Below, piece by piece: positions 1-64,000 of a stretch of DNA of 64,000 nucleotides. The translations under genes and the position numbers were made by a program. Below the pieces are notes generated by a model. The model was not told the DNA's origin, made no database searches, and saw only the letters and a list, made by a program, of their open reading frames with translations. The stretch's first letter is position 1; every line of letters begins with the position of its first letter. The DNA is from Ordospora colligata OC4 (lineage: Eukaryota; Microsporidia; Ordosporidae): NCBI RefSeq assembly GCF_000803265.1, contig NW_014575405.1, forward strand, positions 62,001 to 126,000, given 5' to 3'.

Positions 1-141
1 AAAGCAAAAATCCATGTGTAATGCAGTTTTCACATTAAATCTGTGTACGCAATCTACGCATTGTATACCGAGACGCCAATATGCATGTCAAAAGTAAACA
101 TGTACATTATTGAATGTAGAAGCCCTGAACAACATAACAAG

Positions 142-1575
142 ATGTCGGAATGCAAACGATTGATTGTCAACATAACACCGTCTTCGGTGTTGCTGAATGA
201 TGCACAAAGTGGTAGTGTGCTTGACATCAGTAGAAGATGCAAACCTGGCAAATGCTGGGATCTGAATGCACATGGAGTTTATGGAATGATTACTATTGGC
301 AAGTGCATGTATCTTGTTCTTATTGTTGATGGAATACATGTTGGAAAGATGTATGAGCACGCAGTGCATGAGATTAGGAAAGTGGAGATTGTGCAGATGA
401 AGGGAGAAGAAAAGCACGATCGTGAAATAATCAATGTGAAGAAGATTCTTGAGAACGCAGGGATATACTACAGTGAGTATCCATTGTACAAAAGTAAAAG
501 CATCCAGAATAGTGATGATGACTTTCTTTTTAATCTAATGCCAAGAAAAGCCTTTCTTGAGTACATCGAGAACGATGGAGATGATTGCGATGTATTTTTA
601 GTTTCATGTATTCAAGGGGGTTTTGGAGCTGAGAATTATCAGAACCTGTGCATGAGATTGGTTTCAAGAAGGTCACAACGACGTATAGGCACAAGATATT
701 TCAGTCGAGGAGCAGATGCACAAGGATATGTGTCGAATCACGTCGAAACTGAACAATTTGTGTATGATGGCGAGAAGACAACGTCGTATATGCAAGTACG
801 AGGTTCAATTCCTCTCTTATGGCAGCATGAGGTTGGTTATAGATATAACCCAAAAATTGTAGTTAAGGATGAGAAGGTGTTTGCTATAGCAGATGATGCT
901 TTTGTAAAGAAATACGGTGATGTGCTGTACCTGAACCTAATAAGGCATTCTGGATACGAAGGGTTATTACATGATGCATATAAAAGACAGCTTACAGCAA
1001 ACAGCAAAAAGGCAGTGCATTTCAACTTTTCTGAAGAAGGGAGAGAGTTAACAGAAGTGTTCCGACAAAAGATTATTCAGGCAGTCAATAAAACACTCAG
1101 TAAGCAGGGATATTTTGACTCTAAAGAAGCTCAGAAAGGAATAATACGCACGAACTGCATTGATTGTTTAGACAGGACGAATGTGGCTCAGTTTGTTATT
1201 GGAAGTGAAGTTTTAGGAAAGCAGCTCTCAGAGTTTGAATGTGAAGGCAAAGATATGCTGCGCAAGAAGTATAATGAGATGTGGATTCAAAACGGACACA
1301 GTCTGTCACGCCAATATGCAGGATCATCAGCACTGAAGAGCCATTTTTTGCGTGGAAATACAAGAAAGATCACTAACAAGCTATTTGATATGTCAAGATC
1401 GTTGAGAAGATACGTTGTAAACAGGTTCGGTGACCGAGGAAGACACATTGCATATCATATCATCACTGGTGATTGTAGTAAAGCTGGAATAACAACACCG
1501 AGTAATATAGTGATGAAGGCCAAGCTGTTTGTTGGGATTCAGTTGATAGTTGTGTTGTTGATATTATTCATATAA
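142..1575 (+). CDS. SAC1: SAC1-like phosphoinositide phosphatase
   Basis: Predicted PI4P phosphatase of the ER/Golgi, 477 residues. The Sac-family catalytic motif CX5R(T) is visible as CIDCLDRTN with Cys339 and Arg345. The protein ends in one hydrophobic segment (LFVGIQLIVVLLILFI) that would anchor it in a membrane; yeast Sac1 has two C-terminal segments and is longer, so this copy is reduced. ATG 142 is chosen because GCCCTGAA lies 16 nt upstream and it gives a yeast-like N-terminus; in-frame ATGs at 85 and 100 are alternatives. Its kinase counterpart Pik1 lies at 6665-8878. No other family competes, because motif and anchor agree. Confidence 0.9.
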   Translation: MSECKRLIVNITPSSVLLNDAQSGSVLDISRRCKPGKCWDLNAHGVYGMITIGKCMYLVLIVDGIHVGKMYEHAVHEIRKVEIVQMKGEEKHDREIINVKKILENAGIYYSEYPLYKSKSIQNSDDDFLFNLMPRKAFLEYIENDGDDCDVFLVSCIQGGFGAENYQNLCMRLVSRRSQRRIGTRYFSRGADAQGYVSNHVETEQFVYDGEKTTSYMQVRGSIPLLWQHEVGYRYNPKIVVKDEKVFAIADDAFVKKYGDVLYLNLIRHSGYEGLLHDAYKRQLTANSKKAVHFNFSEEGRELTEVFRQKIIQAVNKTLSKQGYFDSKEAQKGIIRTNCIDCLDRTNVAQFVIGSEVLGKQLSEFECEGKDMLRKKYNEMWIQNGHSLSRQYAGSSALKSHFLRGNTRKITNKLFDMSRSLRRYVVNRFGDRGRHIAYHIITGDCSKAGITTPSNIVMKAKLFVGIQLIVVLLILFI

Positions 1576-1714
1576 TTTATTATTGCTGTTTAGTGCATTT
1601 ATGCATAGTATGATAAATAGATTTGAAGTGATACTGAAAGCAATAATATATGAACCTGAAGTATATTTTATTGACGAGGAATAGCTGTAAATGACTGAAA
1701 AATAAAACCCTGTG

Positions 1715-2233
1715 ATGGAGACTGATTGGCAACAGAAGGAGATAATTGAGTGGGTTGGACTGGTTCTTGGGGAGAGCATGGAGGGAGCTGGGTTCCACGA
1801 GCTTTTCAAGGATGGAGTAAGATTCTGCAAGCTCCTGTGTAAGGTAACATCATTGAACATCAGATACAAGCAATCGAACCAGATATTTGTACAAAGAGAA
1901 AACATATGCTCGTTCATCAATGGACTGAAAGCACTGAACATGAACGAATACGAGTTGTTCCAGACGAATGACTTATTTGAGCGGAAGGATTTGAGGCAGG
2001 TTGTTATCTGCATTTATGCATTGAGCAGGCAGCTACAGAAAGAAAAGATGTTTGAAGGCCCGTTTATTGGGCCACATCTTGCCACCAAATCAAAGATTGA
2101 GTTTAGCCAGGAAGTGCTTGACAGAAGCAAATTTGCAATCCATCTGCAAATGGGATATTCAGATCCCGAAGTGTTTGGGGAGTCTAAGACTGTGCCTAGA
2201 TCTGTTGATGACCTGAAAACAAATGGCTATTGA
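1715..2233 (+). CDS. SCP1: transgelin/Scp1-like calponin-homology protein
   Basis: Small actin-binding protein of 172 residues. A single calponin-homology domain covers about residues 3-115; the FQTNDLFERKDLRQVV stretch near 90-105 is typical of transgelin, calponin and Scp1. A GPFIGPHLATK linker follows, then a degenerate calponin repeat (SKFAIHLQMGYS). EB1 also starts with a CH domain but lacks the LFE..D...V and calponin-repeat features, so transgelin/Scp1 is preferred. ATG 1715 follows AAACCCTGTG, a CCC box 5 nt upstream. The likely role is actin-filament bundling; actin itself is not in this window. Confidence 0.8.
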   Translation: METDWQQKEIIEWVGLVLGESMEGAGFHELFKDGVRFCKLLCKVTSLNIRYKQSNQIFVQRENICSFINGLKALNMNEYELFQTNDLFERKDLRQVVICIYALSRQLQKEKMFEGPFIGPHLATKSKIEFSQEVLDRSKFAIHLQMGYSDPEVFGESKTVPRSVDDLKTNGY

Positions 2234-2340
2234 TTAAATCTACAGTATTTCGTTTGTATGTTTATTTAGTGAAGTGCCTGATATCTAAAGAAATGTTAGA
2301 TGTTGATAACATTGCAGATGCTGCATTTAAATGTATTGAC

Positions 2341-2697
2341 TTAAGAGTATATGCTTTTACTCAAGCTTAATGCTTCTGCCCAAAAAAACATTTCTTCAAA
2401 CACACATACTCTTCGTGCAGATTTACAGTGAAGCCTGATCTCGCCTTTCTTTATGTATGGCTTACATATCAGTGAATAACATATTCCAGGCATAACTGAG
2501 GTTTCTACAACACTTACATATACCTCTCCACAAAAGTCCAATATCTTTACATAACTTTTGCCCGTTTCAATACACACACCCACAATCTCCACACTGTGCA
2601 CCACGTTTCTACCATACATTACTAATCCAGAAGCACTTACAAAACCTTTCAATGCATTTGACATGATCTTGAAAGGAGCTATGATGCATTTACTCAT
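2341..2697 (-). CDS. small OB-fold candidate protein
   Basis: A 118-residue protein I cannot assign firmly. The centre (VHSVEIVGVCIETGKSYVK, then ILDFCGEVYVSVV) has the beta-strand pattern of an OB-fold of the RPA2, Stn1 or Ten1 type: a V.IVG.V strand, a turn, then a strand ending at a D..G.V.V motif. There is no C-terminal winged helix, so a full RPA2 is excluded. It lies tail-to-tail with the transgelin gene and upstream on the same strand as nothing obvious. No CCC box precedes the ATG. The gene call is likely; the function is inference from strand pattern only. Confidence 0.55.
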   Translation of the reverse strand: MSKCIIAPFKIMSNALKGFVSASGLVMYGRNVVHSVEIVGVCIETGKSYVKILDFCGEVYVSVVETSVMPGICYSLICKPYIKKGEIRLHCKSARRVCVFEEMFFWAEALSLSKSIYS

Positions 2698-2801
2698 TCA
2701 AGCAAGCGCTATATGGACATAATTTGCATGAATATTTATTATGGCAATCCGGATATTCAACAGATATTCAGAATCATACATTTCTAAGCTATGCAAAACA
2801 C

Positions 2802-3413
2802 CTATATAACTCTATTTTTAATAACTACGCTCGATGCATGTATCTCGAAAACTACGTCATGTGGATCTTGAATAGGCGACTTAACTAGCTTGAGAATTCG
2901 TCCATCATGATCTTTAATGCACATATACTTTGTATTCACCATATATTCCCATTGCATCCCAAGCACTGGATTCTCTATACAAAAGTTTTCAACAACCCAA
3001 TTACCATAGTAGCATGTAACTGCAAGTACATCAATAAAGTACTTCTGATTCATCCTTTTGAGTCTGTTCATTATTGTAAACACCGATCTATGTCCCATGC
3101 TTCCTTGCTCTTCCGATACAAGAAGATGATCCAAGCTGTCTATTATCACAAGCTCAACACCTCTCTCAACAATAAGCTGCTCAATGCAGTTCGTCACAAA
3201 CATAAGTAATTGTGAAATTGTCGAAACACGCTTAATGATTATCCGGTCCATCTGCTCATGCGATGATCCGTGGTATCTATCTGTGCATAGTGCCTTTGTT
3301 GTGATGTAAATTGTCGAGCATGTCTTTGACTCTTCAATAGCAATAGCCGTTCTTCCAGTGCCTGGTGCTCCTGTTATTTCAGTCAATCCGTAATACTCAA
3401 GTAATCTAGGCAT
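2802..3413 (-). CDS. RecA/Rad51-family ATPase (Rad51 paralogue-like)
   Basis: RecA-fold ATPase of 203 residues. The Walker A motif is GAPGTGRT at residues 15-22, with Arg in place of the usual Lys before Thr. The Walker B strand is VELVIIDSLDH with Asp92. The N-terminal HhH domain and DNA-binding loops of Rad51/Dmc1 are missing, as in short paralogues such as Rad55/57, XRCC-type proteins or archaeal RadB. Likely role: accessory factor in recombinational repair. The Lys-to-Arg change may weaken ATP hydrolysis. The start follows AAACCCGG, 4 nt upstream, and shares a 66-bp divergent promoter with the V-ATPase gene. Confidence 0.7.
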   Translation of the reverse strand: MPRLLEYYGLTEITGAPGTGRTAIAIEESKTCSTIYITTKALCTDRYHGSSHEQMDRIIIKRVSTISQLLMFVTNCIEQLIVERGVELVIIDSLDHLLVSEEQGSMGHRSVFTIMNRLKRMNQKYFIDVLAVTCYYGNWVVENFCIENPVLGMQWEYMVNTKYMCIKDHDGRILKLVKSPIQDPHDVVFEIHASSVVIKNRVI

Positions 3414-3479
3414 CCGGGTTTGTGATTGCACATTTTATCAAGTAGGCCTTTGTGTTTGTTGCAAACCCTGGTATTCCTG
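3414..3479. promoter_or_regulatory. 66-bp divergent start-site region
   Basis: The whole spacer between two divergent start codons. The minus-strand gene has CCC (GGG on + at 3416-3418) just upstream of its ATG; the plus-strand gene has CCC at 3466-3468, 11 nt before ATG 3480. Both transcription starts must sit in or beyond these 66 bp. Confidence 0.6.
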
Positions 3480-3944
3480 ATGGTGGCCGATGACAGCAAT
3501 ACCACGCCATATGCAATCGTTTCAGTGGGCCTGGCAAGCCAGATGGCTCTGGCCGTGTACGGGGCATGCGAAGGTATGGCCTCGTCTGGTGCTGCATCAA
3601 TCCTACACAGCCAGAATAGATCAATCCTTGGGCCTACGTACTTTATCATGATAATGATCTCAACGATTTTCTTCAGTAGCTTTCTTGTTGCGCTAATTGT
3701 TGCAACAAACATAGACGCTACGCTGGATGTATCAAAGAGCGTGTCATATTTCTCAGCGTGCATGATGGTTGGAATAACATCTGCTGTTTCTGGAAAAGTT
3801 TGTGCTTGCCTTGGAAAGCGAGGATTCAGGATCCTGTCGGAAAAGCCATCATTCTTGCCAATCCTGATCATACTCTTTGGAATGATAGAGTTTGTACTAA
3901 TCATCGTGTTTTCATGTGCCTTGTTAATGGTGTACCAACCATAG
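3480..3944 (+). CDS. V-type H+-ATPase proteolipid subunit
   Basis: Membrane rotor subunit (c or c'') of the vacuolar proton pump, 154 residues, close to the usual 155-165. Four hydrophobic helices are visible, at about 10-30, 50-77, 90-112 and 124-152. The proton-carrying acid of the fourth helix is present as Glu137 (FGMIEFVLI). The glycine-rich packing motifs of helices 1 and 3 are eroded, which suggests fast evolution and leaves the c versus c'' choice open. The start at 3480 is set by the CCC box in AAACCCTGG; the upstream in-frame TTG is unlikely in this organism. Confidence 0.8.
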   Translation: MVADDSNTTPYAIVSVGLASQMALAVYGACEGMASSGAASILHSQNRSILGPTYFIMIMISTIFFSSFLVALIVATNIDATLDVSKSVSYFSACMMVGITSAVSGKVCACLGKRGFRILSEKPSFLPILIILFGMIEFVLIIVFSCALLMVYQP

Positions 3945-4068
3945 CCATCATATTCGAATGAATCGAATGCTAAATCATTACAAATAAAGCTTATGCAAGA
4001 CTAAATAATATCATAACTATCTTTTATTTTCAGAGTCTTGTCAATTACTTTTCTGTAACTTTGGCACC

Positions 4069-4175
4069 ATAATGTTACAGACATTTACACACATATTGGA
4101 CATTGTGATGTGCACCTAAATTTACACATGCATTGATATAATAATGTTATAGACATTTACACATATATTAAACAT
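4069..4175. repeat. imperfect 35-bp direct repeat, two copies
   Basis: Two near-identical stretches, 4069-4103 and about 4141-4175, both reading ATAATGTTAyAGACATTTAC at their left end and diverging slightly on the right. They are offset by 72 bp in the 265-bp gap between the V-ATPase subunit and the next gene. No ORF of note lies here. Confidence 0.7.
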
Positions 4176-4209
4176 CATCATTAGTTCCCCTTGTTGTTTG
4201 ATTAGATTA

Positions 4210-4464
4210 TCACGCTGCTAGTTTGTCCCTTGCTCCTGGATCACGGCCTTTTTCACTTCTGACATTCATGATGTAATCCCTAAGAAGCCTTACTTCTCGG
4301 TTGAATTTATCTTGCCCTGCCCATGCCATCAAATGATAGAACGACTTCTTTATACATTCATCCTCAGCTATCCCAAGATCCTCGCATATCAAATAATACA
4401 CCCTTAGGCCTTCTAAATCAAACTTCTTCCTCTCTTTTGTGTTTGGCTCAGGAGGAAGAAACAT
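4210..4464 (-). CDS. hypothetical small protein, 84 aa
   Basis: I do not recognise this protein. It begins MFLPPEPNTKERKKFD and is basic and probably helical, without cysteines in a zinc pattern, signal peptide or membrane segment. It lies 79 bp downstream of the N-myristoyltransferase stop on the same strand, so it could be a tail gene in a run of three minus-strand genes. No CCC box precedes the ATG and no 5' splice site is evident upstream. The ORF is short enough that a chance ORF is not excluded, but the composition looks protein-like. Confidence 0.5.
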   Translation of the reverse strand: MFLPPEPNTKERKKFDLEGLRVYYLICEDLGIAEDECIKKSFYHLMAWAGQDKFNREVRLLRDYIMNVRSEKGRDPGARDKLAA

Positions 4465-4543
4465 GTCTGTTTGTTTATTGCATTGCTTTTAGGCAGCTCT
4501 GATAAACAAATACCAGTTATATACAGATACTTCATGAATAAAC

Positions 4544-5599
4544 TCAAGGAAATACAAAAAATACCTTGCTCTTGTCTATTTTTTCCATTTTCCAATTATA
4601 GAGGTAATATCTTAACACTCCAGTTCCAATACAGAATTCATGCTCCTTCAGAAACAGTGCATTCCCCATTATATCTAAGCAATTAAACACATCACAACCA
4701 CATTTCTCTGCAAAATACATCAGATCATTCACAATCATGCGCAGGTCTTCACCTCCTCTATACCACATGTATGCGCCACGTATTTTCTTTCCACTCTCCT
4801 TCTCAACTGTATCAATCACAAAAAAACTTCCAAACTCGCTTATTCCATCTACTGACTCATGAACATATGTGTATATAACATCATCCAGGCATCTTAGGTC
4901 TGTAATGTTTTCATCCATCTCTTCATGCAAGGCGTGCTTTGTAATTTCCTTCAGGTATAGCATTCTTATCACTTCCATATCTTCGCTTCTTGCTAATCTG
5001 GTTCCCTTGCGTGCCTCAAGCTTTTTCACTGGCACCATCCGGTCACAGAAGCCTGCTTCAACAAGCCTATCCATTCGTAGCGGCCGATGATAGTATCTTC
5101 CTACACAAACACACGAAAAAAGCTCGTTCCCAGCTGTAAATACACCACGGTATATTCCATCTACGTTTGCTTGCCTCACTATCTCTTTAATAAGCAGAGG
5201 CGCAATCCGCTTTCCACGATGCTTCCTACTCACACACAGCAGATTCACACCAAGCACATTGTCATCTTCACCATTCACAACCAGCTTATGCTTTCTCCCA
5301 TAAATAAATCCTACCATCACTCCACTTTCTCTAAACACTATTCGGTATCTCTTGCCAGATTCACTGTTAAACATCCATTCAAGAAGCTTTCGTGAATACA
5401 TAAGACTGTGCCCTGAACTCACATCCTCAACATAGTTTCGTTCAAGAAACTCCGCTATCTCTGCAATATCACTTTGATTGTCAAATTCAAATCCATCAGG
5501 AAGTGCCTCTACATTAGCAGCTATTCTGTCTTCTTCGCTGATCACTCCACTTGCACCTCTATCATCCACTGGCTCATTACTCCAAAAATCATATCTCAT
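4544..5599 (-). CDS. NMT1: glycylpeptide N-tetradecanoyltransferase (NMT)
   Basis: Transfers myristate from myristoyl-CoA to N-terminal glycines of cytosolic proteins. The 351-residue protein has the two-domain GNAT-like fold. The acyl-CoA signature is seen at about 119-140 (NLLCVSRKHRGKRIAP followed by LLIKEIVR), and the family C-terminal signature YYLYNWKM is near residue 336. Yeast NMT is 455 residues; the N-terminal ribosome-targeting part is short here. The start is fixed by GAGCCCCTAG directly before ATG 5599. The WD-repeat-like gene upstream ends only 20 bp away. Confidence 0.93.
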   Translation of the reverse strand: MRYDFWSNEPVDDRGASGVISEEDRIAANVEALPDGFEFDNQSDIAEIAEFLERNYVEDVSSGHSLMYSRKLLEWMFNSESGKRYRIVFRESGVMVGFIYGRKHKLVVNGEDDNVLGVNLLCVSRKHRGKRIAPLLIKEIVRQANVDGIYRGVFTAGNELFSCVCVGRYYHRPLRMDRLVEAGFCDRMVPVKKLEARKGTRLARSEDMEVIRMLYLKEITKHALHEEMDENITDLRCLDDVIYTYVHESVDGISEFGSFFVIDTVEKESGKKIRGAYMWYRGGEDLRMIVNDLMYFAEKCGCDVFNCLDIMGNALFLKEHEFCIGTGVLRYYLYNWKMEKIDKSKVFFVFP

Positions 5600-5619
5600 C
5601 TAGGGGCTCCAACTCACAC

Positions 5620-6462
5620 TTAACTTCCCATCAGCTCGGAAATCTCCCTTGCTTCCTCTTCGCTCATTTCAAACCCAAACCCAATATCATAGACATAATA
5701 CATGTAATCAAGTCCAATAGAAATTATCTTGCTTTCAACAACAGTCACCCCAACTACATCTGCTTCATGGGAATACAAATTCTTTAGCCCTGTACCTAAT
5801 CTATACCTGATTCCATCCACATCTGCAACTATATTCTTACCTTCTGAAAAAAGATACTGACTATACATAGACCTGATCCATTCTTTCCCTTTGTATACCA
5901 CTACATGCCTTTCTAAATCGCTGTAGTCTTGCCTCATAACTATTCCATCTGCAGATCCTGTGTATTCTCCACACATGCAGAAAATCGATGTTTCATGTGC
6001 ACTCTTTCCAATGGTTGTGATGTTATCGTCGATACGTGCAACAAACGGTACTCCCATTCCACAATACATCACTCCCTCAAAAACACTCATGCATAACACC
6101 TTGTGTTCCACCTTATATGCATTGACTACAACCAGATTAAAATCTAATGCATAAACAAAATCTCCAACCGAAGCATAAATCAGGTCTTCATGCACAGCCA
6201 TGCACTTTACAATGTGGCTTCCAAAGTTGATTTTATTGCCATCCACAACTCCAACATCTCCATCCCAGTTTCCATAGTATAAGCGATTGTCTGAGAACAC
6301 AAGTGCAGATATAGGACCCACTGATTGAAACACAGCAACTGCAGAAGTATATGGCGCATTCAGTACATACAAAACACCATGCGCATCTCCAATATAAATA
6401 CACTCACCAACTGTCAGTACAACCAACGGCTTATTTGGAAGACGCACTCTTGCAATTAACAT
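5620..6462 (-). CDS. beta-propeller (WD40-like) protein
   Basis: 280 residues with repeated short beta-strand units: YIGDAHGVLYVLN, YYGNWDGDVGVVD, YASVGDFVYALD, YCGMGVPFVARID, TGSADGIVMRQ and others. These recur about every 38-42 residues, as in a seven-bladed propeller with eroded WD dipeptides. No catalytic residues are expected; such proteins scaffold complexes. I cannot say which WD40 family it belongs to; ribosome-biogenesis and vesicle-coat propellers are both possible. ATG 6462 is the first ATG in frame, with no CCC box. The stop lies 20 bp from the NMT start. Confidence 0.7.
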   Translation of the reverse strand: MLIARVRLPNKPLVVLTVGECIYIGDAHGVLYVLNAPYTSAVAVFQSVGPISALVFSDNRLYYGNWDGDVGVVDGNKINFGSHIVKCMAVHEDLIYASVGDFVYALDFNLVVVNAYKVEHKVLCMSVFEGVMYCGMGVPFVARIDDNITTIGKSAHETSIFCMCGEYTGSADGIVMRQDYSDLERHVVVYKGKEWIRSMYSQYLFSEGKNIVADVDGIRYRLGTGLKNLYSHEADVVGVTVVESKIISIGLDYMYYVYDIGFGFEMSEEEAREISELMGS

Positions 6463-6664
6463 ACCAAAGGCCAAATCATACCAAAACTTTAATCATGCTA
6501 AAACTCATTACAAATACTCAATAAGCATCCAACGAAATACTGAGTTGTTATTCGCATTCAATGCATTGAATTTAACACAATCAATCAGAAGTAGATGAAC
6601 ATTATAAATCGACATGTATCACTATAGAATTATTATGCGCATTACTATATACTTCTTATACTCA

Positions 6665-8878
6665 TCACAAATATCCGTATGAAAAGTACTGATATGAATC
6701 ATAAAGACCCGTTCCCATGTTGTTAAAGCTCTTGCCTATCAAATACTCCACATGCTCAGCAACTCCTGCATCATCAAGACTCAATTGGAATCTATCTTTG
6801 AAGTTGGCCAACTCCCTCGGATTAAAACACTCAGGGCTGGCGCCATCAAAAAGCATCTCCACCATTCTGAAGAGCCTGTGACTATGCCGCCTCAACGCCA
6901 GGTATCCCTGCAAAAACAACTCTTTAAACTCATCCATAAGCCCATCAAGAAGCTCAAGGTATTCCTTAGAAAACTTGAATGGAGCTCCCTCCACACAATA
7001 AAATCCTGGATGCCCACCCATTATGAATCCGAAATCAACATGGACAACATGTCCTTCCCTATCAATCATGATGTTTCCGTTGTGTCTGTCCTTTACTTGA
7101 AGAATGTATGTTGCCAAAGAGTATCCAACCAGAGAGCACAAGAAGTTCCTAACACAGTCTTTGTATCTTTCTCCATTCTGTCCAAAAGATTCCATAAAAT
7201 GACTTTTCAGAGAGTAATTCTTGCCATCCAGCATCATCTTCTGCTTGATCTTATGGATCGACATTGCATCAACAACTGTTTCAATTATTCCACACCTGCT
7301 ACTTACAAGATAGATCTGATATCCGTGAATCCACAAAGGTACATTCTCTTGTTTCCAAATCTGCTTCATCTCAAGTAGAACCTGATATGCAAGTAACTCC
7401 TGTTTAAGAGACTCACCAGTCTTAATTATCACAGATTGTGCACGCCATCCCTTTGCATGAATGAATTGTGAAGTCCGCTTCAGTTCGGCTGTTTTCAGCA
7501 TCCAACTACTATGATACTTGTATATCGATGGATCGTTACGGGAGCTTTGTAAATCATCTACTAGATTGCTGCAAACAACCTGGGCATCCTGTCCATATCC
7601 CTGAACGTCTTGTGAGAGATGCTCTGCAGAGTATGACCTCTTTTCCATCATGAATATTCCACGTCCAGCCAGTGGCTTTGCAAGCTTTATGTCTGCATTT
7701 AAATATTCCTGATCTGTGTGACTGGCGTCTAATTGTCTGTATTGGTGCAGAGATGTACCACTGTTGCTAGGTTTACCATTTTGTTTTATATGCTCTGTAT
7801 CTGTGATATGAGTACTTGAACACAATGTCTTTTCTTGCCTTTCTGTCATTAGGATCCTTTCAATCGATATCAACACGTTCTCCCTCACTACGTTTATTTC
7901 GCCCAGAGATGAAAGTCTATCGACAGCATCAAGCTGTTGTTTGAGGAATTGGATGTCTTTGTTACTTTCTAGACCACCGCATGGCCTGGTAATCTGCTCA
8001 GATGTTTCAAAAACAACAAGAAACGGCGAGCTTTCTGCAGAATCAAGCAGAAAAGATTCTTCAATCCTTGCTGTCAGAGCATGTCTCGTGGCATCTATGG
8101 GCAAAAACACCCTTGCAGGAAGATTGTGATTCAGTAATCTGATCTCCATTTCTAATCCACGTTTCCGAAGGTATCTTGGAAGTTTCATTAGCCTGTCTGG
8201 AATCTCAGCTAACGACTGGATAAACATTATACTTGACTCCAATCTGCTCCTGTTGAATGCATGACCAGAGCTTAGATCCTTTATTGGATTGATGTTGAAT
8301 GCATGCTTAACCTGAATGAAGGTATCCTCGTATTCATGAAGTTTTTTGAATAGTCTTGGATCAATAAACCAGGACACTACCTTTGCAAAGAACAAGAACA
8401 TGCCTTTGAGTCGAGGATATTCTTTCTGTGCTTTGGGGATGCACACTGTTCTGTTTAGTCTTTTTGTGTGTTTGTATTGCAACTCAAGGACAGAAATATT
8501 CCTACATGTATTAATTCTATTGTTGTCAAGCAGATCACATATCATGAAGTAGCAGAACACAGATTTGGTATTATTCTGTTCAAGAGCGCATCTAAGGTGA
8601 AAGTAAAGTGCACATGCAAACTCATTGCTTCTGGATGCCCAAAATCTCAGTAGCTTGCTCATTGGCCAGCTAATCTCATCACTAGATACATTTAAGAAGA
8701 CATGCATCAGCTGTGGAAGAAGATGTATTGGAGGCTTACAGTACCTGATTCTATTGCATATGTAGTGCTGAACACCTATTGATGTTGCCTTGTGCATGTA
8801 TGATAATGCAAGGCCGATGTCGGTGCATGTGAATGGATGAGAAGTGTTATCGAATGCATCTTTCGAATTCACTGGCAT
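6665..8878 (-). CDS. PIK1: phosphatidylinositol 4-kinase, Pik1/PI4K-beta type
   Basis: Makes PI4P at the Golgi or nucleus. 737 residues; yeast Pik1 is 1066. The catalytic domain fills the C-terminal third, with KDRHNGNIMI as catalytic loop, HVDFGFIMGGHPG as activation segment and APFKFSKEY after it. The end (GTGLYDSYQYFSYGYL) matches the type III beta C-terminus better than Stt4/PI4K-alpha. A lipid-kinase-unique helical region is likely near the N-terminus. The start follows GCCCTGCAT. A phosphatase for the same lipid, SAC1, opens the window. tRNA-Phe lies 66 bp upstream in the opposite orientation. Confidence 0.9.
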   Translation of the reverse strand: MPVNSKDAFDNTSHPFTCTDIGLALSYMHKATSIGVQHYICNRIRYCKPPIHLLPQLMHVFLNVSSDEISWPMSKLLRFWASRSNEFACALYFHLRCALEQNNTKSVFCYFMICDLLDNNRINTCRNISVLELQYKHTKRLNRTVCIPKAQKEYPRLKGMFLFFAKVVSWFIDPRLFKKLHEYEDTFIQVKHAFNINPIKDLSSGHAFNRSRLESSIMFIQSLAEIPDRLMKLPRYLRKRGLEMEIRLLNHNLPARVFLPIDATRHALTARIEESFLLDSAESSPFLVVFETSEQITRPCGGLESNKDIQFLKQQLDAVDRLSSLGEINVVRENVLISIERILMTERQEKTLCSSTHITDTEHIKQNGKPSNSGTSLHQYRQLDASHTDQEYLNADIKLAKPLAGRGIFMMEKRSYSAEHLSQDVQGYGQDAQVVCSNLVDDLQSSRNDPSIYKYHSSWMLKTAELKRTSQFIHAKGWRAQSVIIKTGESLKQELLAYQVLLEMKQIWKQENVPLWIHGYQIYLVSSRCGIIETVVDAMSIHKIKQKMMLDGKNYSLKSHFMESFGQNGERYKDCVRNFLCSLVGYSLATYILQVKDRHNGNIMIDREGHVVHVDFGFIMGGHPGFYCVEGAPFKFSKEYLELLDGLMDEFKELFLQGYLALRRHSHRLFRMVEMLFDGASPECFNPRELANFKDRFQLSLDDAGVAEHVEYLIGKSFNNMGTGLYDSYQYFSYGYL

Positions 8879-8944
8879 ATGCAGGGCGAGGATAGCAAGG
8901 AGAGTTTGTGGGTTTGGCTGGATCAGGCCTGTGTTTACTTTACA

Positions 8945-9016
8945 GCTGAATTAGCTCAGTGGGAGAGCACCAGACTGAAGATCTGGGTGTCCTGGGTTCG
9001 ATCCCCAGATTCAGCA
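8945..9016 (+). tRNA. tRNA-Phe (GAA)
   Basis: A complete 72-nt cloverleaf without intron. The acceptor arms GCTGAAT (8945-8951) and ATTCAGC (9009-9015) pair perfectly. The D arm is GCTC/GAGC, the anticodon arm CCAGA/TCTGG with loop CTGAAGA (anticodon GAA at 8977-8979), and the T arm CTGGG/CCCAG with TTCGATC. A is the discriminator base. CCA is not encoded, as expected in a eukaryote. A and B box promoters lie within the gene. Confidence 0.97.
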
Positions 9017-9024
9017 TTTCTTTT
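9017..9024 (+). terminator. RNA polymerase III terminator of tRNA-Phe
   Basis: TTTCTTTT begins right after the tRNA discriminator base; the TTTT at 9021-9024 is the likely stop for RNA polymerase III. Confidence 0.6.
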
Positions 9025-9202
9025 GCCAATCACACATCAACATCTTTATAAATCACAGGTAGCAAGTTACACACTATGAAATGCATTAAATGCGCAAACA
9101 CATAATATAAGATACACAAGCGCTTTGCATCATCAATCACCTGAAGCTCAGTAGTAAGTTCACTAATAACTAACAAGCAAAATATCGCTTTATTTGCATC
9201 CC

Positions 9203-10093
9203 ATGGATCATGGTGCGTACATTACCACCATACAATCCAACTTTCACAACATCATTTCACAAATAACTGTACTGATTGAAAGAAACAACCAGCATTTGCT
9301 GATCTGTGGAGCAGATTCAAAAATTATTTCAACCGTTGTTGAGCTCATAGATGCATATGCGATTAGTGTTGGTAGAGATACTATTCATGTTCATTCTGCA
9401 TCGCACAAGGATCAGAATCCACAGGGAAAGGTTTTTTTCATTCGCATTGCACAGTGCATAACCACATCAATACAATCGCTGATATATTATTACCTAAGTA
9501 AATCAAGAACATCAGAATGCTGCTTAATACTCATCTCAAACTCATGTACATCACTGGATGCATTCGAAAAACGCGTAAAGTCAAGATTTAATCACAAGAT
9601 CTTTTTCATTGGATTCATCAGTCTCGAATCATACGCATATCTGTACTTCAATGCAATAGGAAAACACATTTCATCCACCAAAGATCTAACAGATCACGAA
9701 AAGGCACTTGTAAACAGATTGTACAGCATAGACCCAGGAATAACTACACTTGAGAAAAATATCATCACTCACAAATACAACATTCCTGAGTACTCAATTG
9801 AAACTCTCTACAGTCTTTTCGACTCCGTTCACATCGCACTCATTACAATCGCTACAAAAAAACGAATAAAATACATCAACTGCGTTTCAGAGTTCAAAGC
9901 ATTTACTTCAGGTATCAAAGAGTTGAAGAAAATCGATCCAATGGAAGTCATTTGCAGCTTCTTGGATCTAATAAACTCAGGCATCATAGGCATAGAGGGA
10001 GATCTGCTGATTGATGTAAACTGCTTCAAAAGATACGTCATTAATAATAGACAGGTCCATCTCAAGACCCTGTTGCATAAAAACATTCCATAA
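9203..10093 (+). CDS. ORC4: origin recognition complex subunit 4
   Basis: Subunit of the replication origin-binding complex, 296 residues (yeast 529). The clearest mark is the ORC4 sensor-1 region near 115-140: CCLILISNSC, then FEKRVKSRFNHKIFFIG, where RVKSRF.H is characteristic. The nucleotide site is degenerate: the P-loop position reads LICGADSKIIS (residues 33-43) and lacks GXXGXGK(T/S), so ATP binding is doubtful. The rest is predicted AAA+ lid and winged helix. TCCC touches the start codon (GCATCCCATG). The stop is 13 bp from the convergent FEN1 stop. ORC1 is encoded 4 kb away. Confidence 0.8.
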   Translation: MDHGAYITTIQSNFHNIISQITVLIERNNQHLLICGADSKIISTVVELIDAYAISVGRDTIHVHSASHKDQNPQGKVFFIRIAQCITTSIQSLIYYYLSKSRTSECCLILISNSCTSLDAFEKRVKSRFNHKIFFIGFISLESYAYLYFNAIGKHISSTKDLTDHEKALVNRLYSIDPGITTLEKNIITHKYNIPEYSIETLYSLFDSVHIALITIATKKRIKYINCVSEFKAFTSGIKELKKIDPMEVICSFLDLINSGIIGIEGDLLIDVNCFKRYVINNRQVHLKTLLHKNIP

Positions 10094-10106
10094 CAATGCA
10101 TGACAA

Positions 10107-11144
10107 TCATTTACTCCCTCTAAGAAATAAATCCAATCTTCCTTGTGTTCCTTTTCCCTTAGAATTGAGCAATTTATCAACGGCTCGGTTTACTCGGATT
10201 GAATCAAATCCTCTTTGATTAACAAGAAACTCAACTATGCCTTCCCTGTCTATTGCATCCCAATCAATACTATACTTACTTGTATCTCCAGCTTCTGCAA
10301 GATCCTCAAACATCTTCCTTGCCTCTTTGTATCCCCAGTCATTGCAAACATCGAGTCTCTCATTCTCAATTATATTCTCAATGTTTCTATGCTCTCTTAT
10401 CAACGCTAACGCTCGCTTCGGGCCTACTCCCTTTATCCCTTCACAATAATCACATCCCAGCAATATGCATAGGTCTATAAACTCGCTCTTCTCAAGTGAC
10501 AGCTCCTTCATTAGCAGCTCAAGGTTGTATTCAGTAACCAGATGTTTCTTTGCATTAGATCCAAAAAAATTCCTCAAAAGCACTGGAGTACCAAATGTTA
10601 ATGCATCCATATCTTCCGTAGCAACCCCATACACAGCTCCCTTCTTACATAGAAATGCACAATGTGCTTCTGCTTCACTAGGTGCATCTTCAAAGGGTAT
10701 TCTCATCAGCTTCAACAGCTTCTTACATTCATCAACATGCACCGAACTTACCTTTGCCTTACGTTTCGAATGCATGTCCATCTTTTCCTTATCACCTGCT
10801 TCTTCGGCCTCCTTGTAATCTTTATCTGCTGCAAGCCTTCGCTCACTCCTCTTCTCCAACTCCTTCATCTTGAGTTCAGGTGGCGCTCCATCAAACACAT
10901 ACACAGGAAGAATCCCAAGCTCCACCATCTTGATCGTTCTATAAAAAATTCCAACCAAGTGTGAAGTCGCTGCTTCACCAACCCCCAGCATTGCTCCCTC
11001 AGAACGAACAGCTATCAGGAACTGATACAGCGACATCGACGCATCCACCGCTACACTCTTGGACGAGTAGTACGACAACGGCCTCTCCCGGATCCCTTTC
11101 ATACAGTTCTCCTTCAACAGCTTCGACAACTGCTTTATACCCAT
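10107..11144 (-). CDS. FEN1: flap endonuclease 1
   Basis: Structure-specific 5' flap nuclease for Okazaki-fragment maturation and long-patch base excision repair. 345 residues, slightly short of the usual 380. It begins MGIKQLSKLL; the XPG N domain has VAVDASMSLY, and the XPG I domain has EAPSEAEAHCAFL-like residues (DAPSEAEAHC) and TEDMDAL. The helix-hairpin-helix (GCDYCEGIKGVGPKRAL) follows. A PCNA-interacting motif, QGRLDLFL, is near the C-terminus. All the acidic metal ligands that I can check are present. The start is the conserved Met-Gly, whose N-terminus is part of the active site. Confidence 0.95.
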   Translation of the reverse strand: MGIKQLSKLLKENCMKGIRERPLSYYSSKSVAVDASMSLYQFLIAVRSEGAMLGVGEAATSHLVGIFYRTIKMVELGILPVYVFDGAPPELKMKELEKRSERRLAADKDYKEAEEAGDKEKMDMHSKRKAKVSSVHVDECKKLLKLMRIPFEDAPSEAEAHCAFLCKKGAVYGVATEDMDALTFGTPVLLRNFFGSNAKKHLVTEYNLELLMKELSLEKSEFIDLCILLGCDYCEGIKGVGPKRALALIREHRNIENIIENERLDVCNDWGYKEARKMFEDLAEAGDTSKYSIDWDAIDREGIVEFLVNQRGFDSIRVNRAVDKLLNSKGKGTQGRLDLFLRGSK

Positions 11145-11206
11145 TCAAACAAACATTTTATTCAACAAATATAACAGAAAACTCATCGGCTATTGCCATT
11201 ACATCC

Positions 11207-11677
11207 CTACCATTCGAGCTCCCCTTGAGCAGAGCTAAACACAAAATCTATATTTCCTATGTTTATAAACCCTTGCTTGAACACACACTTCCACTTCCCC
11301 TTCGACATGCACACTTTGACATACAAGCATATCATGTAATTTCCAGTATTCCCACTCCTTCCTATAATCTCAGAGTCATCACTAGACACATCTTCCTCTC
11401 CATGCTCCTTGTCTCCTAAATCAACGTCTCTTTCGTGTCTGCATTCCAGTAGCGTATCATTAGATCTTTCTGAAAATTCCTTGTACACCCTGAATCGTTG
11501 TCCATACATCTCTCTTCCGCCATTTCCTGTCCATTCATTCTGCGTGCATTCAATCAATCTCTCTCTCCAATCATTCCGAAGATCATATATTGCAGCCTTG
11601 CTCATACTATCTACATCCTCATCCTGCTCAAGCCTGGAAATAACTTCATTGATTATGTCCTCGTAGATCTTCAACAT
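11207..11677 (-). CDS. TOA1: TFIIA large subunit (alpha/beta)
   Basis: General RNA polymerase II factor that stabilises TBP on promoters. 156 residues with both conserved ends of the family. The N-terminal helix-bundle region is IYEDIINEVISRLEQDEDVD, then LRNDWRERLIEC. The C-terminal beta-barrel is KVCMSKGKWKCVFKQGFI, then IDFVFSSAQGELEW. The linker between them is short and acidic, as in other compact genomes. Start 11677 has AACCCTTAC 15-20 nt upstream. Its partner subunit TOA2 is not in the window. Confidence 0.88.
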   Translation of the reverse strand: MLKIYEDIINEVISRLEQDEDVDSMSKAAIYDLRNDWRERLIECTQNEWTGNGGREMYGQRFRVYKEFSERSNDTLLECRHERDVDLGDKEHGEEDVSSDDSEIIGRSGNTGNYMICLYVKVCMSKGKWKCVFKQGFINIGNIDFVFSSAQGELEW

Positions 11678-11865
11678 AGGCTGCTGTAAGGGTTACTTTT
11701 TTCATACTTTATTCCTATTGTCTTTGTTCTCTTGCTGCTGTGTGCTTCTCCAGCCATCTAATCTATTCTCCTTTATTGTATAGCTTGCTCATCATATCAA
11801 TTCATATCAAATATTCAAATCCATAAGAAAAATACTCCGTTCTAACCTCCCTCATTAGAATATCC

Positions 11866-12534
11866 ATGAATGAAGCAAGGCCAACAAGAATTTTGAAAGA
11901 GCTCACAAGAATACTGCTTCTTGCAGCATGTGCATATGGCACACTTGACCGTGCACTTCCAGAAGGATTCAGAAACATTGCATATGCAGCCCCAGGCGCA
12001 CGATTCATCTATCTGACAAACCTCTCTCTATATCTTACCATAGCTTCTGTGGTGCTTGGATATACGATCAGAGCATTGAAGGCAACATCTGCACGTCTAT
12101 GCATTCTTTATAAAGACTTGATTGCTGTGTCGTTTTCAATCGAGGGTGTTGTAACATCCATGTTTTGGACACTTTATGCAATCAATCCTATGCTTTTGCG
12201 GAGCAAAGTCTTACTTTCAAAAGAGCTGTCTATCAGTCTTACAACAGACATCTGCCAACATTTCCTTCCATTCGTTCTAATGTTTGTGGAGCAATCAGAT
12301 ACTGTGCTTGTAAAACGAAAAGGATGTGCATATGCCATACTTGCACTCGGAACATTATACCTTACAGGTATTTGGATGTATTCATCGGTGTATGGCGTCT
12401 GGGCATATCCAATTCTCAGGAAAAGCGGAGCTGCAATCAGAATAATGCTGATATATATGGGATGCATACTTGGTGTAATGTTCTACATGTGTCTTGTCAG
12501 AATCAACAGGTTCTGCATAAAACAAGTTTATTAA
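11866..12534 (+). CDS. AIG1/ADTRP-family membrane protein, copy 1
   Basis: Polytopic membrane protein of 222 residues, about six hydrophobic helices. It belongs to the AIG1/FAR-17a family; mammalian AIG1 and ADTRP are threonine hydrolases that cleave fatty-acid esters of hydroxy fatty acids. The candidate nucleophile Thr51 sits in FIYLTNLSLYLT and the candidate His132 in QHFLPFVLMFVEQ, matching the two conserved family residues. TSMFWTLYAINP is another shared block. A related gene follows at 12716, same strand, 181 bp away, so this is a tandem pair. Whether the microsporidian proteins hydrolyse lipids is inference. Confidence 0.8.
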   Translation: MNEARPTRILKELTRILLLAACAYGTLDRALPEGFRNIAYAAPGARFIYLTNLSLYLTIASVVLGYTIRALKATSARLCILYKDLIAVSFSIEGVVTSMFWTLYAINPMLLRSKVLLSKELSISLTTDICQHFLPFVLMFVEQSDTVLVKRKGCAYAILALGTLYLTGIWMYSSVYGVWAYPILRKSGAAIRIMLIYMGCILGVMFYMCLVRINRFCIKQVY

Positions 12535-12715
12535 AATAAATACAAACACTTAGAAATGTTGAATATCATGTAATCTATAACACCATGATTAAGGTTCATG
12601 CGGACCCCATACATTTGAATACCATTATTCTTGGATCCTGATCAATAATAGTTAGACAGATTACACAGTCTGATTGGTGTTACATTGCTTTATATATCAA
12701 GCCAATCTGCTTGCC

Positions 12716-13429
12716 ATGGCATCCAAACGGTACTTCCAAATGCTGACTGAAATACTCAAGGGCGTACTTCTGCTTCTCTGTGTGTACGGTGCATCAGATT
12801 ACTCACAGACAAAGGAGAACATCGATCTTTCAAACAGGATCATCGGAGGAAATCACGTGTACCTTACGTACATTAGTCTGTACATGACGATCATTACGTT
12901 ATTTCTCAGCTACCTAGTCAAGCATTTTGGATTCTCAAGTATCAAGAGCATATATAGAGATGCACTTGCAATCACATTGCCTATTGAAGCACTTGTGACA
13001 TCAGTGTTCTGGACACTCAATGCCATAGATCCTACACTACTCAAGGATAAAGATCTATACTCAGCTGGCATCAGAACACCACTCATAAGTGAACTTTCCA
13101 TTCATCTTGTTCCAATGGTCTTACTTCTTGCTGATCAGTTTGGCACAGAAATCAAACACAAGAACCATCATTATCATGCGCTAATTATTATTCCGCTTGT
13201 ATATCTGTTTATTATCCACTACGTTTACTGGGCAAACAGCTACTGGATTTATCCGTTCTTAGGAAGCATTCCTGCAGTCATGCGTATTGGATTGACTTTG
13301 ATTTTCATTGTTGTTATTCTCATATATTACAATCTCTTCCAGGTGATCTCAAGACTCGTTGCCAAAAGTAATCCTGAGCACTCCAAAAACACTCACACTA
13401 AGCACTCTAAATACTCAAAAAATAAATAA
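12716..13429 (+). CDS. AIG1/ADTRP-family membrane protein, copy 2
   Basis: Paralogue of the preceding gene, 237 residues, with the same layout: LLLLCVYGASD near the N-terminus, VYLTYISLYMT with Thr51, VTSVFWTLNAIDPTLL, and SIHLVPMVLLLADQ with His130. The candidate catalytic Thr and His are therefore kept in both copies. The C-terminus differs: a hydrophilic basic tail with HSK/HTK repeats follows the last helix. The ATG at 12716 is the first ATG in frame; the open frame upstream begins with TTG and lacks a CCC box. The two copies have diverged widely, so the duplication is not recent. Confidence 0.8.
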   Translation: MASKRYFQMLTEILKGVLLLLCVYGASDYSQTKENIDLSNRIIGGNHVYLTYISLYMTIITLFLSYLVKHFGFSSIKSIYRDALAITLPIEALVTSVFWTLNAIDPTLLKDKDLYSAGIRTPLISELSIHLVPMVLLLADQFGTEIKHKNHHYHALIIIPLVYLFIIHYVYWANSYWIYPFLGSIPAVMRIGLTLIFIVVILIYYNLFQVISRLVAKSNPEHSKNTHTKHSKYSKNK

Positions 13430-13443
13430 ATTCTTTTATTCTT

Positions 13444-13926
13444 CTATTCATCAAGATAACTTCTAAGATCATTGTATGCTGCTTGGTCAAATGTCTTGCA
13501 CTCATTTAGCACTTCGTTAATCCTATCTGGATTTGCCTTTACCTCCTTGATATACTTGGCTTTCACGTGTTTCCTGTCTTTATTCGGAAACAATGAGCTT
13601 ATCAACGAAAATTCAATCCCGCATATCTCTAGTGCCTTGTAGAACAGTTCTATCTCCTTCTTGCTCCATCTCAGTGCTCCTTTTCGCTTGCTAAATGTCG
13701 ATGACGTTACTATCCGGTCATCCTCCATCACCTCCATATCAACATTCTTGTGTGTGTTAACGTACATGTTTGCCTCATTCACAACTATCTCTCCGTTCCT
13801 AATGGTCAATACCTCATCGGTTCCATGGTCATCCTTGCATTTGCTTGCTTTTGGTGCATTCTTTCTCTTTCGTCGATCTTTCCTGAAGTTGGAGTTATCA
13901 AGAAAATGTCTTAGCTTCTGTTCCAT
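13444..13926 (-). CDS. BDP1: TFIIIB component B'' (BDP1), SANT domain
   Basis: Subunit of TFIIIB that recruits RNA polymerase III. 160 residues, far below yeast Bdp1 (594), but the diagnostic extended SANT domain is present at about 85-145: RWSKKEIELFYKALEICG, then FSLISSLFPNKDRKHVKAKY, then IKEVKANPDRINEVL. The N-terminal part is basic and low in structure. The stop lies 14 bp from the convergent AIG1 copy 2 stop. The ORC1-like gene upstream on the same strand ends 50 bp away. A TFIIIA-like zinc-finger gene is at 44420. Confidence 0.85.
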   Translation of the reverse strand: MEQKLRHFLDNSNFRKDRRKRKNAPKASKCKDDHGTDEVLTIRNGEIVVNEANMYVNTHKNVDMEVMEDDRIVTSSTFSKRKGALRWSKKEIELFYKALEICGIEFSLISSLFPNKDRKHVKAKYIKEVKANPDRINEVLNECKTFDQAAYNDLRSYLDE

Positions 13927-13976
13927 TTGCAGGGCATATTTCCGTTCAAATTATCTTGTCCTTACTTTACTTTGAC

Positions 13977-15041
13977 TCATCTATCTGCCACATTCACTCT
14001 GATTGCCTTCGAAATCATCACATACTCCAAATCATCACCCAAAACCTTCTCAATCTCTTCACTCAGTATCATCATCAGAATCTGCCTTCCGTTCTTCATT
14101 CTTTTAAGCATTCCATATTCAACAAGTTTTACTACAACATCCTCAAATCTAAAATAATCAATCGTTTCCATCTTCATCCGTTTGTAAAATCCTTCCATCT
14201 CCTCATAAACCTCTAGAATACTCCTTCCACCCATCCCTACACTCATCAGTCTCAGCATAACCTTTGCATCAAACTTTATCTCTTGCAAATACTTCACATA
14301 CACCGGCGTATACATCTTCTTCATCACTTCATTCGCATCAATCACATTCGCATCTCCTTTACTATCCTCCTCAATTCTGCTCATAACATCATAAACCCTC
14401 CGTGCATCACCACTCACCGCGCCTATCCTTTTAGAAACAAGCTCAATACACTTCCTGTCCATCTCCCTGGCTCCAACTATCCTTACAAGCTGATCAGACG
14501 TATACGGTGCAAAGTTCACCCGAAGCCCTCCCATCCTACTGCAAACCTTCGGCTCAAACATTCTTTCAGGAAGATCCATCGTGTTAGATATCAAAAACAT
14601 CGCAAGCTTCCCTCGCTCTGCACAAGGTATCTCAAACAAATTGTACAGTATCCTTTGACTACGTCCTGCAAGCATATCAATCTCATCAATAACCACTACA
14701 TGCCATTCCTCACACACTTCCATATGCTTTTTTAGATCCGAAGCCGTTAGAATCTTCTCACATTGAGTGCATTCCATCTCTTTTGCAATCATCTTGAATA
14801 CATCACTTTTCTTCCTAAACTCCATTACATTAACAAATGCATGAATAACATTTCGATTATCAAGCAGTTTGGATAGTGTATAAGTCTTCCCTGAGCCAGG
14901 AACTCCACTAATATAAACTATCCCTCCTCTTCCAGCATTCATAAGCATGTCCAAATATTTTTCAAGCTTTAAATACTCCTGCTCTCTACACTCAACCACC
15001 ATCCAGGACTTGTACAGACCAATTTTATTGTCTTTAACCAT
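13977..15041 (-). CDS. ORC1: ORC1/CDC6-type AAA+ initiator
   Basis: Replication initiator ATPase, 354 residues. The P-loop GVPGSGKT is at residues 46-53 and Walker B VVVIDEIDML at about 115-124. The sensor-1 strand is LAMFLISNTMDLP and sensor 2 GDARRVYDV. A Cdc6-type winged helix follows. The BAH domain of ORC1 is absent, so the size fits Cdc6 or archaeal Orc1/Cdc6; which one it serves as is open. Unlike ORC4 in this window, the ATP site looks intact. The orphan gene upstream ends 11 bp before this start. Confidence 0.85.
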   Translation of the reverse strand: MVKDNKIGLYKSWMVVECREQEYLKLEKYLDMLMNAGRGGIVYISGVPGSGKTYTLSKLLDNRNVIHAFVNVMEFRKKSDVFKMIAKEMECTQCEKILTASDLKKHMEVCEEWHVVVIDEIDMLAGRSQRILYNLFEIPCAERGKLAMFLISNTMDLPERMFEPKVCSRMGGLRVNFAPYTSDQLVRIVGAREMDRKCIELVSKRIGAVSGDARRVYDVMSRIEEDSKGDANVIDANEVMKKMYTPVYVKYLQEIKFDAKVMLRLMSVGMGGRSILEVYEEMEGFYKRMKMETIDYFRFEDVVVKLVEYGMLKRMKNGRQILMMILSEEIEKVLGDDLEYVMISKAIRVNVADR

Positions 15042-15052
15042 TCATATTCATC

Positions 15053-16183
15053 TCATTTATATCTGTACACTTCACATATCTCCCTCCAGCTATACAGCTC
15101 AAACCTTTCATTCACCATTCCATCACATCCTTCAAAAAATCCATCAAGATCCAGCTTTCCACTCTTCTTATATCTACGTATTGCATCATACAGTCTTTCA
15201 AAAACTCCATTTACATCCATCCTTTCCTTAACACTCTCAAACACCTTTACAAACTCTCCAAGTCTACGGAAATACACAAGTCCATTCATCCATCCATTGA
15301 GCAATGCAATCCTCATCTCCTTACTAGCACCACTTAATCGCATAACATCCAGAAACCCATCAAAACTCTTCCTGTCCATATATCTCTGTCTACAGCACTC
15401 CAGCAGCGACAGATAAAACCTTTCCCAATTAATATCCATCATGGCACGTAGTATTTCCTCTTTCTCTTCAATCCCTACCCCAAGCAAAACCTCACATATC
15501 CTCTCATAATACAAATCCTCATCAAGATATTTTCCAACTTTTGCTTTTACACAGTTGCCAACTTTATCCATAACATTCATAACTATGTCCTGATGTATAT
15601 ATGAACTAATCACATCAAGATACACGCATATTTTATCATCAGGTATTCTCAATATTTCCTTCTCAATATTTCCTACAACATCCCTTCCCATATACCGTAG
15701 TTTGTGCACAAGCACTTGCATTCTATACTCTGCATAATCTTCATCAACAAAAAATCGCTTAAACCTTGGAAACGCCTTCATAAAAGATAGCTTTAGCAAG
15801 TAATTTCTAAAAACAATCCTTCGTCGGCACAGCATCTCATACACCATCTTCTCAATCTCATCAGATTCATCAAATGCCATCTTGGCAAGAACCTTCCTCA
15901 CACTTGCAGATCTGTACAATCTTCTTCTATACACATGAAAAATCATCTGCAGTGTTTCTTCACACACATATTCATTCATATCCAGTCCATCACTGATCGA
16001 AAGCTTGCTCAACACATTAAAAATACCTGTCTGGTCATGAACTAAATTCTTCCTTATGCAGTTCATTTCTGTTTCTGTGCATTTTTTACAATTATTACAC
16101 AGATATGCTCCTGAAGTTCCTTCTATAACCTGTTTGATCTTCTCGGTATCCAATGCATTTTTTCGTATTTGTTTGTTCCTCAT
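15053..16183 (-). CDS. hypothetical protein, 376 aa, Cys cluster at N-terminus
   Basis: I do not recognise it. The N-terminal part has a cysteine group CNNCKKCTETEMNC (about residues 29-42) that could bind zinc. The rest is predicted mostly alpha-helical with many Arg, Met, Tyr and Phe and no membrane segment or signal peptide; alpha-solenoid architecture is possible. The start is supported by AACCCGCGCTG before ATG 16183. It is the first of three closely spaced minus-strand genes (this, ORC1, BDP1) separated by 11 and 50 bp. The spacing reflects compaction and does not prove co-transcription. Confidence 0.7.
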   Translation of the reverse strand: MRNKQIRKNALDTEKIKQVIEGTSGAYLCNNCKKCTETEMNCIRKNLVHDQTGIFNVLSKLSISDGLDMNEYVCEETLQMIFHVYRRRLYRSASVRKVLAKMAFDESDEIEKMVYEMLCRRRIVFRNYLLKLSFMKAFPRFKRFFVDEDYAEYRMQVLVHKLRYMGRDVVGNIEKEILRIPDDKICVYLDVISSYIHQDIVMNVMDKVGNCVKAKVGKYLDEDLYYERICEVLLGVGIEEKEEILRAMMDINWERFYLSLLECCRQRYMDRKSFDGFLDVMRLSGASKEMRIALLNGWMNGLVYFRRLGEFVKVFESVKERMDVNGVFERLYDAIRRYKKSGKLDLDGFFEGCDGMVNERFELYSWREICEVYRYK

Positions 16184-16308
16184 CAGCGCGGGTTGATTTT
16201 TAGGTGCTTAATCATGCATGCATTTGTTTGCAACGCCCTTCAATCATCGTTTAAATACAAATCTTAGTATTGGATTACCTGCATAAAAACAAAAATGAAC
16301 AAGGGTGC

Positions 16309-17085
16309 ATGACTTCCAGGCAGTACGAAGAGATGCTGCAGAGGGCAAATCTCAGCGACATGGCTGAAAGATACGACGACATGGCAAGTGAAATGAAGCT
16401 TGCTGTGGCATTGGCACACGAAAACAAGCATGTACTCAATGTAAACGCAAGGAACCTATTCTCAGTGGCATACAAAAACTTGGTAAGCTCAAGACGATCG
16501 AGCTGGAGGATCCTGTGCTCTGAAAAACAAAAAGTAGAAGGAAAAGGGCCAGAGATTGTGAGTGTGATTGAAGAGAAGATAAAGATCGTTGAAAATGAAC
16601 TGCTGAAGTTCTGCGATGAGGTTTTAGATATCATATCCACATACATCCTGAGTCTTGATGATGCAAAGAGGAATGCTGAGTACTGTATATTTTTTCTAAA
16701 GATGAAGGGAGATTACTACAGATACAAGGCTGAAGTTGTAGGTGGATCTGAACACAAAGATGCTTCTAAGTGCGCGGCAGAGTCTTATGAAGAGGCAACG
16801 AACAAGGCAAAGCCTCTGCCATCCACAAACCCCATAAAGCTAGGTCTTGCACTCAACTACTCAGTGTTTCACTATGAAATCCTGAACGATTCTGACAAAG
16901 CATGCCAGATTGCAAAGAGTGCATTCGATGAAGCAATCAAAGAGTTGGATGCATTGTCTGAAGAGCATTACCGGGATTCCACACTGATAATGCAGCTTCT
17001 GAGAGACAACTTGACACTCTGGACATCGCGTGAGGAAACTGGAGCAATGGGAGACGAGGGTGCAAAAGGAGAACCTGACGAATAA
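16309..17085 (+). CDS. BMH1: 14-3-3 protein
   Basis: Phosphoserine/phosphothreonine-binding adaptor, 258 residues, nine helices. Family signatures are RNLFSVAYKN followed by SSRRSSWR at about 44-62, MKGDYYRYKAE near 132, and LGLALNYSVFHYEI near 178 with LLRDNLTLW near 236. The phosphopeptide-binding Lys, Arg and Tyr positions are present. The acidic tail ends in GEPDE. ATG 16309 is chosen because an AAGGGTGC box precedes it; the open frame begins with TTG at 16270. Several kinases in this window (CK1, KIN1-like) could create its ligands. The stop overlaps an AATAAA signal (17084-17089). Confidence 0.96.
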   Translation: MTSRQYEEMLQRANLSDMAERYDDMASEMKLAVALAHENKHVLNVNARNLFSVAYKNLVSSRRSSWRILCSEKQKVEGKGPEIVSVIEEKIKIVENELLKFCDEVLDIISTYILSLDDAKRNAEYCIFFLKMKGDYYRYKAEVVGGSEHKDASKCAAESYEEATNKAKPLPSTNPIKLGLALNYSVFHYEILNDSDKACQIAKSAFDEAIKELDALSEEHYRDSTLIMQLLRDNLTLWTSREETGAMGDEGAKGEPDE

Positions 17086-17241
17086 TAAATAAGTTAATGT
17101 TCCAAATACGCTTATTTATATCTGTGCATTTTGATTTATTATGTTATTTAATGGTCCAACTGGAACTGTAATTCTTGCATATTCCTTGAAGCATACAACA
17201 GTCCCTTTTGAAGTATATAGTCTTCATAGAAAGCAGAAGGG

Positions 17242-18912
17242 ATGCAAGTAAGTAAGGTTGGAAATATGCAACCGATCGAAGAGTCGGAGTCTTGTGCAGA
17301 TTCAAAAAGCACGTCCGCCTCAGATGTTGAGCGAGTAAAGTCGCCATCCCTCGCATGGATCCCTGCATATCTGGCAGGATCTGTTTGCACAGGATTACTT
17401 ACATATGTATTTCATGTGCATATTGCACCAAAAATGCCATTCGAGAGCCATCCAGACCTTTCAGCTGTGCTTTCAAGGCTTATCTTTTGTGCTCTATTTG
17501 GAAGCATGGTGTTTTGCCTCATCAGGCTTATACTAATATGTCTTGCAATAGCAATGAAGAGATCTGATGGAAAGCGGGGATTCGTACAGATAACACTCAT
17601 AAAGCACGGAATGTTCATGAGTATTGTGACAACACTTTTTGTGCTTTCTTTTGTTGTTGAAACATACAACAGGAGAGTAAGCACTACTACATTTTTAAAT
17701 GCATCCAGCGATCCTGTGCCTGTGCTCAAGGAAATCGTAGATATGGGAGTGAGTGATAGCGAGCTGAAGCAGACACTTATATCTGAAGAGAAAGCAAACG
17801 GTGAGCAGAAACCTCCAAAGACACTGGCAATGTTCCTTACTGAGGACCTGGCAAAAATATTACTTGCAAGCTCAGTGTTCTTTGCAATTCTTCTTTCAAA
17901 GGCAATTCTAATGAATGGTTTGAACTATAAGATGCTATTCAAAAACTATGAGTTCAGGATCAACAAGAATGATGAAGACATAAAAATTCTAGAGCAGCTC
18001 AACAGAGCAACAGGTAAGCAGATGATTGCAAATGCTGAAGAGTGGGCAGATGAGGTGTTCAGGTTAATTTCGCCAGAAGGCAAAGCCGTCGATTTGCAGA
18101 CTCTCGAGTACTTCTTTGGCACTGACGATGCAAAGGCAATATTCAATAGATTCAGCATCCATCCAGATGGAAAGCTAACAAAGGAGAGTTTTTCTTTGGT
18201 TTACCAAGGAATTATCAATGAGGAGAAGCGGATAAGCAGAGGACTAACACAGAAGGTTTCAATAGTGAAGAAGCTGAATCTTGTGCTGTCTGCAATACTT
18301 ATACCCGTTGGTGTATTGGCTGTGATGGCGATCCTTGGAAATGCAGATTCATTTGCTGGATCGCTTCCTGTGCAGTTTAGCACTATCATTTCACTCAACT
18401 TCATCTTTGCACCTATTATTTCCGAGGTGTTCAAGTCGCTTGTGTTTGTTTTCCTTGTTGAAGCATTTGATATTGGCGACAAGGTATTTATAGAGGGAGT
18501 TTTGCATGAAGTGCATGACATGGGACTGCTTTATACATCGTTTGTGGTGGACAAGAAGATCACGGTCATTCCAAACTCAAAGTTCATGGATAAGACTATT
18601 GTGAACCTCAGAGAGGCTAAAACGTCCCAGAAGACATTTGACTTTACATTCATGAATTCACCCGATCTTAAGGAAAAGATAGTCAAGCTGAAGGATGAGA
18701 TCGAGAGAGAAGTCAAGTCAGATTCAAATGCATATACAGGCAAGTTTAATATCTGCGAGTATGTCCTCAAGAAAAACCTGACTGTTGGGATGAAGATAAA
18801 TGTTGTATTCAGGATCCAGAACCAGAATATCAAGGCATTGAGAGCAAGGGAAGATGCATTCGTAATAGCACTTTATGGAATAGTCGGAAGCATTGGACTT
18901 CTACTTGAGTAG
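17242..18912 (+). CDS. MscS-type mechanosensitive channel, fungal (Msy) type
   Basis: 556-residue membrane protein. Hydrophobic helices lie near 38-60, 75-103, 122-146, 205-228, 345-368 and 380-405; the last is the likely pore helix. The MscS beta domain follows, with FDIGDKVFIEGVLHEVHDMG and VIPNSKFMDKTIVNL. An EF-hand-like segment (FNRFSIHPDGKLTKESF, about 302-318) precedes the pore, as in fungal Msy1/Msy2 of the ER. Role: release of ions on membrane stretch or osmotic change. The cytosolic vestibule is short. GGG lies directly before ATG 17242. Confidence 0.88.
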   Translation: MQVSKVGNMQPIEESESCADSKSTSASDVERVKSPSLAWIPAYLAGSVCTGLLTYVFHVHIAPKMPFESHPDLSAVLSRLIFCALFGSMVFCLIRLILICLAIAMKRSDGKRGFVQITLIKHGMFMSIVTTLFVLSFVVETYNRRVSTTTFLNASSDPVPVLKEIVDMGVSDSELKQTLISEEKANGEQKPPKTLAMFLTEDLAKILLASSVFFAILLSKAILMNGLNYKMLFKNYEFRINKNDEDIKILEQLNRATGKQMIANAEEWADEVFRLISPEGKAVDLQTLEYFFGTDDAKAIFNRFSIHPDGKLTKESFSLVYQGIINEEKRISRGLTQKVSIVKKLNLVLSAILIPVGVLAVMAILGNADSFAGSLPVQFSTIISLNFIFAPIISEVFKSLVFVFLVEAFDIGDKVFIEGVLHEVHDMGLLYTSFVVDKKITVIPNSKFMDKTIVNLREAKTSQKTFDFTFMNSPDLKEKIVKLKDEIEREVKSDSNAYTGKFNICEYVLKKNLTVGMKINVVFRIQNQNIKALRAREDAFVIALYGIVGSIGLLLE

Positions 18913-18940
18913 TTCATGAGTAAAGCATGGCAAAGATAAT

Positions 18941-19021
18941 CAATAGAACCATACACTTAATATTCATGATTAGTAGAGCAATAGAAACAACCTCAATAAA
19001 ACCATACACTTAATATTCATG
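18941..19021. repeat. imperfect 28-bp direct repeat, two copies
   Basis: Copies at 18941-18968 and 18994-19021 share CAATArAACCATACACTTAA and continue with TATTCATG; one base differs. They lie 53 bp apart in the gap after the MscS channel gene. No gene is seen in the 239-bp gap. Confidence 0.75.
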
Positions 19022-19151
19022 TTACTTGTTATTTAATTTAAAAACGTGTTGTTACTGCATCATTTTGCTTCTTCATAGCATTTACCAACTACCGCATCCA
19101 CTAACTACTTTCACATGCACTTTATAATTATGATGTGTGATACTCGAGCAG

Positions 19152-21122
19152 TTAGAGTCTATCTGAAAACGGAAGTCCAATATCTATCTTGCTGCGTATC
19201 ACTTTTCCAAGCCCTCCATGGGCATTCTCGTCTTGTTTCTCACAGTTTCCATGTGTACATGTTTCATCAGGTACAATATGTAGATGTATCCTGCCCTTAT
19301 TTACCAGGTCATCCAACATATTGTTCAACTTATCTTGATTATAATCAACCTCTTTTGGCATTATGCATGATCCGTCTTTGTTGTATCCATCTATACACTT
19401 GTGACCGTTATCTTTTCGTTTGATACGAGGATTTGTTGGCTCTTTGTCTGTTTGCGTATCCTTAGGCATTTCTGTTTGCTTGTTTGCCATATTATCTGTG
19501 GTTAGTATCATTGTTGGCCTAATAATGTTGTTATTCTTATCTCCATTCGTATTTATTTCATTTGCACCAATTTGTCTTTTATCTGCATCTCTCCATCCTT
19601 CATCGTTTATATCTCGTTCGTATGTTCTTTGCTCTGGCGGACTTGCTCGTTTGCTTGGGTGCGCTATTTCTGCTTCGTTTAGATATTGAGGTAAGTACAC
19701 TGTTGTAGTTGATGCAGGCTCTGATCTCGTTGCTGTAACAGTTAGTGTGCGCTCGATTGGCGAATCTGCACTCCATAGGCCTTTGTGTATGCTAGGCTCT
19801 TCATCAGGTGAACTCTTGCGTCCATGCATAGGCATTGGCTCCTTTTCATCTCGGGTGTCCTGATAGTACTGATTATGCGCAGAAACTGGACGGTGTTGTG
19901 AACCTTGCTTTATATCTGACAAATTGTTATTTTCATCTGCCTTCTTGATAAGCTGAACCAAAGATTGTATTGCTGGTGCCATAGTTGAACTTTCTGGATT
20001 CTTGAATAGAAGCGTAACAACAGATCCAGTAGACGTGTGTAGTCGAATTGTTTTTGGTCTGCTTCTATCTTCACCTGTACTTGGACTATTATCGACATAT
20101 CTGTCATTCCTATTGTTTAGCTTGTGCACATTCGATGTATCAGGATCATTTGTATCATCTTCATGAATGCGATTTTCGTTACCTTTTGGTATGCTTTTTG
20201 TCTTCAATTGCTTTTCATCACTGATCTCAGGAATCAAATAATCTCCAAAGCTCAGCTGTTTATGCTCTGCCAGTCTTTTTATATCTCTTGCAGTTTTTTT
20301 ATTTGCTGCTGCTTCAGACATCAATCTGCTGTACTGTAATACATTCCGTCCAATCAGCATTCCATTCTTATTATTCTCATTATTATATGCTTTCCTATTC
20401 AATCTTCCATCCTCCACTTTATCTTTCATTCTTACTTGTTCTCTATCCATATCTTGCATTAAAATACGTTCTGTGTCAAATCGATACTCTTCAGAATTCA
20501 CAGGTTTGATAACCATTACGTATCCTTGATCACCAATCTGTATGCTCTCTGATTGCTTACTATCACCCGCTTGTGTATATCTTATACTGCCTATCCCTTC
20601 ATCATTACCAATGTGCTTGCTTTGGTCCTCTTCATCAGGTCTATCCGTATCTGTTGCTTCGCTTCTGATTCGCATCCTTGCAATCTCCACATTGCTGACA
20701 TCCTTGCCAAACACATGCACCCAGTACCTATTTCCATCCTTTCCAACACACGTGGCAATTCCTGAGTATACATAATCTCCAAGAATATTGTTCCTGTGTT
20801 CTTCAGAACCCATCCATAGCTTTGCTACCTCTGTATAGTCATCGTCCTCTTGCTTTGCAATGTTTTCACCAACATTCAGTCCAACAAACCTGAACCTCTT
20901 CAGTCTGTCAGCAAGTGTATTTCCATCCCCATTAGGTCCTTCGTGCGTCAAAATCCCTCTTGTGCACATGTGTGTTGCCTGCATCTTCGCTGCATCATGC
21001 AATGAAGGCAGCTCATGTAACTCTTCCATCTTATGTCTCATCCGGAACTTGTTGACATATCCAAGCATGTCCTTCTCAAGCACAGCCGCTACACTTCCAA
21101 AAAAAAGCCATCTCACTATCAT
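19152..21122 (-). CDS. secreted CAP-domain protein with long charged tail
   Basis: 656 residues. A short signal peptide is likely (MIVRWLFFGSVAAVL). A CAP/SCP domain follows at about 18-140: LGYVNKFRMRHK, THEGPNGDGNTLADRL, GLNVGENIAKQ, LWMGSEEHRNNILGDY and YWVHVFG. The CAP-cavity residues are His60, Glu86 and His109. The SEEHRNNIL form resembles the bacterial YkwD and fungal-like branch more than animal PR-1/CRISP proteins. About 500 residues of hydrophilic, Asn/Asp/Lys/Arg-rich tail follow, with no membrane anchor. It is probably secreted and perhaps exposed to the host. ATG 21122 is the first ATG in frame; GGGG lies 21-24 nt upstream of it. Confidence 0.82.
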   Translation of the reverse strand: MIVRWLFFGSVAAVLEKDMLGYVNKFRMRHKMEELHELPSLHDAAKMQATHMCTRGILTHEGPNGDGNTLADRLKRFRFVGLNVGENIAKQEDDDYTEVAKLWMGSEEHRNNILGDYVYSGIATCVGKDGNRYWVHVFGKDVSNVEIARMRIRSEATDTDRPDEEDQSKHIGNDEGIGSIRYTQAGDSKQSESIQIGDQGYVMVIKPVNSEEYRFDTERILMQDMDREQVRMKDKVEDGRLNRKAYNNENNKNGMLIGRNVLQYSRLMSEAAANKKTARDIKRLAEHKQLSFGDYLIPEISDEKQLKTKSIPKGNENRIHEDDTNDPDTSNVHKLNNRNDRYVDNSPSTGEDRSRPKTIRLHTSTGSVVTLLFKNPESSTMAPAIQSLVQLIKKADENNNLSDIKQGSQHRPVSAHNQYYQDTRDEKEPMPMHGRKSSPDEEPSIHKGLWSADSPIERTLTVTATRSEPASTTTVYLPQYLNEAEIAHPSKRASPPEQRTYERDINDEGWRDADKRQIGANEINTNGDKNNNIIRPTMILTTDNMANKQTEMPKDTQTDKEPTNPRIKRKDNGHKCIDGYNKDGSCIMPKEVDYNQDKLNNMLDDLVNKGRIHLHIVPDETCTHGNCEKQDENAHGGLGKVIRSKIDIGLPFSDRL

Positions 21123-21344
21123 CCTCCAGATTCCTAAACCTTCCCCGTTTATAACAAAACTAAAACATCTCAAAACACACTTAAAACAAAAACTCGCATC
21201 AAATGTACCCGATTATGAACCTTCAAGCCAACAGGTTAAAGGGAGCAAATCGGCACTTTGGAATCTTGCAATTACTCACAAGATACAGGGGCTTCTCATT
21301 CACGTCTTTTTGTACTTAACAATAAATAATAATACAATATTTAT

Positions 21345-23069
21345 TCAGGCCCGATTCTTCATTCCAGTATATATCCATTCATAAATACTTCTAAAGAACT
21401 TCTTATCATTACTCAATGGTGTTATAGTCAGATAATACTCGTTCAGTAAAACATTAAAATACATCGAAACCTTGAAGTAACATTCCAGACTGTCTTGCCT
21501 TACAGAGCAGAGATAGCTTTTCTCAGTAGCTTCATATGCAATTCCATTTATGTTGAATATGTCAAGCAGGATCTTCTTGATTGCGTTCTGGCTGCCTATG
21601 TGCTTAACTCGTATTCCCTTAAAAAATCCCTTGAGATACGTTTGCCGGATCCTTGGATATCCTATTTCTCTGCATCTACTGCTATGGCTATTGCACAACG
21701 ACTCCTGGTTTATTGGTGCCAGTAAGTGTTTGGTCTTTCCATGTCCAGAATACATTTCATTATCACTAGAAAGCGCAAATCTTACAAACTCATGTATGTC
21801 TTCCAGTTGATTACCGTTCTTCCATTCACCTTCACCCTCATCGTCTAGATTCTCTTCTGTGCCTCTAAAGCTCTCACAGGCAAGATAATACAGTGAAATC
21901 ACCGGCCTTCTCGACCAATATGTTTGCTCCAGTGTTCTTACGTCCTCTTGGCATATCTTGTGGAATCTTCGCACTTCTCTCTCCATGTTTGGAAACTGGA
22001 AGCGCATCGCTCTCGATACCTTCCTGATACAAAGTTCGTTGATCTTCATCACAGGACATCTTCTTGACACATGGCTGTTTATCTTGCACTTCTTTCCATC
22101 ATTCACCCACTTGCTTGAAATTATCTGATCAAGGCACAATCTAGACGAGGGCTGTGCAAGAATCATCCCACGAATCAGCTCAGATGCATCCTTAGATATC
22201 GTCTTGCAAAAGGAAAAATCCGCTTGCTTGATCTTCTCTTGTAATCCCTGTACATTCTCATCGTCAAATGGCACACATCCACACAAAAGAACATACAAGA
22301 CCACGCCCAGACTCCACACATCAATCTCAGGTCCACAATATCTCTGTCCAAATAGAAGCTCAGGCGCTGCAAAGTACAGGCTCCCACAGAATGTATTCAA
22401 CAGCATCTTGTTGTCGTAGAAGTTAGAAAGCCCAAAGTCAATTAGCTTGACATTATTGTCCTCATCAATTAGTACATTCTCTATCTTCAGGTCTCTGTGC
22501 ACCATCGAGTTTCTGTGAATGTATTCAATGGCTGAGAGAAGCTGTCGGAAATACTTCTGTGCATCCTGTTCGCTCAATGGACCTTCGTTCAGCACAATGT
22601 CGTATAGTTGACGACCATTCACATACTCAAATATCAAGAAATAATGTGTTGGACTATATAGGAAGTTTTTTAGCTTCACAATGTGTGGATGGTTCAGAAC
22701 AGATGAAATGACAACCTCTCGGAATATCCTTTGATCGCATCTTATTTCAGTCTCACTGTCGTTTCCATCAACAATCCTTCTTGGCACAATTTTTATTGCA
22801 ACCTTTTCGCCGTTGCGGATGTCGCATCCAAGCACCACCTTGCTGCTACTTCCTGTACCAAGCTGCTTAACGAACCTGTAGTTTCCTATCCATCTGTTTT
22901 CGATGTAGTCGAAGTCTCCTATCATCCCCTTCATTTCCTGTTCAACAGATGGGCTGCTTGGTGCATTTGCATCAATAGAGCTGTTTATTTTGTCATCTGC
23001 TTTAATTTCATCCGAGCTGATGTAACTCCACTGCGACTCTTCTTCTCCATCCATGCCTACTGCATGCAT
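21345..23069 (-). CDS. KIN1: KIN1/MARK-type serine/threonine kinase
   Basis: 574 residues. The kinase domain spans about 60-320: glycine loop GTGSSSKVVLG, catalytic Lys in VAIKIV, catalytic loop VHRDLKIENVLI, IDFGLSN, then NTFCGSLYFAAPELL and the APE region. These blocks fit the fungal Kin1/Kin2 branch of the Par-1/MARK family, which acts in polarity and secretion. A KA1-like membrane-binding domain is likely at the C-terminus (ECYFKVSMYFNVLLNEYYLTI and after). A nearby ATG at 23054 is an alternative start. The 308 bp upstream hold no gene. Confidence 0.85.
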   Translation of the reverse strand: MHAVGMDGEEESQWSYISSDEIKADDKINSSIDANAPSSPSVEQEMKGMIGDFDYIENRWIGNYRFVKQLGTGSSSKVVLGCDIRNGEKVAIKIVPRRIVDGNDSETEIRCDQRIFREVVISSVLNHPHIVKLKNFLYSPTHYFLIFEYVNGRQLYDIVLNEGPLSEQDAQKYFRQLLSAIEYIHRNSMVHRDLKIENVLIDEDNNVKLIDFGLSNFYDNKMLLNTFCGSLYFAAPELLFGQRYCGPEIDVWSLGVVLYVLLCGCVPFDDENVQGLQEKIKQADFSFCKTISKDASELIRGMILAQPSSRLCLDQIISSKWVNDGKKCKINSHVSRRCPVMKINELCIRKVSRAMRFQFPNMEREVRRFHKICQEDVRTLEQTYWSRRPVISLYYLACESFRGTEENLDDEGEGEWKNGNQLEDIHEFVRFALSSDNEMYSGHGKTKHLLAPINQESLCNSHSSRCREIGYPRIRQTYLKGFFKGIRVKHIGSQNAIKKILLDIFNINGIAYEATEKSYLCSVRQDSLECYFKVSMYFNVLLNEYYLTITPLSNDKKFFRSIYEWIYTGMKNRA

Positions 23070-23377
23070 GCACTATTTATGAATAGTTAGAGCACAATTG
23101 GATGCTTGTGCTTGGCTGTCAAATCAGAATCCACGCTTCGCTCTATCTATGTCGTTCTTTATGCTAATTAATCCAATCATGCAGCAATATACTCACTAAT
23201 CAACTCAAACTAATCAACTGCACAGTTTAATCAAATGGTTTATTAACTCAAACAGTTAATCAATTAACTAGCACATTCATATTTACTCAGCAAACCTCTT
23301 GTTTAGCATACCATAACTCACAGGTACATGTATTCATACAATAAAGTGCTTGCACTATACTCAATGAGCTAGTTACA
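23070..23377. other. gene-free gap, 308 bp
   Basis: No ORF, tRNA or ncRNA is visible. The stretch is AT-rich and carries several short AATCAACT or TTAATCAA words between about 23195 and 23270, which look like degenerate tandem copies. It separates the KIN1-like start from the stop of the next gene. Confidence 0.4.
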
Positions 23378-24754
23378 TTATTCCATGCCATCCATTGTGG
23401 CTGTTTGCTCTGAATCTTTCTTCTCTTTATTCTTTGTACCTATTGCCATGCATTCATCTATAGTTATGCTTTTCACCTTATTCCTTGTTGCCTTGTCAGC
23501 AAGAAACTTGTCAAATGATGACTCCATATTCAGCTTCTCAGTCGCATGCTCTTTCTTGTCATCTTCCTCACATCCTATCTGTGAGTCAACAAACGGTGTT
23601 CTGACATGATCTATTTCCGCTTGGAATAGGTCATGACCAATCCCAATATCAGGTACCTCCATCTGAGGCTCAATAAGAAAGTTATATTCAAACCAATTGC
23701 CTCCAGGTCCACTCATATATGACTCCTCAGATGACTCTTGTTCAAATCGTTCTTTTGAATTCCACTGACTCTTTGCAGAAGTACGTGCCTTGTTGCTGTC
23801 AATAACACAATTTCTGTACTTCTGCGTCACTATATCCTTTGCACATTTGCACTTCGTATAGTCCGCATGTATCTTCTTGAACAGCTGTTGATGTGTTGGA
23901 TGTGCTCCACCAACCGGTTGTTGCACTTGGAAATTAGTTCTGACTGAGCGTGCTCCATTGCATTTCGAAAACTCATCAAGGTATTTCTTGAATATTTCAA
24001 TCATTCTTGATTTGCTTTGTACATGCTTAAATTCTTGAACCACATTGTTTTTTTTCATGGTAAACACTAATGCAGGCTCATCATCAACAACAATCGGTCT
24101 CATTACGTTTTCATATAACACTCCATCATTCTCATTGCTCTTGCTGCATACATCATACATATAGTCGCTTATATCATTCATTCTTTTCATACTGTGTCTC
24201 AGAAGCTCGTGCTTTACTTTCTCCATAAATTCATTAATCTTATAGTTATGATTGCTGGAATCCATGTTAGCAGCAACAACACATCTATCTACAGAATAGT
24301 TCTGTATCTCTTCTTCAATGAATTTCCGCACAACATTTCCTTTCTTCCGCCGCCTTTCAAGCCTCTTGGCTACTTCCATCATTTTTTGCTCCCGATACCC
24401 AATCTCCCAATCATGCGTAAAAACAACCTTCTTCGATTGCCTTAGAACATCTTTTAGCATCACCTCTCGTGCTTCAGTTACATAATCAACAAACATCCTC
24501 ATCTTTTCATACTCACTCACAGCTTTTACACCATTAGATTGCATTGGAATCTGCACACATCGTTTCTTATTGTGAAAGTACCTCACATCTTTCTCAAACT
24601 CATGGAGAATATATGATGTCTTCTCAGTGTACCTCTCAGACTGAATCTCACATGCAATAAGCTTCATATCATGTGTCAGCTTGTCTATCTGTTGCTGTTT
24701 CTTCTGTTTTTCTACAATACTGTTCTGTACCTCTTGTTCTACGTTTCCCTCCAT
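23378..24754 (-). CDS. hypothetical protein, 458 aa, partly coiled coil
   Basis: I do not recognise it. The N-terminal 40 residues (QKKQQQIDKLTHDMKL region) are probably coiled coil. A strongly basic helix follows near 120-145 (AKRLERRRKKGNVVRKFIEEE). The C-terminal half is hydrophilic and acidic, ending in KDSEQTATMDGME. There is no membrane segment or signal peptide. A nuclear or RNA-associated scaffold would fit the composition, but this is only inference. ATG 24754 has TCCCT shortly downstream instead of a box upstream. It is divergent from the gene at 24963, with 208 bp between starts. Confidence 0.7.
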   Translation of the reverse strand: MEGNVEQEVQNSIVEKQKKQQQIDKLTHDMKLIACEIQSERYTEKTSYILHEFEKDVRYFHNKKRCVQIPMQSNGVKAVSEYEKMRMFVDYVTEAREVMLKDVLRQSKKVVFTHDWEIGYREQKMMEVAKRLERRRKKGNVVRKFIEEEIQNYSVDRCVVAANMDSSNHNYKINEFMEKVKHELLRHSMKRMNDISDYMYDVCSKSNENDGVLYENVMRPIVVDDEPALVFTMKKNNVVQEFKHVQSKSRMIEIFKKYLDEFSKCNGARSVRTNFQVQQPVGGAHPTHQQLFKKIHADYTKCKCAKDIVTQKYRNCVIDSNKARTSAKSQWNSKERFEQESSEESYMSGPGGNWFEYNFLIEPQMEVPDIGIGHDLFQAEIDHVRTPFVDSQIGCEEDDKKEHATEKLNMESSFDKFLADKATRNKVKSITIDECMAIGTKNKEKKDSEQTATMDGME

Positions 24755-24962
24755 ACTGCATTTGTCTTCTGTTTATTTATTTTTGTCCGTATACATGTAT
24801 TGTATATGAATGTGTGCAAGCACTGCTGAACAATCAACTTAACAACCATTGACGATATAAGCAAAATAAACTGAAATATCATTCATAATAGACAGTTGTA
24901 TGCTCAGTTCATAAAACAGCATCACAAGCAAATCATGCAATAGCAAATGATCCCCACAGTTC

Positions 24963-26399
24963 ATGCAGTTGAGTTTCTTGAAAAAACTGGTTACGTTTAG
25001 ACAAGATTCATATGCAGAGTTTGTTGATGCATTTGCAAGCAGCACCATCAATAGTGCAATAGAGATTGCAAAGAAGATGGAGAGCACAGAGCCGTTATTT
25101 TTGGTTGCATGCCGTCTTCTTGATGTGATAAGCAATCCAGGCGATCTATTGAAGAAGAATCTGTTTATTGCATCCATCAGACGCACAGGAGTAAAGACAT
25201 GCACTATATGGATGCTATACAAGAAAGGTATCCTAATAAAAGAGCTGTTTAAGTATCTCGATACAAAAAGCACGAGGGATTACATATACTACCTTAGCCT
25301 GAAGGAAGTATTTCTGCATGGGCATTATATGCTGATGGAAAAGGGAAACATGCATGAATGCATAGAGTATTTGCTGGATAATCTGGATGACTGGGATTTG
25401 TATAAATATGCACTGGACAACGGTATAAAGCTTAAATCCAGGAGCAGCATAAATCACGAATATTACCTTTTGCACATGCTTGGAGAAGAAGACAGAGCAA
25501 GCAGATTGATTGAATCAAGAACATGCATTGAGGAGATATCAAGAATCGCACAGCTTGGAAGCTTAAAATCGCATCCTGACGCAGTTATTAATTGTATTAT
25601 TGAACTTGAGAGTGTTGGATTTAGCAGTGAATTGTTAAGAAGAGCATACGGCGTTTACATGAATGAAAAGTCATTTTTGAGTGTGAAGATGATAGTTGCT
25701 TGTCTTGTGGCATTTAAGAAGGCTGAGATGCTTGTTCTTGCACTTTACATCTCGTTCAAGCACAGAGATGAGTTTGAGCAGAACTACGAGATTCATGTGA
25801 TTTATATGTTTCTATGCAGATACTTTTGCTTTTACACATGTGTTATTGATACCATGAAGCTGTTAAATATCAAGAATGTTCAGATTGTGAGTATGTCATT
25901 TATATGGTCTGACATATTGTTCACGAGACAGATTGAAACTCAGAACATCACCAGCTATGAAGCAGTGGAGATGAATAAGAGAATATGCGAAGTTAATGAA
26001 GCGATTGAATGCAGTGTGGATGAACTTGGTAAAGGATTAAGGTATTTGATTACATCAGGAAATCTTCCGCATGCGATTGATGCAACAGAGTATAGGAGAT
26101 CTCTTATAAACTGTGCAACAGTGCGTGAGATGCGTGAACGGAAGATCGCTGCTTCTGAAGCAAGTAATGCATTCTGCGGTATGCTTGGAAAGTCAGCAAG
26201 ATATTTGTTTGAAAAGATGACGACAGAAAAGATTCCGACGAGTGCAAGCATGTTTTTGACTGACAAAGATGTGTATACTCCCGAGTGCTTGGAAAGCTTG
26301 TTTGAAAACGAATTGTGTAGAATTGATGACGAAGCGTTCTGTATGCTTTTCAAGTCTTGCATGGCAAGGAGTCTTGCAGATAGTAGATTAGAGAAATAA
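24963..26399 (+). CDS. TPR-like protein, NatB auxiliary subunit candidate
   Basis: 478 residues, helical throughout and without membrane segments. The segment MFLCRYFCFYTCVIDTMKLL, followed by NIKNVQIVSMSFIWSDIL (near 285-320), resembles the NAA25/Mdm20 block in which a TPR-like helix is followed by a K.IQ.D.LSH stretch. NAA25 anchors the NatB N-terminal acetyltransferase on the ribosome. The match is limited to this block, so the call is tentative; yeast Mdm20 is 796 residues. Start 24963 is well supported by GATCCCCACAGTTC. The stop codon overlaps AATAAA (26395-26400). Confidence 0.6.
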   Translation: MQLSFLKKLVTFRQDSYAEFVDAFASSTINSAIEIAKKMESTEPLFLVACRLLDVISNPGDLLKKNLFIASIRRTGVKTCTIWMLYKKGILIKELFKYLDTKSTRDYIYYLSLKEVFLHGHYMLMEKGNMHECIEYLLDNLDDWDLYKYALDNGIKLKSRSSINHEYYLLHMLGEEDRASRLIESRTCIEEISRIAQLGSLKSHPDAVINCIIELESVGFSSELLRRAYGVYMNEKSFLSVKMIVACLVAFKKAEMLVLALYISFKHRDEFEQNYEIHVIYMFLCRYFCFYTCVIDTMKLLNIKNVQIVSMSFIWSDILFTRQIETQNITSYEAVEMNKRICEVNEAIECSVDELGKGLRYLITSGNLPHAIDATEYRRSLINCATVREMRERKIAASEASNAFCGMLGKSARYLFEKMTTEKIPTSASMFLTDKDVYTPECLESLFENELCRIDDEAFCMLFKSCMARSLADSRLEK

Positions 26400-26516
26400 A
26401 GCTTGTGGAAGTATGAGTTGTTTAAAGAGAGTGGAGAACGATTGTTATGCAAGGAGGTTATATGAAGTTTATTTTGGCAGCCTGTTAATGCTTGAGGGTA
26501 TTAGAAGGGAAATGAA

Positions 26517-26531
26517 AAATTTGCCCTGAAA
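26517..26531 (+). promoter_or_regulatory. AAATTT-GCCC start-site motif of uL30
   Basis: AAATTT at 26517-26522 runs directly into GCCC (CCC at 26524-26526), five bases before ATG 26532. This is the canonical combined box reported for translation genes in Encephalitozoon relatives. Confidence 0.75.
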
Positions 26532-27251
26532 ATGGAGCAAGTGATGACAGAGGCGCCTAGATCGTCAGTGAAGAAGCAGGAGTATATGAGTAGGATGGAC
26601 GAGATTAAGAAGATACAGGAGAAAGAGATGGAGCAGAGGAAGATGGTAAACATGAAGTATTCGGAGGAGACATCCAGGAAGTTGTTGAGCAGGTACTATC
26701 AGCAGGAGGCAGAGATTTTGGACAAGAAGGCAGAGATGATGAATGGGTTTTATGTGCCTAAAGATTCTGAGTTTTTTGTAGCAGTGCTAATTAGGTCTAA
26801 GTGCAAGATTGCACCAAAACCACGCAAGGTGCTAGATTTATTCCGATTGACCAAGCTAAACACTTGTGTGATAGTGAGGAATAACGAGTCAAACAAGAAG
26901 ATGCTCAACATTGTGAAGGAGTATGTTGCGTATGGAACTATTGATATGGAGTTGCTAAGGAAGTTGGTTTATACCCGAGGGACTGGAAGGAATGGAAAGC
27001 TGCGTATGAAGCTGACAAATGAGGTAATTGAGGATATGTTTGATGGAAGGATACGATGTATTGAGGAGATAATCCACTGCATATACAACGGAACTGAAAT
27101 GTTTAAGGAGGTGAACAACTTCTTGTATCCTTTCCACCTGAATCCGCCTGTTGGAGGATTTAGGCAAAAGAAGACCAGGAATTTTAATGAGGGAGGATGC
27201 CTTGGAAATCATCATGATCTGCTGCATAAGCTTCTTGAGAGGATGATCTAA
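26532..27251 (+). CDS. RPL7: 60S ribosomal protein L7 (uL30)
   Basis: Large-subunit protein, 239 residues. After a basic N-terminal helix, the conserved uL30 core runs from about 78: FFVAVLIRSKCKIAPKPRKV, LDLFRLTKLNTCVIVRNN, VKEYVAYGTIDMELLRKLVY and the GRIRCIEEIIHCIYNG block. The C-terminus PFHLNPPVGGF fits the L7 eukaryotic form. Start 26532 carries the strongest start-site box in this window (AAATTTGCCC). The stop codon is embedded in TAATAAA (27249-27255). No intron is seen. Confidence 0.95.
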   Translation: MEQVMTEAPRSSVKKQEYMSRMDEIKKIQEKEMEQRKMVNMKYSEETSRKLLSRYYQQEAEILDKKAEMMNGFYVPKDSEFFVAVLIRSKCKIAPKPRKVLDLFRLTKLNTCVIVRNNESNKKMLNIVKEYVAYGTIDMELLRKLVYTRGTGRNGKLRMKLTNEVIEDMFDGRIRCIEEIIHCIYNGTEMFKEVNNFLYPFHLNPPVGGFRQKKTRNFNEGGCLGNHHDLLHKLLERMI

Positions 27252-27382
27252 TAAAACCGAGTTGGCTTAAGTTGTTTTTGTTGTTTTAATGCTTAGCACA
27301 AGTGCTTGTTCAGAAAGGAATGTCGTTGGACGTGAATTGAGTGATATATTATTGATGAAAATAATTAACTGCCCAATTCGGG

Positions 27383-28039
27383 ATGGGTATGAATGAGCTG
27401 AGCAGACTGAAGAAGCTGTATCAGATAGAGGAGAGCAGGTTTGCAGAAAGACTGAAAAGACACGAGGACTTTGGACACATGATGGACTCTTATCAGTTTT
27501 GCCTTGAAGGGATACTGCTGAAGAGGGAGGAGATGTTTTACAAGTACGATGTGTGTGGCACAGGAATTCTGGACTACAGCACGGATAATGTATTGGGATT
27601 CGATCATGAATTCATAAACAAGAATGCTAGCGAGGTCAGCTGGGGAGGAGAGAGTGGAGAGAAGCTGTGCAATCAGAATGAGAATTGCGAAAGCAAAGGC
27701 AAGGTATTGCATAATGATAATAGCAAGCAGATTGTAATAAAAGAGGAAAAGGGAGATGGAAGAACCAAAATAGTTGCAGAAGAAGGCGAGAGCAAGCCAA
27801 GGATGTCTAAAGATAAGCGGACGAAGGGAGTCAGAATATATGCATGTGACATTGATGGATGCAGCAAGAAGTACACATCATCGTTTGGATTGAAGTATCA
27901 TATGAAGGAAGGCCATTCGGAAGAGAAGATGAACATAATCAAACCGTTTGGCTGTCCATTCAGTGGATGTGATAAGAAATACAAAAACAATAATGGCCTT
28001 AAGTATCATATAAAGCATTATCATGATGAGACGTCATGA
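27383..28039 (+). CDS. C2H2 zinc-finger protein, SFP1-like
   Basis: 218 residues. The C-terminus has two C2H2 fingers of the Sfp1/JAZF type: YACDIDGCSKKYTSSFGLKYH (about 157-180) and FGCPFSGCDKKYKNNNGLKYH, where C....CDKKYKN.NGLKYH is the family mark. The first 60 residues are helical; the middle is charged and probably unstructured. In yeast Sfp1 controls ribosomal protein genes, and this gene lies right after RPL7, though that is likely chance. The start is preceded by TGCCCAATTCGGG. Confidence 0.75.
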   Translation: MGMNELSRLKKLYQIEESRFAERLKRHEDFGHMMDSYQFCLEGILLKREEMFYKYDVCGTGILDYSTDNVLGFDHEFINKNASEVSWGGESGEKLCNQNENCESKGKVLHNDNSKQIVIKEEKGDGRTKIVAEEGESKPRMSKDKRTKGVRIYACDIDGCSKKYTSSFGLKYHMKEGHSEEKMNIIKPFGCPFSGCDKKYKNNNGLKYHIKHYHDETS

Positions 28040-28575
28040 GTTGAATTGATATGAGATGCCTTGAGTTGAATTGATATGAGATAACATGATATGAACGGAT
28101 ATCCATTTAATAAAGAAGTTATGGTTAGAATGTTAATGTGATATAAGATTTAAATGTAATAATGGATTGCCGAATGATTCCAATACTATTATATTTATAT
28201 TTTATGTTTGCATACTTCGTATATTTTATTCGCGTATTTGCATGTTTATGCTTACGTTTTATTCTCACTTTTGCATATCTATACTATTGTATACCTTATT
28301 CATTCATTTATTTATTTACTTACTTACTTTATGTTCATGCTTTGTATACTTTGTTCATATGTTTGCATACTTATACTATTGCATGTTATTATTTTGTATA
28401 CTTTATTCACTTACTCACTTATGATTTATTTGCTTATGTAAAATCCCTCAAACTCTTCTAACAATGTCTAAACATACATTTATATCAATAACAAACTACA
28501 CATACAAATCTACTCTACTATGCATAACCATCACAATTAAATCCGTTATATGACAAGCTTATGATTGCAACCTTT
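28040..28575. repeat. gene-free 536-bp gap with duplicated 25-mer and degenerate pyrimidine-rich repeats
   Basis: The left end (about 28037-28086) holds two copies of TGAGTTGAATTGATATGAGA, 25 bp apart. Between 28195 and 28440 a T-rich stretch repeats words such as TTTGCATACTT, TATACTATTG and TTTATTTACTTAC with irregular spacing. Three frames stay open through it only because stop codons are rare in such sequence; I see no gene. It lies between the SFP1-like gene and the 3' end of the E1 gene. Confidence 0.65.
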
Positions 28576-31500
28576 TTAATCAAAGACTACCACTATTCTC
28601 GGGAATTCGTCATCATCATCCGTAACTACATCTAATATCACTAACATCTGTCCTGGCTCCCTCTTAACAAGTTCTCCAATCGTTTTTTCAAGATTGTCAG
28701 CATACTTCGAATCAAAGTCCCAATACACAAGCACATTTCCTGCAGTAACCATCGAGATTTTCTTCTTGAATTGAATCTCAAACGCTTCCAAGATCGTTCC
28801 CAGCTTCGCATCCTTGTACTCTAATCTACTCCACAGCGTATATGTATACTTCTTATTCTCAATCTTGTAGGTCTGCTTCTGAGGCTCCATCGGGTCCGTA
28901 CTTGCAAAAAACGGTAGTGCAAGGTTCAAAAACGAATTCTTGAATTTCGTATGCTCAACTCCAAATGCTTGCTTCATCATTTCCAGAATCGCAAGTCCAG
29001 ACACAACCGCAGTCGTCGTAGCTATTGCCGGAATAATCCTTCCAGCAATCCCTTTCACCGTTAGTCTGTCAACCTGCCTTATCTTGTAATTTGCTGCTCT
29101 CAGGTTTGCTGCTGCATAAACAAAGTCCACATGGAAATTAGCATCGTCATCTTTCTCAAAAGATGCTGGTATAATACTTTCAGGATCCATACACCCTTTG
29201 AATCCTGTTTCTTCTACCACCCCTGAAGAACTTCCAGGAACATCCTCAACCAAAATCTCGTTCTTCACAAGATCAACAACCATCTCTTTAGATATGCTCT
29301 TTCCAATTCCAAAGTTAAATGCAAAGATATTCGCTGCACTCTGAACAAACAGAATATGAAGTTCATTCGACACATTAAAACTGATAGTCACAGGTGGCCT
29401 CTTCGGTGGCATCCAGAACGGTTGCCCCTCCTTCGTCTTCGAATCAGGTGGAAACGCAGTAACTAAGTTCTTAATAGACGTGTGAAATAACTTCACAAAC
29501 AGCATAATCCCATTCCTTATGCAATCCTTCTCATCAAACGGCATCTTTTCAACCAGATCCTCAATTGTCTCATTATTCGTATCTCTTGTTCGACCTCCAG
29601 AATCAGACTCACTCTCATCTTCGCAGTCTTTACTCCTACTTAGGTATTCCTTTATCTGATTCACCTGGTCATGGAACTTAAACTCAAACTCACTCCTTGC
29701 CCACTCAATTGTATGCTCAATCGAATGAGGAAAGTTCTTGATCGTACAGAGTGGAATCGACTTCTCCGGTGGGTCCTGACTAGATCCATAGCTCTCCGTA
29801 TGGAACGGAACAATCACCTGAACATTCCCCTTCGTTCCAGATGTCCCTGCATCAACAAGAAACTTCCTATTCACCACACATCTCTCATCAACATACAATC
29901 TTGCATCAACATTATCAAGAGCAGTAGCAATCACATTCACTGACTGAAACATCCGATCACTAAACACCGCTTCAGTCTCCCTTCCAACCTTCAAGTTATA
30001 ATAGACTAGATTCGGTTGTAGAGATGTTGCTCCAGATACTCCATTCATCAGATCAACTGTCTTTCTTACTTCATATCCATCAACCTTTAAAAAGTCCTCA
30101 TTCAGCGTAGTTACCTCCCTCACAGCTACCTCTGCCTTCATTTTCGACACATCACACGATCTAAATAGAAACTGTCTGTTCAGATTCGATTGCTCAATAG
30201 CATCCATATCAGTCACGCTAATCCTCCCATCTCTTCCTATCCCACACATAACCATGTTCTTCAGGTGCTCACATCCAATCGCTCCCGCTCCAACCATAAA
30301 GACATTCAGCTTAAACAACTTTTCAACATTCTTTCTTCCAATGCATCGGATCATAGGCGCATATCTACATTCATCGCCATTCATGCATCGATTATCACAT
30401 TGTATATCCTTGGTGTGCTCACACTCTCCATCACTCTTAGATTCATCAGGAATCACATCAATTGCATCAAAATAGAAAAATTGCTGCAATGGCGTAAATT
30501 TGCTTCCAATCGCCTTCAACACCTCCTGTGCCACAAATCCCCCAACTACTGAACACATCGGCATCAGCATTCCTCCACATTGCCTTCCAAATTGTCTAAT
30601 CAACCCTTCAAATTCAAAATGGCTTCGGTACTTCTTCACAAACACTGAAAGAAACTCCTCTCCACTTGGCATCTGCTTGTGTTGTTCAATATACTCTCCT
30701 AAAACAACAAAACATTTGTGAATAACAAGGTTTCGTTCACCAACCTCATAGTTGAATCCAAGAATCCCAGGATTCTCAACTGCCACACTCAGAGGCTTGA
30801 ATGATATCATTGTAGGCTTCTTCTGTTGTTCAAAGTCTCCTCCATACACTGCCTTGAACTTCTCTTCCTTAAACTCAGTTTCCTCATCAAACAGTCTTAC
30901 TCCATCTACTGCCTGCAGCTTCACCTGTATAGGTGACATAACCTTCACACGGAAATATTTTCCTTCATACTCCTCACATTGCGTCACCTTAATTATGTCC
31001 ATATCCTCAAGATTGTGCCTTTGCTCATCAACTACAGTCATCACTCCTTCACAACTTATGTCATTGATCATCCCACTCACTGGAATCTCCCCCGTCCTGT
31101 CAACACAGATAAACTCAGCTCCAAAGTCACAAAAAACCTGAGAAAACAATCCTTGCACTTGGCATCCAATAAACATGCATCCACTCTGTCTTGCTTTCTC
31201 ATTCATTCTCGTCTGCTCCACATATCCTTCGTTACATACTACAACTACGTCATATCCTTCAAAGGTACTTGGCTCCTTAACCACCTCAACACTCACATAC
31301 TCATTCATTGCTTTAAACCTCTCCAGAACACTAACATCCTTAGGCCTGCCAATATCGCTCCTTCGGAAGTAGAATCCAGTGCACAGATCTTCCTCTGCAA
31401 CTGTACTCTCATCAAAAAGCGCTACTCTGCTCACCCCCGCCAGGCATATATTCTTCACTACCTCCTGCCCAAGCCCATCAAGCCCAATAACAAGAACTCT

Positions 31501-31596
31501 GCTCCTCATCATCTTCCTCATTGCATCCTTGCCAACAACATACAGCTGCCTTGAGTACAGAGACTCGTCTATTTCTGCATCGCCATTGTTTTTCAT
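28576..31596 (-). CDS. UBA1: ubiquitin-activating enzyme E1
   Basis: Activates ubiquitin with ATP and hands it to E2 enzymes; 1006 residues, full length (yeast 1024). The inactive adenylation half begins at GLDGLGQEVVKNI. The active half has VGAGAIGCEHLKNM, DMDAIEQSNLNRQFLFR and the catalytic-cysteine context SIPLCTIKNFPHSIEHTIEW. The ubiquitin-fold domain is at the C-terminus. Start 31596 follows TTATCCCTGG. URM1 and UBA1 both occur in this window, but Urm1 needs its own E1, Uba4, which is not seen here. Confidence 0.97.
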   Translation of the reverse strand: MKNNGDAEIDESLYSRQLYVVGKDAMRKMMRSRVLVIGLDGLGQEVVKNICLAGVSRVALFDESTVAEEDLCTGFYFRRSDIGRPKDVSVLERFKAMNEYVSVEVVKEPSTFEGYDVVVVCNEGYVEQTRMNEKARQSGCMFIGCQVQGLFSQVFCDFGAEFICVDRTGEIPVSGMINDISCEGVMTVVDEQRHNLEDMDIIKVTQCEEYEGKYFRVKVMSPIQVKLQAVDGVRLFDEETEFKEEKFKAVYGGDFEQQKKPTMISFKPLSVAVENPGILGFNYEVGERNLVIHKCFVVLGEYIEQHKQMPSGEEFLSVFVKKYRSHFEFEGLIRQFGRQCGGMLMPMCSVVGGFVAQEVLKAIGSKFTPLQQFFYFDAIDVIPDESKSDGECEHTKDIQCDNRCMNGDECRYAPMIRCIGRKNVEKLFKLNVFMVGAGAIGCEHLKNMVMCGIGRDGRISVTDMDAIEQSNLNRQFLFRSCDVSKMKAEVAVREVTTLNEDFLKVDGYEVRKTVDLMNGVSGATSLQPNLVYYNLKVGRETEAVFSDRMFQSVNVIATALDNVDARLYVDERCVVNRKFLVDAGTSGTKGNVQVIVPFHTESYGSSQDPPEKSIPLCTIKNFPHSIEHTIEWARSEFEFKFHDQVNQIKEYLSRSKDCEDESESDSGGRTRDTNNETIEDLVEKMPFDEKDCIRNGIMLFVKLFHTSIKNLVTAFPPDSKTKEGQPFWMPPKRPPVTISFNVSNELHILFVQSAANIFAFNFGIGKSISKEMVVDLVKNEILVEDVPGSSSGVVEETGFKGCMDPESIIPASFEKDDDANFHVDFVYAAANLRAANYKIRQVDRLTVKGIAGRIIPAIATTTAVVSGLAILEMMKQAFGVEHTKFKNSFLNLALPFFASTDPMEPQKQTYKIENKKYTYTLWSRLEYKDAKLGTILEAFEIQFKKKISMVTAGNVLVYWDFDSKYADNLEKTIGELVKREPGQMLVILDVVTDDDDEFPRIVVVFD

Positions 31597-31659
31597 CCAG
31601 GGATAAACACTGTGTGTTTTAAGTCAGGCTCATTGTATCAAAACAACAAAATTTGTTTC

Positions 31660-31977
31660 TTATTTTATTTCTTCTACATTCTTTAGCTGCATCCTCTCCA
31701 CAAGCACCATTTCAAATCCATCCTCACTAAAGAAAACTAAAGCCATCTCCTTGTTTGCTGATGCGCAGGTCCTTTGAATACCTATAATATCTTGCATACA
31801 ATATCCATCATCAATCAGTACACCATAACGAGAGTGTACCTTAGAGGGACTATCCGTGTACAATAGTAAATCCACTCCATACTTCAATCCGTCCCCAACC
31901 ACAAATCCTTCCTTCATGAATGCATTCCTTAGCACTTCTCTTAGCTGTGCTCGAACCCCGGGCATCACTTCATGCAT
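31660..31977 (-). CDS. tRNA-splicing endonuclease catalytic subunit, minimal
   Basis: 105 residues, only the nuclease domain of the Sen2/Sen34 family. The catalytic triad is visible: Tyr in KYGVDLLLYTDSP or SRYGVLI, His in KVHSRYGVLI, and Lys in SANKEMALVFF. Yeast Sen34 has 275 residues and Sen2 377, so the N-terminal domains are gone. It cuts introns out of pre-tRNAs in the nucleus. I cannot decide between Sen2 and Sen34. ATG 31965 is an alternative start. It lies 63 bp upstream of UBA1 on the same strand. Confidence 0.7.
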   Translation of the reverse strand: MHEVMPGVRAQLREVLRNAFMKEGFVVGDGLKYGVDLLLYTDSPSKVHSRYGVLIDDGYCMQDIIGIQRTCASANKEMALVFFSEDGFEMVLVERMQLKNVEEIK

Positions 31978-32086
31978 AAAATTCGCTCATAAATCAAAAA
32001 TTATCGCATTGTCAATTAAGGATTCACATACTGTACATCGTTCTATTCAGATCACTTATGAAATTAGAGTTATATGTATGTTTTCA

Positions 32087-32149
32087 TTAACATAATACAT
32101 TCATCTTATCATTATCACAGTACGTTAACATAAGGCGTTCATCTTATCA
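32087..32149. repeat. imperfect 25-bp direct repeat, two copies
   Basis: TTAACATAATACATTCATCT at 32087 recurs as TTAACATAAGGCGTTCATCT at 32125; both continue TATCA. The offset is 38 bp. Looser AATACATT words follow to about 32205. It lies in the 285-bp gap between the endonuclease and CK1 genes, where no gene is seen. Confidence 0.65.
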
Positions 32150-32262
32150 ATCCAATACATTAAAACAATACATTCATAGTATCAGTATAATCATCAATCC
32201 AATACCATTCCTAAATATATAACAATTCACAAGGTACTCTGTTCCTATATCCCAAAACGTTT

Positions 32263-33168
32263 CTACAACACTTCAAAATCAATTGAAGAGCCCTTTTTAA
32301 CCCAATCATACACTCCGTCATTCCTCATTCCCCTCTGTCTCAACGCATCACCCAGCAAAGCTCTCAAGTATGCATAATTCGGCATATCTTCATAACCAAG
32401 ATTGCGCACATAGAAGCAGAACGAATGAATCTCCTTGGGTAAGCCCATACACAGCTCATACAAAGAAATACTCTCCTTGCTCTCGCGTATTTTGTCATAC
32501 TTCTCTTGCTTTGTCTTTGCTTTCAGTCCTTGCCAAGGGAGTCTTCCCTTCAAAAAATACACCATACAGAATCCAACACTTTCAAGATCGTCCCTTCTGC
32601 TCTGTTCATATCCTTGATGCGTGCGCAGAGACGCATACCTTGCTGTTCCTGTCAAGGACTTATCCGTTTGTATCTCCCTATGCTTGAATGTTGCTGGATT
32701 TCTAAACTCCTTTGCAAGTCCATAATCAATCAAATACAGTCTTTCTCCTTGTATGTCAAACACAAAGTTATCCGGTTTAATGTCTCTGTGTACATAGTTT
32801 CTGTGGTGCAAATACTCTATGCTATCAACCATCTTTTCTCCCAGCATCAGCACTGTTTTCATCGAAAATTGCCTGTTTGTACTTGCAAACAGTTGCTCCA
32901 AAGACTTCCCAAGCAATTCCATCACCAGCCCATTCACATAAACATTCTCATATAAAATCTTCCCATACTCATAGACCTTGGGTGTGCAATGACTTCCAAG
33001 CACCTTATACACTCCATACTCATGCTTAAGCTGTCCGTACTGGGATTTCTTCTCAAGCTTTACCGCCACTTTCTGATTCGTTGCCATGTTCTCGCCAAGA
33101 TATATCTCTCCGAATGCTCCAGATGCAATCTTCTCTAGTAGCCTTATATTCCGTATCTCTGTTGTCAT
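32263..33168 (-). CDS. HRR25: casein kinase 1
   Basis: CK1-family Ser/Thr kinase, 301 residues, essentially only the kinase domain. Motifs: glycine loop ASGAFGEIYLG, VAVKLE with catalytic Lys, YVHRDIKPDNFVF, LIDYGLAKEF (the CK1-type DYG/DFG), LTGTARYASLRTHQG (the CK1 replacement for APE) and RRDDLESVGF. The C-terminal extension and prenylation or palmitoylation tail are missing, so it is closer to Hrr25 than to Yck kinases. TATCCCATC lies 17-25 nt before the start. Confidence 0.93.
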   Translation of the reverse strand: MTTEIRNIRLLEKIASGAFGEIYLGENMATNQKVAVKLEKKSQYGQLKHEYGVYKVLGSHCTPKVYEYGKILYENVYVNGLVMELLGKSLEQLFASTNRQFSMKTVLMLGEKMVDSIEYLHHRNYVHRDIKPDNFVFDIQGERLYLIDYGLAKEFRNPATFKHREIQTDKSLTGTARYASLRTHQGYEQSRRDDLESVGFCMVYFLKGRLPWQGLKAKTKQEKYDKIRESKESISLYELCMGLPKEIHSFCFYVRNLGYEDMPNYAYLRALLGDALRQRGMRNDGVYDWVKKGSSIDFEVL

Positions 33169-33431
33169 TACCTAGCCTGATGGGATAACAAAAAGATTTA
33201 TTTCGCATCATGCTACAGTTTACATGCATAATCTTAAGTATACACGCATGTAATAAACACAACGTAATATACCACACGTATTTGAATATCAACATATTTG
33301 TTCTAGTTATAACTCATATGCTAATTATTCATACAATTTGTATTCATGCATTTATAACTTATGCATATTTATCTTTTTTCTCTTCATGTGTATGCACAAA
33401 ATCGATCTTGTGGATGCCCTGACAAACACAA

Positions 33432-34997
33432 ATGCTACGAGAGCTTCAGAAACAGAAAATAAAAAGCTTTCTATTGCTGCCATCCAATCCTTGGAAGGTT
33501 TTAGTCATTGATGAACACACGCAGCAAATTCTTTCTCCTCTCATGAGGGTCAATGAGCTGAGGGAGTGTGGAATAACAGTACATTTCCTTACATCACAGA
33601 AGAGGCATCCTATCAGCAATACACCTGCAGTGTACTTTGTATCAAGCACAAATGGGATCGCAGAAGACGTGCTTGCAGAACTTTACTCTGAGTTCTACCT
33701 GAACTTTTCTTCAAATATAGGAAGGAAGGAGATTGAACAACTGGGATTTGTACTATCTGAAAGGGGATATGGATTGAGAATAAAGTCCGTATATGACCAA
33801 TTTGTGGACTTTATTGCACTACAGGATGATATGTTTACACTTGGAATGTGTAACAGCTTTGTAGATATGGCAGATCCAGAGACATTGAGGAAGACTGTGA
33901 CGTGCCTAATGAGTGTTTTTGTGACACTGGGCGAGATTCCGTTTGTTTTGTGCAAGGACGATGATGTTTCAATGCAGATAGGTAAGATGCTTGAATCGAA
34001 GATACGCAACACGAAAGTGATTAAGAAGACTACTAAGAGACCATTGTTAATACTTGTCAATAGAAATTATGATGTGATTACACCTGTGCAGCATGTGTGG
34101 AGTTACAATGCATTGATGTGCGATCTTCTGGAGCTTGGCGCCAATAAGGTTTCAATGAATGACAAAAAAACATTTGATTTGGATCCACAGGACAGCCTAT
34201 GGAGAAAATGTAGCAATGAATATTTTCCAGTGGTTGTGGAGTGTGTTGAGAAGGAGCTGCTTGAGTACAAAAAGGAAATGGCACTGAGGAGTGTGGATGA
34301 AAAGACAGACAAAAAGACAATACAAGAAGTTCTTGAGAAGGCGCCAGAACTTGCAAAGAGAAACGAGTCTGTAAATGCACATATTTCAATATGCTCTGAA
34401 ATGGTGGAGATAATAAAGGAACGATCAATTGATGACTTTTACAAGGTTGAGAAAGGTGGATACACTACGCAGGAGTTGCTGGAGGTTTGTGAAAAGGGCA
34501 GCGATCTTGACATATTAAGACTTGCAATCGTTATGCTTGGTACAAAAGACGCAGATCTTGTTGATCCACTGCTTCAGAAAAGAAAGATAAAGTCGAATGT
34601 GATTGATTTCTTCAGAAAACAAAAGAGAAGCACCACAGACAAAGCAGGAACACTGTATTCACAGGTTGTCACAAACCTTATGGGAAATGTCAAAAAACTA
34701 CTCCCTGTGAAAGAGCAGACACCTGTGTCATCTCTTGCAGAGATGATTTATGGATCGATCAAATCTCAGGACTATTCAAGCATGAAGGTATTCGACCCTT
34801 TGGGATCAAACACAATATATCCAGGAGAGGTTTCAAAGGTGGTGGTTTTTTGTGTAGGGGGAGGCACATACACCGAGCTTAAGACATTGAAACTTGCCGA
34901 GGAGAGACTGGGCGTGCCTGTGATATATGGATGCACCGAGGTCCTGAATGCAAGTGTATTCCTTAAACAGATTGAGAGATTGCTTGAGCAAGATTAA
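33432..34997 (+). CDS. SLY1: Sec1/Munc18 protein SLY1
   Basis: Syntaxin-binding fusion factor of the ER-Golgi, 521 residues (yeast 666). The N-terminal block WKVLVIDEHTQQILSPLMRV, then NELRECGITVHFL, is SLY1-like. The central LVNRNYDVITPVQHVWSYNA with LMCDLLELGANKV and the C-terminal VVFCVGGGTYTE, LPVIYGCTE-like block complete the Sec1 fold. The partner class, a Ufe1/syntaxin-18-like SNARE, is encoded at 37702-38394. TGCCCTGACAAACACAA precedes the start. Confidence 0.9.
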   Translation: MLRELQKQKIKSFLLLPSNPWKVLVIDEHTQQILSPLMRVNELRECGITVHFLTSQKRHPISNTPAVYFVSSTNGIAEDVLAELYSEFYLNFSSNIGRKEIEQLGFVLSERGYGLRIKSVYDQFVDFIALQDDMFTLGMCNSFVDMADPETLRKTVTCLMSVFVTLGEIPFVLCKDDDVSMQIGKMLESKIRNTKVIKKTTKRPLLILVNRNYDVITPVQHVWSYNALMCDLLELGANKVSMNDKKTFDLDPQDSLWRKCSNEYFPVVVECVEKELLEYKKEMALRSVDEKTDKKTIQEVLEKAPELAKRNESVNAHISICSEMVEIIKERSIDDFYKVEKGGYTTQELLEVCEKGSDLDILRLAIVMLGTKDADLVDPLLQKRKIKSNVIDFFRKQKRSTTDKAGTLYSQVVTNLMGNVKKLLPVKEQTPVSSLAEMIYGSIKSQDYSSMKVFDPLGSNTIYPGEVSKVVVFCVGGGTYTELKTLKLAEERLGVPVIYGCTEVLNASVFLKQIERLLEQD

Positions 34998-35006
34998 ACT
35001 GTTGTT

Positions 35007-36638
35007 TTATTGTATTTTTGTGCATTTACTCAACTTCTGCTCAGCCTCTATCATTGAGCTGCTGCTGTCCATAATCTTAATGTATTGTGAGATCAATGAG
35101 CTCCTTCCTCGGAACCTGATTTTGCTAAATGCTTTCTGTACAAGATACTTCATCCATAGAACATTGCTTTCTGGTATAAATGCTTTCCAATCACTATGGC
35201 TTAGTAAACGCATCTGTTTATATACTCCAAACTGTATATCAGTTTGTTCATCACCTTCAAAGAGCCATTCTTTTGCATTAAGGTCTTCATAGATCACTTT
35301 TCCATTGCTTTTGATTCTACTGAGTGAAAAATCTATCAAGTTTACTTTTTCACTGTTGATGAGTATGTTTCCCCAGTGTAAGTCTCTGTGCTCAAACTCA
35401 TACTTCGTTTCAAGATTCGCAAGTACCTTTGCTACATTCTTTAGAAATCTGTTTATTTCAGCACAGTTTGTAAACTTTGTATCTTCAAGACTTACTCCTC
35501 CGTCCGCCATAACTAACACTCCATACTCCTGTTCATCATTGTATTTACATGGCCTTTCGTTCTCTTCCTCTCCATATTCATCCCATGCACGCAGGTACTC
35601 TTCCGAGTATCGCCCATTCAACAGAAACACATCCACAAGCTTGCACACACCTTCCTCCTTGCAGATTGTTTGAAATATACTCGACTCTTTGAGAAATGAC
35701 TTTATGCATGTTTCTTCTGATGAATTTCCTAACGGAATAATCTTGTAAACCAATGTGCCATGTGCAAACACTTCGCTGAATGTTGCTTCTCCAATCTTTC
35801 GTACATCCTTTGGCATCTGATCAAACCGAATTCTTTTCAGATGCTGTATATCTGCATATATGTCTTCTGAGTGCATTTGAGAATGTGATGTTTCGTCTAC
35901 TTCGCCACGTGCTTTACGGAATGTTATATTGTCTATCTGCTGTGCTTCTATACCAACCACATCTTCCTCATTAAACACGTTAATAAAGCTTAAGAATCCA
36001 AGCTCCTTGTAATCCATTTCATCAGAAAGCGACTCTTCATGAATAAGTTGGCGTGTAGCTATACAATCGTTTGTTTTTTCTTCATTCAATGTGTTTATAT
36101 TCTTTTCTTGATTATCATCATATTTGTTATTTGCATTACTGTATTTATTACTTGTGTATTCTGCATTACCTGTATACTTTTTATTAGTACATTTATTACT
36201 TGAATTACTAGATGTACTATTTGTATATTCTGTATTATTGTATTTATTACTTGTATATTCTACATCACTACATTTATTACTTGTATGTTTTGGCTTCAAT
36301 TCAGAATTACTTTCAATGTAGTCAATGCAATTATCAACTTTATCAGCGCTTGCTTTAGAACATACTGTGGATGAATTGAAAATAGCATTTCTGGCTTCAG
36401 GTCCAATGCTGATAAGCGTATTGGAGCACGATTCTTCATCTGATGCAATCAATGTAAAATCACATGCCGATCTTTCATCAGAACATAGGTTATCGTTCTG
36501 CATTGATATACCAGGATCTACAGAGATCATCGAACTGCTTGTATTCGCCAGTTTTGTCTTGATTGTATCAAATGCTCTTCTCATGTCTTCATATGTGCTG
36601 TTGTGTGCAGACCACTGATTGCTTCCAAATCTTCTCAT
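35007..36638 (-). CDS. haspin-like histone H3 kinase
   Basis: 543 residues. The C-terminal 300 residues form an atypical kinase of the haspin family: KIGEATFSEVF in the glycine loop, Lys in LVYKIIPL, FEHRDLHWGNILI as catalytic loop, LIDFSLSR in place of DFG (haspin has D-Y/F-S/T), and no APE. Haspin phosphorylates histone H3 Thr3 in mitosis. The N-terminal 250 residues are low complexity, with repeated YTSNK-like units between about 36115 and 36290 on the DNA. It is convergent with SLY1, 9 bp between stops. Confidence 0.85.
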   Translation of the reverse strand: MRRFGSNQWSAHNSTYEDMRRAFDTIKTKLANTSSSMISVDPGISMQNDNLCSDERSACDFTLIASDEESCSNTLISIGPEARNAIFNSSTVCSKASADKVDNCIDYIESNSELKPKHTSNKCSDVEYTSNKYNNTEYTNSTSSNSSNKCTNKKYTGNAEYTSNKYSNANNKYDDNQEKNINTLNEEKTNDCIATRQLIHEESLSDEMDYKELGFLSFINVFNEEDVVGIEAQQIDNITFRKARGEVDETSHSQMHSEDIYADIQHLKRIRFDQMPKDVRKIGEATFSEVFAHGTLVYKIIPLGNSSEETCIKSFLKESSIFQTICKEEGVCKLVDVFLLNGRYSEEYLRAWDEYGEEENERPCKYNDEQEYGVLVMADGGVSLEDTKFTNCAEINRFLKNVAKVLANLETKYEFEHRDLHWGNILINSEKVNLIDFSLSRIKSNGKVIYEDLNAKEWLFEGDEQTDIQFGVYKQMRLLSHSDWKAFIPESNVLWMKYLVQKAFSKIRFRGRSSLISQYIKIMDSSSSMIEAEQKLSKCTKIQ

Positions 36639-36722
36639 GTATACACATAGGGTATGTGCATTTCACAAGTAGCCTGTTGCATGCACAAAGTGCTTTGTCA
36701 AAGCATAGCTGCACACCCTGTG

Positions 36723-37568
36723 ATGCATGAACGAGATGTGATTGCAAAAATAGAAAAAATATTTGAGATTGAGGATCCAAGTGTGGTTGCTGGAAGTACA
36801 AAAGATGCCATTAGCGAGATACTCGAAGGAGCGGTATTCCCAATATCTCATCCATTCTATACCGACTTCATCCTGTTTAGTCTTGACGTGCTTTACCCAG
36901 ATGTTGAGGATGCATTGAGACTTTTGAAAAACTCTGGATTTACTAAGGAGCAGTTTGAGGCATCTGGACTGCGTAAGGCTATTGAACGTGCTGCACAGGT
37001 AAATGGGGCATGCGTGGAAGAGGTGTTGAAGATGTACGATGACTCCATGCCTAAGAGGCGAAAGAAGGTATCATGGGATGCAAACCTGATTACAATTAAA
37101 GAGATTGAACGGACTGTCATGGAGTCTGATGTGCAAGATGTAGTAGAAACACTGCGTAGAGATCCAAGATCATCTAAAAGAAATGCAAATGTACATGGCA
37201 GCCCGAAACACACAAATATACAGGAAAGACAAGAGCTGAAATGGATAAAGCCAATCAAAATTGATACTGAAAAGATATTACAGAAGTCATCAGGAATGAT
37301 TGAGGAGGAAATAAGAGAATCAAGTACAATAATGATGCAGAATACAGAAGAGCATAGGAAATTCACACCTGTGAATTGCACCACATCCACCTATTCAATT
37401 ACTGAAGAAAACGAAACAAAAATAATTCCAGTCATTACATTTGCAAAAGGAAAGGCATTCTTTGATTTCAAGAAGATAGTTGAGGAAAGACATATAAACA
37501 AGGATGTAATCAATCAAATTCTAGATGATGCAGATGTCATTTCTGCAATTATCCTGGCAAAGACATGA
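36723..37568 (+). CDS. protein with PP1-docking (RVxF) motif, PNUTS/Ref2-like candidate
   Basis: 281 residues. The N-terminal 110 are helical, perhaps a small alpha domain. At about 113-130 lies PKRRKKVSWDANLITIKEIE: KKVSW fits the RVxF docking motif for protein phosphatase 1, and a following acidic-hydrophobic stretch is also seen in PNUTS and yeast Ref2, the PP1 subunit of the cleavage/polyadenylation machinery. The rest is low in structure except a helical C-terminus. ATG 36723 is chosen because CACCCTGTG precedes it; ATG 36654 is an in-frame alternative. The assignment beyond docking is inference. Confidence 0.65.
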   Translation: MHERDVIAKIEKIFEIEDPSVVAGSTKDAISEILEGAVFPISHPFYTDFILFSLDVLYPDVEDALRLLKNSGFTKEQFEASGLRKAIERAAQVNGACVEEVLKMYDDSMPKRRKKVSWDANLITIKEIERTVMESDVQDVVETLRRDPRSSKRNANVHGSPKHTNIQERQELKWIKPIKIDTEKILQKSSGMIEEEIRESSTIMMQNTEEHRKFTPVNCTTSTYSITEENETKIIPVITFAKGKAFFDFKKIVEERHINKDVINQILDDADVISAIILAKT

Positions 37569-37701
37569 TTTTGTAAGGATGCAGCATAGAAGCATCTAGT
37601 AAATGAACACCGTTGGATTGGTATCATGATAGATGCATGAATATTGCTAAAGATTTAATATCACATGTGTTTTTTACGTTTATGTGGCGCATGTAAATGA
37701 A

Positions 37702-38394
37702 CTATCTGTAGTAGTAGTGAAGGAAAGCCAAGATGAACGACATGCAAAGTAGTAGAATAAACATGAATCTGCGAAACAGCTTTCCTGACTCGCCAACTTT
37801 ATCGAGTACATTATTTCCTTTTGAAACGCAGTTACCAGCCCTTGATGCAATGTCCACAATACCATCTATTCTTTCATCCTGTAGAGTTAGATGCTCAAAT
37901 ATTGTGTCTTGCAGGGCTTCAACCTCGAGAAGCCTTTGCCTTGTGAGCCTGTATCCCTCGACATTATACTTTTCAACCAATCTTTTGTTTTCTTCTTCCA
38001 TTATCTGCACCTGGTCGATTTTTTTGAATGTCTGTGGTCTTTCTGGATTAAGATCCACAGGGACACTCATCTTTTTGTCCTTGAGCTTTGATATCCTGCT
38101 TTCAAGTGTTTTCAACTTCATGCGGATGATCTTCTTTATGCCTTCAAAGTGAAGGATAAGGTCATCTGAGCCCTGTAGAGAGATTGAATCGATTGTGTGT
38201 TGTGATTCAGATGACAGTGACGAAAATTGTTCTTCCACTGCAAGCAGCTCTTTGTATGATAGGGACTTTGTAAGTCTTTTGTTGATAAGTTCTATTTTTG
38301 TGATGATTGCATCGTAGAATGTTTTTTCTGACGATTGAAGAGGAACCTGAGCGCCTGTGTCTATGTGTTTTATATATTCATCTGTCCTATCCAT
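37702..38394 (-). CDS. UFE1: Qa-SNARE, syntaxin 18/Ufe1-like
   Basis: ER syntaxin for retrograde Golgi-ER fusion, 230 residues. The SNARE motif is near 145-205: RLLEVEALQDTIFEHLTLQD, then ERIDGIVDIASRAGNCV with GN..L.K after it, typical of Ufe1/syntaxin 18. A C-terminal anchor FMFILLLCMSFILAFLHYYY follows. The N-terminal helical domain is shorter than in yeast (346 residues). CCCC sits directly before the ATG (AATCCCCATG). It shares a 40-bp divergent region with the TIM22-like gene. SLY1 is at 33432. Confidence 0.85.
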   Translation of the reverse strand: MDRTDEYIKHIDTGAQVPLQSSEKTFYDAIITKIELINKRLTKSLSYKELLAVEEQFSSLSSESQHTIDSISLQGSDDLILHFEGIKKIIRMKLKTLESRISKLKDKKMSVPVDLNPERPQTFKKIDQVQIMEEENKRLVEKYNVEGYRLTRQRLLEVEALQDTIFEHLTLQDERIDGIVDIASRAGNCVSKGNNVLDKVGESGKLFRRFMFILLLCMSFILAFLHYYYR

Positions 38395-38434
38395 GGGGAT
38401 TCTGATTCATGCGAATAAAAGTAACTATGAGCCC
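38395..38434. promoter_or_regulatory. 40-bp divergent start-site region
   Basis: Between the UFE1 start (38394, minus) and the TIM22 start (38435, plus). CCCC for UFE1 is GGGG at 38395-38398 on +; CCC for TIM22 is 38432-38434, touching its ATG. The two genes must share regulatory DNA or place promoters inside each other's coding sequence. Confidence 0.55.
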
Positions 38435-38828
38435 ATGCGAATGAGCAGATGTGATGTAGCTTTGAGGATCTTTGAAGCGACTGGGAATTCATTTGTTGTT
38501 GGAAGTATAAGTGTGCTTTTAAGCAACGCTCTAAGAAGAGAAGGATGTAAGTGAGAAGTAGTTAATTTGAGCAAACCGAAGATTAGTGATTGAGCAACCA
38601 GTCAGGAATGGAGGAGAGATGGCAAAGCAGTCGATGGTGTATTCGCTGATTGGTTGTGGATTGAATATGTTGGGTATTTCAGGATATGCTAAGCAGTTAT
38701 TTGCACCTTTTGCTTCATCTTTTGTGTGTGGACTGAGGAATGGGAGAAGGTTTGGAGTAAAGAATGCAATGAGCGGACTGTTAGGTTCATTTGGATATGA
38801 AATGATTAATAAAGCAAGAGGGTATTAA
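38435..38828 (+). CDS. TIM22: TIM22/TIM17-family protein, two exons
   Basis: Spliced gene, exons 38435-38546 and 38572-38828, 122 residues. Unspliced, the first frame stops after REGCK; removing 25 nt from GTAAGT joins it in frame to the second ORF. The joined protein has the pattern of Tim17/22 translocases: RCDVALRIFEATGNSFVVGS as helix 1, then VYSLIGCGLNMLGISGYAKQ, then SSFVCGLRNGRRFGVKNAMS and GLLGSFGYEM as later helices. It would import or insert carriers in mitosome membranes. The start at 38435 touches CCC; 38393 is an alternative. Splice and family support one another. Confidence 0.65.
38547..38571 (+). other. 25-nt spliceosomal intron
   Basis: The inferred intron begins GTAAGTGAG and ends with a TTAAT branch-like element fused to the 3' end (TTAATTTGAG). 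It interrupts a codon after its first base. Length and architecture fit the 23-52 nt introns described in Encephalitozoon. Confidence 0.6.
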
Positions 38829-38905
38829 TGCTAGGCTTTACGATGCAAATGATTGTGAGAGAGATTATGCCGAGAAAATTGAATAAAGTGAAAAAATAGC
38901 CCCAA

Positions 38906-40549
38906 ATGGATGGAGAAGAAGTGCAACTCATGGAGATGGCAGATCGTGTATGGAGTAGAGCCGATGAGGATATGATGAGTGTGCTGCGGCAATATGTGTT
39001 TGAGCACAGGTTTGATATGAGACATGTGATGAAGTTTTACGACGTATTTACTAGAGGTCGAAGATGCAAGGGGGGTGTATATGAGGTATTTGAAAGCTAT
39101 TTTGTACAGGAAAGGATGTATGATGAGGTGCTTGAGTTGTACAAAAGATGGATGAGTGCAATGAAGATGGAGTATGAATTTGAAGAGAATATGCGCTTTT
39201 TCAGGTGTTTTGAGAGGATGTATGATGAGGGAGATTCTATAATGCGTGAGAAGATGAATGAGAGTGCTGCAGTGATTTTACTTGATCTTTGTAGACTGCT
39301 GTGCAGTAATGCAGCAGAGTATGAATGTTATGTAGTGAGTAAGAGGATAAATGAGATATTTGTGCAGATGGGGATGACGGTATGGGAGATGACGGAATAT
39401 TTTAATGTTCTTAGTGAGATTTTTATTGAGTCTAATATGCTTTTTTCGTATTTGAATGTGGTAGGCATGCTTGTATCTCAGGATGCAAATGCAATGAGCA
39501 TGCAGAGCAGTCTTGATGACTTTAAAGTGATATGCAGATATGCAGAGATGAAGAATGAGGGAGAAAGGCACAAGAAGCACCTGGGAAAGATGAAATGTGT
39601 TGATGTACTTGAGGTGCTTGAGAATGTTGAGAAACGATGTGCAGGGATTAAGTGTGGAAATGACACGCTTGTGAGGAGAAGATTTAAGTTTGGAATGTGG
39701 AGCAGATATGAAAGGTGTGTGCAGGAAGCAGTACTTATTGATGAGAACATGGATCTTATTGCGTTTATGAAGAAGAATGATTTTAGCTTTGAGATAAATG
39801 ATGGGAAAGTTAAGGCAGGCGGGTATGAGTATAAGAGTGTTGAGAGGAAGGTTCTTGAGATCTGTGAAGAGTACCGTGAGAAGGTTGAGATTACGAAGCT
39901 TACTAAAGGAGAGAAGAGAGCACCAAGACGAGTAGAACTTGAGAATATGCATGGAAGTCAAAGCACGAATGATCAAAAGAGGGAAGTAAAGTTTAGAGAC
40001 CGATTTTCAGGGCTGTATAAGAAGATGAAGATATGTTTGAGATACTATGTGGACAAGTCAGAGGGGATAGATGATGTATGGTATGAAGAGAGAAACATGG
40101 CGATGCGACGAATATTTGAAGAGAATGAGGATGAGCAGCGACGAACCAGGAAGCAGCTAAAGAAGCATCTGGAGTGTATAGAAAGACTGAGTGCGATGCT
40201 TTCGAGTAGGATTGAGGAAGATAAGCGAAGTGAGGAGGCACAGAATAGAAGGAATCAAGAGGTGAATGCAGGGGTGAAAGCACGAGCCAGCAGTTGGAGA
40301 AGTGAACCTGATGAGAAGCCCAGGGCATATGTGCCACCGAGTGTTGACTCGTACAGCATGAATAAGAAGCAGGAAAACAACGAGGGAAAATCAATAAGTG
40401 AGTTAAGGCAGTCAAGAATGCAAAGAGATCCAGAAGCAGTGAATCGGAGTGAGAATCTGTTTGGAAGGAGTAGAAGTGCACGTGGAGGAGACTGGATGAC
40501 TGAGCCTCAAAAGAATGAGAATGCAAATGGTAGAAACGATACTAACTAA
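38906..40549 (+). CDS. translation initiation factor eIF3a candidate
   Basis: 547 residues, helical. The region near 270-320 (LIAFMKKNDFSFEINDGKVK) resembles the end of an eIF3a PCI domain. A long charged helix follows (NEDEQRRTRKQLKKHLECIE and on), then a tail with ASSWRSEPDEKPRAYVPPS and RGGDW, seen in translation-factor tails. Yeast eIF3a is 964 residues. The start motif AAATAGCCCCAAATG is of the translation-gene type. Identity is inference from domain order; another PCI or RNA-binding protein is possible. Confidence 0.6.
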   Translation: MDGEEVQLMEMADRVWSRADEDMMSVLRQYVFEHRFDMRHVMKFYDVFTRGRRCKGGVYEVFESYFVQERMYDEVLELYKRWMSAMKMEYEFEENMRFFRCFERMYDEGDSIMREKMNESAAVILLDLCRLLCSNAAEYECYVVSKRINEIFVQMGMTVWEMTEYFNVLSEIFIESNMLFSYLNVVGMLVSQDANAMSMQSSLDDFKVICRYAEMKNEGERHKKHLGKMKCVDVLEVLENVEKRCAGIKCGNDTLVRRRFKFGMWSRYERCVQEAVLIDENMDLIAFMKKNDFSFEINDGKVKAGGYEYKSVERKVLEICEEYREKVEITKLTKGEKRAPRRVELENMHGSQSTNDQKREVKFRDRFSGLYKKMKICLRYYVDKSEGIDDVWYEERNMAMRRIFEENEDEQRRTRKQLKKHLECIERLSAMLSSRIEEDKRSEEAQNRRNQEVNAGVKARASSWRSEPDEKPRAYVPPSVDSYSMNKKQENNEGKSISELRQSRMQRDPEAVNRSENLFGRSRSARGGDWMTEPQKNENANGRNDTN

Positions 40550-40681
40550 GGAGTATGACATGTGCAAGGATATTGAGTGAGTGGGAGTAATAAAAGTGTT
40601 ATTCAAGTATTTTTTAAGATTGTCAAGTGTTTTATAAGATTGGCCGGTTTTTGTTGATTAAGTACTTAGTGTGTGATGCCC

Positions 40682-40942
40682 ATGGCGGTTAGTGTTCCAT
40701 TGAGACTATTGTATGAGTCTCAAGGACTTGCAGTGAGTATAGAGACGGACAGCGGATGTATGTACCAAGGAGTGCTAAAGGAGATAGATGACTATATGAA
40801 TGTGGAGCTTGTTGATGTGTCAGTATATTCGAAGGATGGTCTGCAGAGAAAGAAGGAAGTTTTTATCAGAGGATCTGCAATTGTACTGTTTGTATTACCA
40901 CCAGCATTGAAGTTTGCGCCTTTCTTGAATAAAGTGAAGTAA
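40682..40942 (+). CDS. SMD3: small nuclear ribonucleoprotein SmD3
   Basis: Sm-ring protein of the spliceosome, 86 residues. Sm1 is VPLRLLYESQGLAVSIETDS with GCMYQGVLKEIDDYMNVEL; Sm2 is EVFIRGSAIVLFVLPPAL. The SmD3 hallmark (IRGSKI.....P..LK.AP) appears as IRGSAIVLFVLPPALKFAP. The C-terminal RG tail is absent. ATG 40682 is directly preceded by GATGCCC; the in-frame ATG at 40676 is inside that box. A tandem repeat array starts at the 3' end of the gene. Splicing proteins CBP20 and U1A/U2B''-like lie downstream. Confidence 0.93.
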   Translation: MAVSVPLRLLYESQGLAVSIETDSGCMYQGVLKEIDDYMNVELVDVSVYSKDGLQRKKEVFIRGSAIVLFVLPPALKFAPFLNKVK

Positions 40943-40951
40943 ATGTGATGA

Positions 40952-41234
40952 ACTTATTATTGAAAAAATGAAGTGAATAATTTGTAATAGATTCATTATT
41001 GAATAGAGCAAAGTCGTCATTTCATGTCAAATAGGTTTATTATTGAATAGGGTAAAGAAGAAGGTTTGGAGGACTTATTATTAAGTAAAGTGAAGAAGAA
41101 GTCGTCGTCTCAAATGAACTTATCCTTGAATAGACTGAAGAATCATTGATAAACTTATTATTGAATAGAGTAAAAACCTTAATTCCTCTAATAAGCCTAT
41201 TATTGAATAGAGTGAAGAAGATTTGATTGATTTA
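40952..41234. repeat. degenerate ~40-bp tandem repeat array
   Basis: Seven copies of about 22 bp, consensus ACTTATTATTGAATAGAGTA then AAG, start near 40952, 40991, 41035, 41073, 41118, 41153 and 41195, every 35-45 bp, with variable spacers rich in GAAG. The last codons of SmD3 (TTGAATAAAGTGAAG) look like another copy. A truncated copy lies at about 41229. The array occupies all the space between SmD3 and the next gene's stop. Confidence 0.8.
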
Positions 41235-41852
41235 TTAGATGTAATGCTTTCCATTGATCGAGTGATGCAATTGGTAAGGCTTCATGACACCTTTTTCAGT
41301 GAATACAAAGAGTAAAGTTGCCACCACAAGAAGAATAATAACCATTATGATTATTGAAAGGAATCTTCGCTTGTTGATAATGGGTATTTCCTTTGGGGTG
41401 AACTGAAAGTTGACGGGCAGCTCTTCAGCAACGCCGCTTTGGTAGAAGATTCTACTGCGGAAGCTATTGTTGCTCAGAAACTTTTCATGATCACCCACAT
41501 ACTCTGCACGCAGCGGAGTGTCTGAATCGTACTTGAGCAGAAAGAAACTGATTTCGTTGATATGCTCGTTATTAATAGGATCCTGGAAGTTTTTGATCCT
41601 GATCTGCCTTCCCTCAGTAGATATGACCATTTCAAAGACATACTTGCAGAGCTGCCTGGCATCGTAGCAATAGTATGGTGCTTTTGCATCGCTTGCCGTG
41701 CTCTTGCATTGTACTCTTGCAAGGTAATAATCATGCTTTCTTGAGTGTGCATCCTTCATCATGTCTGAAAACGGCCTCTGTGTGAACGGATCAACCCCAT
41801 TTGCATCAAGAAGATAACGTGGACCATGCTCCTTCTCTAGAATGTGCAGCAT
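41235..41852 (-). CDS. hypothetical tail-anchored membrane protein, 205 aa
   Basis: I do not recognise it. The first 160 residues are soluble and contain DPFTQRPFSDMMKD and YYCYDARQLCKYVFEMVIS. A basic patch (INKRR) precedes a single hydrophobic helix, FLSIIIMVIILLVVATLLFVF (about 164-184), followed by a short tail with two His. No signal peptide, so insertion as a C-anchored protein is likely. It is not a SNARE: no heptad motif precedes the anchor. The repeat array begins right after its stop. Confidence 0.7.
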   Translation of the reverse strand: MLHILEKEHGPRYLLDANGVDPFTQRPFSDMMKDAHSRKHDYYLARVQCKSTASDAKAPYYCYDARQLCKYVFEMVISTEGRQIRIKNFQDPINNEHINEISFFLLKYDSDTPLRAEYVGDHEKFLSNNSFRSRIFYQSGVAEELPVNFQFTPKEIPIINKRRFLSIIIMVIILLVVATLLFVFTEKGVMKPYQLHHSINGKHYI

Positions 41853-41990
41853 TTGGTTTGTGTCTCAGCAGCAATAAATTTATTCTCCCAAACATGGTTT
41901 CAGGTGCATGTGCTTTGAAACAGTGTGAAGTATGCCTTCGCATTAACAATAATACATGAAATATCTTAGAAACACAATAAGAGCATCACT

Positions 41991-43310
41991 TTAATTAACC
42001 AAAAACTCCTCAACATCTCCAACAGTTGCATCTTGATACTGTTGATACTCAGAAAGCAAATCATTCATATTAGACTCAGCCTCTGAAAACTCCATCTCAT
42101 CCATACCCTCTCCAGTATACCAATGTAAAAATGCCTTTCTTCTGAACATCACCGTAAATTGGTCTGAGATCCTCTTAAATAGTTCCTGAATTGATGTGGT
42201 GTTTCCAACAAACGTTGCCGACATCTCAAGCCCAGTAGGTGCAATGTCACACACTGCAGTCTTCACATTGCTTGGGATCCACTCAACAAACAATGAGCTA
42301 TTCTTCGACTGTACCATTGACATTTGCTCATCAACATCCTTCATTGAAATCTTACCACGGAATACTGCTGCAACCGTTAGATATCTTCCCTTCCTGGGAT
42401 CGCATGCAGTCATCATGTTTTTTGAATCAAACATTTGCTGTGTAAGCTCAGACACAGAGTACGTCCTGAATTTCTGTGTTCCTATTGCAATCAGCGGTGC
42501 AAATCCCACCACAAAGAAGTGAAGTCGAGGAAACGGGATCATATTCACAGCCAGCTTCCTCAGATCTGCATTCAGCTGCCCAGGAAACCTGAGACATGTG
42601 GTCACTCCGCTCATTACCAGAGACACAAGATGATTCAGATCTCCGTATCCAGGATTACTCAGCTTTAGTGTCCTAAAGCATATGTCATACAATGCCTCAT
42701 TATCAATACAGAATGTCTCGTCTGCATTCTCAACAAGCTGGTGTATAGAAAGAGTTGCATTGTAAGGCTCAACTACTGTATCACTTACCTTCGGTGATGG
42801 AACCACTGAAAATGTGCATATCATCCTGTCCGGAAAGTCTTCTCTGATCTTCGACAGTAGTAGAGTTCCCATTCCTGCTCCAGTTCCTCCTCCAAGTGAA
42901 TGGGTTATCTGGAATCCTTGTAAGCAATCACTCGATTCTGCCTCCTTCCTTACCACATCCATCACCGAGTCTATCAGCTCTGCTCCTTCAGTGTAGTGTC
43001 CCTTTGCCCAGTTATTTCCTGCACCGCTTTGTCCAAATACAAAGTTATCTGGCCTAAATAGATCTCCAAACGGTCCCTGTCTTACTGCATCCATTGTCCC
43101 TGGCTCAAGATCAATTAGAACCGCACGTGGGACATATTTCTTCGATGACGCCTCGTTGTAGTACACATTAATCCTTTCCAGCTGATTGTCAGATTCACCA
43201 ACATACCTACCTGTCTGGTCTATTCCGTGCTCTCCGCTGATTGTTTCCCAGAACTTGCATCCAACCTGATTTCCACACTGCCCTGTCTGTAAGTGGATGA
43301 TTTCTCTCAT
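41991..43310 (-). CDS. TUB2: beta-tubulin
   Basis: Microtubule subunit, 439 residues, full length. It starts [17 protein letters not shown]; the GTP loop [10 protein letters not shown], and the acidic C-terminal EEFLVN are visible. The N-terminal MREI autoregulation tetrapeptide is kept. The open frame continues upstream, but ATG 43310 is the start because GCCCTTCAA directly precedes it and AAAATTTT lies at 43320-43327. The residues I can compare look very close to the Encephalitozoon protein, which supports the organism call. A tail-anchored orphan follows, on the same strand. Confidence 0.98.
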
Positions 43311-43327
43311 TTGAAGGGCAAAATTTT
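43311..43327 (-). promoter_or_regulatory. CCC/AAATTT start-site motif of beta-tubulin
   Basis: On the minus strand AAAATTTTGCCCTTCAA runs into ATG 43310: GGG on + at 43316-43318, AAAATTTT at 43320-43327. It settles the start against the longer open frame to 43388. Confidence 0.7.
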
Positions 43328-43448
43328 CGGCTTGAATATAACACGTCTTTACTAACCAGGTTGCAGGCATTTCTACCCCCACACTCATCGTGTATCTGAC
43401 TTAGCATATCACAATACCTTGTTTCTAAACATTATCGTTCTTCAGCCC

Positions 43449-43835
43449 ATGGGCGAGCTCTTGGTGATAGTCTCTGAAAAGAACGATATTGTTTACCAGA
43501 GGATGTTCAACAAGGTAAGTGATGAGGAGTACTGCAGATTCATGATTATTGTGTATGGATCAATCGATGTATTGATGGAGAAGATGTTGTCGTCCACAAC
43601 GAACTATTTTGCCTCATTGGATACGTATGGTGATGCAAAGGTCAGTGCATATGTGATGCCATCCGGATATAAGTTGCTGTTTATGCATTCAAGGAGCGAT
43701 GTAAAGCAATTTCTAGATAATGCGCATAAAGTGTTTGCAGGAATTCTTCTTAAATCTGCACATTCGGATGTAATTGCAGATAATCCTGATCTCAACAGAA
43801 GTGTGGATGAACTATATAGTTCGTATTTTGTGTAA
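43449..43835 (+). CDS. TRS20: TRAPP subunit sedlin (Trs20)
   Basis: Core subunit of the TRAPP tethering complexes, longin fold, 128 residues (yeast 175). Family features: GELLVIVSEKNDIVYQRMF at the start, NYFASLDTYGDAKVSAYVMP, then KLLFMHSRSDVKQFLDNAHK with the final RSVDELYSSYF. CAGCCC directly precedes ATG 43449. It acts upstream of the SLY1/UFE1 fusion machinery seen in the same window. Divergent from beta-tubulin with 138 bp between starts. Confidence 0.82.
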   Translation: MGELLVIVSEKNDIVYQRMFNKVSDEEYCRFMIIVYGSIDVLMEKMLSSTTNYFASLDTYGDAKVSAYVMPSGYKLLFMHSRSDVKQFLDNAHKVFAGILLKSAHSDVIADNPDLNRSVDELYSSYFV

Positions 43836-43915
43836 ATTTAGTGTAGTAAATGTGTTTATGTGAAGTATGAAATGGATTTTTAATATTGTGTTGATGGGAT
43901 GGCGTTGATGTATTG

Positions 43916-44030
43916 GATGATGTTAAAATTCGATGATATTGAAACTAGATGATGTTAACATTGGACGATATTGAAACTAGATGATGTTGAAATTGAATAA
44001 TATTGAAACTAGATGATATTGAAGTTCATG
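43916..44030. repeat. 32-bp tandem repeat, 3.6 copies
   Basis: Unit starts GATGATGTTAAAATTCGATG and ends GATATTGAAACTA. Copies: 43916-43947, 43948-43979, 43980-44011, and a partial 44012-44030. The unit itself looks like two 16-bp halves. It lies in the 226-bp gap upstream of the URM1 start and ends 32 bp before ATG 44062. Confidence 0.9.
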
Positions 44031-44061
44031 CCTGTATAATTCCTTAATGCAGATGCCCAGC

Positions 44062-44352
44062 ATGAAGTTAAAGTTTAGTGGGGCAAGCACTGCAAGACTC
44101 AATAATAGCGAACTATTAATAAGTAAAGATACAATGGATTCTGGCAAGATGGAAACAATTGGAGATGTGTTAAAGCACTTGTGCAACACAGATACAGATG
44201 TGAGAAGCAGTTTCTTTGACCGTCATGGTGAACTAGCACATGGAACAATCTGCATCATCAACAAGATGGATTGGGAAATCGTGCAAAGAGAAAAAACACC
44301 GGTTATGTATGGGGATGAAATGGTGCTTATATCTACGATCCATGGCGGTTGA
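44062..44352 (+). CDS. URM1: ubiquitin-related modifier URM1
   Basis: Ubiquitin-fold sulphur carrier for tRNA thiolation and for urmylation, 96 residues. The diagnostic C-terminus is intact: MVLISTIHGG, ending in GG. KMDWEIVQREKTPVMYGD aligns with the end of the URM1 fold. Of three in-frame ATGs (44047, 44053, 44062), the last follows ATGCCCAGC and gives MKLKFSG, the usual N-terminal strand. A 32-bp repeat array lies just upstream. Its E1, Uba4, is not seen in this window. Confidence 0.92.
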   Translation: MKLKFSGASTARLNNSELLISKDTMDSGKMETIGDVLKHLCNTDTDVRSSFFDRHGELAHGTICIINKMDWEIVQREKTPVMYGDEMVLISTIHGG

Positions 44353-44419
44353 ATACTCATGGCTTGCAACATGGAAATAAGTGATTATTAAATTATTGAT
44401 TGGATCCCTGAACTAACTC

Positions 44420-45037
44420 ATGCGCAACGAGTTTTGCTGCAATGTGCAGGGCTGTGGAAAGACATTTAAACGAGCTGCAAAGCTCAACGATCATCTAAAC
44501 ACACACTCAAAGGAACGGCCTTATAAATGTGATATGTGTGAGAAGACTTATATGAAGAACAGTCATCTTTCGGTCCACAAGAAGAGCCATTTCTCTCCAG
44601 AATTCAAATGCTCTAAATGCGGATACACATGCCATACTAAGGATAGACTTTGTAGGCATAAAACAACTTGTGTGCACTATGAATGCAGCATATGTAAGAA
44701 AACATACAAAAAGCATGCGTGGTTTGAATCACACGTAAAAAGCCATCATATAAAGGTTTTTAATCACGAAAAGAAGATCTATGCATGTCAATACTGTAGA
44801 TTTGAATTCAGTAAGAAGAGTAATCTTTCCACTCATGTACGATCGGTCCATCAACTCAAAAAACCGTTTTCATGCCCGTGTGGAAAGCAATATGCTCATA
44901 ATGTATCTTTAGATAAGCACGGGATCAAATGTTTAATTGCACAGAATTCACTTGGATCTACACAACAATTATCAAATGGTCATAACTCCATACCTGTCAC
45001 GTATGCAATGCCTGAAACTCATTCTTATAAAATCTAG
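44420..45037 (+). CDS. multi-C2H2 zinc-finger protein, TFIIIA-like
   Basis: 205 residues with about seven C2H2-type fingers: CNVQGCGKTFKRAAKLNDH, CDMCEKTYMKNSHLSVH, CSKCGYTCHTKDRLCRH, CSICKKTYKKHAWFESH, CQYCRFEFSKKSNLSTH and a degenerate CPCGKQYAHNVSLDKH. Spacing and the mostly uninterrupted finger array resemble TFIIIA, which binds 5S rRNA genes; a generic DNA-binding factor is also possible. Start follows ATCCCTGAACTAACTC. The last 41 bp overlap the 3' end of the minus-strand gene at 44997. Confidence 0.75.
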   Translation: MRNEFCCNVQGCGKTFKRAAKLNDHLNTHSKERPYKCDMCEKTYMKNSHLSVHKKSHFSPEFKCSKCGYTCHTKDRLCRHKTTCVHYECSICKKTYKKHAWFESHVKSHHIKVFNHEKKIYACQYCRFEFSKKSNLSTHVRSVHQLKKPFSCPCGKQYAHNVSLDKHGIKCLIAQNSLGSTQQLSNGHNSIPVTYAMPETHSYKI

Positions 45038-48000
45038 TAATAAACCTTATTTCGTTTTTATCGTCCTTAATCGTCTTCAATAGTTCTTTGTAGTAACTCA
45101 CATCATCCATACATAGTGGATATATCCTGATCATTAACTTTTCCAACGTTTTTTTGCCTTTCCATTTATCAATAACATTATGATTGATTCCATTGTTTCT
45201 TAGGATATTCAGTAAACCTTCTAAAGCCTGGTAGTTATCTTCGTTTCCAACGTGTACGCACAGACTCAGAAACATCGATGCGTTCAATCTTATTCCAGAC
45301 GTATGAATCTTTTCTATTAGAAACATCTTAGACTCAAGCTTTGCATTCTCAATCGACAGGATGCTCTCAAAAACCATCTCTTCAGTGTACTTTGCATTCC
45401 TCAACACATTCATGACATCAACAGCCACCTTGTCTACATGGCATCCCTTCAGTTGCTTTATCAGCTCAACAAACACTGTGCTCGACAGTTCATATCCTCT
45501 TTCTACCATCCGAGGAAGAATCTCAAGGTATCCAACAGGATCCACAAAAAACATATCGTTGATTCTATCGACATCATCTGTATCAAGAATATCCACATCA
45601 ACGAGTCTTAGACACTCTTTTCCTATTACATCAAGCTTTTCTCTTCTGTATAGAATATCCATCAGTTTCATATTGACTGTCTTTGTCACATCCTCTTTTC
45701 TTAAGTGCTTCAATACTGCTTCAATTATTCTATCACTTCCAGAATCAAGATGTATGGGCACATCAATCAAAATACCAAGAACACTTGCACATCTCAATCC
45801 AACATACTGCTTAAACTCCTTATCAGAGCATAAAAGTCTATTCACAACACATTCCATTCTAAATCTCCATCCACTTTCCTGATTCACAAACATCTTGTCA
45901 ATCAGTACTTTATCATTCTTCTTAACCACTGGCTCATTAAACACATCGCTAACATTCACATATCCATTCACACATTCACTGCCCATCAAAATCCTGCTAC
46001 AAAGCGCACTACATATCGCTTCAATTGCTCCATTGTTATATTCTTCAACAATTGCATCTATTTCCTCAATTTGTGATTTAATAGCAACAAAATACACGGC
46101 CATGTATCTTCCACTCTCATCAACATATTTCTTTATAACCTTATTAATACATGGAAATATTCTGAGTTCTCTTTTGCTGCATGCAATAACACGCACAATA
46201 AATTCGACAACATTCAGAAATCTTCTTCCACTTGGATTCGCATCATATACAACAGAAACCACCCTGTCCATAATATCATCATTACCGACCAATGCTGCAG
46301 TAACCATCGATGCTCTTTCAATTTCCTTTCCAAATGCCATCCTCATGCTCACTTCGTTGCAAATCATCCCAACTCGTCCATTCAGATCACTATATGAAAT
46401 AGACTCTACATCACATCCATCATTATACACATTGCTTTCTTTTATTCTTTTCGTGCTTTCATATCTATTATTACAATTATTTTCATCATTAACATCTACA
46501 TTATGACATTTACTTTTTGTATGTTCATTTCTTCCACTATGAGACTTGCTACTTATACATTCAATTCTTTCTTTCTCATCATGCAATTCTTTCATTTCTG
46601 AATGTTTACATTCTTCTACTGCATCTACTACACACATGACACTTGCTATATCATCTATTCTGTCTATATTTCTATCATATACTCTGTATACATCTATTTC
46701 ATCTTGTATTCTACTTTTCATATCACGTATCTGCTCATCAGGTATTCCAATAATCCTCAAAGAATCAACAACCGACATCAGTAAGCATGCATCTTTTCCA
46801 AATGCAGTCACAATTCGTTCAAAACGTTCTACAAATACACTCAAATGATCCTCAACATACATTCTTTTGTATTGCATACTCATTCTATCAAACCACTTAT
46901 CAAAATCAACTACAATTCGAAAGTACCGGTCCTTTGCCACAAGATACTCTACAAAAAGCTCCTTATATCCAGAACTCACAATTGCCTTGACTGCTGCATC
47001 TCTTCGTCGACTGGATGGAATCAGTGCATTATTGAACTCCTGCACTAGGCCTAAAAACACATTTAGGTACATTCCAAGAATATCATTTAAATATTCATTC
47101 GGAAGACTCAGAAGCTGTCCAAACGTCGGCTGCAGATGACTCTTGACTATACACCTAAATCCAAGTCTCATTCTCACATACTTCATGAAGCTTTCACTGC
47201 CCATGTACTTTTCATCACAATCTACTTTGCATATCTCGTCAATATATTGGTGCATCCGTTTTTTACCTATATTTTTCTCATCCAGAAATTCAAATCCACT
47301 AAATATTCCACTGCTTATGTACTCATCATCTTGATTCTCTGTGCTTGTGCATTCTACACTCTCCTCTACCACTCTCCTTTCCATGTCTACTAATGATATT
47401 TCACCTGTTACCCTATCAACCTCTACTTTACACTTCCAATGCGACTCATTTTCTCTCAATACCAAAAACTGCTTCTCCGCGCATGCTTGCAATCCCTTTA
47501 ATGCATCTCCAAGTACAGCTCTACAACCATGATACTCCATAACAAGCAGTAGATCTATAACTCCATCATGCATCATAAACTCACGTCCTCTACCAATCAT
47601 TGCATCACATACCATCCTGCATACTTTTTTATTCATGCACTTCTCTATACCAACCTTTATTGCATCACTAACTGACCTTCTTTTCAAAAGCTCCACTCCA
47701 TCTTCGTGCATAGCATTATCAAAAAACCCATTGTAAATAAGCACTCCGCAATCGATATCAAGTCTGCATGAAATGTCAACCAACATGGTTCCATTAACAA
47801 GTTTGTTGATCAACATATAAGCAAATGCATCACTCTTGTTAGGTATGCACATGAGTGCATCAACAACCCGATCGTTTGAATAATCAAGCACATCAAGTAT
47901 CTCAATGCATTTTCCTATCAGTCTTTCAAAGCAAGGCTCAAACGTGTCCAGCAATAGTCCATTTAGTTGTGTATATCCAAAAAACACATATGGCTCAAAT

Positions 48001-48458
48001 TCACATACACTGTCAATAAACTCGACATCAATTCCATTCTTAAATGCATACTCTCCAATAATCATGCTCAGACATTCCTCATTGCATATCTGCTTGACAA
48101 ACTCAAAATCAAGATTAAATGCAAGTTTTCTGATGCACTGAAATATCGCAGCCTTGTGATACATGTCTGCTACATCGTATCTTGTTCTCAGGATGCTGAC
48201 TGCAGTTGCCTTACAGAATCCTTCATCGTATTTATAAATTGCTGCAAAATGCTTGATGTTATCCAGACTGCATTTTTGCATAAACTCCTTGACTTTCTGA
48301 TCACAAAGCACATTCTTTGCATGCATAGACGCCATTTCACATAGCATTTTATCCTTGGCTATCTGAGATACAGAACCAATATACTCTGCATATGTGCAGT
48401 ATTCCTCTTCGTATTTGACAGTGCACAAGTCTTTCAAACTGACAAAGTCAATAGGCAT
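44997..48458 (-). CDS. very large helical orphan, 1153 aa
   Basis: Longest unassigned gene here. 1153 residues, mostly helical with no membrane segments, probably an alpha-solenoid (HEAT/ARM-like). A hydrophilic low-complexity stretch rich in Ser, Lys, Glu and Asn lies near 625-690. Local resemblance near 450-490 to the NOT1 MIF4G entry is too weak to use. Candidates of this size and fold include NOT1, large nucleoporins and transport receptors. Start 48458 follows GTCCCCATC; the frame opens farther upstream with GTG only. Its 3' end overlaps the zinc-finger gene by 41 bp. Confidence 0.7.
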   Translation of the reverse strand: MPIDFVSLKDLCTVKYEEEYCTYAEYIGSVSQIAKDKMLCEMASMHAKNVLCDQKVKEFMQKCSLDNIKHFAAIYKYDEGFCKATAVSILRTRYDVADMYHKAAIFQCIRKLAFNLDFEFVKQICNEECLSMIIGEYAFKNGIDVEFIDSVCEFEPYVFFGYTQLNGLLLDTFEPCFERLIGKCIEILDVLDYSNDRVVDALMCIPNKSDAFAYMLINKLVNGTMLVDISCRLDIDCGVLIYNGFFDNAMHEDGVELLKRRSVSDAIKVGIEKCMNKKVCRMVCDAMIGRGREFMMHDGVIDLLLVMEYHGCRAVLGDALKGLQACAEKQFLVLRENESHWKCKVEVDRVTGEISLVDMERRVVEESVECTSTENQDDEYISSGIFSGFEFLDEKNIGKKRMHQYIDEICKVDCDEKYMGSESFMKYVRMRLGFRCIVKSHLQPTFGQLLSLPNEYLNDILGMYLNVFLGLVQEFNNALIPSSRRRDAAVKAIVSSGYKELFVEYLVAKDRYFRIVVDFDKWFDRMSMQYKRMYVEDHLSVFVERFERIVTAFGKDACLLMSVVDSLRIIGIPDEQIRDMKSRIQDEIDVYRVYDRNIDRIDDIASVMCVVDAVEECKHSEMKELHDEKERIECISSKSHSGRNEHTKSKCHNVDVNDENNCNNRYESTKRIKESNVYNDGCDVESISYSDLNGRVGMICNEVSMRMAFGKEIERASMVTAALVGNDDIMDRVVSVVYDANPSGRRFLNVVEFIVRVIACSKRELRIFPCINKVIKKYVDESGRYMAVYFVAIKSQIEEIDAIVEEYNNGAIEAICSALCSRILMGSECVNGYVNVSDVFNEPVVKKNDKVLIDKMFVNQESGWRFRMECVVNRLLCSDKEFKQYVGLRCASVLGILIDVPIHLDSGSDRIIEAVLKHLRKEDVTKTVNMKLMDILYRREKLDVIGKECLRLVDVDILDTDDVDRINDMFFVDPVGYLEILPRMVERGYELSSTVFVELIKQLKGCHVDKVAVDVMNVLRNAKYTEEMVFESILSIENAKLESKMFLIEKIHTSGIRLNASMFLSLCVHVGNEDNYQALEGLLNILRNNGINHNVIDKWKGKKTLEKLMIRIYPLCMDDVSYYKELLKTIKDDKNEIRFITRFYKNEFQALHT

Positions 48459-48721
48459 GATGGGGACCGTGGTTTTTTGAATGAAATTGAATCTGATTTG
48501 GAACACACAATGTTATGCGCATGAACAAGCATATGTGAGATGTTGAATGTGTTGGCTTAAATCATTCTCTTTGTATTAAAGAATGAGTGATGCAGATGAT
48601 GTGCATTGGCAATGACGTACTCATTTGTGTATGTGCGTTGGATGTTATTTAGTGTTCCCCTTTTAGTGTGCCAGTCTGATTGATTCATAAAAATATATAA
48701 GTGGCCCTGGAGCAGGAGTCG

Positions 48722-49435
48722 ATGGTAATATTGACAATGAAGTCAAGTGATGGAAAATACGTGTACACAAAGGAGTTTGAAAACAGCAGCACAGTGCTTG
48801 ACGTAAAAGAGTACATAATTGCACAGATGTCGAGTTTAAGCACATGTAGAAGTAAGATTACCAAGATTTTGTTTGGTGGTAAAGAAAGAGATGATTCTAT
48901 GGTTATATGTACCATGGAGCCTGATGCACTGATTGTGGAGTATGAGCTGTTAATGGAAACGTACCATGATGCAGCCAACGTGCATTTGTCAGCCAATCAG
49001 AATAATGACAACATGCAATTCGTAGACGACATACCAACCAGTGACATGTCGATCCGGGTTGCTGTGTTAATTGAGCAGACACGCAAGAAGATTATGGTTG
49101 AGCCTGAAGACCTGGTGATGTTTAATGGAAAGATGTATCTTGTTAAGGACAGACGCAAGGTGCTCACCATGAAAAATATTATTGATTGTGTTCGCAAGAT
49201 TGAGTTTTCTAAGGAGGATGCAACAAAGCTTCTTGTTTTCTTTGTGTTACTAAGCACTGGCAATGGGGCAATTGTGTTTATTCTGGGATGCATATTTGCA
49301 TTAGAGATTATGAGTAGAAAGTTGTGCTCTGACTTCAAGGATGTGTTCAAGCAAATGGATCATGGAGGAAGGACGTTCTATATGTTCTTCGTGAGTATGT
49401 TTGCAATTGATCATGCAGTAATGCATGGTGCTTAA
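48722..49435 (+). CDS. ubiquitin-like membrane protein
   Basis: 237 residues. The N-terminal 85 look like a ubiquitin fold: MVILTMKSSDGKYVYTKEFE, then TVLDVKEYIIAQMSS, KITKILFGGKERDD. The C-terminus has a hydrophobic hairpin, TKLLVFFVLLSTGNGAIVFI with LGCIFALEIM (about 175-205), and a second possible segment at TFYMFFVSMFAIDHAVM. This UBL-plus-hairpin order recalls HERP and fungal Dsc3 ER quality-control proteins, but the sequence match is not specific. No GG end, so it is not conjugated. GGCCCTGG lies 16-20 nt before the ATG. Confidence 0.65.
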   Translation: MVILTMKSSDGKYVYTKEFENSSTVLDVKEYIIAQMSSLSTCRSKITKILFGGKERDDSMVICTMEPDALIVEYELLMETYHDAANVHLSANQNNDNMQFVDDIPTSDMSIRVAVLIEQTRKKIMVEPEDLVMFNGKMYLVKDRRKVLTMKNIIDCVRKIEFSKEDATKLLVFFVLLSTGNGAIVFILGCIFALEIMSRKLCSDFKDVFKQMDHGGRTFYMFFVSMFAIDHAVMHGA

Positions 49436-49504
49436 ATAGAATGTAAAATTGATTAAAGATGTTTTTTGAATACCAAATAATTTGGGTTGCTAGTCCTTAT
49501 AGCG

Positions 49505-49984
49505 ATGGGCAGCAGCGATGTTTTAGCAAAGTATTTCTGTGGAGACAGCCGAGGTTACTTCTACAGAGAGAAGACGTTTGAGGGAACTGACGAGGAGTAT
49601 ATTGAGGCAAAGCGGCAATCCTCAACAGTGTTTGTGTCGAATGTGAGTGCTTTGGTATGTGAGGAGAGGATATGGGAGTTGTTTTTGCTGTGTGGACGAG
49701 TGCGCAGAGTGATAATGGGATTGAACAGGAACACACTACGCTTTTGTGGGTTTTGCTTTGTTGAGTTCTATACTACAGAGTCTGCAGATGCAGCAGTAAA
49801 GTATTTGAATGGATTTAGGTTTGAGCAAAGTCCACTATCGATTGACAAAGACTATGGATTTGTGGATGGCAGGCAATACGGAAGGGGAATGTTTGGAGGC
49901 CGAGTCAAGCAAGATAAACTATATGTAGAAGAAAGACACCACAGGGATGTGAAGAGAGGCAAGTATGCAAGACGCTTCAGATGA
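49505..49984 (+). CDS. CBC2: nuclear cap-binding protein CBP20
   Basis: Small subunit of the nuclear cap-binding complex, 159 residues. One RRM: TVFVSNVSALVCEERIWELF (RNP2), then CGFCFVEFYTTESADAAVKY (RNP1). The specific features are GLNRNTLRFCGFCFVEFY and the C-terminal DYGFVDGRQYGRGMFGG, where the cap-stacking and cap-positioning residues lie. Tyr residues in YFYREKTFEG near the N-terminus match the cap-sandwich tyrosines. It links capped RNA to splicing and export. TTTGGG lies upstream of the ATG. Confidence 0.93.
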   Translation: MGSSDVLAKYFCGDSRGYFYREKTFEGTDEEYIEAKRQSSTVFVSNVSALVCEERIWELFLLCGRVRRVIMGLNRNTLRFCGFCFVEFYTTESADAAVKYLNGFRFEQSPLSIDKDYGFVDGRQYGRGMFGGRVKQDKLYVEERHHRDVKRGKYARRFR

Positions 49985-50114
49985 ATAAGTACACCTGGAG
50001 GCCATGTGAATGTGTAGTATAAATGCCTTATTGAATTGATTGAGACTGATTTATGCTGCTTATAAATAGCTGAATTACTTTACTTAAACATAATGATTCA
50101 CAATTTTTATTGAT

Positions 50115-50630
50115 TTATGCAGATGGTGATACTTTTGCACCATTTAGGTAGTTAATGAATTCTTCATTGAGTTTTGAATATGCTTCAGAAGCATCGTCAA
50201 CTGAGGCGAAATCTACAAATGCCAAGTCCTTCACACGAATAAATCTAATGCATTGAAATCCTTTTAGCTTATGCAATATCATATCCAAGTCCTCTTGCAA
50301 AGTAGTGCTTGGAATACTCGTAATAAGCAACGTGCTTGTTGTTATTATAACAGCCTTTTTGCCTATGCACATGTCGGAGCGTGCAGCACATACTGATATC
50401 GTTGTTCCAAGAAATACCATTTTATCCAAATATTCAACAACTGCTTCTGTGACATCCTCATCTAGAAGCACAAATGCTTGGCTAAGAAGATTTGGTCTAT
50501 TACTCATCTTCACCTTCAGAACCTTGAAGTGACCAGAAACAAGCATGTGTAGCCTTCTCTTTACCTCTCTAATAGGTAGTCTCTTGTTCAAGTTCTTTAT
50601 GTAAAGTGTTCTTACAGAATTTCCATACAT
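50115..50630 (-). CDS. U1A/U2B''-like snRNP protein
   Basis: 171 residues with two RRMs. RRM1: TLYIKNLNKRLPIREVKRRL and SGHFKVLKVKMSNRPNLLSQ, then AFVLLDEDVTEAVVEY; the LYIKNLN.........VKR.L.......G.V start is typical of U1A/U2B''. RRM2: LLITSIPSTTLQEDLDMILH and GFQCIRFIRVKDLAFVDFAS. A single protein may serve both snRNPs, as in Drosophila SNF. The start is set by TACCCTTGAGT. Splicing proteins SmD3 and CBP20 are nearby. Confidence 0.85.
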   Translation of the reverse strand: MYGNSVRTLYIKNLNKRLPIREVKRRLHMLVSGHFKVLKVKMSNRPNLLSQAFVLLDEDVTEAVVEYLDKMVFLGTTISVCAARSDMCIGKKAVIITTSTLLITSIPSTTLQEDLDMILHKLKGFQCIRFIRVKDLAFVDFASVDDASEAYSKLNEEFINYLNGAKVSPSA

Positions 50631-50739
50631 ACTCAAGGGTATGAAAATTAGGACTCAGCAACCGTTGATTTCCTCCTCACATTGTTTTGAATCAAACTAA
50701 AAATCACATTGAAAAATACACAAAATAAAAAGACGCTGT

Positions 50740-51627
50740 TTATTCGCTATCAGAATCATCAAACCTCACCTTCTTGTTGCTCTTATTCTGCCCATCAAGC
50801 CAATGCTTCTTGTTGTTCGACTTTGATCTTGATCCCCAGGATTCATTGCTTCCCCTGTTGCCTCTGTTGCCTCTGTTGCCTCTGTTGTAGTCGTTGTTCT
50901 TCGGTCCACGAGATGAATTTGCTGGCTTGTGATAAAGGTTGCAATCGTCAAACACTAACTTGGGCTTGTTCAGCACTTTCTCATAGTCCTCCTTGTTGCC
51001 AAAATCAATAAAACCAAATCCCTTCAGTCTGTCATTCTCAACATCATATGGAAAAGATACTCCAACAACCTGGCCCATGCTCTCAAAGTACTCCTTCAGC
51101 TTCTTCCTGTCGCTTTCAAAAGGTATGTTAGACACATATACGCTATACTTCTGCTTTGGCCCAGACCTTGGCTGTGCCATATTCACCACAACCTCTCTTC
51201 CAAGAACAACTGTTCTATCAAGCTTCAATGCCTTCTTAACTTCATCCTCGTTACTGAACTCAATATATCCAAATCCCTTGTTTCTCTTTTGATCGCCAGT
51301 CATCGGAATCCCCACTCGCACTACAGTTCCAATCTTCTCCATTTCAGTCTTCAGATCATACTCAGTCAGATCATAGCTGATGCCTTTCATAAATATAGTC
51401 AGTGCCGGATTATCCTCCCTCTTGCTTTCCTCTGCTTCGCTTCCACTCTCAGTATCCTGAGTGCTTGCCGTGCCATCGTCGCTTCCACTTTCTTCCTCAA
51501 CACTATCAGATCCAGACTCTTCCTCAACACTCTCATCACATGATGTAGTCTCACTTCCAGACTCACTCTCCTTAATCTCTTTTTTTTCATTTGCACTCTT
51601 GCTTGTTTTCTTCGTTATTTTTGACAT
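50740..51627 (-). CDS. NSR1: nucleolin/NSR1-like RNA-binding protein
   Basis: Nucleolar protein for rRNA processing, 295 residues. Layout: an acidic Ser/Glu N-terminus (repeated EEESGSD near residues 30-65), RRM1 near 79-150 (TIFMKGISYDLTEYDLKTEM, KGFGYIEFSNEDE), RRM2 near 161-235 (VYVSNIPFESDRKKLKEYF, KGFGFIDFGNKED), and a GNR-rich tail (GNRGNRGNRG) made from 9-bp DNA repeats. This order is that of Nsr1, Gar2 and nucleolin. The start box is GCCCCAAAAATTTT. Divergent from the next gene with 50 bp between starts. Confidence 0.88.
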   Translation of the reverse strand: MSKITKKTSKSANEKKEIKESESGSETTSCDESVEEESGSDSVEEESGSDDGTASTQDTESGSEAEESKREDNPALTIFMKGISYDLTEYDLKTEMEKIGTVVRVGIPMTGDQKRNKGFGYIEFSNEDEVKKALKLDRTVVLGREVVVNMAQPRSGPKQKYSVYVSNIPFESDRKKLKEYFESMGQVVGVSFPYDVENDRLKGFGFIDFGNKEDYEKVLNKPKLVFDDCNLYHKPANSSRGPKNNDYNRGNRGNRGNRGSNESWGSRSKSNNKKHWLDGQNKSNKKVRFDDSDSE

Positions 51628-51677
51628 AAAATTTTTGGGGCTGCCGTTAACCAAAATATCTATCCTCGACTCCTTGC

Positions 51678-52037
51678 ATGAAAAAGGTGCTTTCGTCCGA
51701 TCTGCATTGCATCAACACCGTTACAAATCCATCAACCGTCTATGACATTCTGAGAGAGTCAAGACGTGCAATCACCACATACAACCAGCTCATGAAACAC
51801 TATGAGGATGGCCACAGAGACATTGCTGTTGTGTTTGTAACACCCAGAGACGACGTGCTTTTCATTCATCTTCCGTTATTCTGTAAACACTTTGGAATCG
51901 AGCTTTATGCGCTTCCTGACGATGCAAAAGATGTTTTGAAGTCCATATATGGCATGAAACACGTTAACATCATAGGACTGCATAAAGATGATGTGTCATA
52001 CAGGCAACTCAAATTACTTGAATTAGGCATGCATTAG
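51678..52037 (+). CDS. L7Ae/Pop3-like RNA-binding protein
   Basis: 119 residues. The central part matches the L7Ae/L30e alpha-beta-alpha sandwich: RDIAVVFVTPRDDVLFIHLP, then LFCKHFGIELYALPDDAKDV, where an acidic residue and LP.FC are typical. MKHVNIIGL closes the fold. Among relatives, Pop3/Rpp38 of RNase P/MRP fits size and sequence better than the ribosomal eL8 or the snoRNP NHP2, but I cannot exclude another L7Ae-type protein. An Rpp21-like gene is at 61872. 285 bp of noncoding DNA follow. Confidence 0.65.
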   Translation: MKKVLSSDLHCINTVTNPSTVYDILRESRRAITTYNQLMKHYEDGHRDIAVVFVTPRDDVLFIHLPLFCKHFGIELYALPDDAKDVLKSIYGMKHVNIIGLHKDDVSYRQLKLLELGMH

Positions 52038-52322
52038 CATTATGCAATTGGCTGATTGTAGAATTACATTTGCATATGCTTGTATAAATATTTGCAGAAA
52101 TGCTTGTAGCATGTGTAAAGCTACAGTAAATGAAGTAATGCATTATATACCTGTATGAAGTGAATGAGAATAGGAATTTCAATATTATAAGTGTTCTATG
52201 TGAGCAATATGACTACAAATGTGTTTATGCACAATTGTAACCTTATTGTATTGGATTAGTTTTACTGTGGCTACTTAAGCAGTTGAGATACAAGACCGGG
52301 TGAAATTTTTTCCCCTTGCAAG
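52038..52322. other. gene-free gap, 285 bp
   Basis: No ORF or RNA gene is recognised between the Pop3-like gene and eL34. The stretch is AT-rich with ordinary composition. Its last 20 bp hold the eL34 start-site box. Confidence 0.5.
52303..52322 (+). promoter_or_regulatory. AAATTT-CCCC start-site motif of eL34
   Basis: AAATTTTTTCCCC (AAATTT from 52303, CCCC 52312-52315) ends seven bases before ATG 52323. It is the second canonical ribosomal-protein box in the window. Confidence 0.75.
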
Positions 52323-52655
52323 ATGAAGAATGTTCTTATACACAAAGGAAGAACGTACAAGACACGCAGCAATGTAAGAACAAAGGTTCGAACACCATCT
52401 GGGAAGCTGGTCAACAGAAGAGTCAAGAAGAATGCAAAGAAGCATAGGTGCCATGAATGCAATAAAGAGTTGAGCAGCATTGCAAGGCTGAGACCTGCGG
52501 AGTTCTCTCGACAGAAGGTTTCTGCAAGACGAGTCAATCGGGTATATGGAGCCACAATATGCGGAAGATGTGTTGAAGACAAGATAATTGGCGCATTCCT
52601 TGCAGATGAAGAGAGGATTGTCAAGGAGAAGATTGGCATGACGGCGAGCAACTAA
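52323..52655 (+). CDS. RPL34: 60S ribosomal protein L34 (eL34)
   Basis: Basic large-subunit protein, 110 residues, near the usual length. It starts with [16 protein letters not shown] and has the eL34 zinc ribbon: [18 protein letters not shown] and [12 protein letters not shown], two CXXC pairs. [11 protein letters not shown] is the family signature. The stop lies within TAATAAA (52653-52659). The DIS3 start is only 52 bp downstream on the same strand. Confidence 0.96.
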
Positions 52656-52707
52656 TAAATTGCATCTTCGGTTTTAAATGTTGTTTTTAGTAGTTTATGA
52701 TCCCTTG

Positions 52708-55245
52708 ATGTGGAAAGATAATGTGAGTGAGAGAAGGATATCCAAGAGACTGAAGCTTGTGAAGAGAACAAAGGAGCGGTATGTACGAAGTGAGGTTCCC
52801 TGTGGATTTGAATGCTGCGGCGCAGTTCAAAGAAAGAGGATGCGAGCACCTGTGTTTATCATACCTGATGCATATGTTGTGAGCAGATACTGGGCGTTGT
52901 TGCAGAGTGACTATGTGGAAGCAATCATATGCCAATCTGTGCTTGAGGAGCTGAGTATCGACGACAGGAAGAGATTAAGAGCATTAATGAGGGAGAAGCA
53001 GTATATTTTGTTTTATGACAATTTTTGCAAAGACACGAGTGGAAAGGGACTTATGGGAGTATTAGAATACTACGTAAATCATGTTAGAGAGTACACATAT
53101 GTTATTTTGGATAAGGATAGCGTTAAAGAATATGGGAAGTATGTGAGTAAGGATATTTCTGATATGCTGGTGAACGACAAGGATGATGATGGAGAAAATT
53201 ATGAAGAGTATAAGACGAACCTGGATGTTTTGTATGGCTCTGGTGAAGTTTACCGAGGAGTGGTGGAGATAAGTTTGTATAATTGCTACAGTGGTGTGGT
53301 AATTGATGGAGGAGTGAGAATCAATGTGATTGGGAAAGAAAACATGAACAGAGCGCTACATGGAGATGAAGTGTATGTAGAAGTGATAGATGAGCGTGGA
53401 GATGATACAATACTTATTGATGAGGAAATACAATCACAAGTGATGAAGAATGAATGCGAAGCTGAAGAAAAGATAGAAGTAAATGCACTAGCGAATATGC
53501 TAGATAATAATAGAGAGTTGTATGGAAAAATTGTAGGGATATACAAGAGGAAGACTAGATCAGTTATTGGAAGTGTGCCTAATGATATTGATTGCAAGAT
53601 TAGATCTCAATATGTACTTATGATTCCTATTGATAGAAGGATGCCAACAATAAGAGTCAGGACCTTGGATGCACAGAAACTGAAAGGTAAGAGACTCTGT
53701 GTAGAGATTGATACTTGGGAAAACACAAGTAAGTATCCGAGTGGATGTTATTACAGGGAGTTGGGTGATGTAGGAGATAAGGATGTTGAGATAGAGTCTT
53801 TACTTCTTGCGAATAGAATAACTTACTATGGAAAGAGTTGGGATGATTTTGATGTAGATTTGAATGCATTTAATGAATGCGAAAGCATGAAAAGGATAAA
53901 TGAAGAGGTGATGAAAGGATTGAGAGAAGATTTCCGGAATTTTCTTGTGTTGAGCATTGATCCACCTGGATGCACTGATATTGATGATGCGCTTCATTCA
54001 CGCAACCTTGCAAATGGAAACATAGAAGTGGGAGTGCACATTGCAGATGTAACGTTTTATGTTGGCAAAGGAAGTGGTCTTGATGAAGTTGCAAAGGATA
54101 GATGTACAAGTGTATATCTGCCAGAAATGAGGATTGATATGCTTCCGGCGGTTCTCAGCACGAATCTATGCAGCTTGGTTGAGGGAAAAGAGCGAGCAGT
54201 ATTTTCTGTGGTCTGGGAAGTCTCTATGTCCGGAGAGATCATTAGCACACGGTTCTGTAGGTCTGTAATAAAGTCAAGGAGAGCTATGAGCTATGAGGAA
54301 GCGAACAATATAATTAATGAAAAGAGAATGAAAGGTAATGAAATACAAGAAACTCTTAACAGACTGAATGGAATAAGCAAGATACTGAGGAAGAAAAGAT
54401 TTGAGAAGGGATCTTTAGATATGAGCACAAGAGATGTAGTGTTTAGAGATGGGAAGCTTGAGTTTAAGGAGAGCTATGAAACAAATCTTCTTGTTGAGGA
54501 GCTGATGATACTTGCAAACATATCGACTGCAATGTTTACATATCACTACTATCCTGAAGCATCTTTATTGCGAAGACATCCGCCTCCAAATTCAGTTCCT
54601 CTAGGCTTTCATATTGACGCATCGTCTGTAAAAGCATTGAATGAGTCGATATTAAGATTGGATGAGAATCACAGGGAGATGGCAAAGCGAACACTGATCC
54701 GATCTATGAATCAAGCAGTGTATTTCTTATCAGGTGATGTAAGGAGTTTCCATCACTATGGATTGGGTACAGACATGTACACGCACTTCACATCACCAAT
54801 ACGAAGATATGCAGATATTGTTGTTCACAGGATTCTTGGCCATATTCTCAGCACATCTGAGCAGGTTGGAGAGAATATCAGCGGGCTTGGAAGAGTAGAA
54901 TTTACGCCAATAGCACGACAAGAAGAGAAGGAAGATGATGTGTTTGCTGATGAGAAGTCTTGTAACAATATGAACCGAAGACATCGCTCAGCACAGAGGG
55001 CGTCCTGGGAATGCGAGAAGTTGGCAATATACATGGCTCTTAGAGACGCTGAACCGACTTTAGATGGATATATCACAGGGATCAGATCAAACGGAGTGAT
55101 TATTTATGTTCCTGATTACAACATAGAAGAAGCTGTACTCTGCAGCACACAACTGCGCATGTTTGAAGCTGTGCGTGTCCGTGTGATGCAGAATGACCAG
55201 ATGTTCTTTTTCCACAGGAGGTTTTCACTAAAGCTAGTTGATTAG
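52708..55245 (+). CDS. DIS3: exosome exonuclease DIS3/RRP44
   Basis: 3'-5' exoribonuclease of the RNA exosome, 845 residues (yeast 1001). Order: Cys-rich CR3 segment (PCGFECC, 31-37), PIN domain (about 47-145), two cold-shock domains, RNB near 410-730 and a C-terminal S1. The RNB catalytic aspartates are intact (LSIDPPGCTDIDDALHSRN). The PIN site is eroded: Asp54, Glu81 and Asp137 remain, but the usual NDRNDRAIR segment with the third Asp reads SGKGLMGVLEYY. So the endonuclease may be dead. ATG 52708 follows GATCCCTTG; 52678 is an alternative. Confidence 0.95.
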   Translation: MWKDNVSERRISKRLKLVKRTKERYVRSEVPCGFECCGAVQRKRMRAPVFIIPDAYVVSRYWALLQSDYVEAIICQSVLEELSIDDRKRLRALMREKQYILFYDNFCKDTSGKGLMGVLEYYVNHVREYTYVILDKDSVKEYGKYVSKDISDMLVNDKDDDGENYEEYKTNLDVLYGSGEVYRGVVEISLYNCYSGVVIDGGVRINVIGKENMNRALHGDEVYVEVIDERGDDTILIDEEIQSQVMKNECEAEEKIEVNALANMLDNNRELYGKIVGIYKRKTRSVIGSVPNDIDCKIRSQYVLMIPIDRRMPTIRVRTLDAQKLKGKRLCVEIDTWENTSKYPSGCYYRELGDVGDKDVEIESLLLANRITYYGKSWDDFDVDLNAFNECESMKRINEEVMKGLREDFRNFLVLSIDPPGCTDIDDALHSRNLANGNIEVGVHIADVTFYVGKGSGLDEVAKDRCTSVYLPEMRIDMLPAVLSTNLCSLVEGKERAVFSVVWEVSMSGEIISTRFCRSVIKSRRAMSYEEANNIINEKRMKGNEIQETLNRLNGISKILRKKRFEKGSLDMSTRDVVFRDGKLEFKESYETNLLVEELMILANISTAMFTYHYYPEASLLRRHPPPNSVPLGFHIDASSVKALNESILRLDENHREMAKRTLIRSMNQAVYFLSGDVRSFHHYGLGTDMYTHFTSPIRRYADIVVHRILGHILSTSEQVGENISGLGRVEFTPIARQEEKEDDVFADEKSCNNMNRRHRSAQRASWECEKLAIYMALRDAEPTLDGYITGIRSNGVIIYVPDYNIEEAVLCSTQLRMFEAVRVRVMQNDQMFFFHRRFSLKLVD

Positions 55246-55374
55246 TTAAGTGCTCGGCGGATAAGCTGATCCAAGGTATACCTGAGAATGGATAGAAATA
55301 TGGGTAAAATAAACATAATTCAATAACGATATGAATTCACAGATTGCCTAATGCAATAGACATCCAAAGCGAAC

Positions 55375-55752
55375 TTATTGGAAATCAATAGACCTTTGAG
55401 GATTTTTTAGATCTATGTTGTGTGTTTTCATAAGATGGGTGATCAGGCACCTCTTGTATATGTATCTCACATTGCAGAATGCACATCCAAATCCATTTGT
55501 ATCTTCTATAAAAGGCACTGGATGTTTGTTATGTAATGTGCGATTAGACACAGACTCAGCATAACATGGGTTGATGTGTGTTTTCTCCTGAGTTTGCTGC
55601 CTGAGACGATAGTTTGATGTATCTGAGGAGATTATGTTACATGGCTGGTACACAGAGTGTATCGCATCCACAAAGTGCATGAACAGGGATGCATCGCTCA
55701 GCATGCTATGGTTGGCAGATGCCTTTGCCTTTGTGCTGTCTTTGATAGACAT
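55375..55752 (-). CDS. single C2H2 zinc-finger protein
   Basis: 125 residues. The only recognisable part is a C2H2 finger near the C-terminus, FGCAFCNVRYIYKRCLITHL then MKTHN. The rest is hydrophilic, with clusters of Ser, Thr, Gln and Asn and no membrane segment. The frame opens upstream with TTG, and ATG 55752 is the first ATG; no CCC box supports it. It is tail-to-tail with DIS3, 129 bp between stops. A small DNA- or RNA-binding protein is possible; no family is assigned. Confidence 0.55.
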   Translation of the reverse strand: MSIKDSTKAKASANHSMLSDASLFMHFVDAIHSVYQPCNIISSDTSNYRLRQQTQEKTHINPCYAESVSNRTLHNKHPVPFIEDTNGFGCAFCNVRYIYKRCLITHLMKTHNIDLKNPQRSIDFQ

Positions 55753-55923
55753 GCAAGTGTATGCCTTGACTGATTTTTGATTATTTGCCTGGTATGCCAA
55801 ATATAGAAGTATGTGTAAATTGTTTGATTTATTGCAATGTGGGGCGCCTTGGTAGGATATTAAGTTGTATGCACGAATAAGCGACGTCTGAATAAATTAA
55901 TTGTACACTGTGAATAATTATCA

Positions 55924-58617
55924 ATGAAGGATGATGCATATATAAATATTTTTGTGAGGAGGCGTATGCAAGCAGTTGTGGAGGAGCTTCTTCTGTCTGG
56001 AGACAGCATTACACAGAAGCACGGTGAGATATATGAACTTCTTGGACTGGATGTGGTTTATGACAAAGGAAGATTGAAGATATACAGCACTAACAAAGCA
56101 AAGATAATTTCGATAGGAGCGGGGATACATATAAGGGCGTGCTACAAGTCTATGAGCCGACTTGCAACAAGGGGATTTGTGAATCTTGACGGACACAGTA
56201 TGCCACTGGAGATACTCGACATGATGGGAAATAAGATTGTGGTTACGTTTATTGGGAAGGAGAATGCGAATCGGATTGCGATTGTGACAAGTGGAGGCGA
56301 TGCACCAGGAATGAACTCGGCAATTAAAAGCATAATACGAACTGGGATCAAGTGGGGAGCAACGGTGTATGGAGTGTATAATGGATATGATGGACTGATA
56401 AACGACAACATAAAGAAGCTGAACTGGGATACTGAGACGTACTACAGCAGCCAGGGAGGCACTGTTCTATTGTCTGCAAGGTCTGACAGGTTTCTTAATG
56501 CGAAGGGGCGAAAGCAAGCGGTGTTGAATATGGCAAAGAAGAGAATTAACTGCATGATTATACTGGGAGGTGATGGATCACTAAAGGGAGCGTTAGAGTT
56601 GAAGAATGAGTTTAGAGAGCATCTTAGAGAACTTCTGCGAGAAGGGAAGATATCGAGCGAGGAGAAAAGAAAGATACGAATGAACAAGTCGAGGGTGGAA
56701 GGGAAGGTAGATGTTGAACAAACGACTGATGGAAGTGGAGTGATGTATTCTGATTTTTATGGAAAGCCAGAGTGTTACAAGGCGAATCCAACAGTTTACC
56801 ATGACCTGAATTCGTCTGATGAGGTTGATGATGAGAAGATGGAGAAAGATGAGGATGATAGATGCGATGAGGAGGAGATTGAAAGATACGTGTATGGATT
56901 GAAAGTTGTAGGCATTCCTGCATCTATTGACAATGATATATATGGGACGGAGGTTTCGTTGGGAGAGGATTCTGCAATACACAGAGTGGTTGAGGCTATT
57001 GATCATCTGATGTCAACAATGAAGTCGCACTCTCGTGCATTTGTAATTGAAGTGATGGGAAGGAAGTGCGGATGGATAGCTCTTATGTCTGCTCTTGGAT
57101 GCGCGGCAGATTATGTATTGTTACCTGAGGTGCCTGGAGATTGGAAGAAGGAGATGATGGATGCGATTGCAGTTGGAAAGAAGCATGGGAAGCCAGAGAT
57201 TTTTGTTATTGTTTCTGAGGGTGCTGTTGAAGCAGATGGCACGCCGATACGTGTTTCATCGGTGGTTGAGGAAATAGATAAGGTTGGGATTGAGGTCAGG
57301 TCATTGAAGTTAGGGCATATACAGCGAGGAGGTCCTCCATCTTTTCAGGATAGGGTTTATGGGACTTTGTTTGGAATCAAAGCGGTTGAGACTGTGATGG
57401 AGCCGGTTGACGAGCCATTGATGGTAAGAGTTTTCAATGACGAGGTGGATACGATTGATCTGAGAGAGGTAGTACATAGGAATGAGATGACTGGGGTGTT
57501 TGAAAAGGAAATGAAGTTTCCAGATGTGTTTAAGAGTAGGAATGAGTTTTTTAGGCTTGCATATGTGTACTTCAGGAAGGCTCTGATGACAAGAGTGCTG
57601 TATGAGAATGGATGTAATACAAAGATTGGATCTGTGGGGATTCTGCAAGTTGGTGGTCGATCTAGTGGGATGAATGCGGTGCTGAATGCAATAGTGCAAT
57701 ATTCACTGACGATAGGAATAGAGCCATACTACATTCCAAATGGATTTGAGGGACTTATCAAAGGCCAGGTTGTGAAAGCAAAGCTTTATGAGTTTTCAAG
57801 TGATGTGAACAATGGCGGATCTGCAATTGGAGTGGGAAATAACAGTGATATTGACATTGAGGAGCTACAGAGAAAGATAAATGAGAGTGGATTGGAATCG
57901 CTTATTGTGATAGGAGGTTCAAAGGCACTTTCGGTGATTGATAAGATAAAGAGAATTAATGTTATTATTGTACCAGCAACTGCACATAACAATATGCCTG
58001 GCACAGGTGTAAGTATTGGATCTGATACTGCATTGAACACGATTCTTAAGATGTCTGATATGTCGAAGCTGAATTCATTTTCATGCAAGAACAGTGTGTT
58101 TGTAATTGAGATTGGGGGAGAGGAGTGTGGGTATCTGTCATTAATGGGAGGAATAGCAGCTGGTGCATTTGAGGTATTTATACCTGAGAGGAGGTATTTG
58201 ATAGGAAATCTTTCTGAAGCAGCACAGAGGTTACGAATGAGATTCAAGGAAAGTTCAAGACGAGGAATAGTGATATTCAGGAATGAAAGGACATTCTGCT
58301 CGATCCCTACAGATAGCTTCTGCAAGGTTCTGAAGACGGACAGCAAGGGACTTTTTGAGACAGGATATTCTATTCTTGGATCTATACAGCAAGGATCGAA
58401 TCCATCACCAACAGACAGAATATATGCAGCGATTCTAGGTATTGAAGCAGTTGATTTGTGTGTTGCAAATCGTGGAGTTGGCGTAGTTGGTATTTGTGGA
58501 AACAGCATTAAGTTTACAAAGATCGAAGATGTTTTAGAAGCATTTGACTTTGAGCATGACAGGGAGAAGGATCCGAAGTGGCTCAAGTACTCTAATATAT
58601 GTAGATCTGTGGAATAA
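55924..58617 (+). CDS. PFK1: ATP-dependent 6-phosphofructokinase, tandem-fused type
   Basis: Commits fructose 6-phosphate to glycolysis; 897 residues with two PFK halves and an extra N-terminal segment, as in fungi. The N half is catalytic: VTSGGDAPGMNSAI, ILGGDGSLKGA, IPASIDNDIYG, EVMGRKCGWIAL and GHIQRGGPPS. The C half (LQVGGRSSGMNAVLNAIVQY, VIGGSKALSV, NNMPGTGVSIG) has lost GDGS and looks regulatory. An acidic insert (DDEKMEKDEDDRCDEEE) lies near 300-318, before YVYGLKVVGI. The stop overlaps AATAAA. No CCC box is seen. Confidence 0.95.
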   Translation: MKDDAYINIFVRRRMQAVVEELLLSGDSITQKHGEIYELLGLDVVYDKGRLKIYSTNKAKIISIGAGIHIRACYKSMSRLATRGFVNLDGHSMPLEILDMMGNKIVVTFIGKENANRIAIVTSGGDAPGMNSAIKSIIRTGIKWGATVYGVYNGYDGLINDNIKKLNWDTETYYSSQGGTVLLSARSDRFLNAKGRKQAVLNMAKKRINCMIILGGDGSLKGALELKNEFREHLRELLREGKISSEEKRKIRMNKSRVEGKVDVEQTTDGSGVMYSDFYGKPECYKANPTVYHDLNSSDEVDDEKMEKDEDDRCDEEEIERYVYGLKVVGIPASIDNDIYGTEVSLGEDSAIHRVVEAIDHLMSTMKSHSRAFVIEVMGRKCGWIALMSALGCAADYVLLPEVPGDWKKEMMDAIAVGKKHGKPEIFVIVSEGAVEADGTPIRVSSVVEEIDKVGIEVRSLKLGHIQRGGPPSFQDRVYGTLFGIKAVETVMEPVDEPLMVRVFNDEVDTIDLREVVHRNEMTGVFEKEMKFPDVFKSRNEFFRLAYVYFRKALMTRVLYENGCNTKIGSVGILQVGGRSSGMNAVLNAIVQYSLTIGIEPYYIPNGFEGLIKGQVVKAKLYEFSSDVNNGGSAIGVGNNSDIDIEELQRKINESGLESLIVIGGSKALSVIDKIKRINVIIVPATAHNNMPGTGVSIGSDTALNTILKMSDMSKLNSFSCKNSVFVIEIGGEECGYLSLMGGIAAGAFEVFIPERRYLIGNLSEAAQRLRMRFKESSRRGIVIFRNERTFCSIPTDSFCKVLKTDSKGLFETGYSILGSIQQGSNPSPTDRIYAAILGIEAVDLCVANRGVGVVGICGNSIKFTKIEDVLEAFDFEHDREKDPKWLKYSNICRSVE

Positions 58618-58813
58618 AGTGATATGCGAATTTTATGTGTATTCTGTGGATATGTTTGATGTGATTTACACTATGTGTGTTGCTAACAAGATAGATCAAT
58701 GTGATCTGAATGTATACATATTTATTATGTGCATCATCCTGATGTAGCTATATGTTTATGTAACATTTGCATGAAATTAATAACTTGTTTTGTAATATAC
58801 CTGTTTTGTATTC

Positions 58814-59542
58814 ATGCATAAGAATATATTTTTTTCTAGCTTTGAAAAAGATTGCAAGTTCAGCAAAGAAGCTGTTGTTGGTATAGACGAGGCAGGAAGA
58901 GGTTCAGTAATGGGATATATGGTATATGGTGCCTTGATAATGCCAAAAGACTTTTCTGAAACAGATGGATTCAAGGACTCCAAAAAACTATCTCCCTCAA
59001 TACGAACCCGGTTGTTTGAGAATATACATAAGCACACAGAGCTTGAATATATTTATCATTGTAATCATCCAGACTACATATCAGATCAGATGTTCAGTGG
59101 AGACAAAAACCTAAATGAAATCTCATTTGACTCAATTGTAAAAATACTAGATGAAATAAAGAAAAGATGTAAGACTGTCAATACAGTTTATATAGATGCA
59201 CTAGGTGATTGTAAAGAATGTGCAGACAAGCTTGGAAAGCTGTATCCTTATAACTTTGTTATCAAGGAAAAGGCAGATGCAACATTTAAGGTTGTTTCCG
59301 GCGCCAGTATTATTGCAAAGGTAAAGAGGGATTTGATGATGCTAGAGTTTGGAGAAAATGTCGGATCGGGATATCCTGCTGATCCAGATACTATAAAATG
59401 GCTCAAGAAAAACATGAACAAGGTTTTTGGATTTCCAGCTGGTGTCAGATACTCATGGGCAACCATCAAGAGAATGCTTGGCGAAAGAAAGTCGTTGCCT
59501 CTTAAAGGCCCTTTGATTGGATTCTACACCAATAATTTATGA
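58814..59542 (+). CDS. RNH201: RNase H2 subunit A
   Basis: Cuts RNA in RNA-DNA hybrids and single ribonucleotides in DNA; 242 residues. The DEDD active site is visible: GIDEAGRGSVMG with Asp/Glu, VYIDALGDC, and a C-terminal acid after SGASIIAKVKRDLMM. The Tyr of the GVR.SW region (GVRYSWATIKRML) matches the RNase HII ribonucleotide-sensing motif. Accessory subunits B and C are not seen nearby. Start 58814 is the first ATG; 195 bp upstream hold nothing clear. It complements FEN1 in primer removal. Confidence 0.92.
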   Translation: MHKNIFFSSFEKDCKFSKEAVVGIDEAGRGSVMGYMVYGALIMPKDFSETDGFKDSKKLSPSIRTRLFENIHKHTELEYIYHCNHPDYISDQMFSGDKNLNEISFDSIVKILDEIKKRCKTVNTVYIDALGDCKECADKLGKLYPYNFVIKEKADATFKVVSGASIIAKVKRDLMMLEFGENVGSGYPADPDTIKWLKKNMNKVFGFPAGVRYSWATIKRMLGERKSLPLKGPLIGFYTNNL

Positions 59543-59630
59543 ATAAATATAAATACAAACTATCCGTTATAATTCCATTCTATCATACTTTATTGTAAAC
59601 TGCTTTAGTAGTATCTTATTTTATTACAAA

Positions 59631-61256
59631 CTACCTTAGCAGAAAAATATACCCGTCTTCCAAGATCTCAACATTGCATTCAACTATTTTTGTGTCATCT
59701 ATCAATTTACATCCTTTTTCGTTGTAAACCCACCATGTGTAATGGCCTGACCCTAGATGTAATCCAGTATGGTTGATGCATCCGACTACTCGGTATTCAT
59801 GATCTTTTGAAACCTCACATTCATTATCTCCATAAACATTATCCATATGTTTCTCAAGCACAAGGCTCCGGATTCCAATCTTATCCTTGATTTTCTTAAA
59901 ATCCCCTCTATCATACACATATCTTCCCACCTGAACAGCCATGTACTTTGGAAGTCTCATAATGCGTTTTTTACGCCTCTTCTCTCCTCCACACTCGCAT
60001 TTCCATACATCATCATCAAAAAACACATATACAGCCTTTCTTATATTCTCATTCATAATTGTGCATATAACAGGAATCTTTTCATTAGTCATGCACACTT
60101 CATCACATCCAGTACACTCAACTTTCATGCATATCTCAAAGTTCAATAGCGACGTGATCTGTGGAATCAAATACAAACACTCAGCTTCTGCAATCTGTTC
60201 CATCAATAACACAAGAAACTCATGAGCATCCTGCTGAGTATGTCTCTCAAACATTGGCATGTTTATGCACACAAGATTCACCAACTCTTCTATCAAAATC
60301 CTACTGCCTTTACTTTCTTTCACTGATTGCTTCATTCTTCCAAAAACACGCATTAATTGGCAAAATAAACACTCAAGAGGATTCTTTGCATGGCATACTT
60401 CAAAATGCATCTCAGTGTCAACATCTTCATAAGAAACAACATATCCAAGCATTTGCAAAACAGACGAAATGTAGCATGTGTTTCCAAAGTTACCTATCCC
60501 AATATAAGGTCCATCAACCTCCTCTTCTACAGACTCATCAGCAATTTTATGATTATTTGCATCACTGACTTCTATTTGTCCAGAGTAATCTATCCTTACA
60601 TAAATATCATCAATCGCATCGATTGCATTTTGACCTTTAAACCTGATTCTAACTATCCTATCAAACATGTCATATTCACTCATCACTCTAGAATCACACA
60701 GATAACAAAAGACTTCCACATTCTTCATTCCAAGGCTCTCAACCAACACAAATAAGTTGTGTCCTTCCTTCTCATAATGCATTCTTGCATGCCCTTCACC
60801 TTCAACTCCATACTGCTTTCTTCCACACCCCACATATCCACAACTAATACATATCCAGAGCCTAGACCTTATGTCACACTTCTCACATTTTATCTTACAC
60901 ATCTCTCCAATATTCAGGTTGCCTGTATTTGTACTGCATCCATGAGAACACATGATCTCATCATTCTCTTGTGTTATTCCCTCAAAGTAATTGTGATCAG
61001 CCAACACCTTCAACTTATTCGTTGCATCAAGCACCTCTTCTTCACCAAGCACTTCGCTTCTAACCTCAACTCCTCTCTCATCTCCAAAATCTTTCACCTC
61101 AAGCACTTCAAAACATCCAGCTTTGTAAAAATGGATCTGCTTATGCACACTGCACAATGAGAACCCGCATGTACACACAAAAACACCATCTGTAACATCT
61201 TTATAACAGTAGCAGCAGCACTTCTTAAACCTCGAAAGATTCACAATAGCATTCAT
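59631..61256 (-). CDS. UBP14: deubiquitinase, UBP14/USP5-like
   Basis: Cysteine protease that disassembles free polyubiquitin; 541 residues (yeast Ubp14 785). A ZnF-UBP domain is near 115-200 (CSHGCSTNTGNLN, LWICISCGYVGCGRKQYG, HYEKEGHNLFV). The peptidase has GNFGNTCYISSVLQML as Cys box, QQDAHEFLVLLMEQI and, near the end, GLHLGSGHYTWWVYN as His box. The two UBA domains of USP5 are not evident. ATG 61256 follows AAGCCCTCGTAC, eight codons into the open frame. It pairs functionally with the ubiquitin E1 at 28576. Confidence 0.93.
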   Translation of the reverse strand: MNAIVNLSRFKKCCCYCYKDVTDGVFVCTCGFSLCSVHKQIHFYKAGCFEVLEVKDFGDERGVEVRSEVLGEEEVLDATNKLKVLADHNYFEGITQENDEIMCSHGCSTNTGNLNIGEMCKIKCEKCDIRSRLWICISCGYVGCGRKQYGVEGEGHARMHYEKEGHNLFVLVESLGMKNVEVFCYLCDSRVMSEYDMFDRIVRIRFKGQNAIDAIDDIYVRIDYSGQIEVSDANNHKIADESVEEEVDGPYIGIGNFGNTCYISSVLQMLGYVVSYEDVDTEMHFEVCHAKNPLECLFCQLMRVFGRMKQSVKESKGSRILIEELVNLVCINMPMFERHTQQDAHEFLVLLMEQIAEAECLYLIPQITSLLNFEICMKVECTGCDEVCMTNEKIPVICTIMNENIRKAVYVFFDDDVWKCECGGEKRRKKRIMRLPKYMAVQVGRYVYDRGDFKKIKDKIGIRSLVLEKHMDNVYGDNECEVSKDHEYRVVGCINHTGLHLGSGHYTWWVYNEKGCKLIDDTKIVECNVEILEDGYIFLLR

Positions 61257-61384
61257 GTACGAGGGCTTGCGTTCAAACAAATAAACACTCGACTACTTTC
61301 ATTCTTATAATGCCACTCACAGATACATTGACACATTGCATCAAACAAGCCTTAAAATACACACTTTGTAAATAATCGTTTTAT

Positions 61385-61789
61385 TCAAACTCTTCGTCCC
61401 CGATGGCCTCCACGCTTCCTAACACGATCTCTTGATACAGGCGTCACATCCTCAAACCTACCAACCTTCAATCCTGCACGTATTAGCGTTCGTATTGCTG
61501 TTTGTGCACCAGGTCCAAGTGCCATTGGCTTCACTCCTCCTGCTCCTCGCAGTTTGAAATGCAATACCTTGATCCCTCGCCCAAGAATCTTCGTTGCTAC
61601 ATCCTGTGCTGCAAGCATCGCTGCATACGGTGATCCTTCATCCCGCTGTGCCTTCACTCTCATTCCTCCGGTTATCTTTGCAATCGTTTCAGATCCTGTC
61701 ATGTCAGTAATATGCACAAACGTATCGTTCCTTGTTGCTTTGATGTGTGCAACTGCTGCAAGCTCTGCAACCTCAACTTTCTCAGACAT
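61385..61789 (-). CDS. RPS14: 40S ribosomal protein S14 (uS11)
   Basis: Platform protein of the small subunit, 134 residues. Signatures: [50 protein letters not shown] and the C-terminal [23 protein letters not shown] 61789 is fixed by AAAAAAATTGCCCTTGT, a ribosomal-type start box (GGG on + at 61794-61796); the frame is open nine codons further up. The 3' end is 128 bp from the UBP14 start. Confidence 0.97.
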
Positions 61790-61806
61790 ACAAGGGCAAT
61801 TTTTTT
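61790..61806 (-). promoter_or_regulatory. AAATT-GCCC start-site motif of uS11
   Basis: Minus strand AAAAAAATTGCCCTTGT ends at ATG 61789. It shows the same A-rich/CCC arrangement as uL30 and eL34. Confidence 0.7.
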
Positions 61807-61871
61807 CATACATCAATCTGCTTGTTGTAATACAGCTTTACCACTACAATTTCATCCGCATTAAATGCACA

Positions 61872-62222
61872 TCATACAAAAAACACATCAAATGTTTCGG
61901 TCTCTGAATAATCATTTGCACACGTCTTATTAACATATGCATCTTGTCCAATCTTACATTCAGTCTTAGTATTGCATCTGTTACACTCCACAAAAAGCTT
62001 GTCTTCCTCACTCCACACCTTGCTATTCACAACAGGAACATACACATGCAAGCACTCGTCACAAAAAACCATCTTCAGTAATCCATCTGCTTCACAATGC
62101 ATTCTATATCTTATCTTAGATAAAACATACTTCTCTCCGCCAATATTCATGTAAACAGGCAAAATACACATCAGATACTTCAAATCCTCAGAAATGCTCG
62201 CTAAGCTTCCACAAATCATCAT
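61872..62222 (-). CDS. RNase P/MRP subunit Rpr2/Rpp21-like zinc protein
   Basis: 116 residues. The C-terminal half carries a zinc ribbon, CDECLHVYVP and CNRCNTKTECK, after a helical N-terminus with SLASISEDLKYLMCIL and SKIRYRMHCEADG. This fits Rpp21/Rpr2/Snm1: helices, then R.......CK.C...L.P, then C..C. The usual KR before the first CXXC is reduced to KMVF, so I keep it tentative. A second in-frame ATG lies at 62219. If correct, RNase P proteins occur here and at 51678. Confidence 0.6.
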   Translation of the reverse strand: MMICGSLASISEDLKYLMCILPVYMNIGGEKYVLSKIRYRMHCEADGLLKMVFCDECLHVYVPVVNSKVWSEEDKLFVECNRCNTKTECKIGQDAYVNKTCANDYSETETFDVFFV

Positions 62223-62255
62223 TCAATCAATGCCATCAGAAACAAATATTTTAAT

Positions 62256-63419
62256 CTACTCCATGCTGTCGTATCCTGAACTCGACAAAAACTCATCACT
62301 GAGATTCACATCATCCTCATCTTGCACAGTCATCGGCTGACCAAGTATAAATGGATGCTCAAGAAGCTCCGCTGCACTTGGTCTTGAAAACCTATCAAAC
62401 GACATGCACTTCCTTACAAAGTCTTTCAGTGCAAACGATGAGCTTTGCTTGAAAAACAGCGGCAGCTTTCCGCGTATAAACATCTTCCATTTATCTATAT
62501 CCTTCTTTCCATCATCAAAGTAGAACGGTGTCTGCTTCAGTGACAAAAACCATACAATTGCTCCAAGACTCCAGATATCTCCCTTAATCCCATGCACATT
62601 CAATTGTGAAATCTCTGGTGGCTTATATGGATACGTTCCAAAGCTCTTCGAAGGTATCTGAATCTCTGCATTCCTATCTTCTTGCTTAAATCGCCTTGCA
62701 AATCCAAGATCAATAATTTTGTATACCACTCCTTCTTTTGTTTCCTTTCCCATCACATTCGAGATCTTCAAATCAAGATGTGCTATTCCAAGTCCATGCA
62801 GGTACTTAAGTCCATGAAGCACTCCTTCTGTAACATCACGTATTCTACTCTCATCTCCTCTGATTATTTCTTGAGATACTTTCCTATCCATATACTCCAT
62901 AAACAACCAGATAATCGTCTCCTCTTCCCCCTTTCTATTTACAAACTTCTCCCTGAACGACTTGAACGACTTCACAACATTCTTATTGTCCAGCATCATC
63001 AGAATCTCATCTTCTGACAAACCAGGCGAATCAGGTGCAATACATCGCTTGATCACAATGTGTGGATTGTTATATGTATACAGAAACACCGCATTCGCTC
63101 GTGTTATCTTGACAGGCACCAGTGGAAGATGTGTCTTGATCGCCGCAAACGCCTTATTCTGCTCATAACGCGTCCTGTGCTCCAGGCACTTGTCAACACT
63201 TTTGTTTATAAATTCTAAGCATATCTTCTCCATTCTCAAATCCTCCTTCACTCTGTAAACAAAAAAATATTTTTTATACCAAAAAGTAAAAAGAAGAACC
63301 ATTGTTGCCACCATAATCGTTCTAAAAATCTTCCTGGACAAGCTTCGCTGGTACCCTTGCAATAATTGTCCTGCATTCCTCACAAAGCTTGTCCGGCCAC
63401 TCTTCTTGCAATCACTCAT
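62256..63419 (-). CDS. membrane-anchored divergent protein kinase
   Basis: 387 residues. An N-terminal hydrophobic helix (IMVATMVLLFTFWYKKYFFVY, about 34-54) precedes a kinase domain near 105-365. The kinase is unusual: the glycine loop is not recognisable, catalytic Lys is probably in HIVIKRC, the catalytic loop reads AHLDLKISNVM with Leu for the usual Arg, and DFG is IDLGFA. PPEI, DIWSLGAIVW and FSRPSAAELLEHPF are normal. HLDLK also occurs in some active kinases. No luminal domain of IRE1 or PERK type is seen. No CCC box. Confidence 0.75.
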   Translation of the reverse strand: MSDCKKSGRTSFVRNAGQLLQGYQRSLSRKIFRTIMVATMVLLFTFWYKKYFFVYRVKEDLRMEKICLEFINKSVDKCLEHRTRYEQNKAFAAIKTHLPLVPVKITRANAVFLYTYNNPHIVIKRCIAPDSPGLSEDEILMMLDNKNVVKSFKSFREKFVNRKGEEETIIWLFMEYMDRKVSQEIIRGDESRIRDVTEGVLHGLKYLHGLGIAHLDLKISNVMGKETKEGVVYKIIDLGFARRFKQEDRNAEIQIPSKSFGTYPYKPPEISQLNVHGIKGDIWSLGAIVWFLSLKQTPFYFDDGKKDIDKWKMFIRGKLPLFFKQSSSFALKDFVRKCMSFDRFSRPSAAELLEHPFILGQPMTVQDEDDVNLSDEFLSSSGYDSME

Positions 63420-63683
63420 ACTCTAAATCTACTTTATTTATTTATGCAAATTTCATTTATATGATTTACTTAAACCTTCAAAAACGCAATTAATCATATA
63501 TCTACCCATCTCAAAATCAGCAAACATACACTAGTGCTGCTTTTATATGCTCCTTGCACGATGCTATTCACCACCAAGGCATCTTCCTCCACACTTCTAT
63601 ATATCAACTTATACACTCCTATTCGACTAGCTAGAACATGTAAATTATACACTCTATTCCACCATCAACATCTACGATTGCAT
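63420..63683. other. gene-free gap, 264 bp
   Basis: AT-rich stretch between the kinase start and the stop of the homeodomain gene. A plus-strand open frame crosses it but is antisense to the homeodomain gene for much of its length and I do not accept it. Confidence 0.4.
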
Positions 63684-63992
63684 TCAGTATCCTCTTTGAA
63701 TGTTTTCCAATGCCTCCCTGTTATTACGCACCGCCATCATTATCACATCAAAGAGTCTTGTTGGATCTATGCTTTCAGATTTTGCTTTAGATATCGCTTG
63801 CATCTTACTTCTTTCCAGGTTCTCCTTCCTACTTCTTTCATTCTGAAACCATATCTGTACTGCTTTCAATGGGAGCTTGATCATCAATGCAAGATCCATC
63901 TTCGTCATCTTTGATGGATGCGCAGTAATCTTAAACACCTCCTTCAATGCAGCCATCTGGAATACCGTCTTTCTTGTCCTTACCTCCCCCAT
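63684..63992 (-). CDS. homeodomain protein (possibly 5'-incomplete)
   Basis: At least 102 residues with a homeodomain at about 5-63: TRKTVFQMAALKEVFKITAH, then KMTKMDLALMIKLPLKAVQI and WFQNERSRKENLERSK; the helix-3 signature WFQNxRxK is intact. The C-terminal 35 residues are helical without known motif. E. cuniculi is reported to have several short homeodomain proteins of this type. ATG 63992 is 8 bp from the window edge and the frame is open to the edge, so a longer N-terminus cannot be excluded. Confidence 0.85.
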   Translation of the reverse strand: MGEVRTRKTVFQMAALKEVFKITAHPSKMTKMDLALMIKLPLKAVQIWFQNERSRKENLERSKMQAISKAKSESIDPTRLFDVIMMAVRNNREALENIQRGY

Positions 63993-64000
63993 CTGCTGCT

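What the first reader, a model, noticed from the sequence alone, without database searches (positions are those of the whole stretch)
38435..38828. TIM22-like gene interrupted by a 25-nt intron
Two short plus-strand frames, each without a recognisable complete domain, become one Tim17/22-like protein if GTAAGT...TTAATTTGAG (38547-38571) is removed. The intron has a consensus 5' site and a branch element fused to the 3' AG, as in reduced microsporidian introns. SmD3, U1A/U2B''-like and CBP20 genes in this window show that splicing persists. If right, a key mitosome import protein depends on splicing.
Basis: partly seen in the sequence, partly recalled or inferred. Interest (0 to 1): 0.75.

Follow-up and report, generated by a model that had tools for sequence, protein, structure and literature searches.

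The report
Intron-split Tim17-like gene in Ordospora
A small membrane-protein gene of a microsporidian parasite of water fleas appears to be interrupted by a tiny intron, and its protein may be a distant relative of the channel proteins that import proteins into mitochondria, although it is not the organism's main one.

Summary
The split gene is real. The window encodes, letter for letter, NCBI's Ordospora colligata protein CWI42_031180. Both exons match one 118-aa protein of four Encephalitozoon species, and removing 38547-38571 joins them in frame. The intron has the donor, branch element and branch-to-AG spacing of ten other introns found in this genome. The deposited model already has an intron here, 40 nt long (38547-38586). 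The 25-nt end fits the spacing and the relatives better; its GAG acceptor is unlike the other ten. No RNA evidence was available.

The name TIM22 is not supported. The only match over Pfam's Tim17 cut-off lies elsewhere and needs no splicing. The joined protein matches no Pfam family (E up to 10). Three of eight family proteins scanned match Tim17 below cut-off (E 0.02-0.04). A profile comparison gives 60% and exceeds all 400 shuffles, but depends on this genome's own Tim22. Hydropathy shows four segments spaced nearly as in that Tim22.

Best reading: a splicing-dependent, divergent Tim17-family paralogue (0.5-0.6 for the family, 0.9 for the intron). If right, these microsporidia have two Tim17-family proteins, where two papers I read passages of describe one.

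The parts
38441..38546 (+). exon 1 (start at 38441 favoured over 38435): N-terminal stretch and first hydrophobic segment
   Evidence: aligned start of Encephalitozoon orthologues; exon 1 alone 27.9 bits to their profile
38547..38571 (+). 25-nt intron: donor GTAAGT, branch element TTAATTT, acceptor GAG
   Evidence: spacing of ten other introns in the genome
38547..38586 (+). rival 40-nt intron used in the deposited model P0001 (acceptor TAG, 21 nt from the branch A)
   Evidence: translation identical to P0001
38572..38828 (+). exon 2: second to fourth hydrophobic segments, motif CGxRNGRxF, stop
38552..38554 (+). in-frame TGA that ends translation after 37 residues if the intron is retained

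Best explanation
A protein-coding gene in two exons, 38441-38546 and 38572-38828, separated by a 25-nt spliceosomal intron. Spliced mRNA gives a 120-aa protein with four hydrophobic segments. The family has been found so far in Ordospora, Encephalitozoon and unnamed sources. It is most likely a divergent Tim17/22/23-family paralogue that sits in a membrane, by inference the mitosome inner membrane, and may act beside, not instead of, the ordinary Tim22-type protein. Retention of the intron gives 37 residues, so full-length protein needs splicing. Shown here: the joined frame, the orthologues, the motif and spacing, four hydrophobic segments. Inferred: that splicing happens, that the 25-nt end is the one used, Tim17 kinship, location and role. 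The confidence given is for a spliced gene with Tim17 kinship, whichever acceptor is used.
For: Intron: both exons match one 118-aa protein in four Encephalitozoon species. Other relatives' open frames break at the same place: P0004 ends RREGCK as the unspliced window frame does, its partner P0003 holds exon 2, and P0002 and P0006 hold exon 2 only (their DNA was not seen). Eleven of 14 genome matches to GTAAG..YTAAYTT..AG behave as introns, this one included; of the other ten, seven are in Pfam-recognised genes. Branch-to-acceptor distance is 5-7 nt in those ten and 6 here. Family: PF02466 is the only Pfam hit of P0002 (E 0.042, listed to E 1), P0005 (0.022) and P0009 (0.025, both listed to E 10), in matching register. 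hhalign of eight family proteins (P0001 of this gene included) against six Tim17-family sequences gives probability 60%, P 8.4e-5, over both exons, beyond all of 400 shuffles. Among 156 window ORFs and six Tim sequences, the family profile ranks this genome's Tim22 next after its own two exon frames. Spacing of hydrophobic segments is close to that Tim22.
Against: No RNA data. GAG acceptor: 0 of 10 other introns have it. The joined protein and P0001, P0003, P0006, P0007, P0008 have no Pfam match. Sub-cut-off hits of this size also occur by chance: an unrelated small protein (L005) hit a virus family at E 0.032 and the downstream neighbour another at 0.08. The hhalign result falls to 0.5-0.7% without this genome's Tim22, to 3-12% without yeast Tim17 and, after realignment, to 1.6% without yeast Tim22; other drop-outs gave 21-74%. 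AlphaFold models are poor (P0001 alone pLDDT 43; eight-sequence alignment 50.7), and Foldseek with the second found one match, E 9.7, unrelated. Genome searches with the joined protein, P0005 and P0009 do not reach the Tim22 gene, nor Tim22 this gene.
Confidence: 0.55

Rival explanations
1. The gene and intron are real, but the 3' end is at 38586 (40-nt intron), as in the deposited O. colligata protein; the product lacks five residues.
For: P0001 equals this model; the acceptor is TAG, as in 8 of 10 other introns.
Against: The branch A would lie 21 nt from the acceptor, against 5-7 in ten others, though the pattern that found those limited the spacing. A wide-spacing TAG pattern finds only this site and one in the PTH2 gene, which has a nearer TAAT. 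The Encephalitozoon profile scores it 4.1 bits lower than the 25-nt model. The loop is 3 residues shorter than in those relatives, against 2 longer for 25 nt.
Confidence: 0.25
2. The family is a lineage-specific small four-segment membrane protein unrelated to Tim17; the weak resemblance comes from glycine- and alanine-rich helices.
For: No Pfam match for the joined protein; profile signal depends on one Tim22 sequence; unrelated small proteins give equally weak Pfam hits; no structural match.
Against: Three of eight family proteins pick Tim17 alone out of 24736 models, in register; none of 400 shuffles and not the reversed profile reach the score; nearly the same spacing of hydrophobic segments as Tim22.
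Confidence: 0.4
3. No intron: a frameshifted or decayed gene, or two separate short genes.
For: The frame is indeed broken in the DNA.
Against: The break carries a full intron motif expected 0.02 times per window; the P0003/P0004 pair (92-96% identical) shows the same break with both halves open, and P0002 (86%) holds exon 2 alone; the frame on both sides is conserved in species only 39-46% identical.
Confidence: 0.05

Closest known systems
Hypothetical proteins KMI_07g11870 (E. hellem), EROM_030740 (E. romaleae), Eint_030750 (E. intestinalis), E. cuniculi GB-M1 118-aa protein; CWI42_031180 (O. colligata)
   Same: Same family, 39-46% identity over both exons for the Encephalitozoon proteins; CWI42_031180 is this gene in a 40-nt intron model
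   Different: Deposited as hypothetical or uncharacterised; whether the Encephalitozoon genes have the intron could not be seen (no DNA)
Tim22-type protein of the same genome (G000:C8:23774-24151, PF02466)
   Same: Similar size (126 aa), four hydrophobic segments at similar spacing, weak profile similarity
   Different: Over the Pfam cut-off, no intron, no pairwise match to this protein in genome searches
Spliceosomal introns of Encephalitozoon cuniculi (22-76 nt, strict donor and branch motifs; PMC3629993, parts 1-3 of 5 read)
   Same: Length, GT-AG borders, strict motifs
   Different: GAG acceptor, not seen in the ten other introns found here; acceptors of E. cuniculi introns not seen
Yeast Tim17 and Tim22 (PDB 8e1m_A, 6lo8_A)
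   Same: Small membrane proteins (recalled: four segments); weak collinear profile match in the mixed alignment
   Different: No match as single sequences

Membership tests
Tim17/Tim22/Tim23 family (PF02466) | Profile match over the curated cut-off (32.7 bits) | tested here: not met
   Joined protein none at E up to 10; best family protein 15.5 bits
Tim17/Tim22/Tim23 family (PF02466) | Remote profile similarity, collinear over both halves | tested here: inconclusive
   3 of 8 family proteins scanned E 0.02-0.04; hhalign 60%, lost without the genome's own Tim22
Tim17/Tim22/Tim23 family (PF02466) | Four transmembrane segments | tested here: met
   Four hydropathy peaks at nearly Tim22-like spacing in the joined protein and in 4 of 4 Encephalitozoon relatives, two of which show a fifth N-terminal peak
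Tim17/Tim22/Tim23 family (PF02466) | Tim17 fold | tested here: inconclusive
   AlphaFold pLDDT 43 and 50.7; Foldseek with the second model one match, E 9.7, unrelated
Tim17/Tim22/Tim23 family (PF02466) | Mitosome inner-membrane location and import role | not testable with these tools
   needs cells
Tim22 orthologue | Is the genome's Tim22 | tested here: not met
   The only match of PF02466 in the genome is at C8:23915-24097
Spliceosomal (U2-type) intron | GT-AG borders and donor GTAAGT | tested here: met
   same donor in 10 of 10 other introns, which were found with a GTAAGN pattern
Spliceosomal (U2-type) intron | Branch element near the acceptor | tested here: met
   TTAATTT, 6 nt; others 5-7 nt, though the pattern limited spacing
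Spliceosomal (U2-type) intron | YAG or AAG acceptor as in the other introns | tested here: not met
   GAG; others TAG 8, AAG 2 of 10
Spliceosomal (U2-type) intron | Removed from RNA | not testable with these tools
   no RNA reads held

The most novel reading that the evidence does not exclude
Encephalitozoon and Ordospora keep two Tim17-family proteins, a Tim22-type one and this divergent paralogue, contrary to the single-Tim description of microsporidian mitosomes; in Ordospora the second can be made only from spliced mRNA, so inefficient splicing sets its amount.
Probability: 0.35. Interest if true: 0.65.

Novelty: new member of a known kind. Interest (0 to 1): 0.4.

Why it matters
Microsporidian mitosomes have been described as working with a single Tim17-family protein (PMC6200312 and PMC3486916, passages read). 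A second member would change the model of how some of the smallest mitochondrial remnants import proteins. The case also shows a deposited intron boundary that is probably 15 nt off, and a short membrane protein whose possible kinship most single-sequence profile scans miss.

Tried and rejected
Label TIM22 rejected: the genome's Tim22 is on another contig. Chance motif in the window rejected. But genome counts of the motif are not clearly above the tool's own control (the pattern read backwards): 3 against 2, 6 against 5, 14 against 36, 2 against 19. Support for the introns comes from reading frames and genes, not from counts. Three of the 14 matches (L006, L011, L017) lie inside long frames and are not counted as introns. 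A third splice choice, GTGAGA 38551 to GAAG 38581 (31 nt), scores highest against the relatives (109.0 bits, no gap) but has a donor unlike the ten others and a branch 16 nt from the acceptor; not excluded. A PDB search with the joined protein gave two chance matches (E 0.34 and 0.46); with profile A3 none up to E 10. The guess that this is E. cuniculi ECU03_0715 (116 aa, PMC3629993) was dropped: gene numbering in PMC4589312 (passages) pairs ECU03_0255 with Eint_030145, which does not fit Eint_030750 well; not tested further. A search for five locus tags of or near this family plus ECU03_0715 found only that one mention. Papers seen only in passages: PMC9997559, PMC10815200, PMC10158259; none named this gene in what I saw. 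PMC5072337 (evolution of the Tim17 family) does not contain microsporid, Encephalitozoon or Nosema in its main text. The O. colligata genome paper (10.1128/mBio.02400-14) and a microsporidian intron paper (PMC6349667) were not held, so I cannot say what they report.

Full report
What the window is. The window is bases 62001-126000 of contig C3 (184,214 bases) of a 2.28-Mb, 13-contig genome. The best protein match to the joined gene is NCBI's 'hypothetical protein CWI42_031180 [Ordospora colligata]', P0001, whose longest contig is also 184,214 bases and whose letters the window gives exactly with a 40-nt intron. Ordospora is a genus of Microsporidia; that O. colligata infects water fleas is recalled.

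The observation. Removing 38547-38571 joins the two frames into 122 codons ending at 38828; without removal translation stops at TGA 38552-38554. The pattern GTAAGT-N2..30-YTAAYTTNAG occurs once in 64 kb against a mean of 0.02 in shuffles. The main evidence is comparative. Three database searches in a chain returned nine proteins: P0001 and eight others, P0002-P0009. Four of these are complete 118-aa proteins of Encephalitozoon hellem, romaleae, cuniculi and intestinalis, 39-46% identical to this gene's protein over both exons. Against a profile of those four alone, exon 1 scores 27.9 bits, exon 2 75.4 and the joined protein 106.3. Of the 35 residues from MSRC to RREG in exon 1, 21 equal those of E. 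romaleae. These relatives start at the column of ATG 38441, so 38441 is the likelier start.

Where relatives break. P0004 and P0003 (one ORF each from 720-base contigs, 92 and 96% identical) break as here: P0004 ends ...RREGCK like the unspliced window frame. P0002 (86% identical) and P0006 (45%) begin only about the junction; the choice of a gene caller could also explain that. I could not see the DNA of any of these, so whether Encephalitozoon has the intron is open.

The 3' end. An intron here was already annotated, as 40 nt. Of 14 genome matches to GTAAGNN{3,33}YTAAYTTN{0,4}AG, 11 restore a broken frame when removed, this one included; three lie in long frames and do not. The tool's control, the pattern read backwards, gives 36 matches, so the count alone proves nothing. 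Seven of the other ten are in Pfam-recognised genes: eS1, Sec61, eS30, eL19, eL43, eL37 and PTH2 (ribosomal names by recalled nomenclature); three are in genes with no Pfam family over its cut-off. The PTH2 intron is 35 nt, ten longer than the pattern match. In these ten the branch A lies 5-7 nt from the last G of the intron. In this gene the distance is 6 for the 25-nt end, 21 for the 40-nt end and 16 for a third choice, 38551-38581. The pattern limited the spacing, but a wide-spacing TAG pattern added only this gene's 40-nt form and the PTH2 intron, which has a nearer TAAT. The Encephalitozoon profile prefers 25 nt to 40 nt by 4.1 bits and the third choice to 25 nt by 2.7 bits. Against the 25-nt end, its acceptor is GAG, while the ten others have TAG (8) or AAG (2). 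I put 25 nt at about 0.65, 40 nt at about 0.25. In E. cuniculi, three genes use alternative downstream acceptors in under 5% of reads (PMC3629993, parts 1-3 of 5 read), so both could occur.

Is it Tim17/22-like? The genome has one match to Pfam's Tim17 model, an uninterrupted 126-aa gene on contig C8, over the cut-off. That search does not find the finding's gene even at E up to 10, and the joined protein has no Pfam match at E up to 10. Eight family proteins were scanned, P0001 included, P0004 not. Three (P0002, P0005, P0009) have Tim17 as their only listed match at E 0.02-0.04, in matching register; five (P0001, P0003, P0006, P0007, P0008) have none. Hits of that size also arise by chance: the unrelated L005 protein hit a virus family at E 0.032 and the downstream neighbour another at 0.08. 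A profile of the eight against six Tim17-family sequences gives hhalign probability 60%, P 8.4e-5, over 88 columns spanning both exons. In 400 column or block shuffles the best score was 25.5 against 31.5, and the reversed profile gave 16.8. But leaving out this genome's own Tim22 drops it to 0.5-0.7%, leaving out yeast Tim17 to 3-12%, and leaving out yeast Tim22 to 1.6% after realignment (73% without); the other three drop-outs give 21-74%. In a ranking of 156 window ORFs and the six Tim sequences, the family profile places this genome's Tim22 third (14.1 bits), after the gene's own two exon frames, with the next ORF at 6.9. Hydropathy shows four segments at nearly the spacing of that Tim22. 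Structure prediction was uninformative. Kinship, probably closest to the microsporidian Tim22, is therefore likely but unproven.

How it works. Spliced mRNA would give a 120-aa four-segment membrane protein; unspliced mRNA gives 37 residues. In E. cuniculi, 30 of 37 introns are removed from under half of the transcripts (PMC3629993, part 3), so the amount of this protein may depend on splicing. A role in the mitosome inner membrane is inferred from the family alone.

Against the literature. PMC6200312 (passages) counts microsporidia among 'single Tim' eukaryotes with a probably Tim22-derived protein; PMC3486916 (passages) reports a single divergent Tim17/22/23 homologue in Trachipleistophora hominis. 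A second member in Encephalitozoon and Ordospora would extend this picture. I found no paper naming this gene (locus-tag search; listings of topic searches), but the library lacks key papers.

Noticed in passing
G000:C8:23774-24151 (L001:1360-1740): The genome's uninterrupted Tim22-type gene, PF02466 E 2.5e-8.
   Followed up: yes
L012:1501-1535 (G000:C4:114343-114377): 35-nt intron inside a PTH2 peptidyl-tRNA hydrolase gene; splicing at an earlier CAG ten bases upstream would give an early stop.
   Followed up: partly
L005, L008, L016 (around position 1501): Three further likely short introns in small genes without a Pfam family over its cut-off, two of them membrane proteins by eye.
   Followed up: partly
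   Followed up: partly
window 38394-38441: The gene and its minus-strand neighbour (37702-38394) start 46 bases apart, back to back.
   Followed up: no
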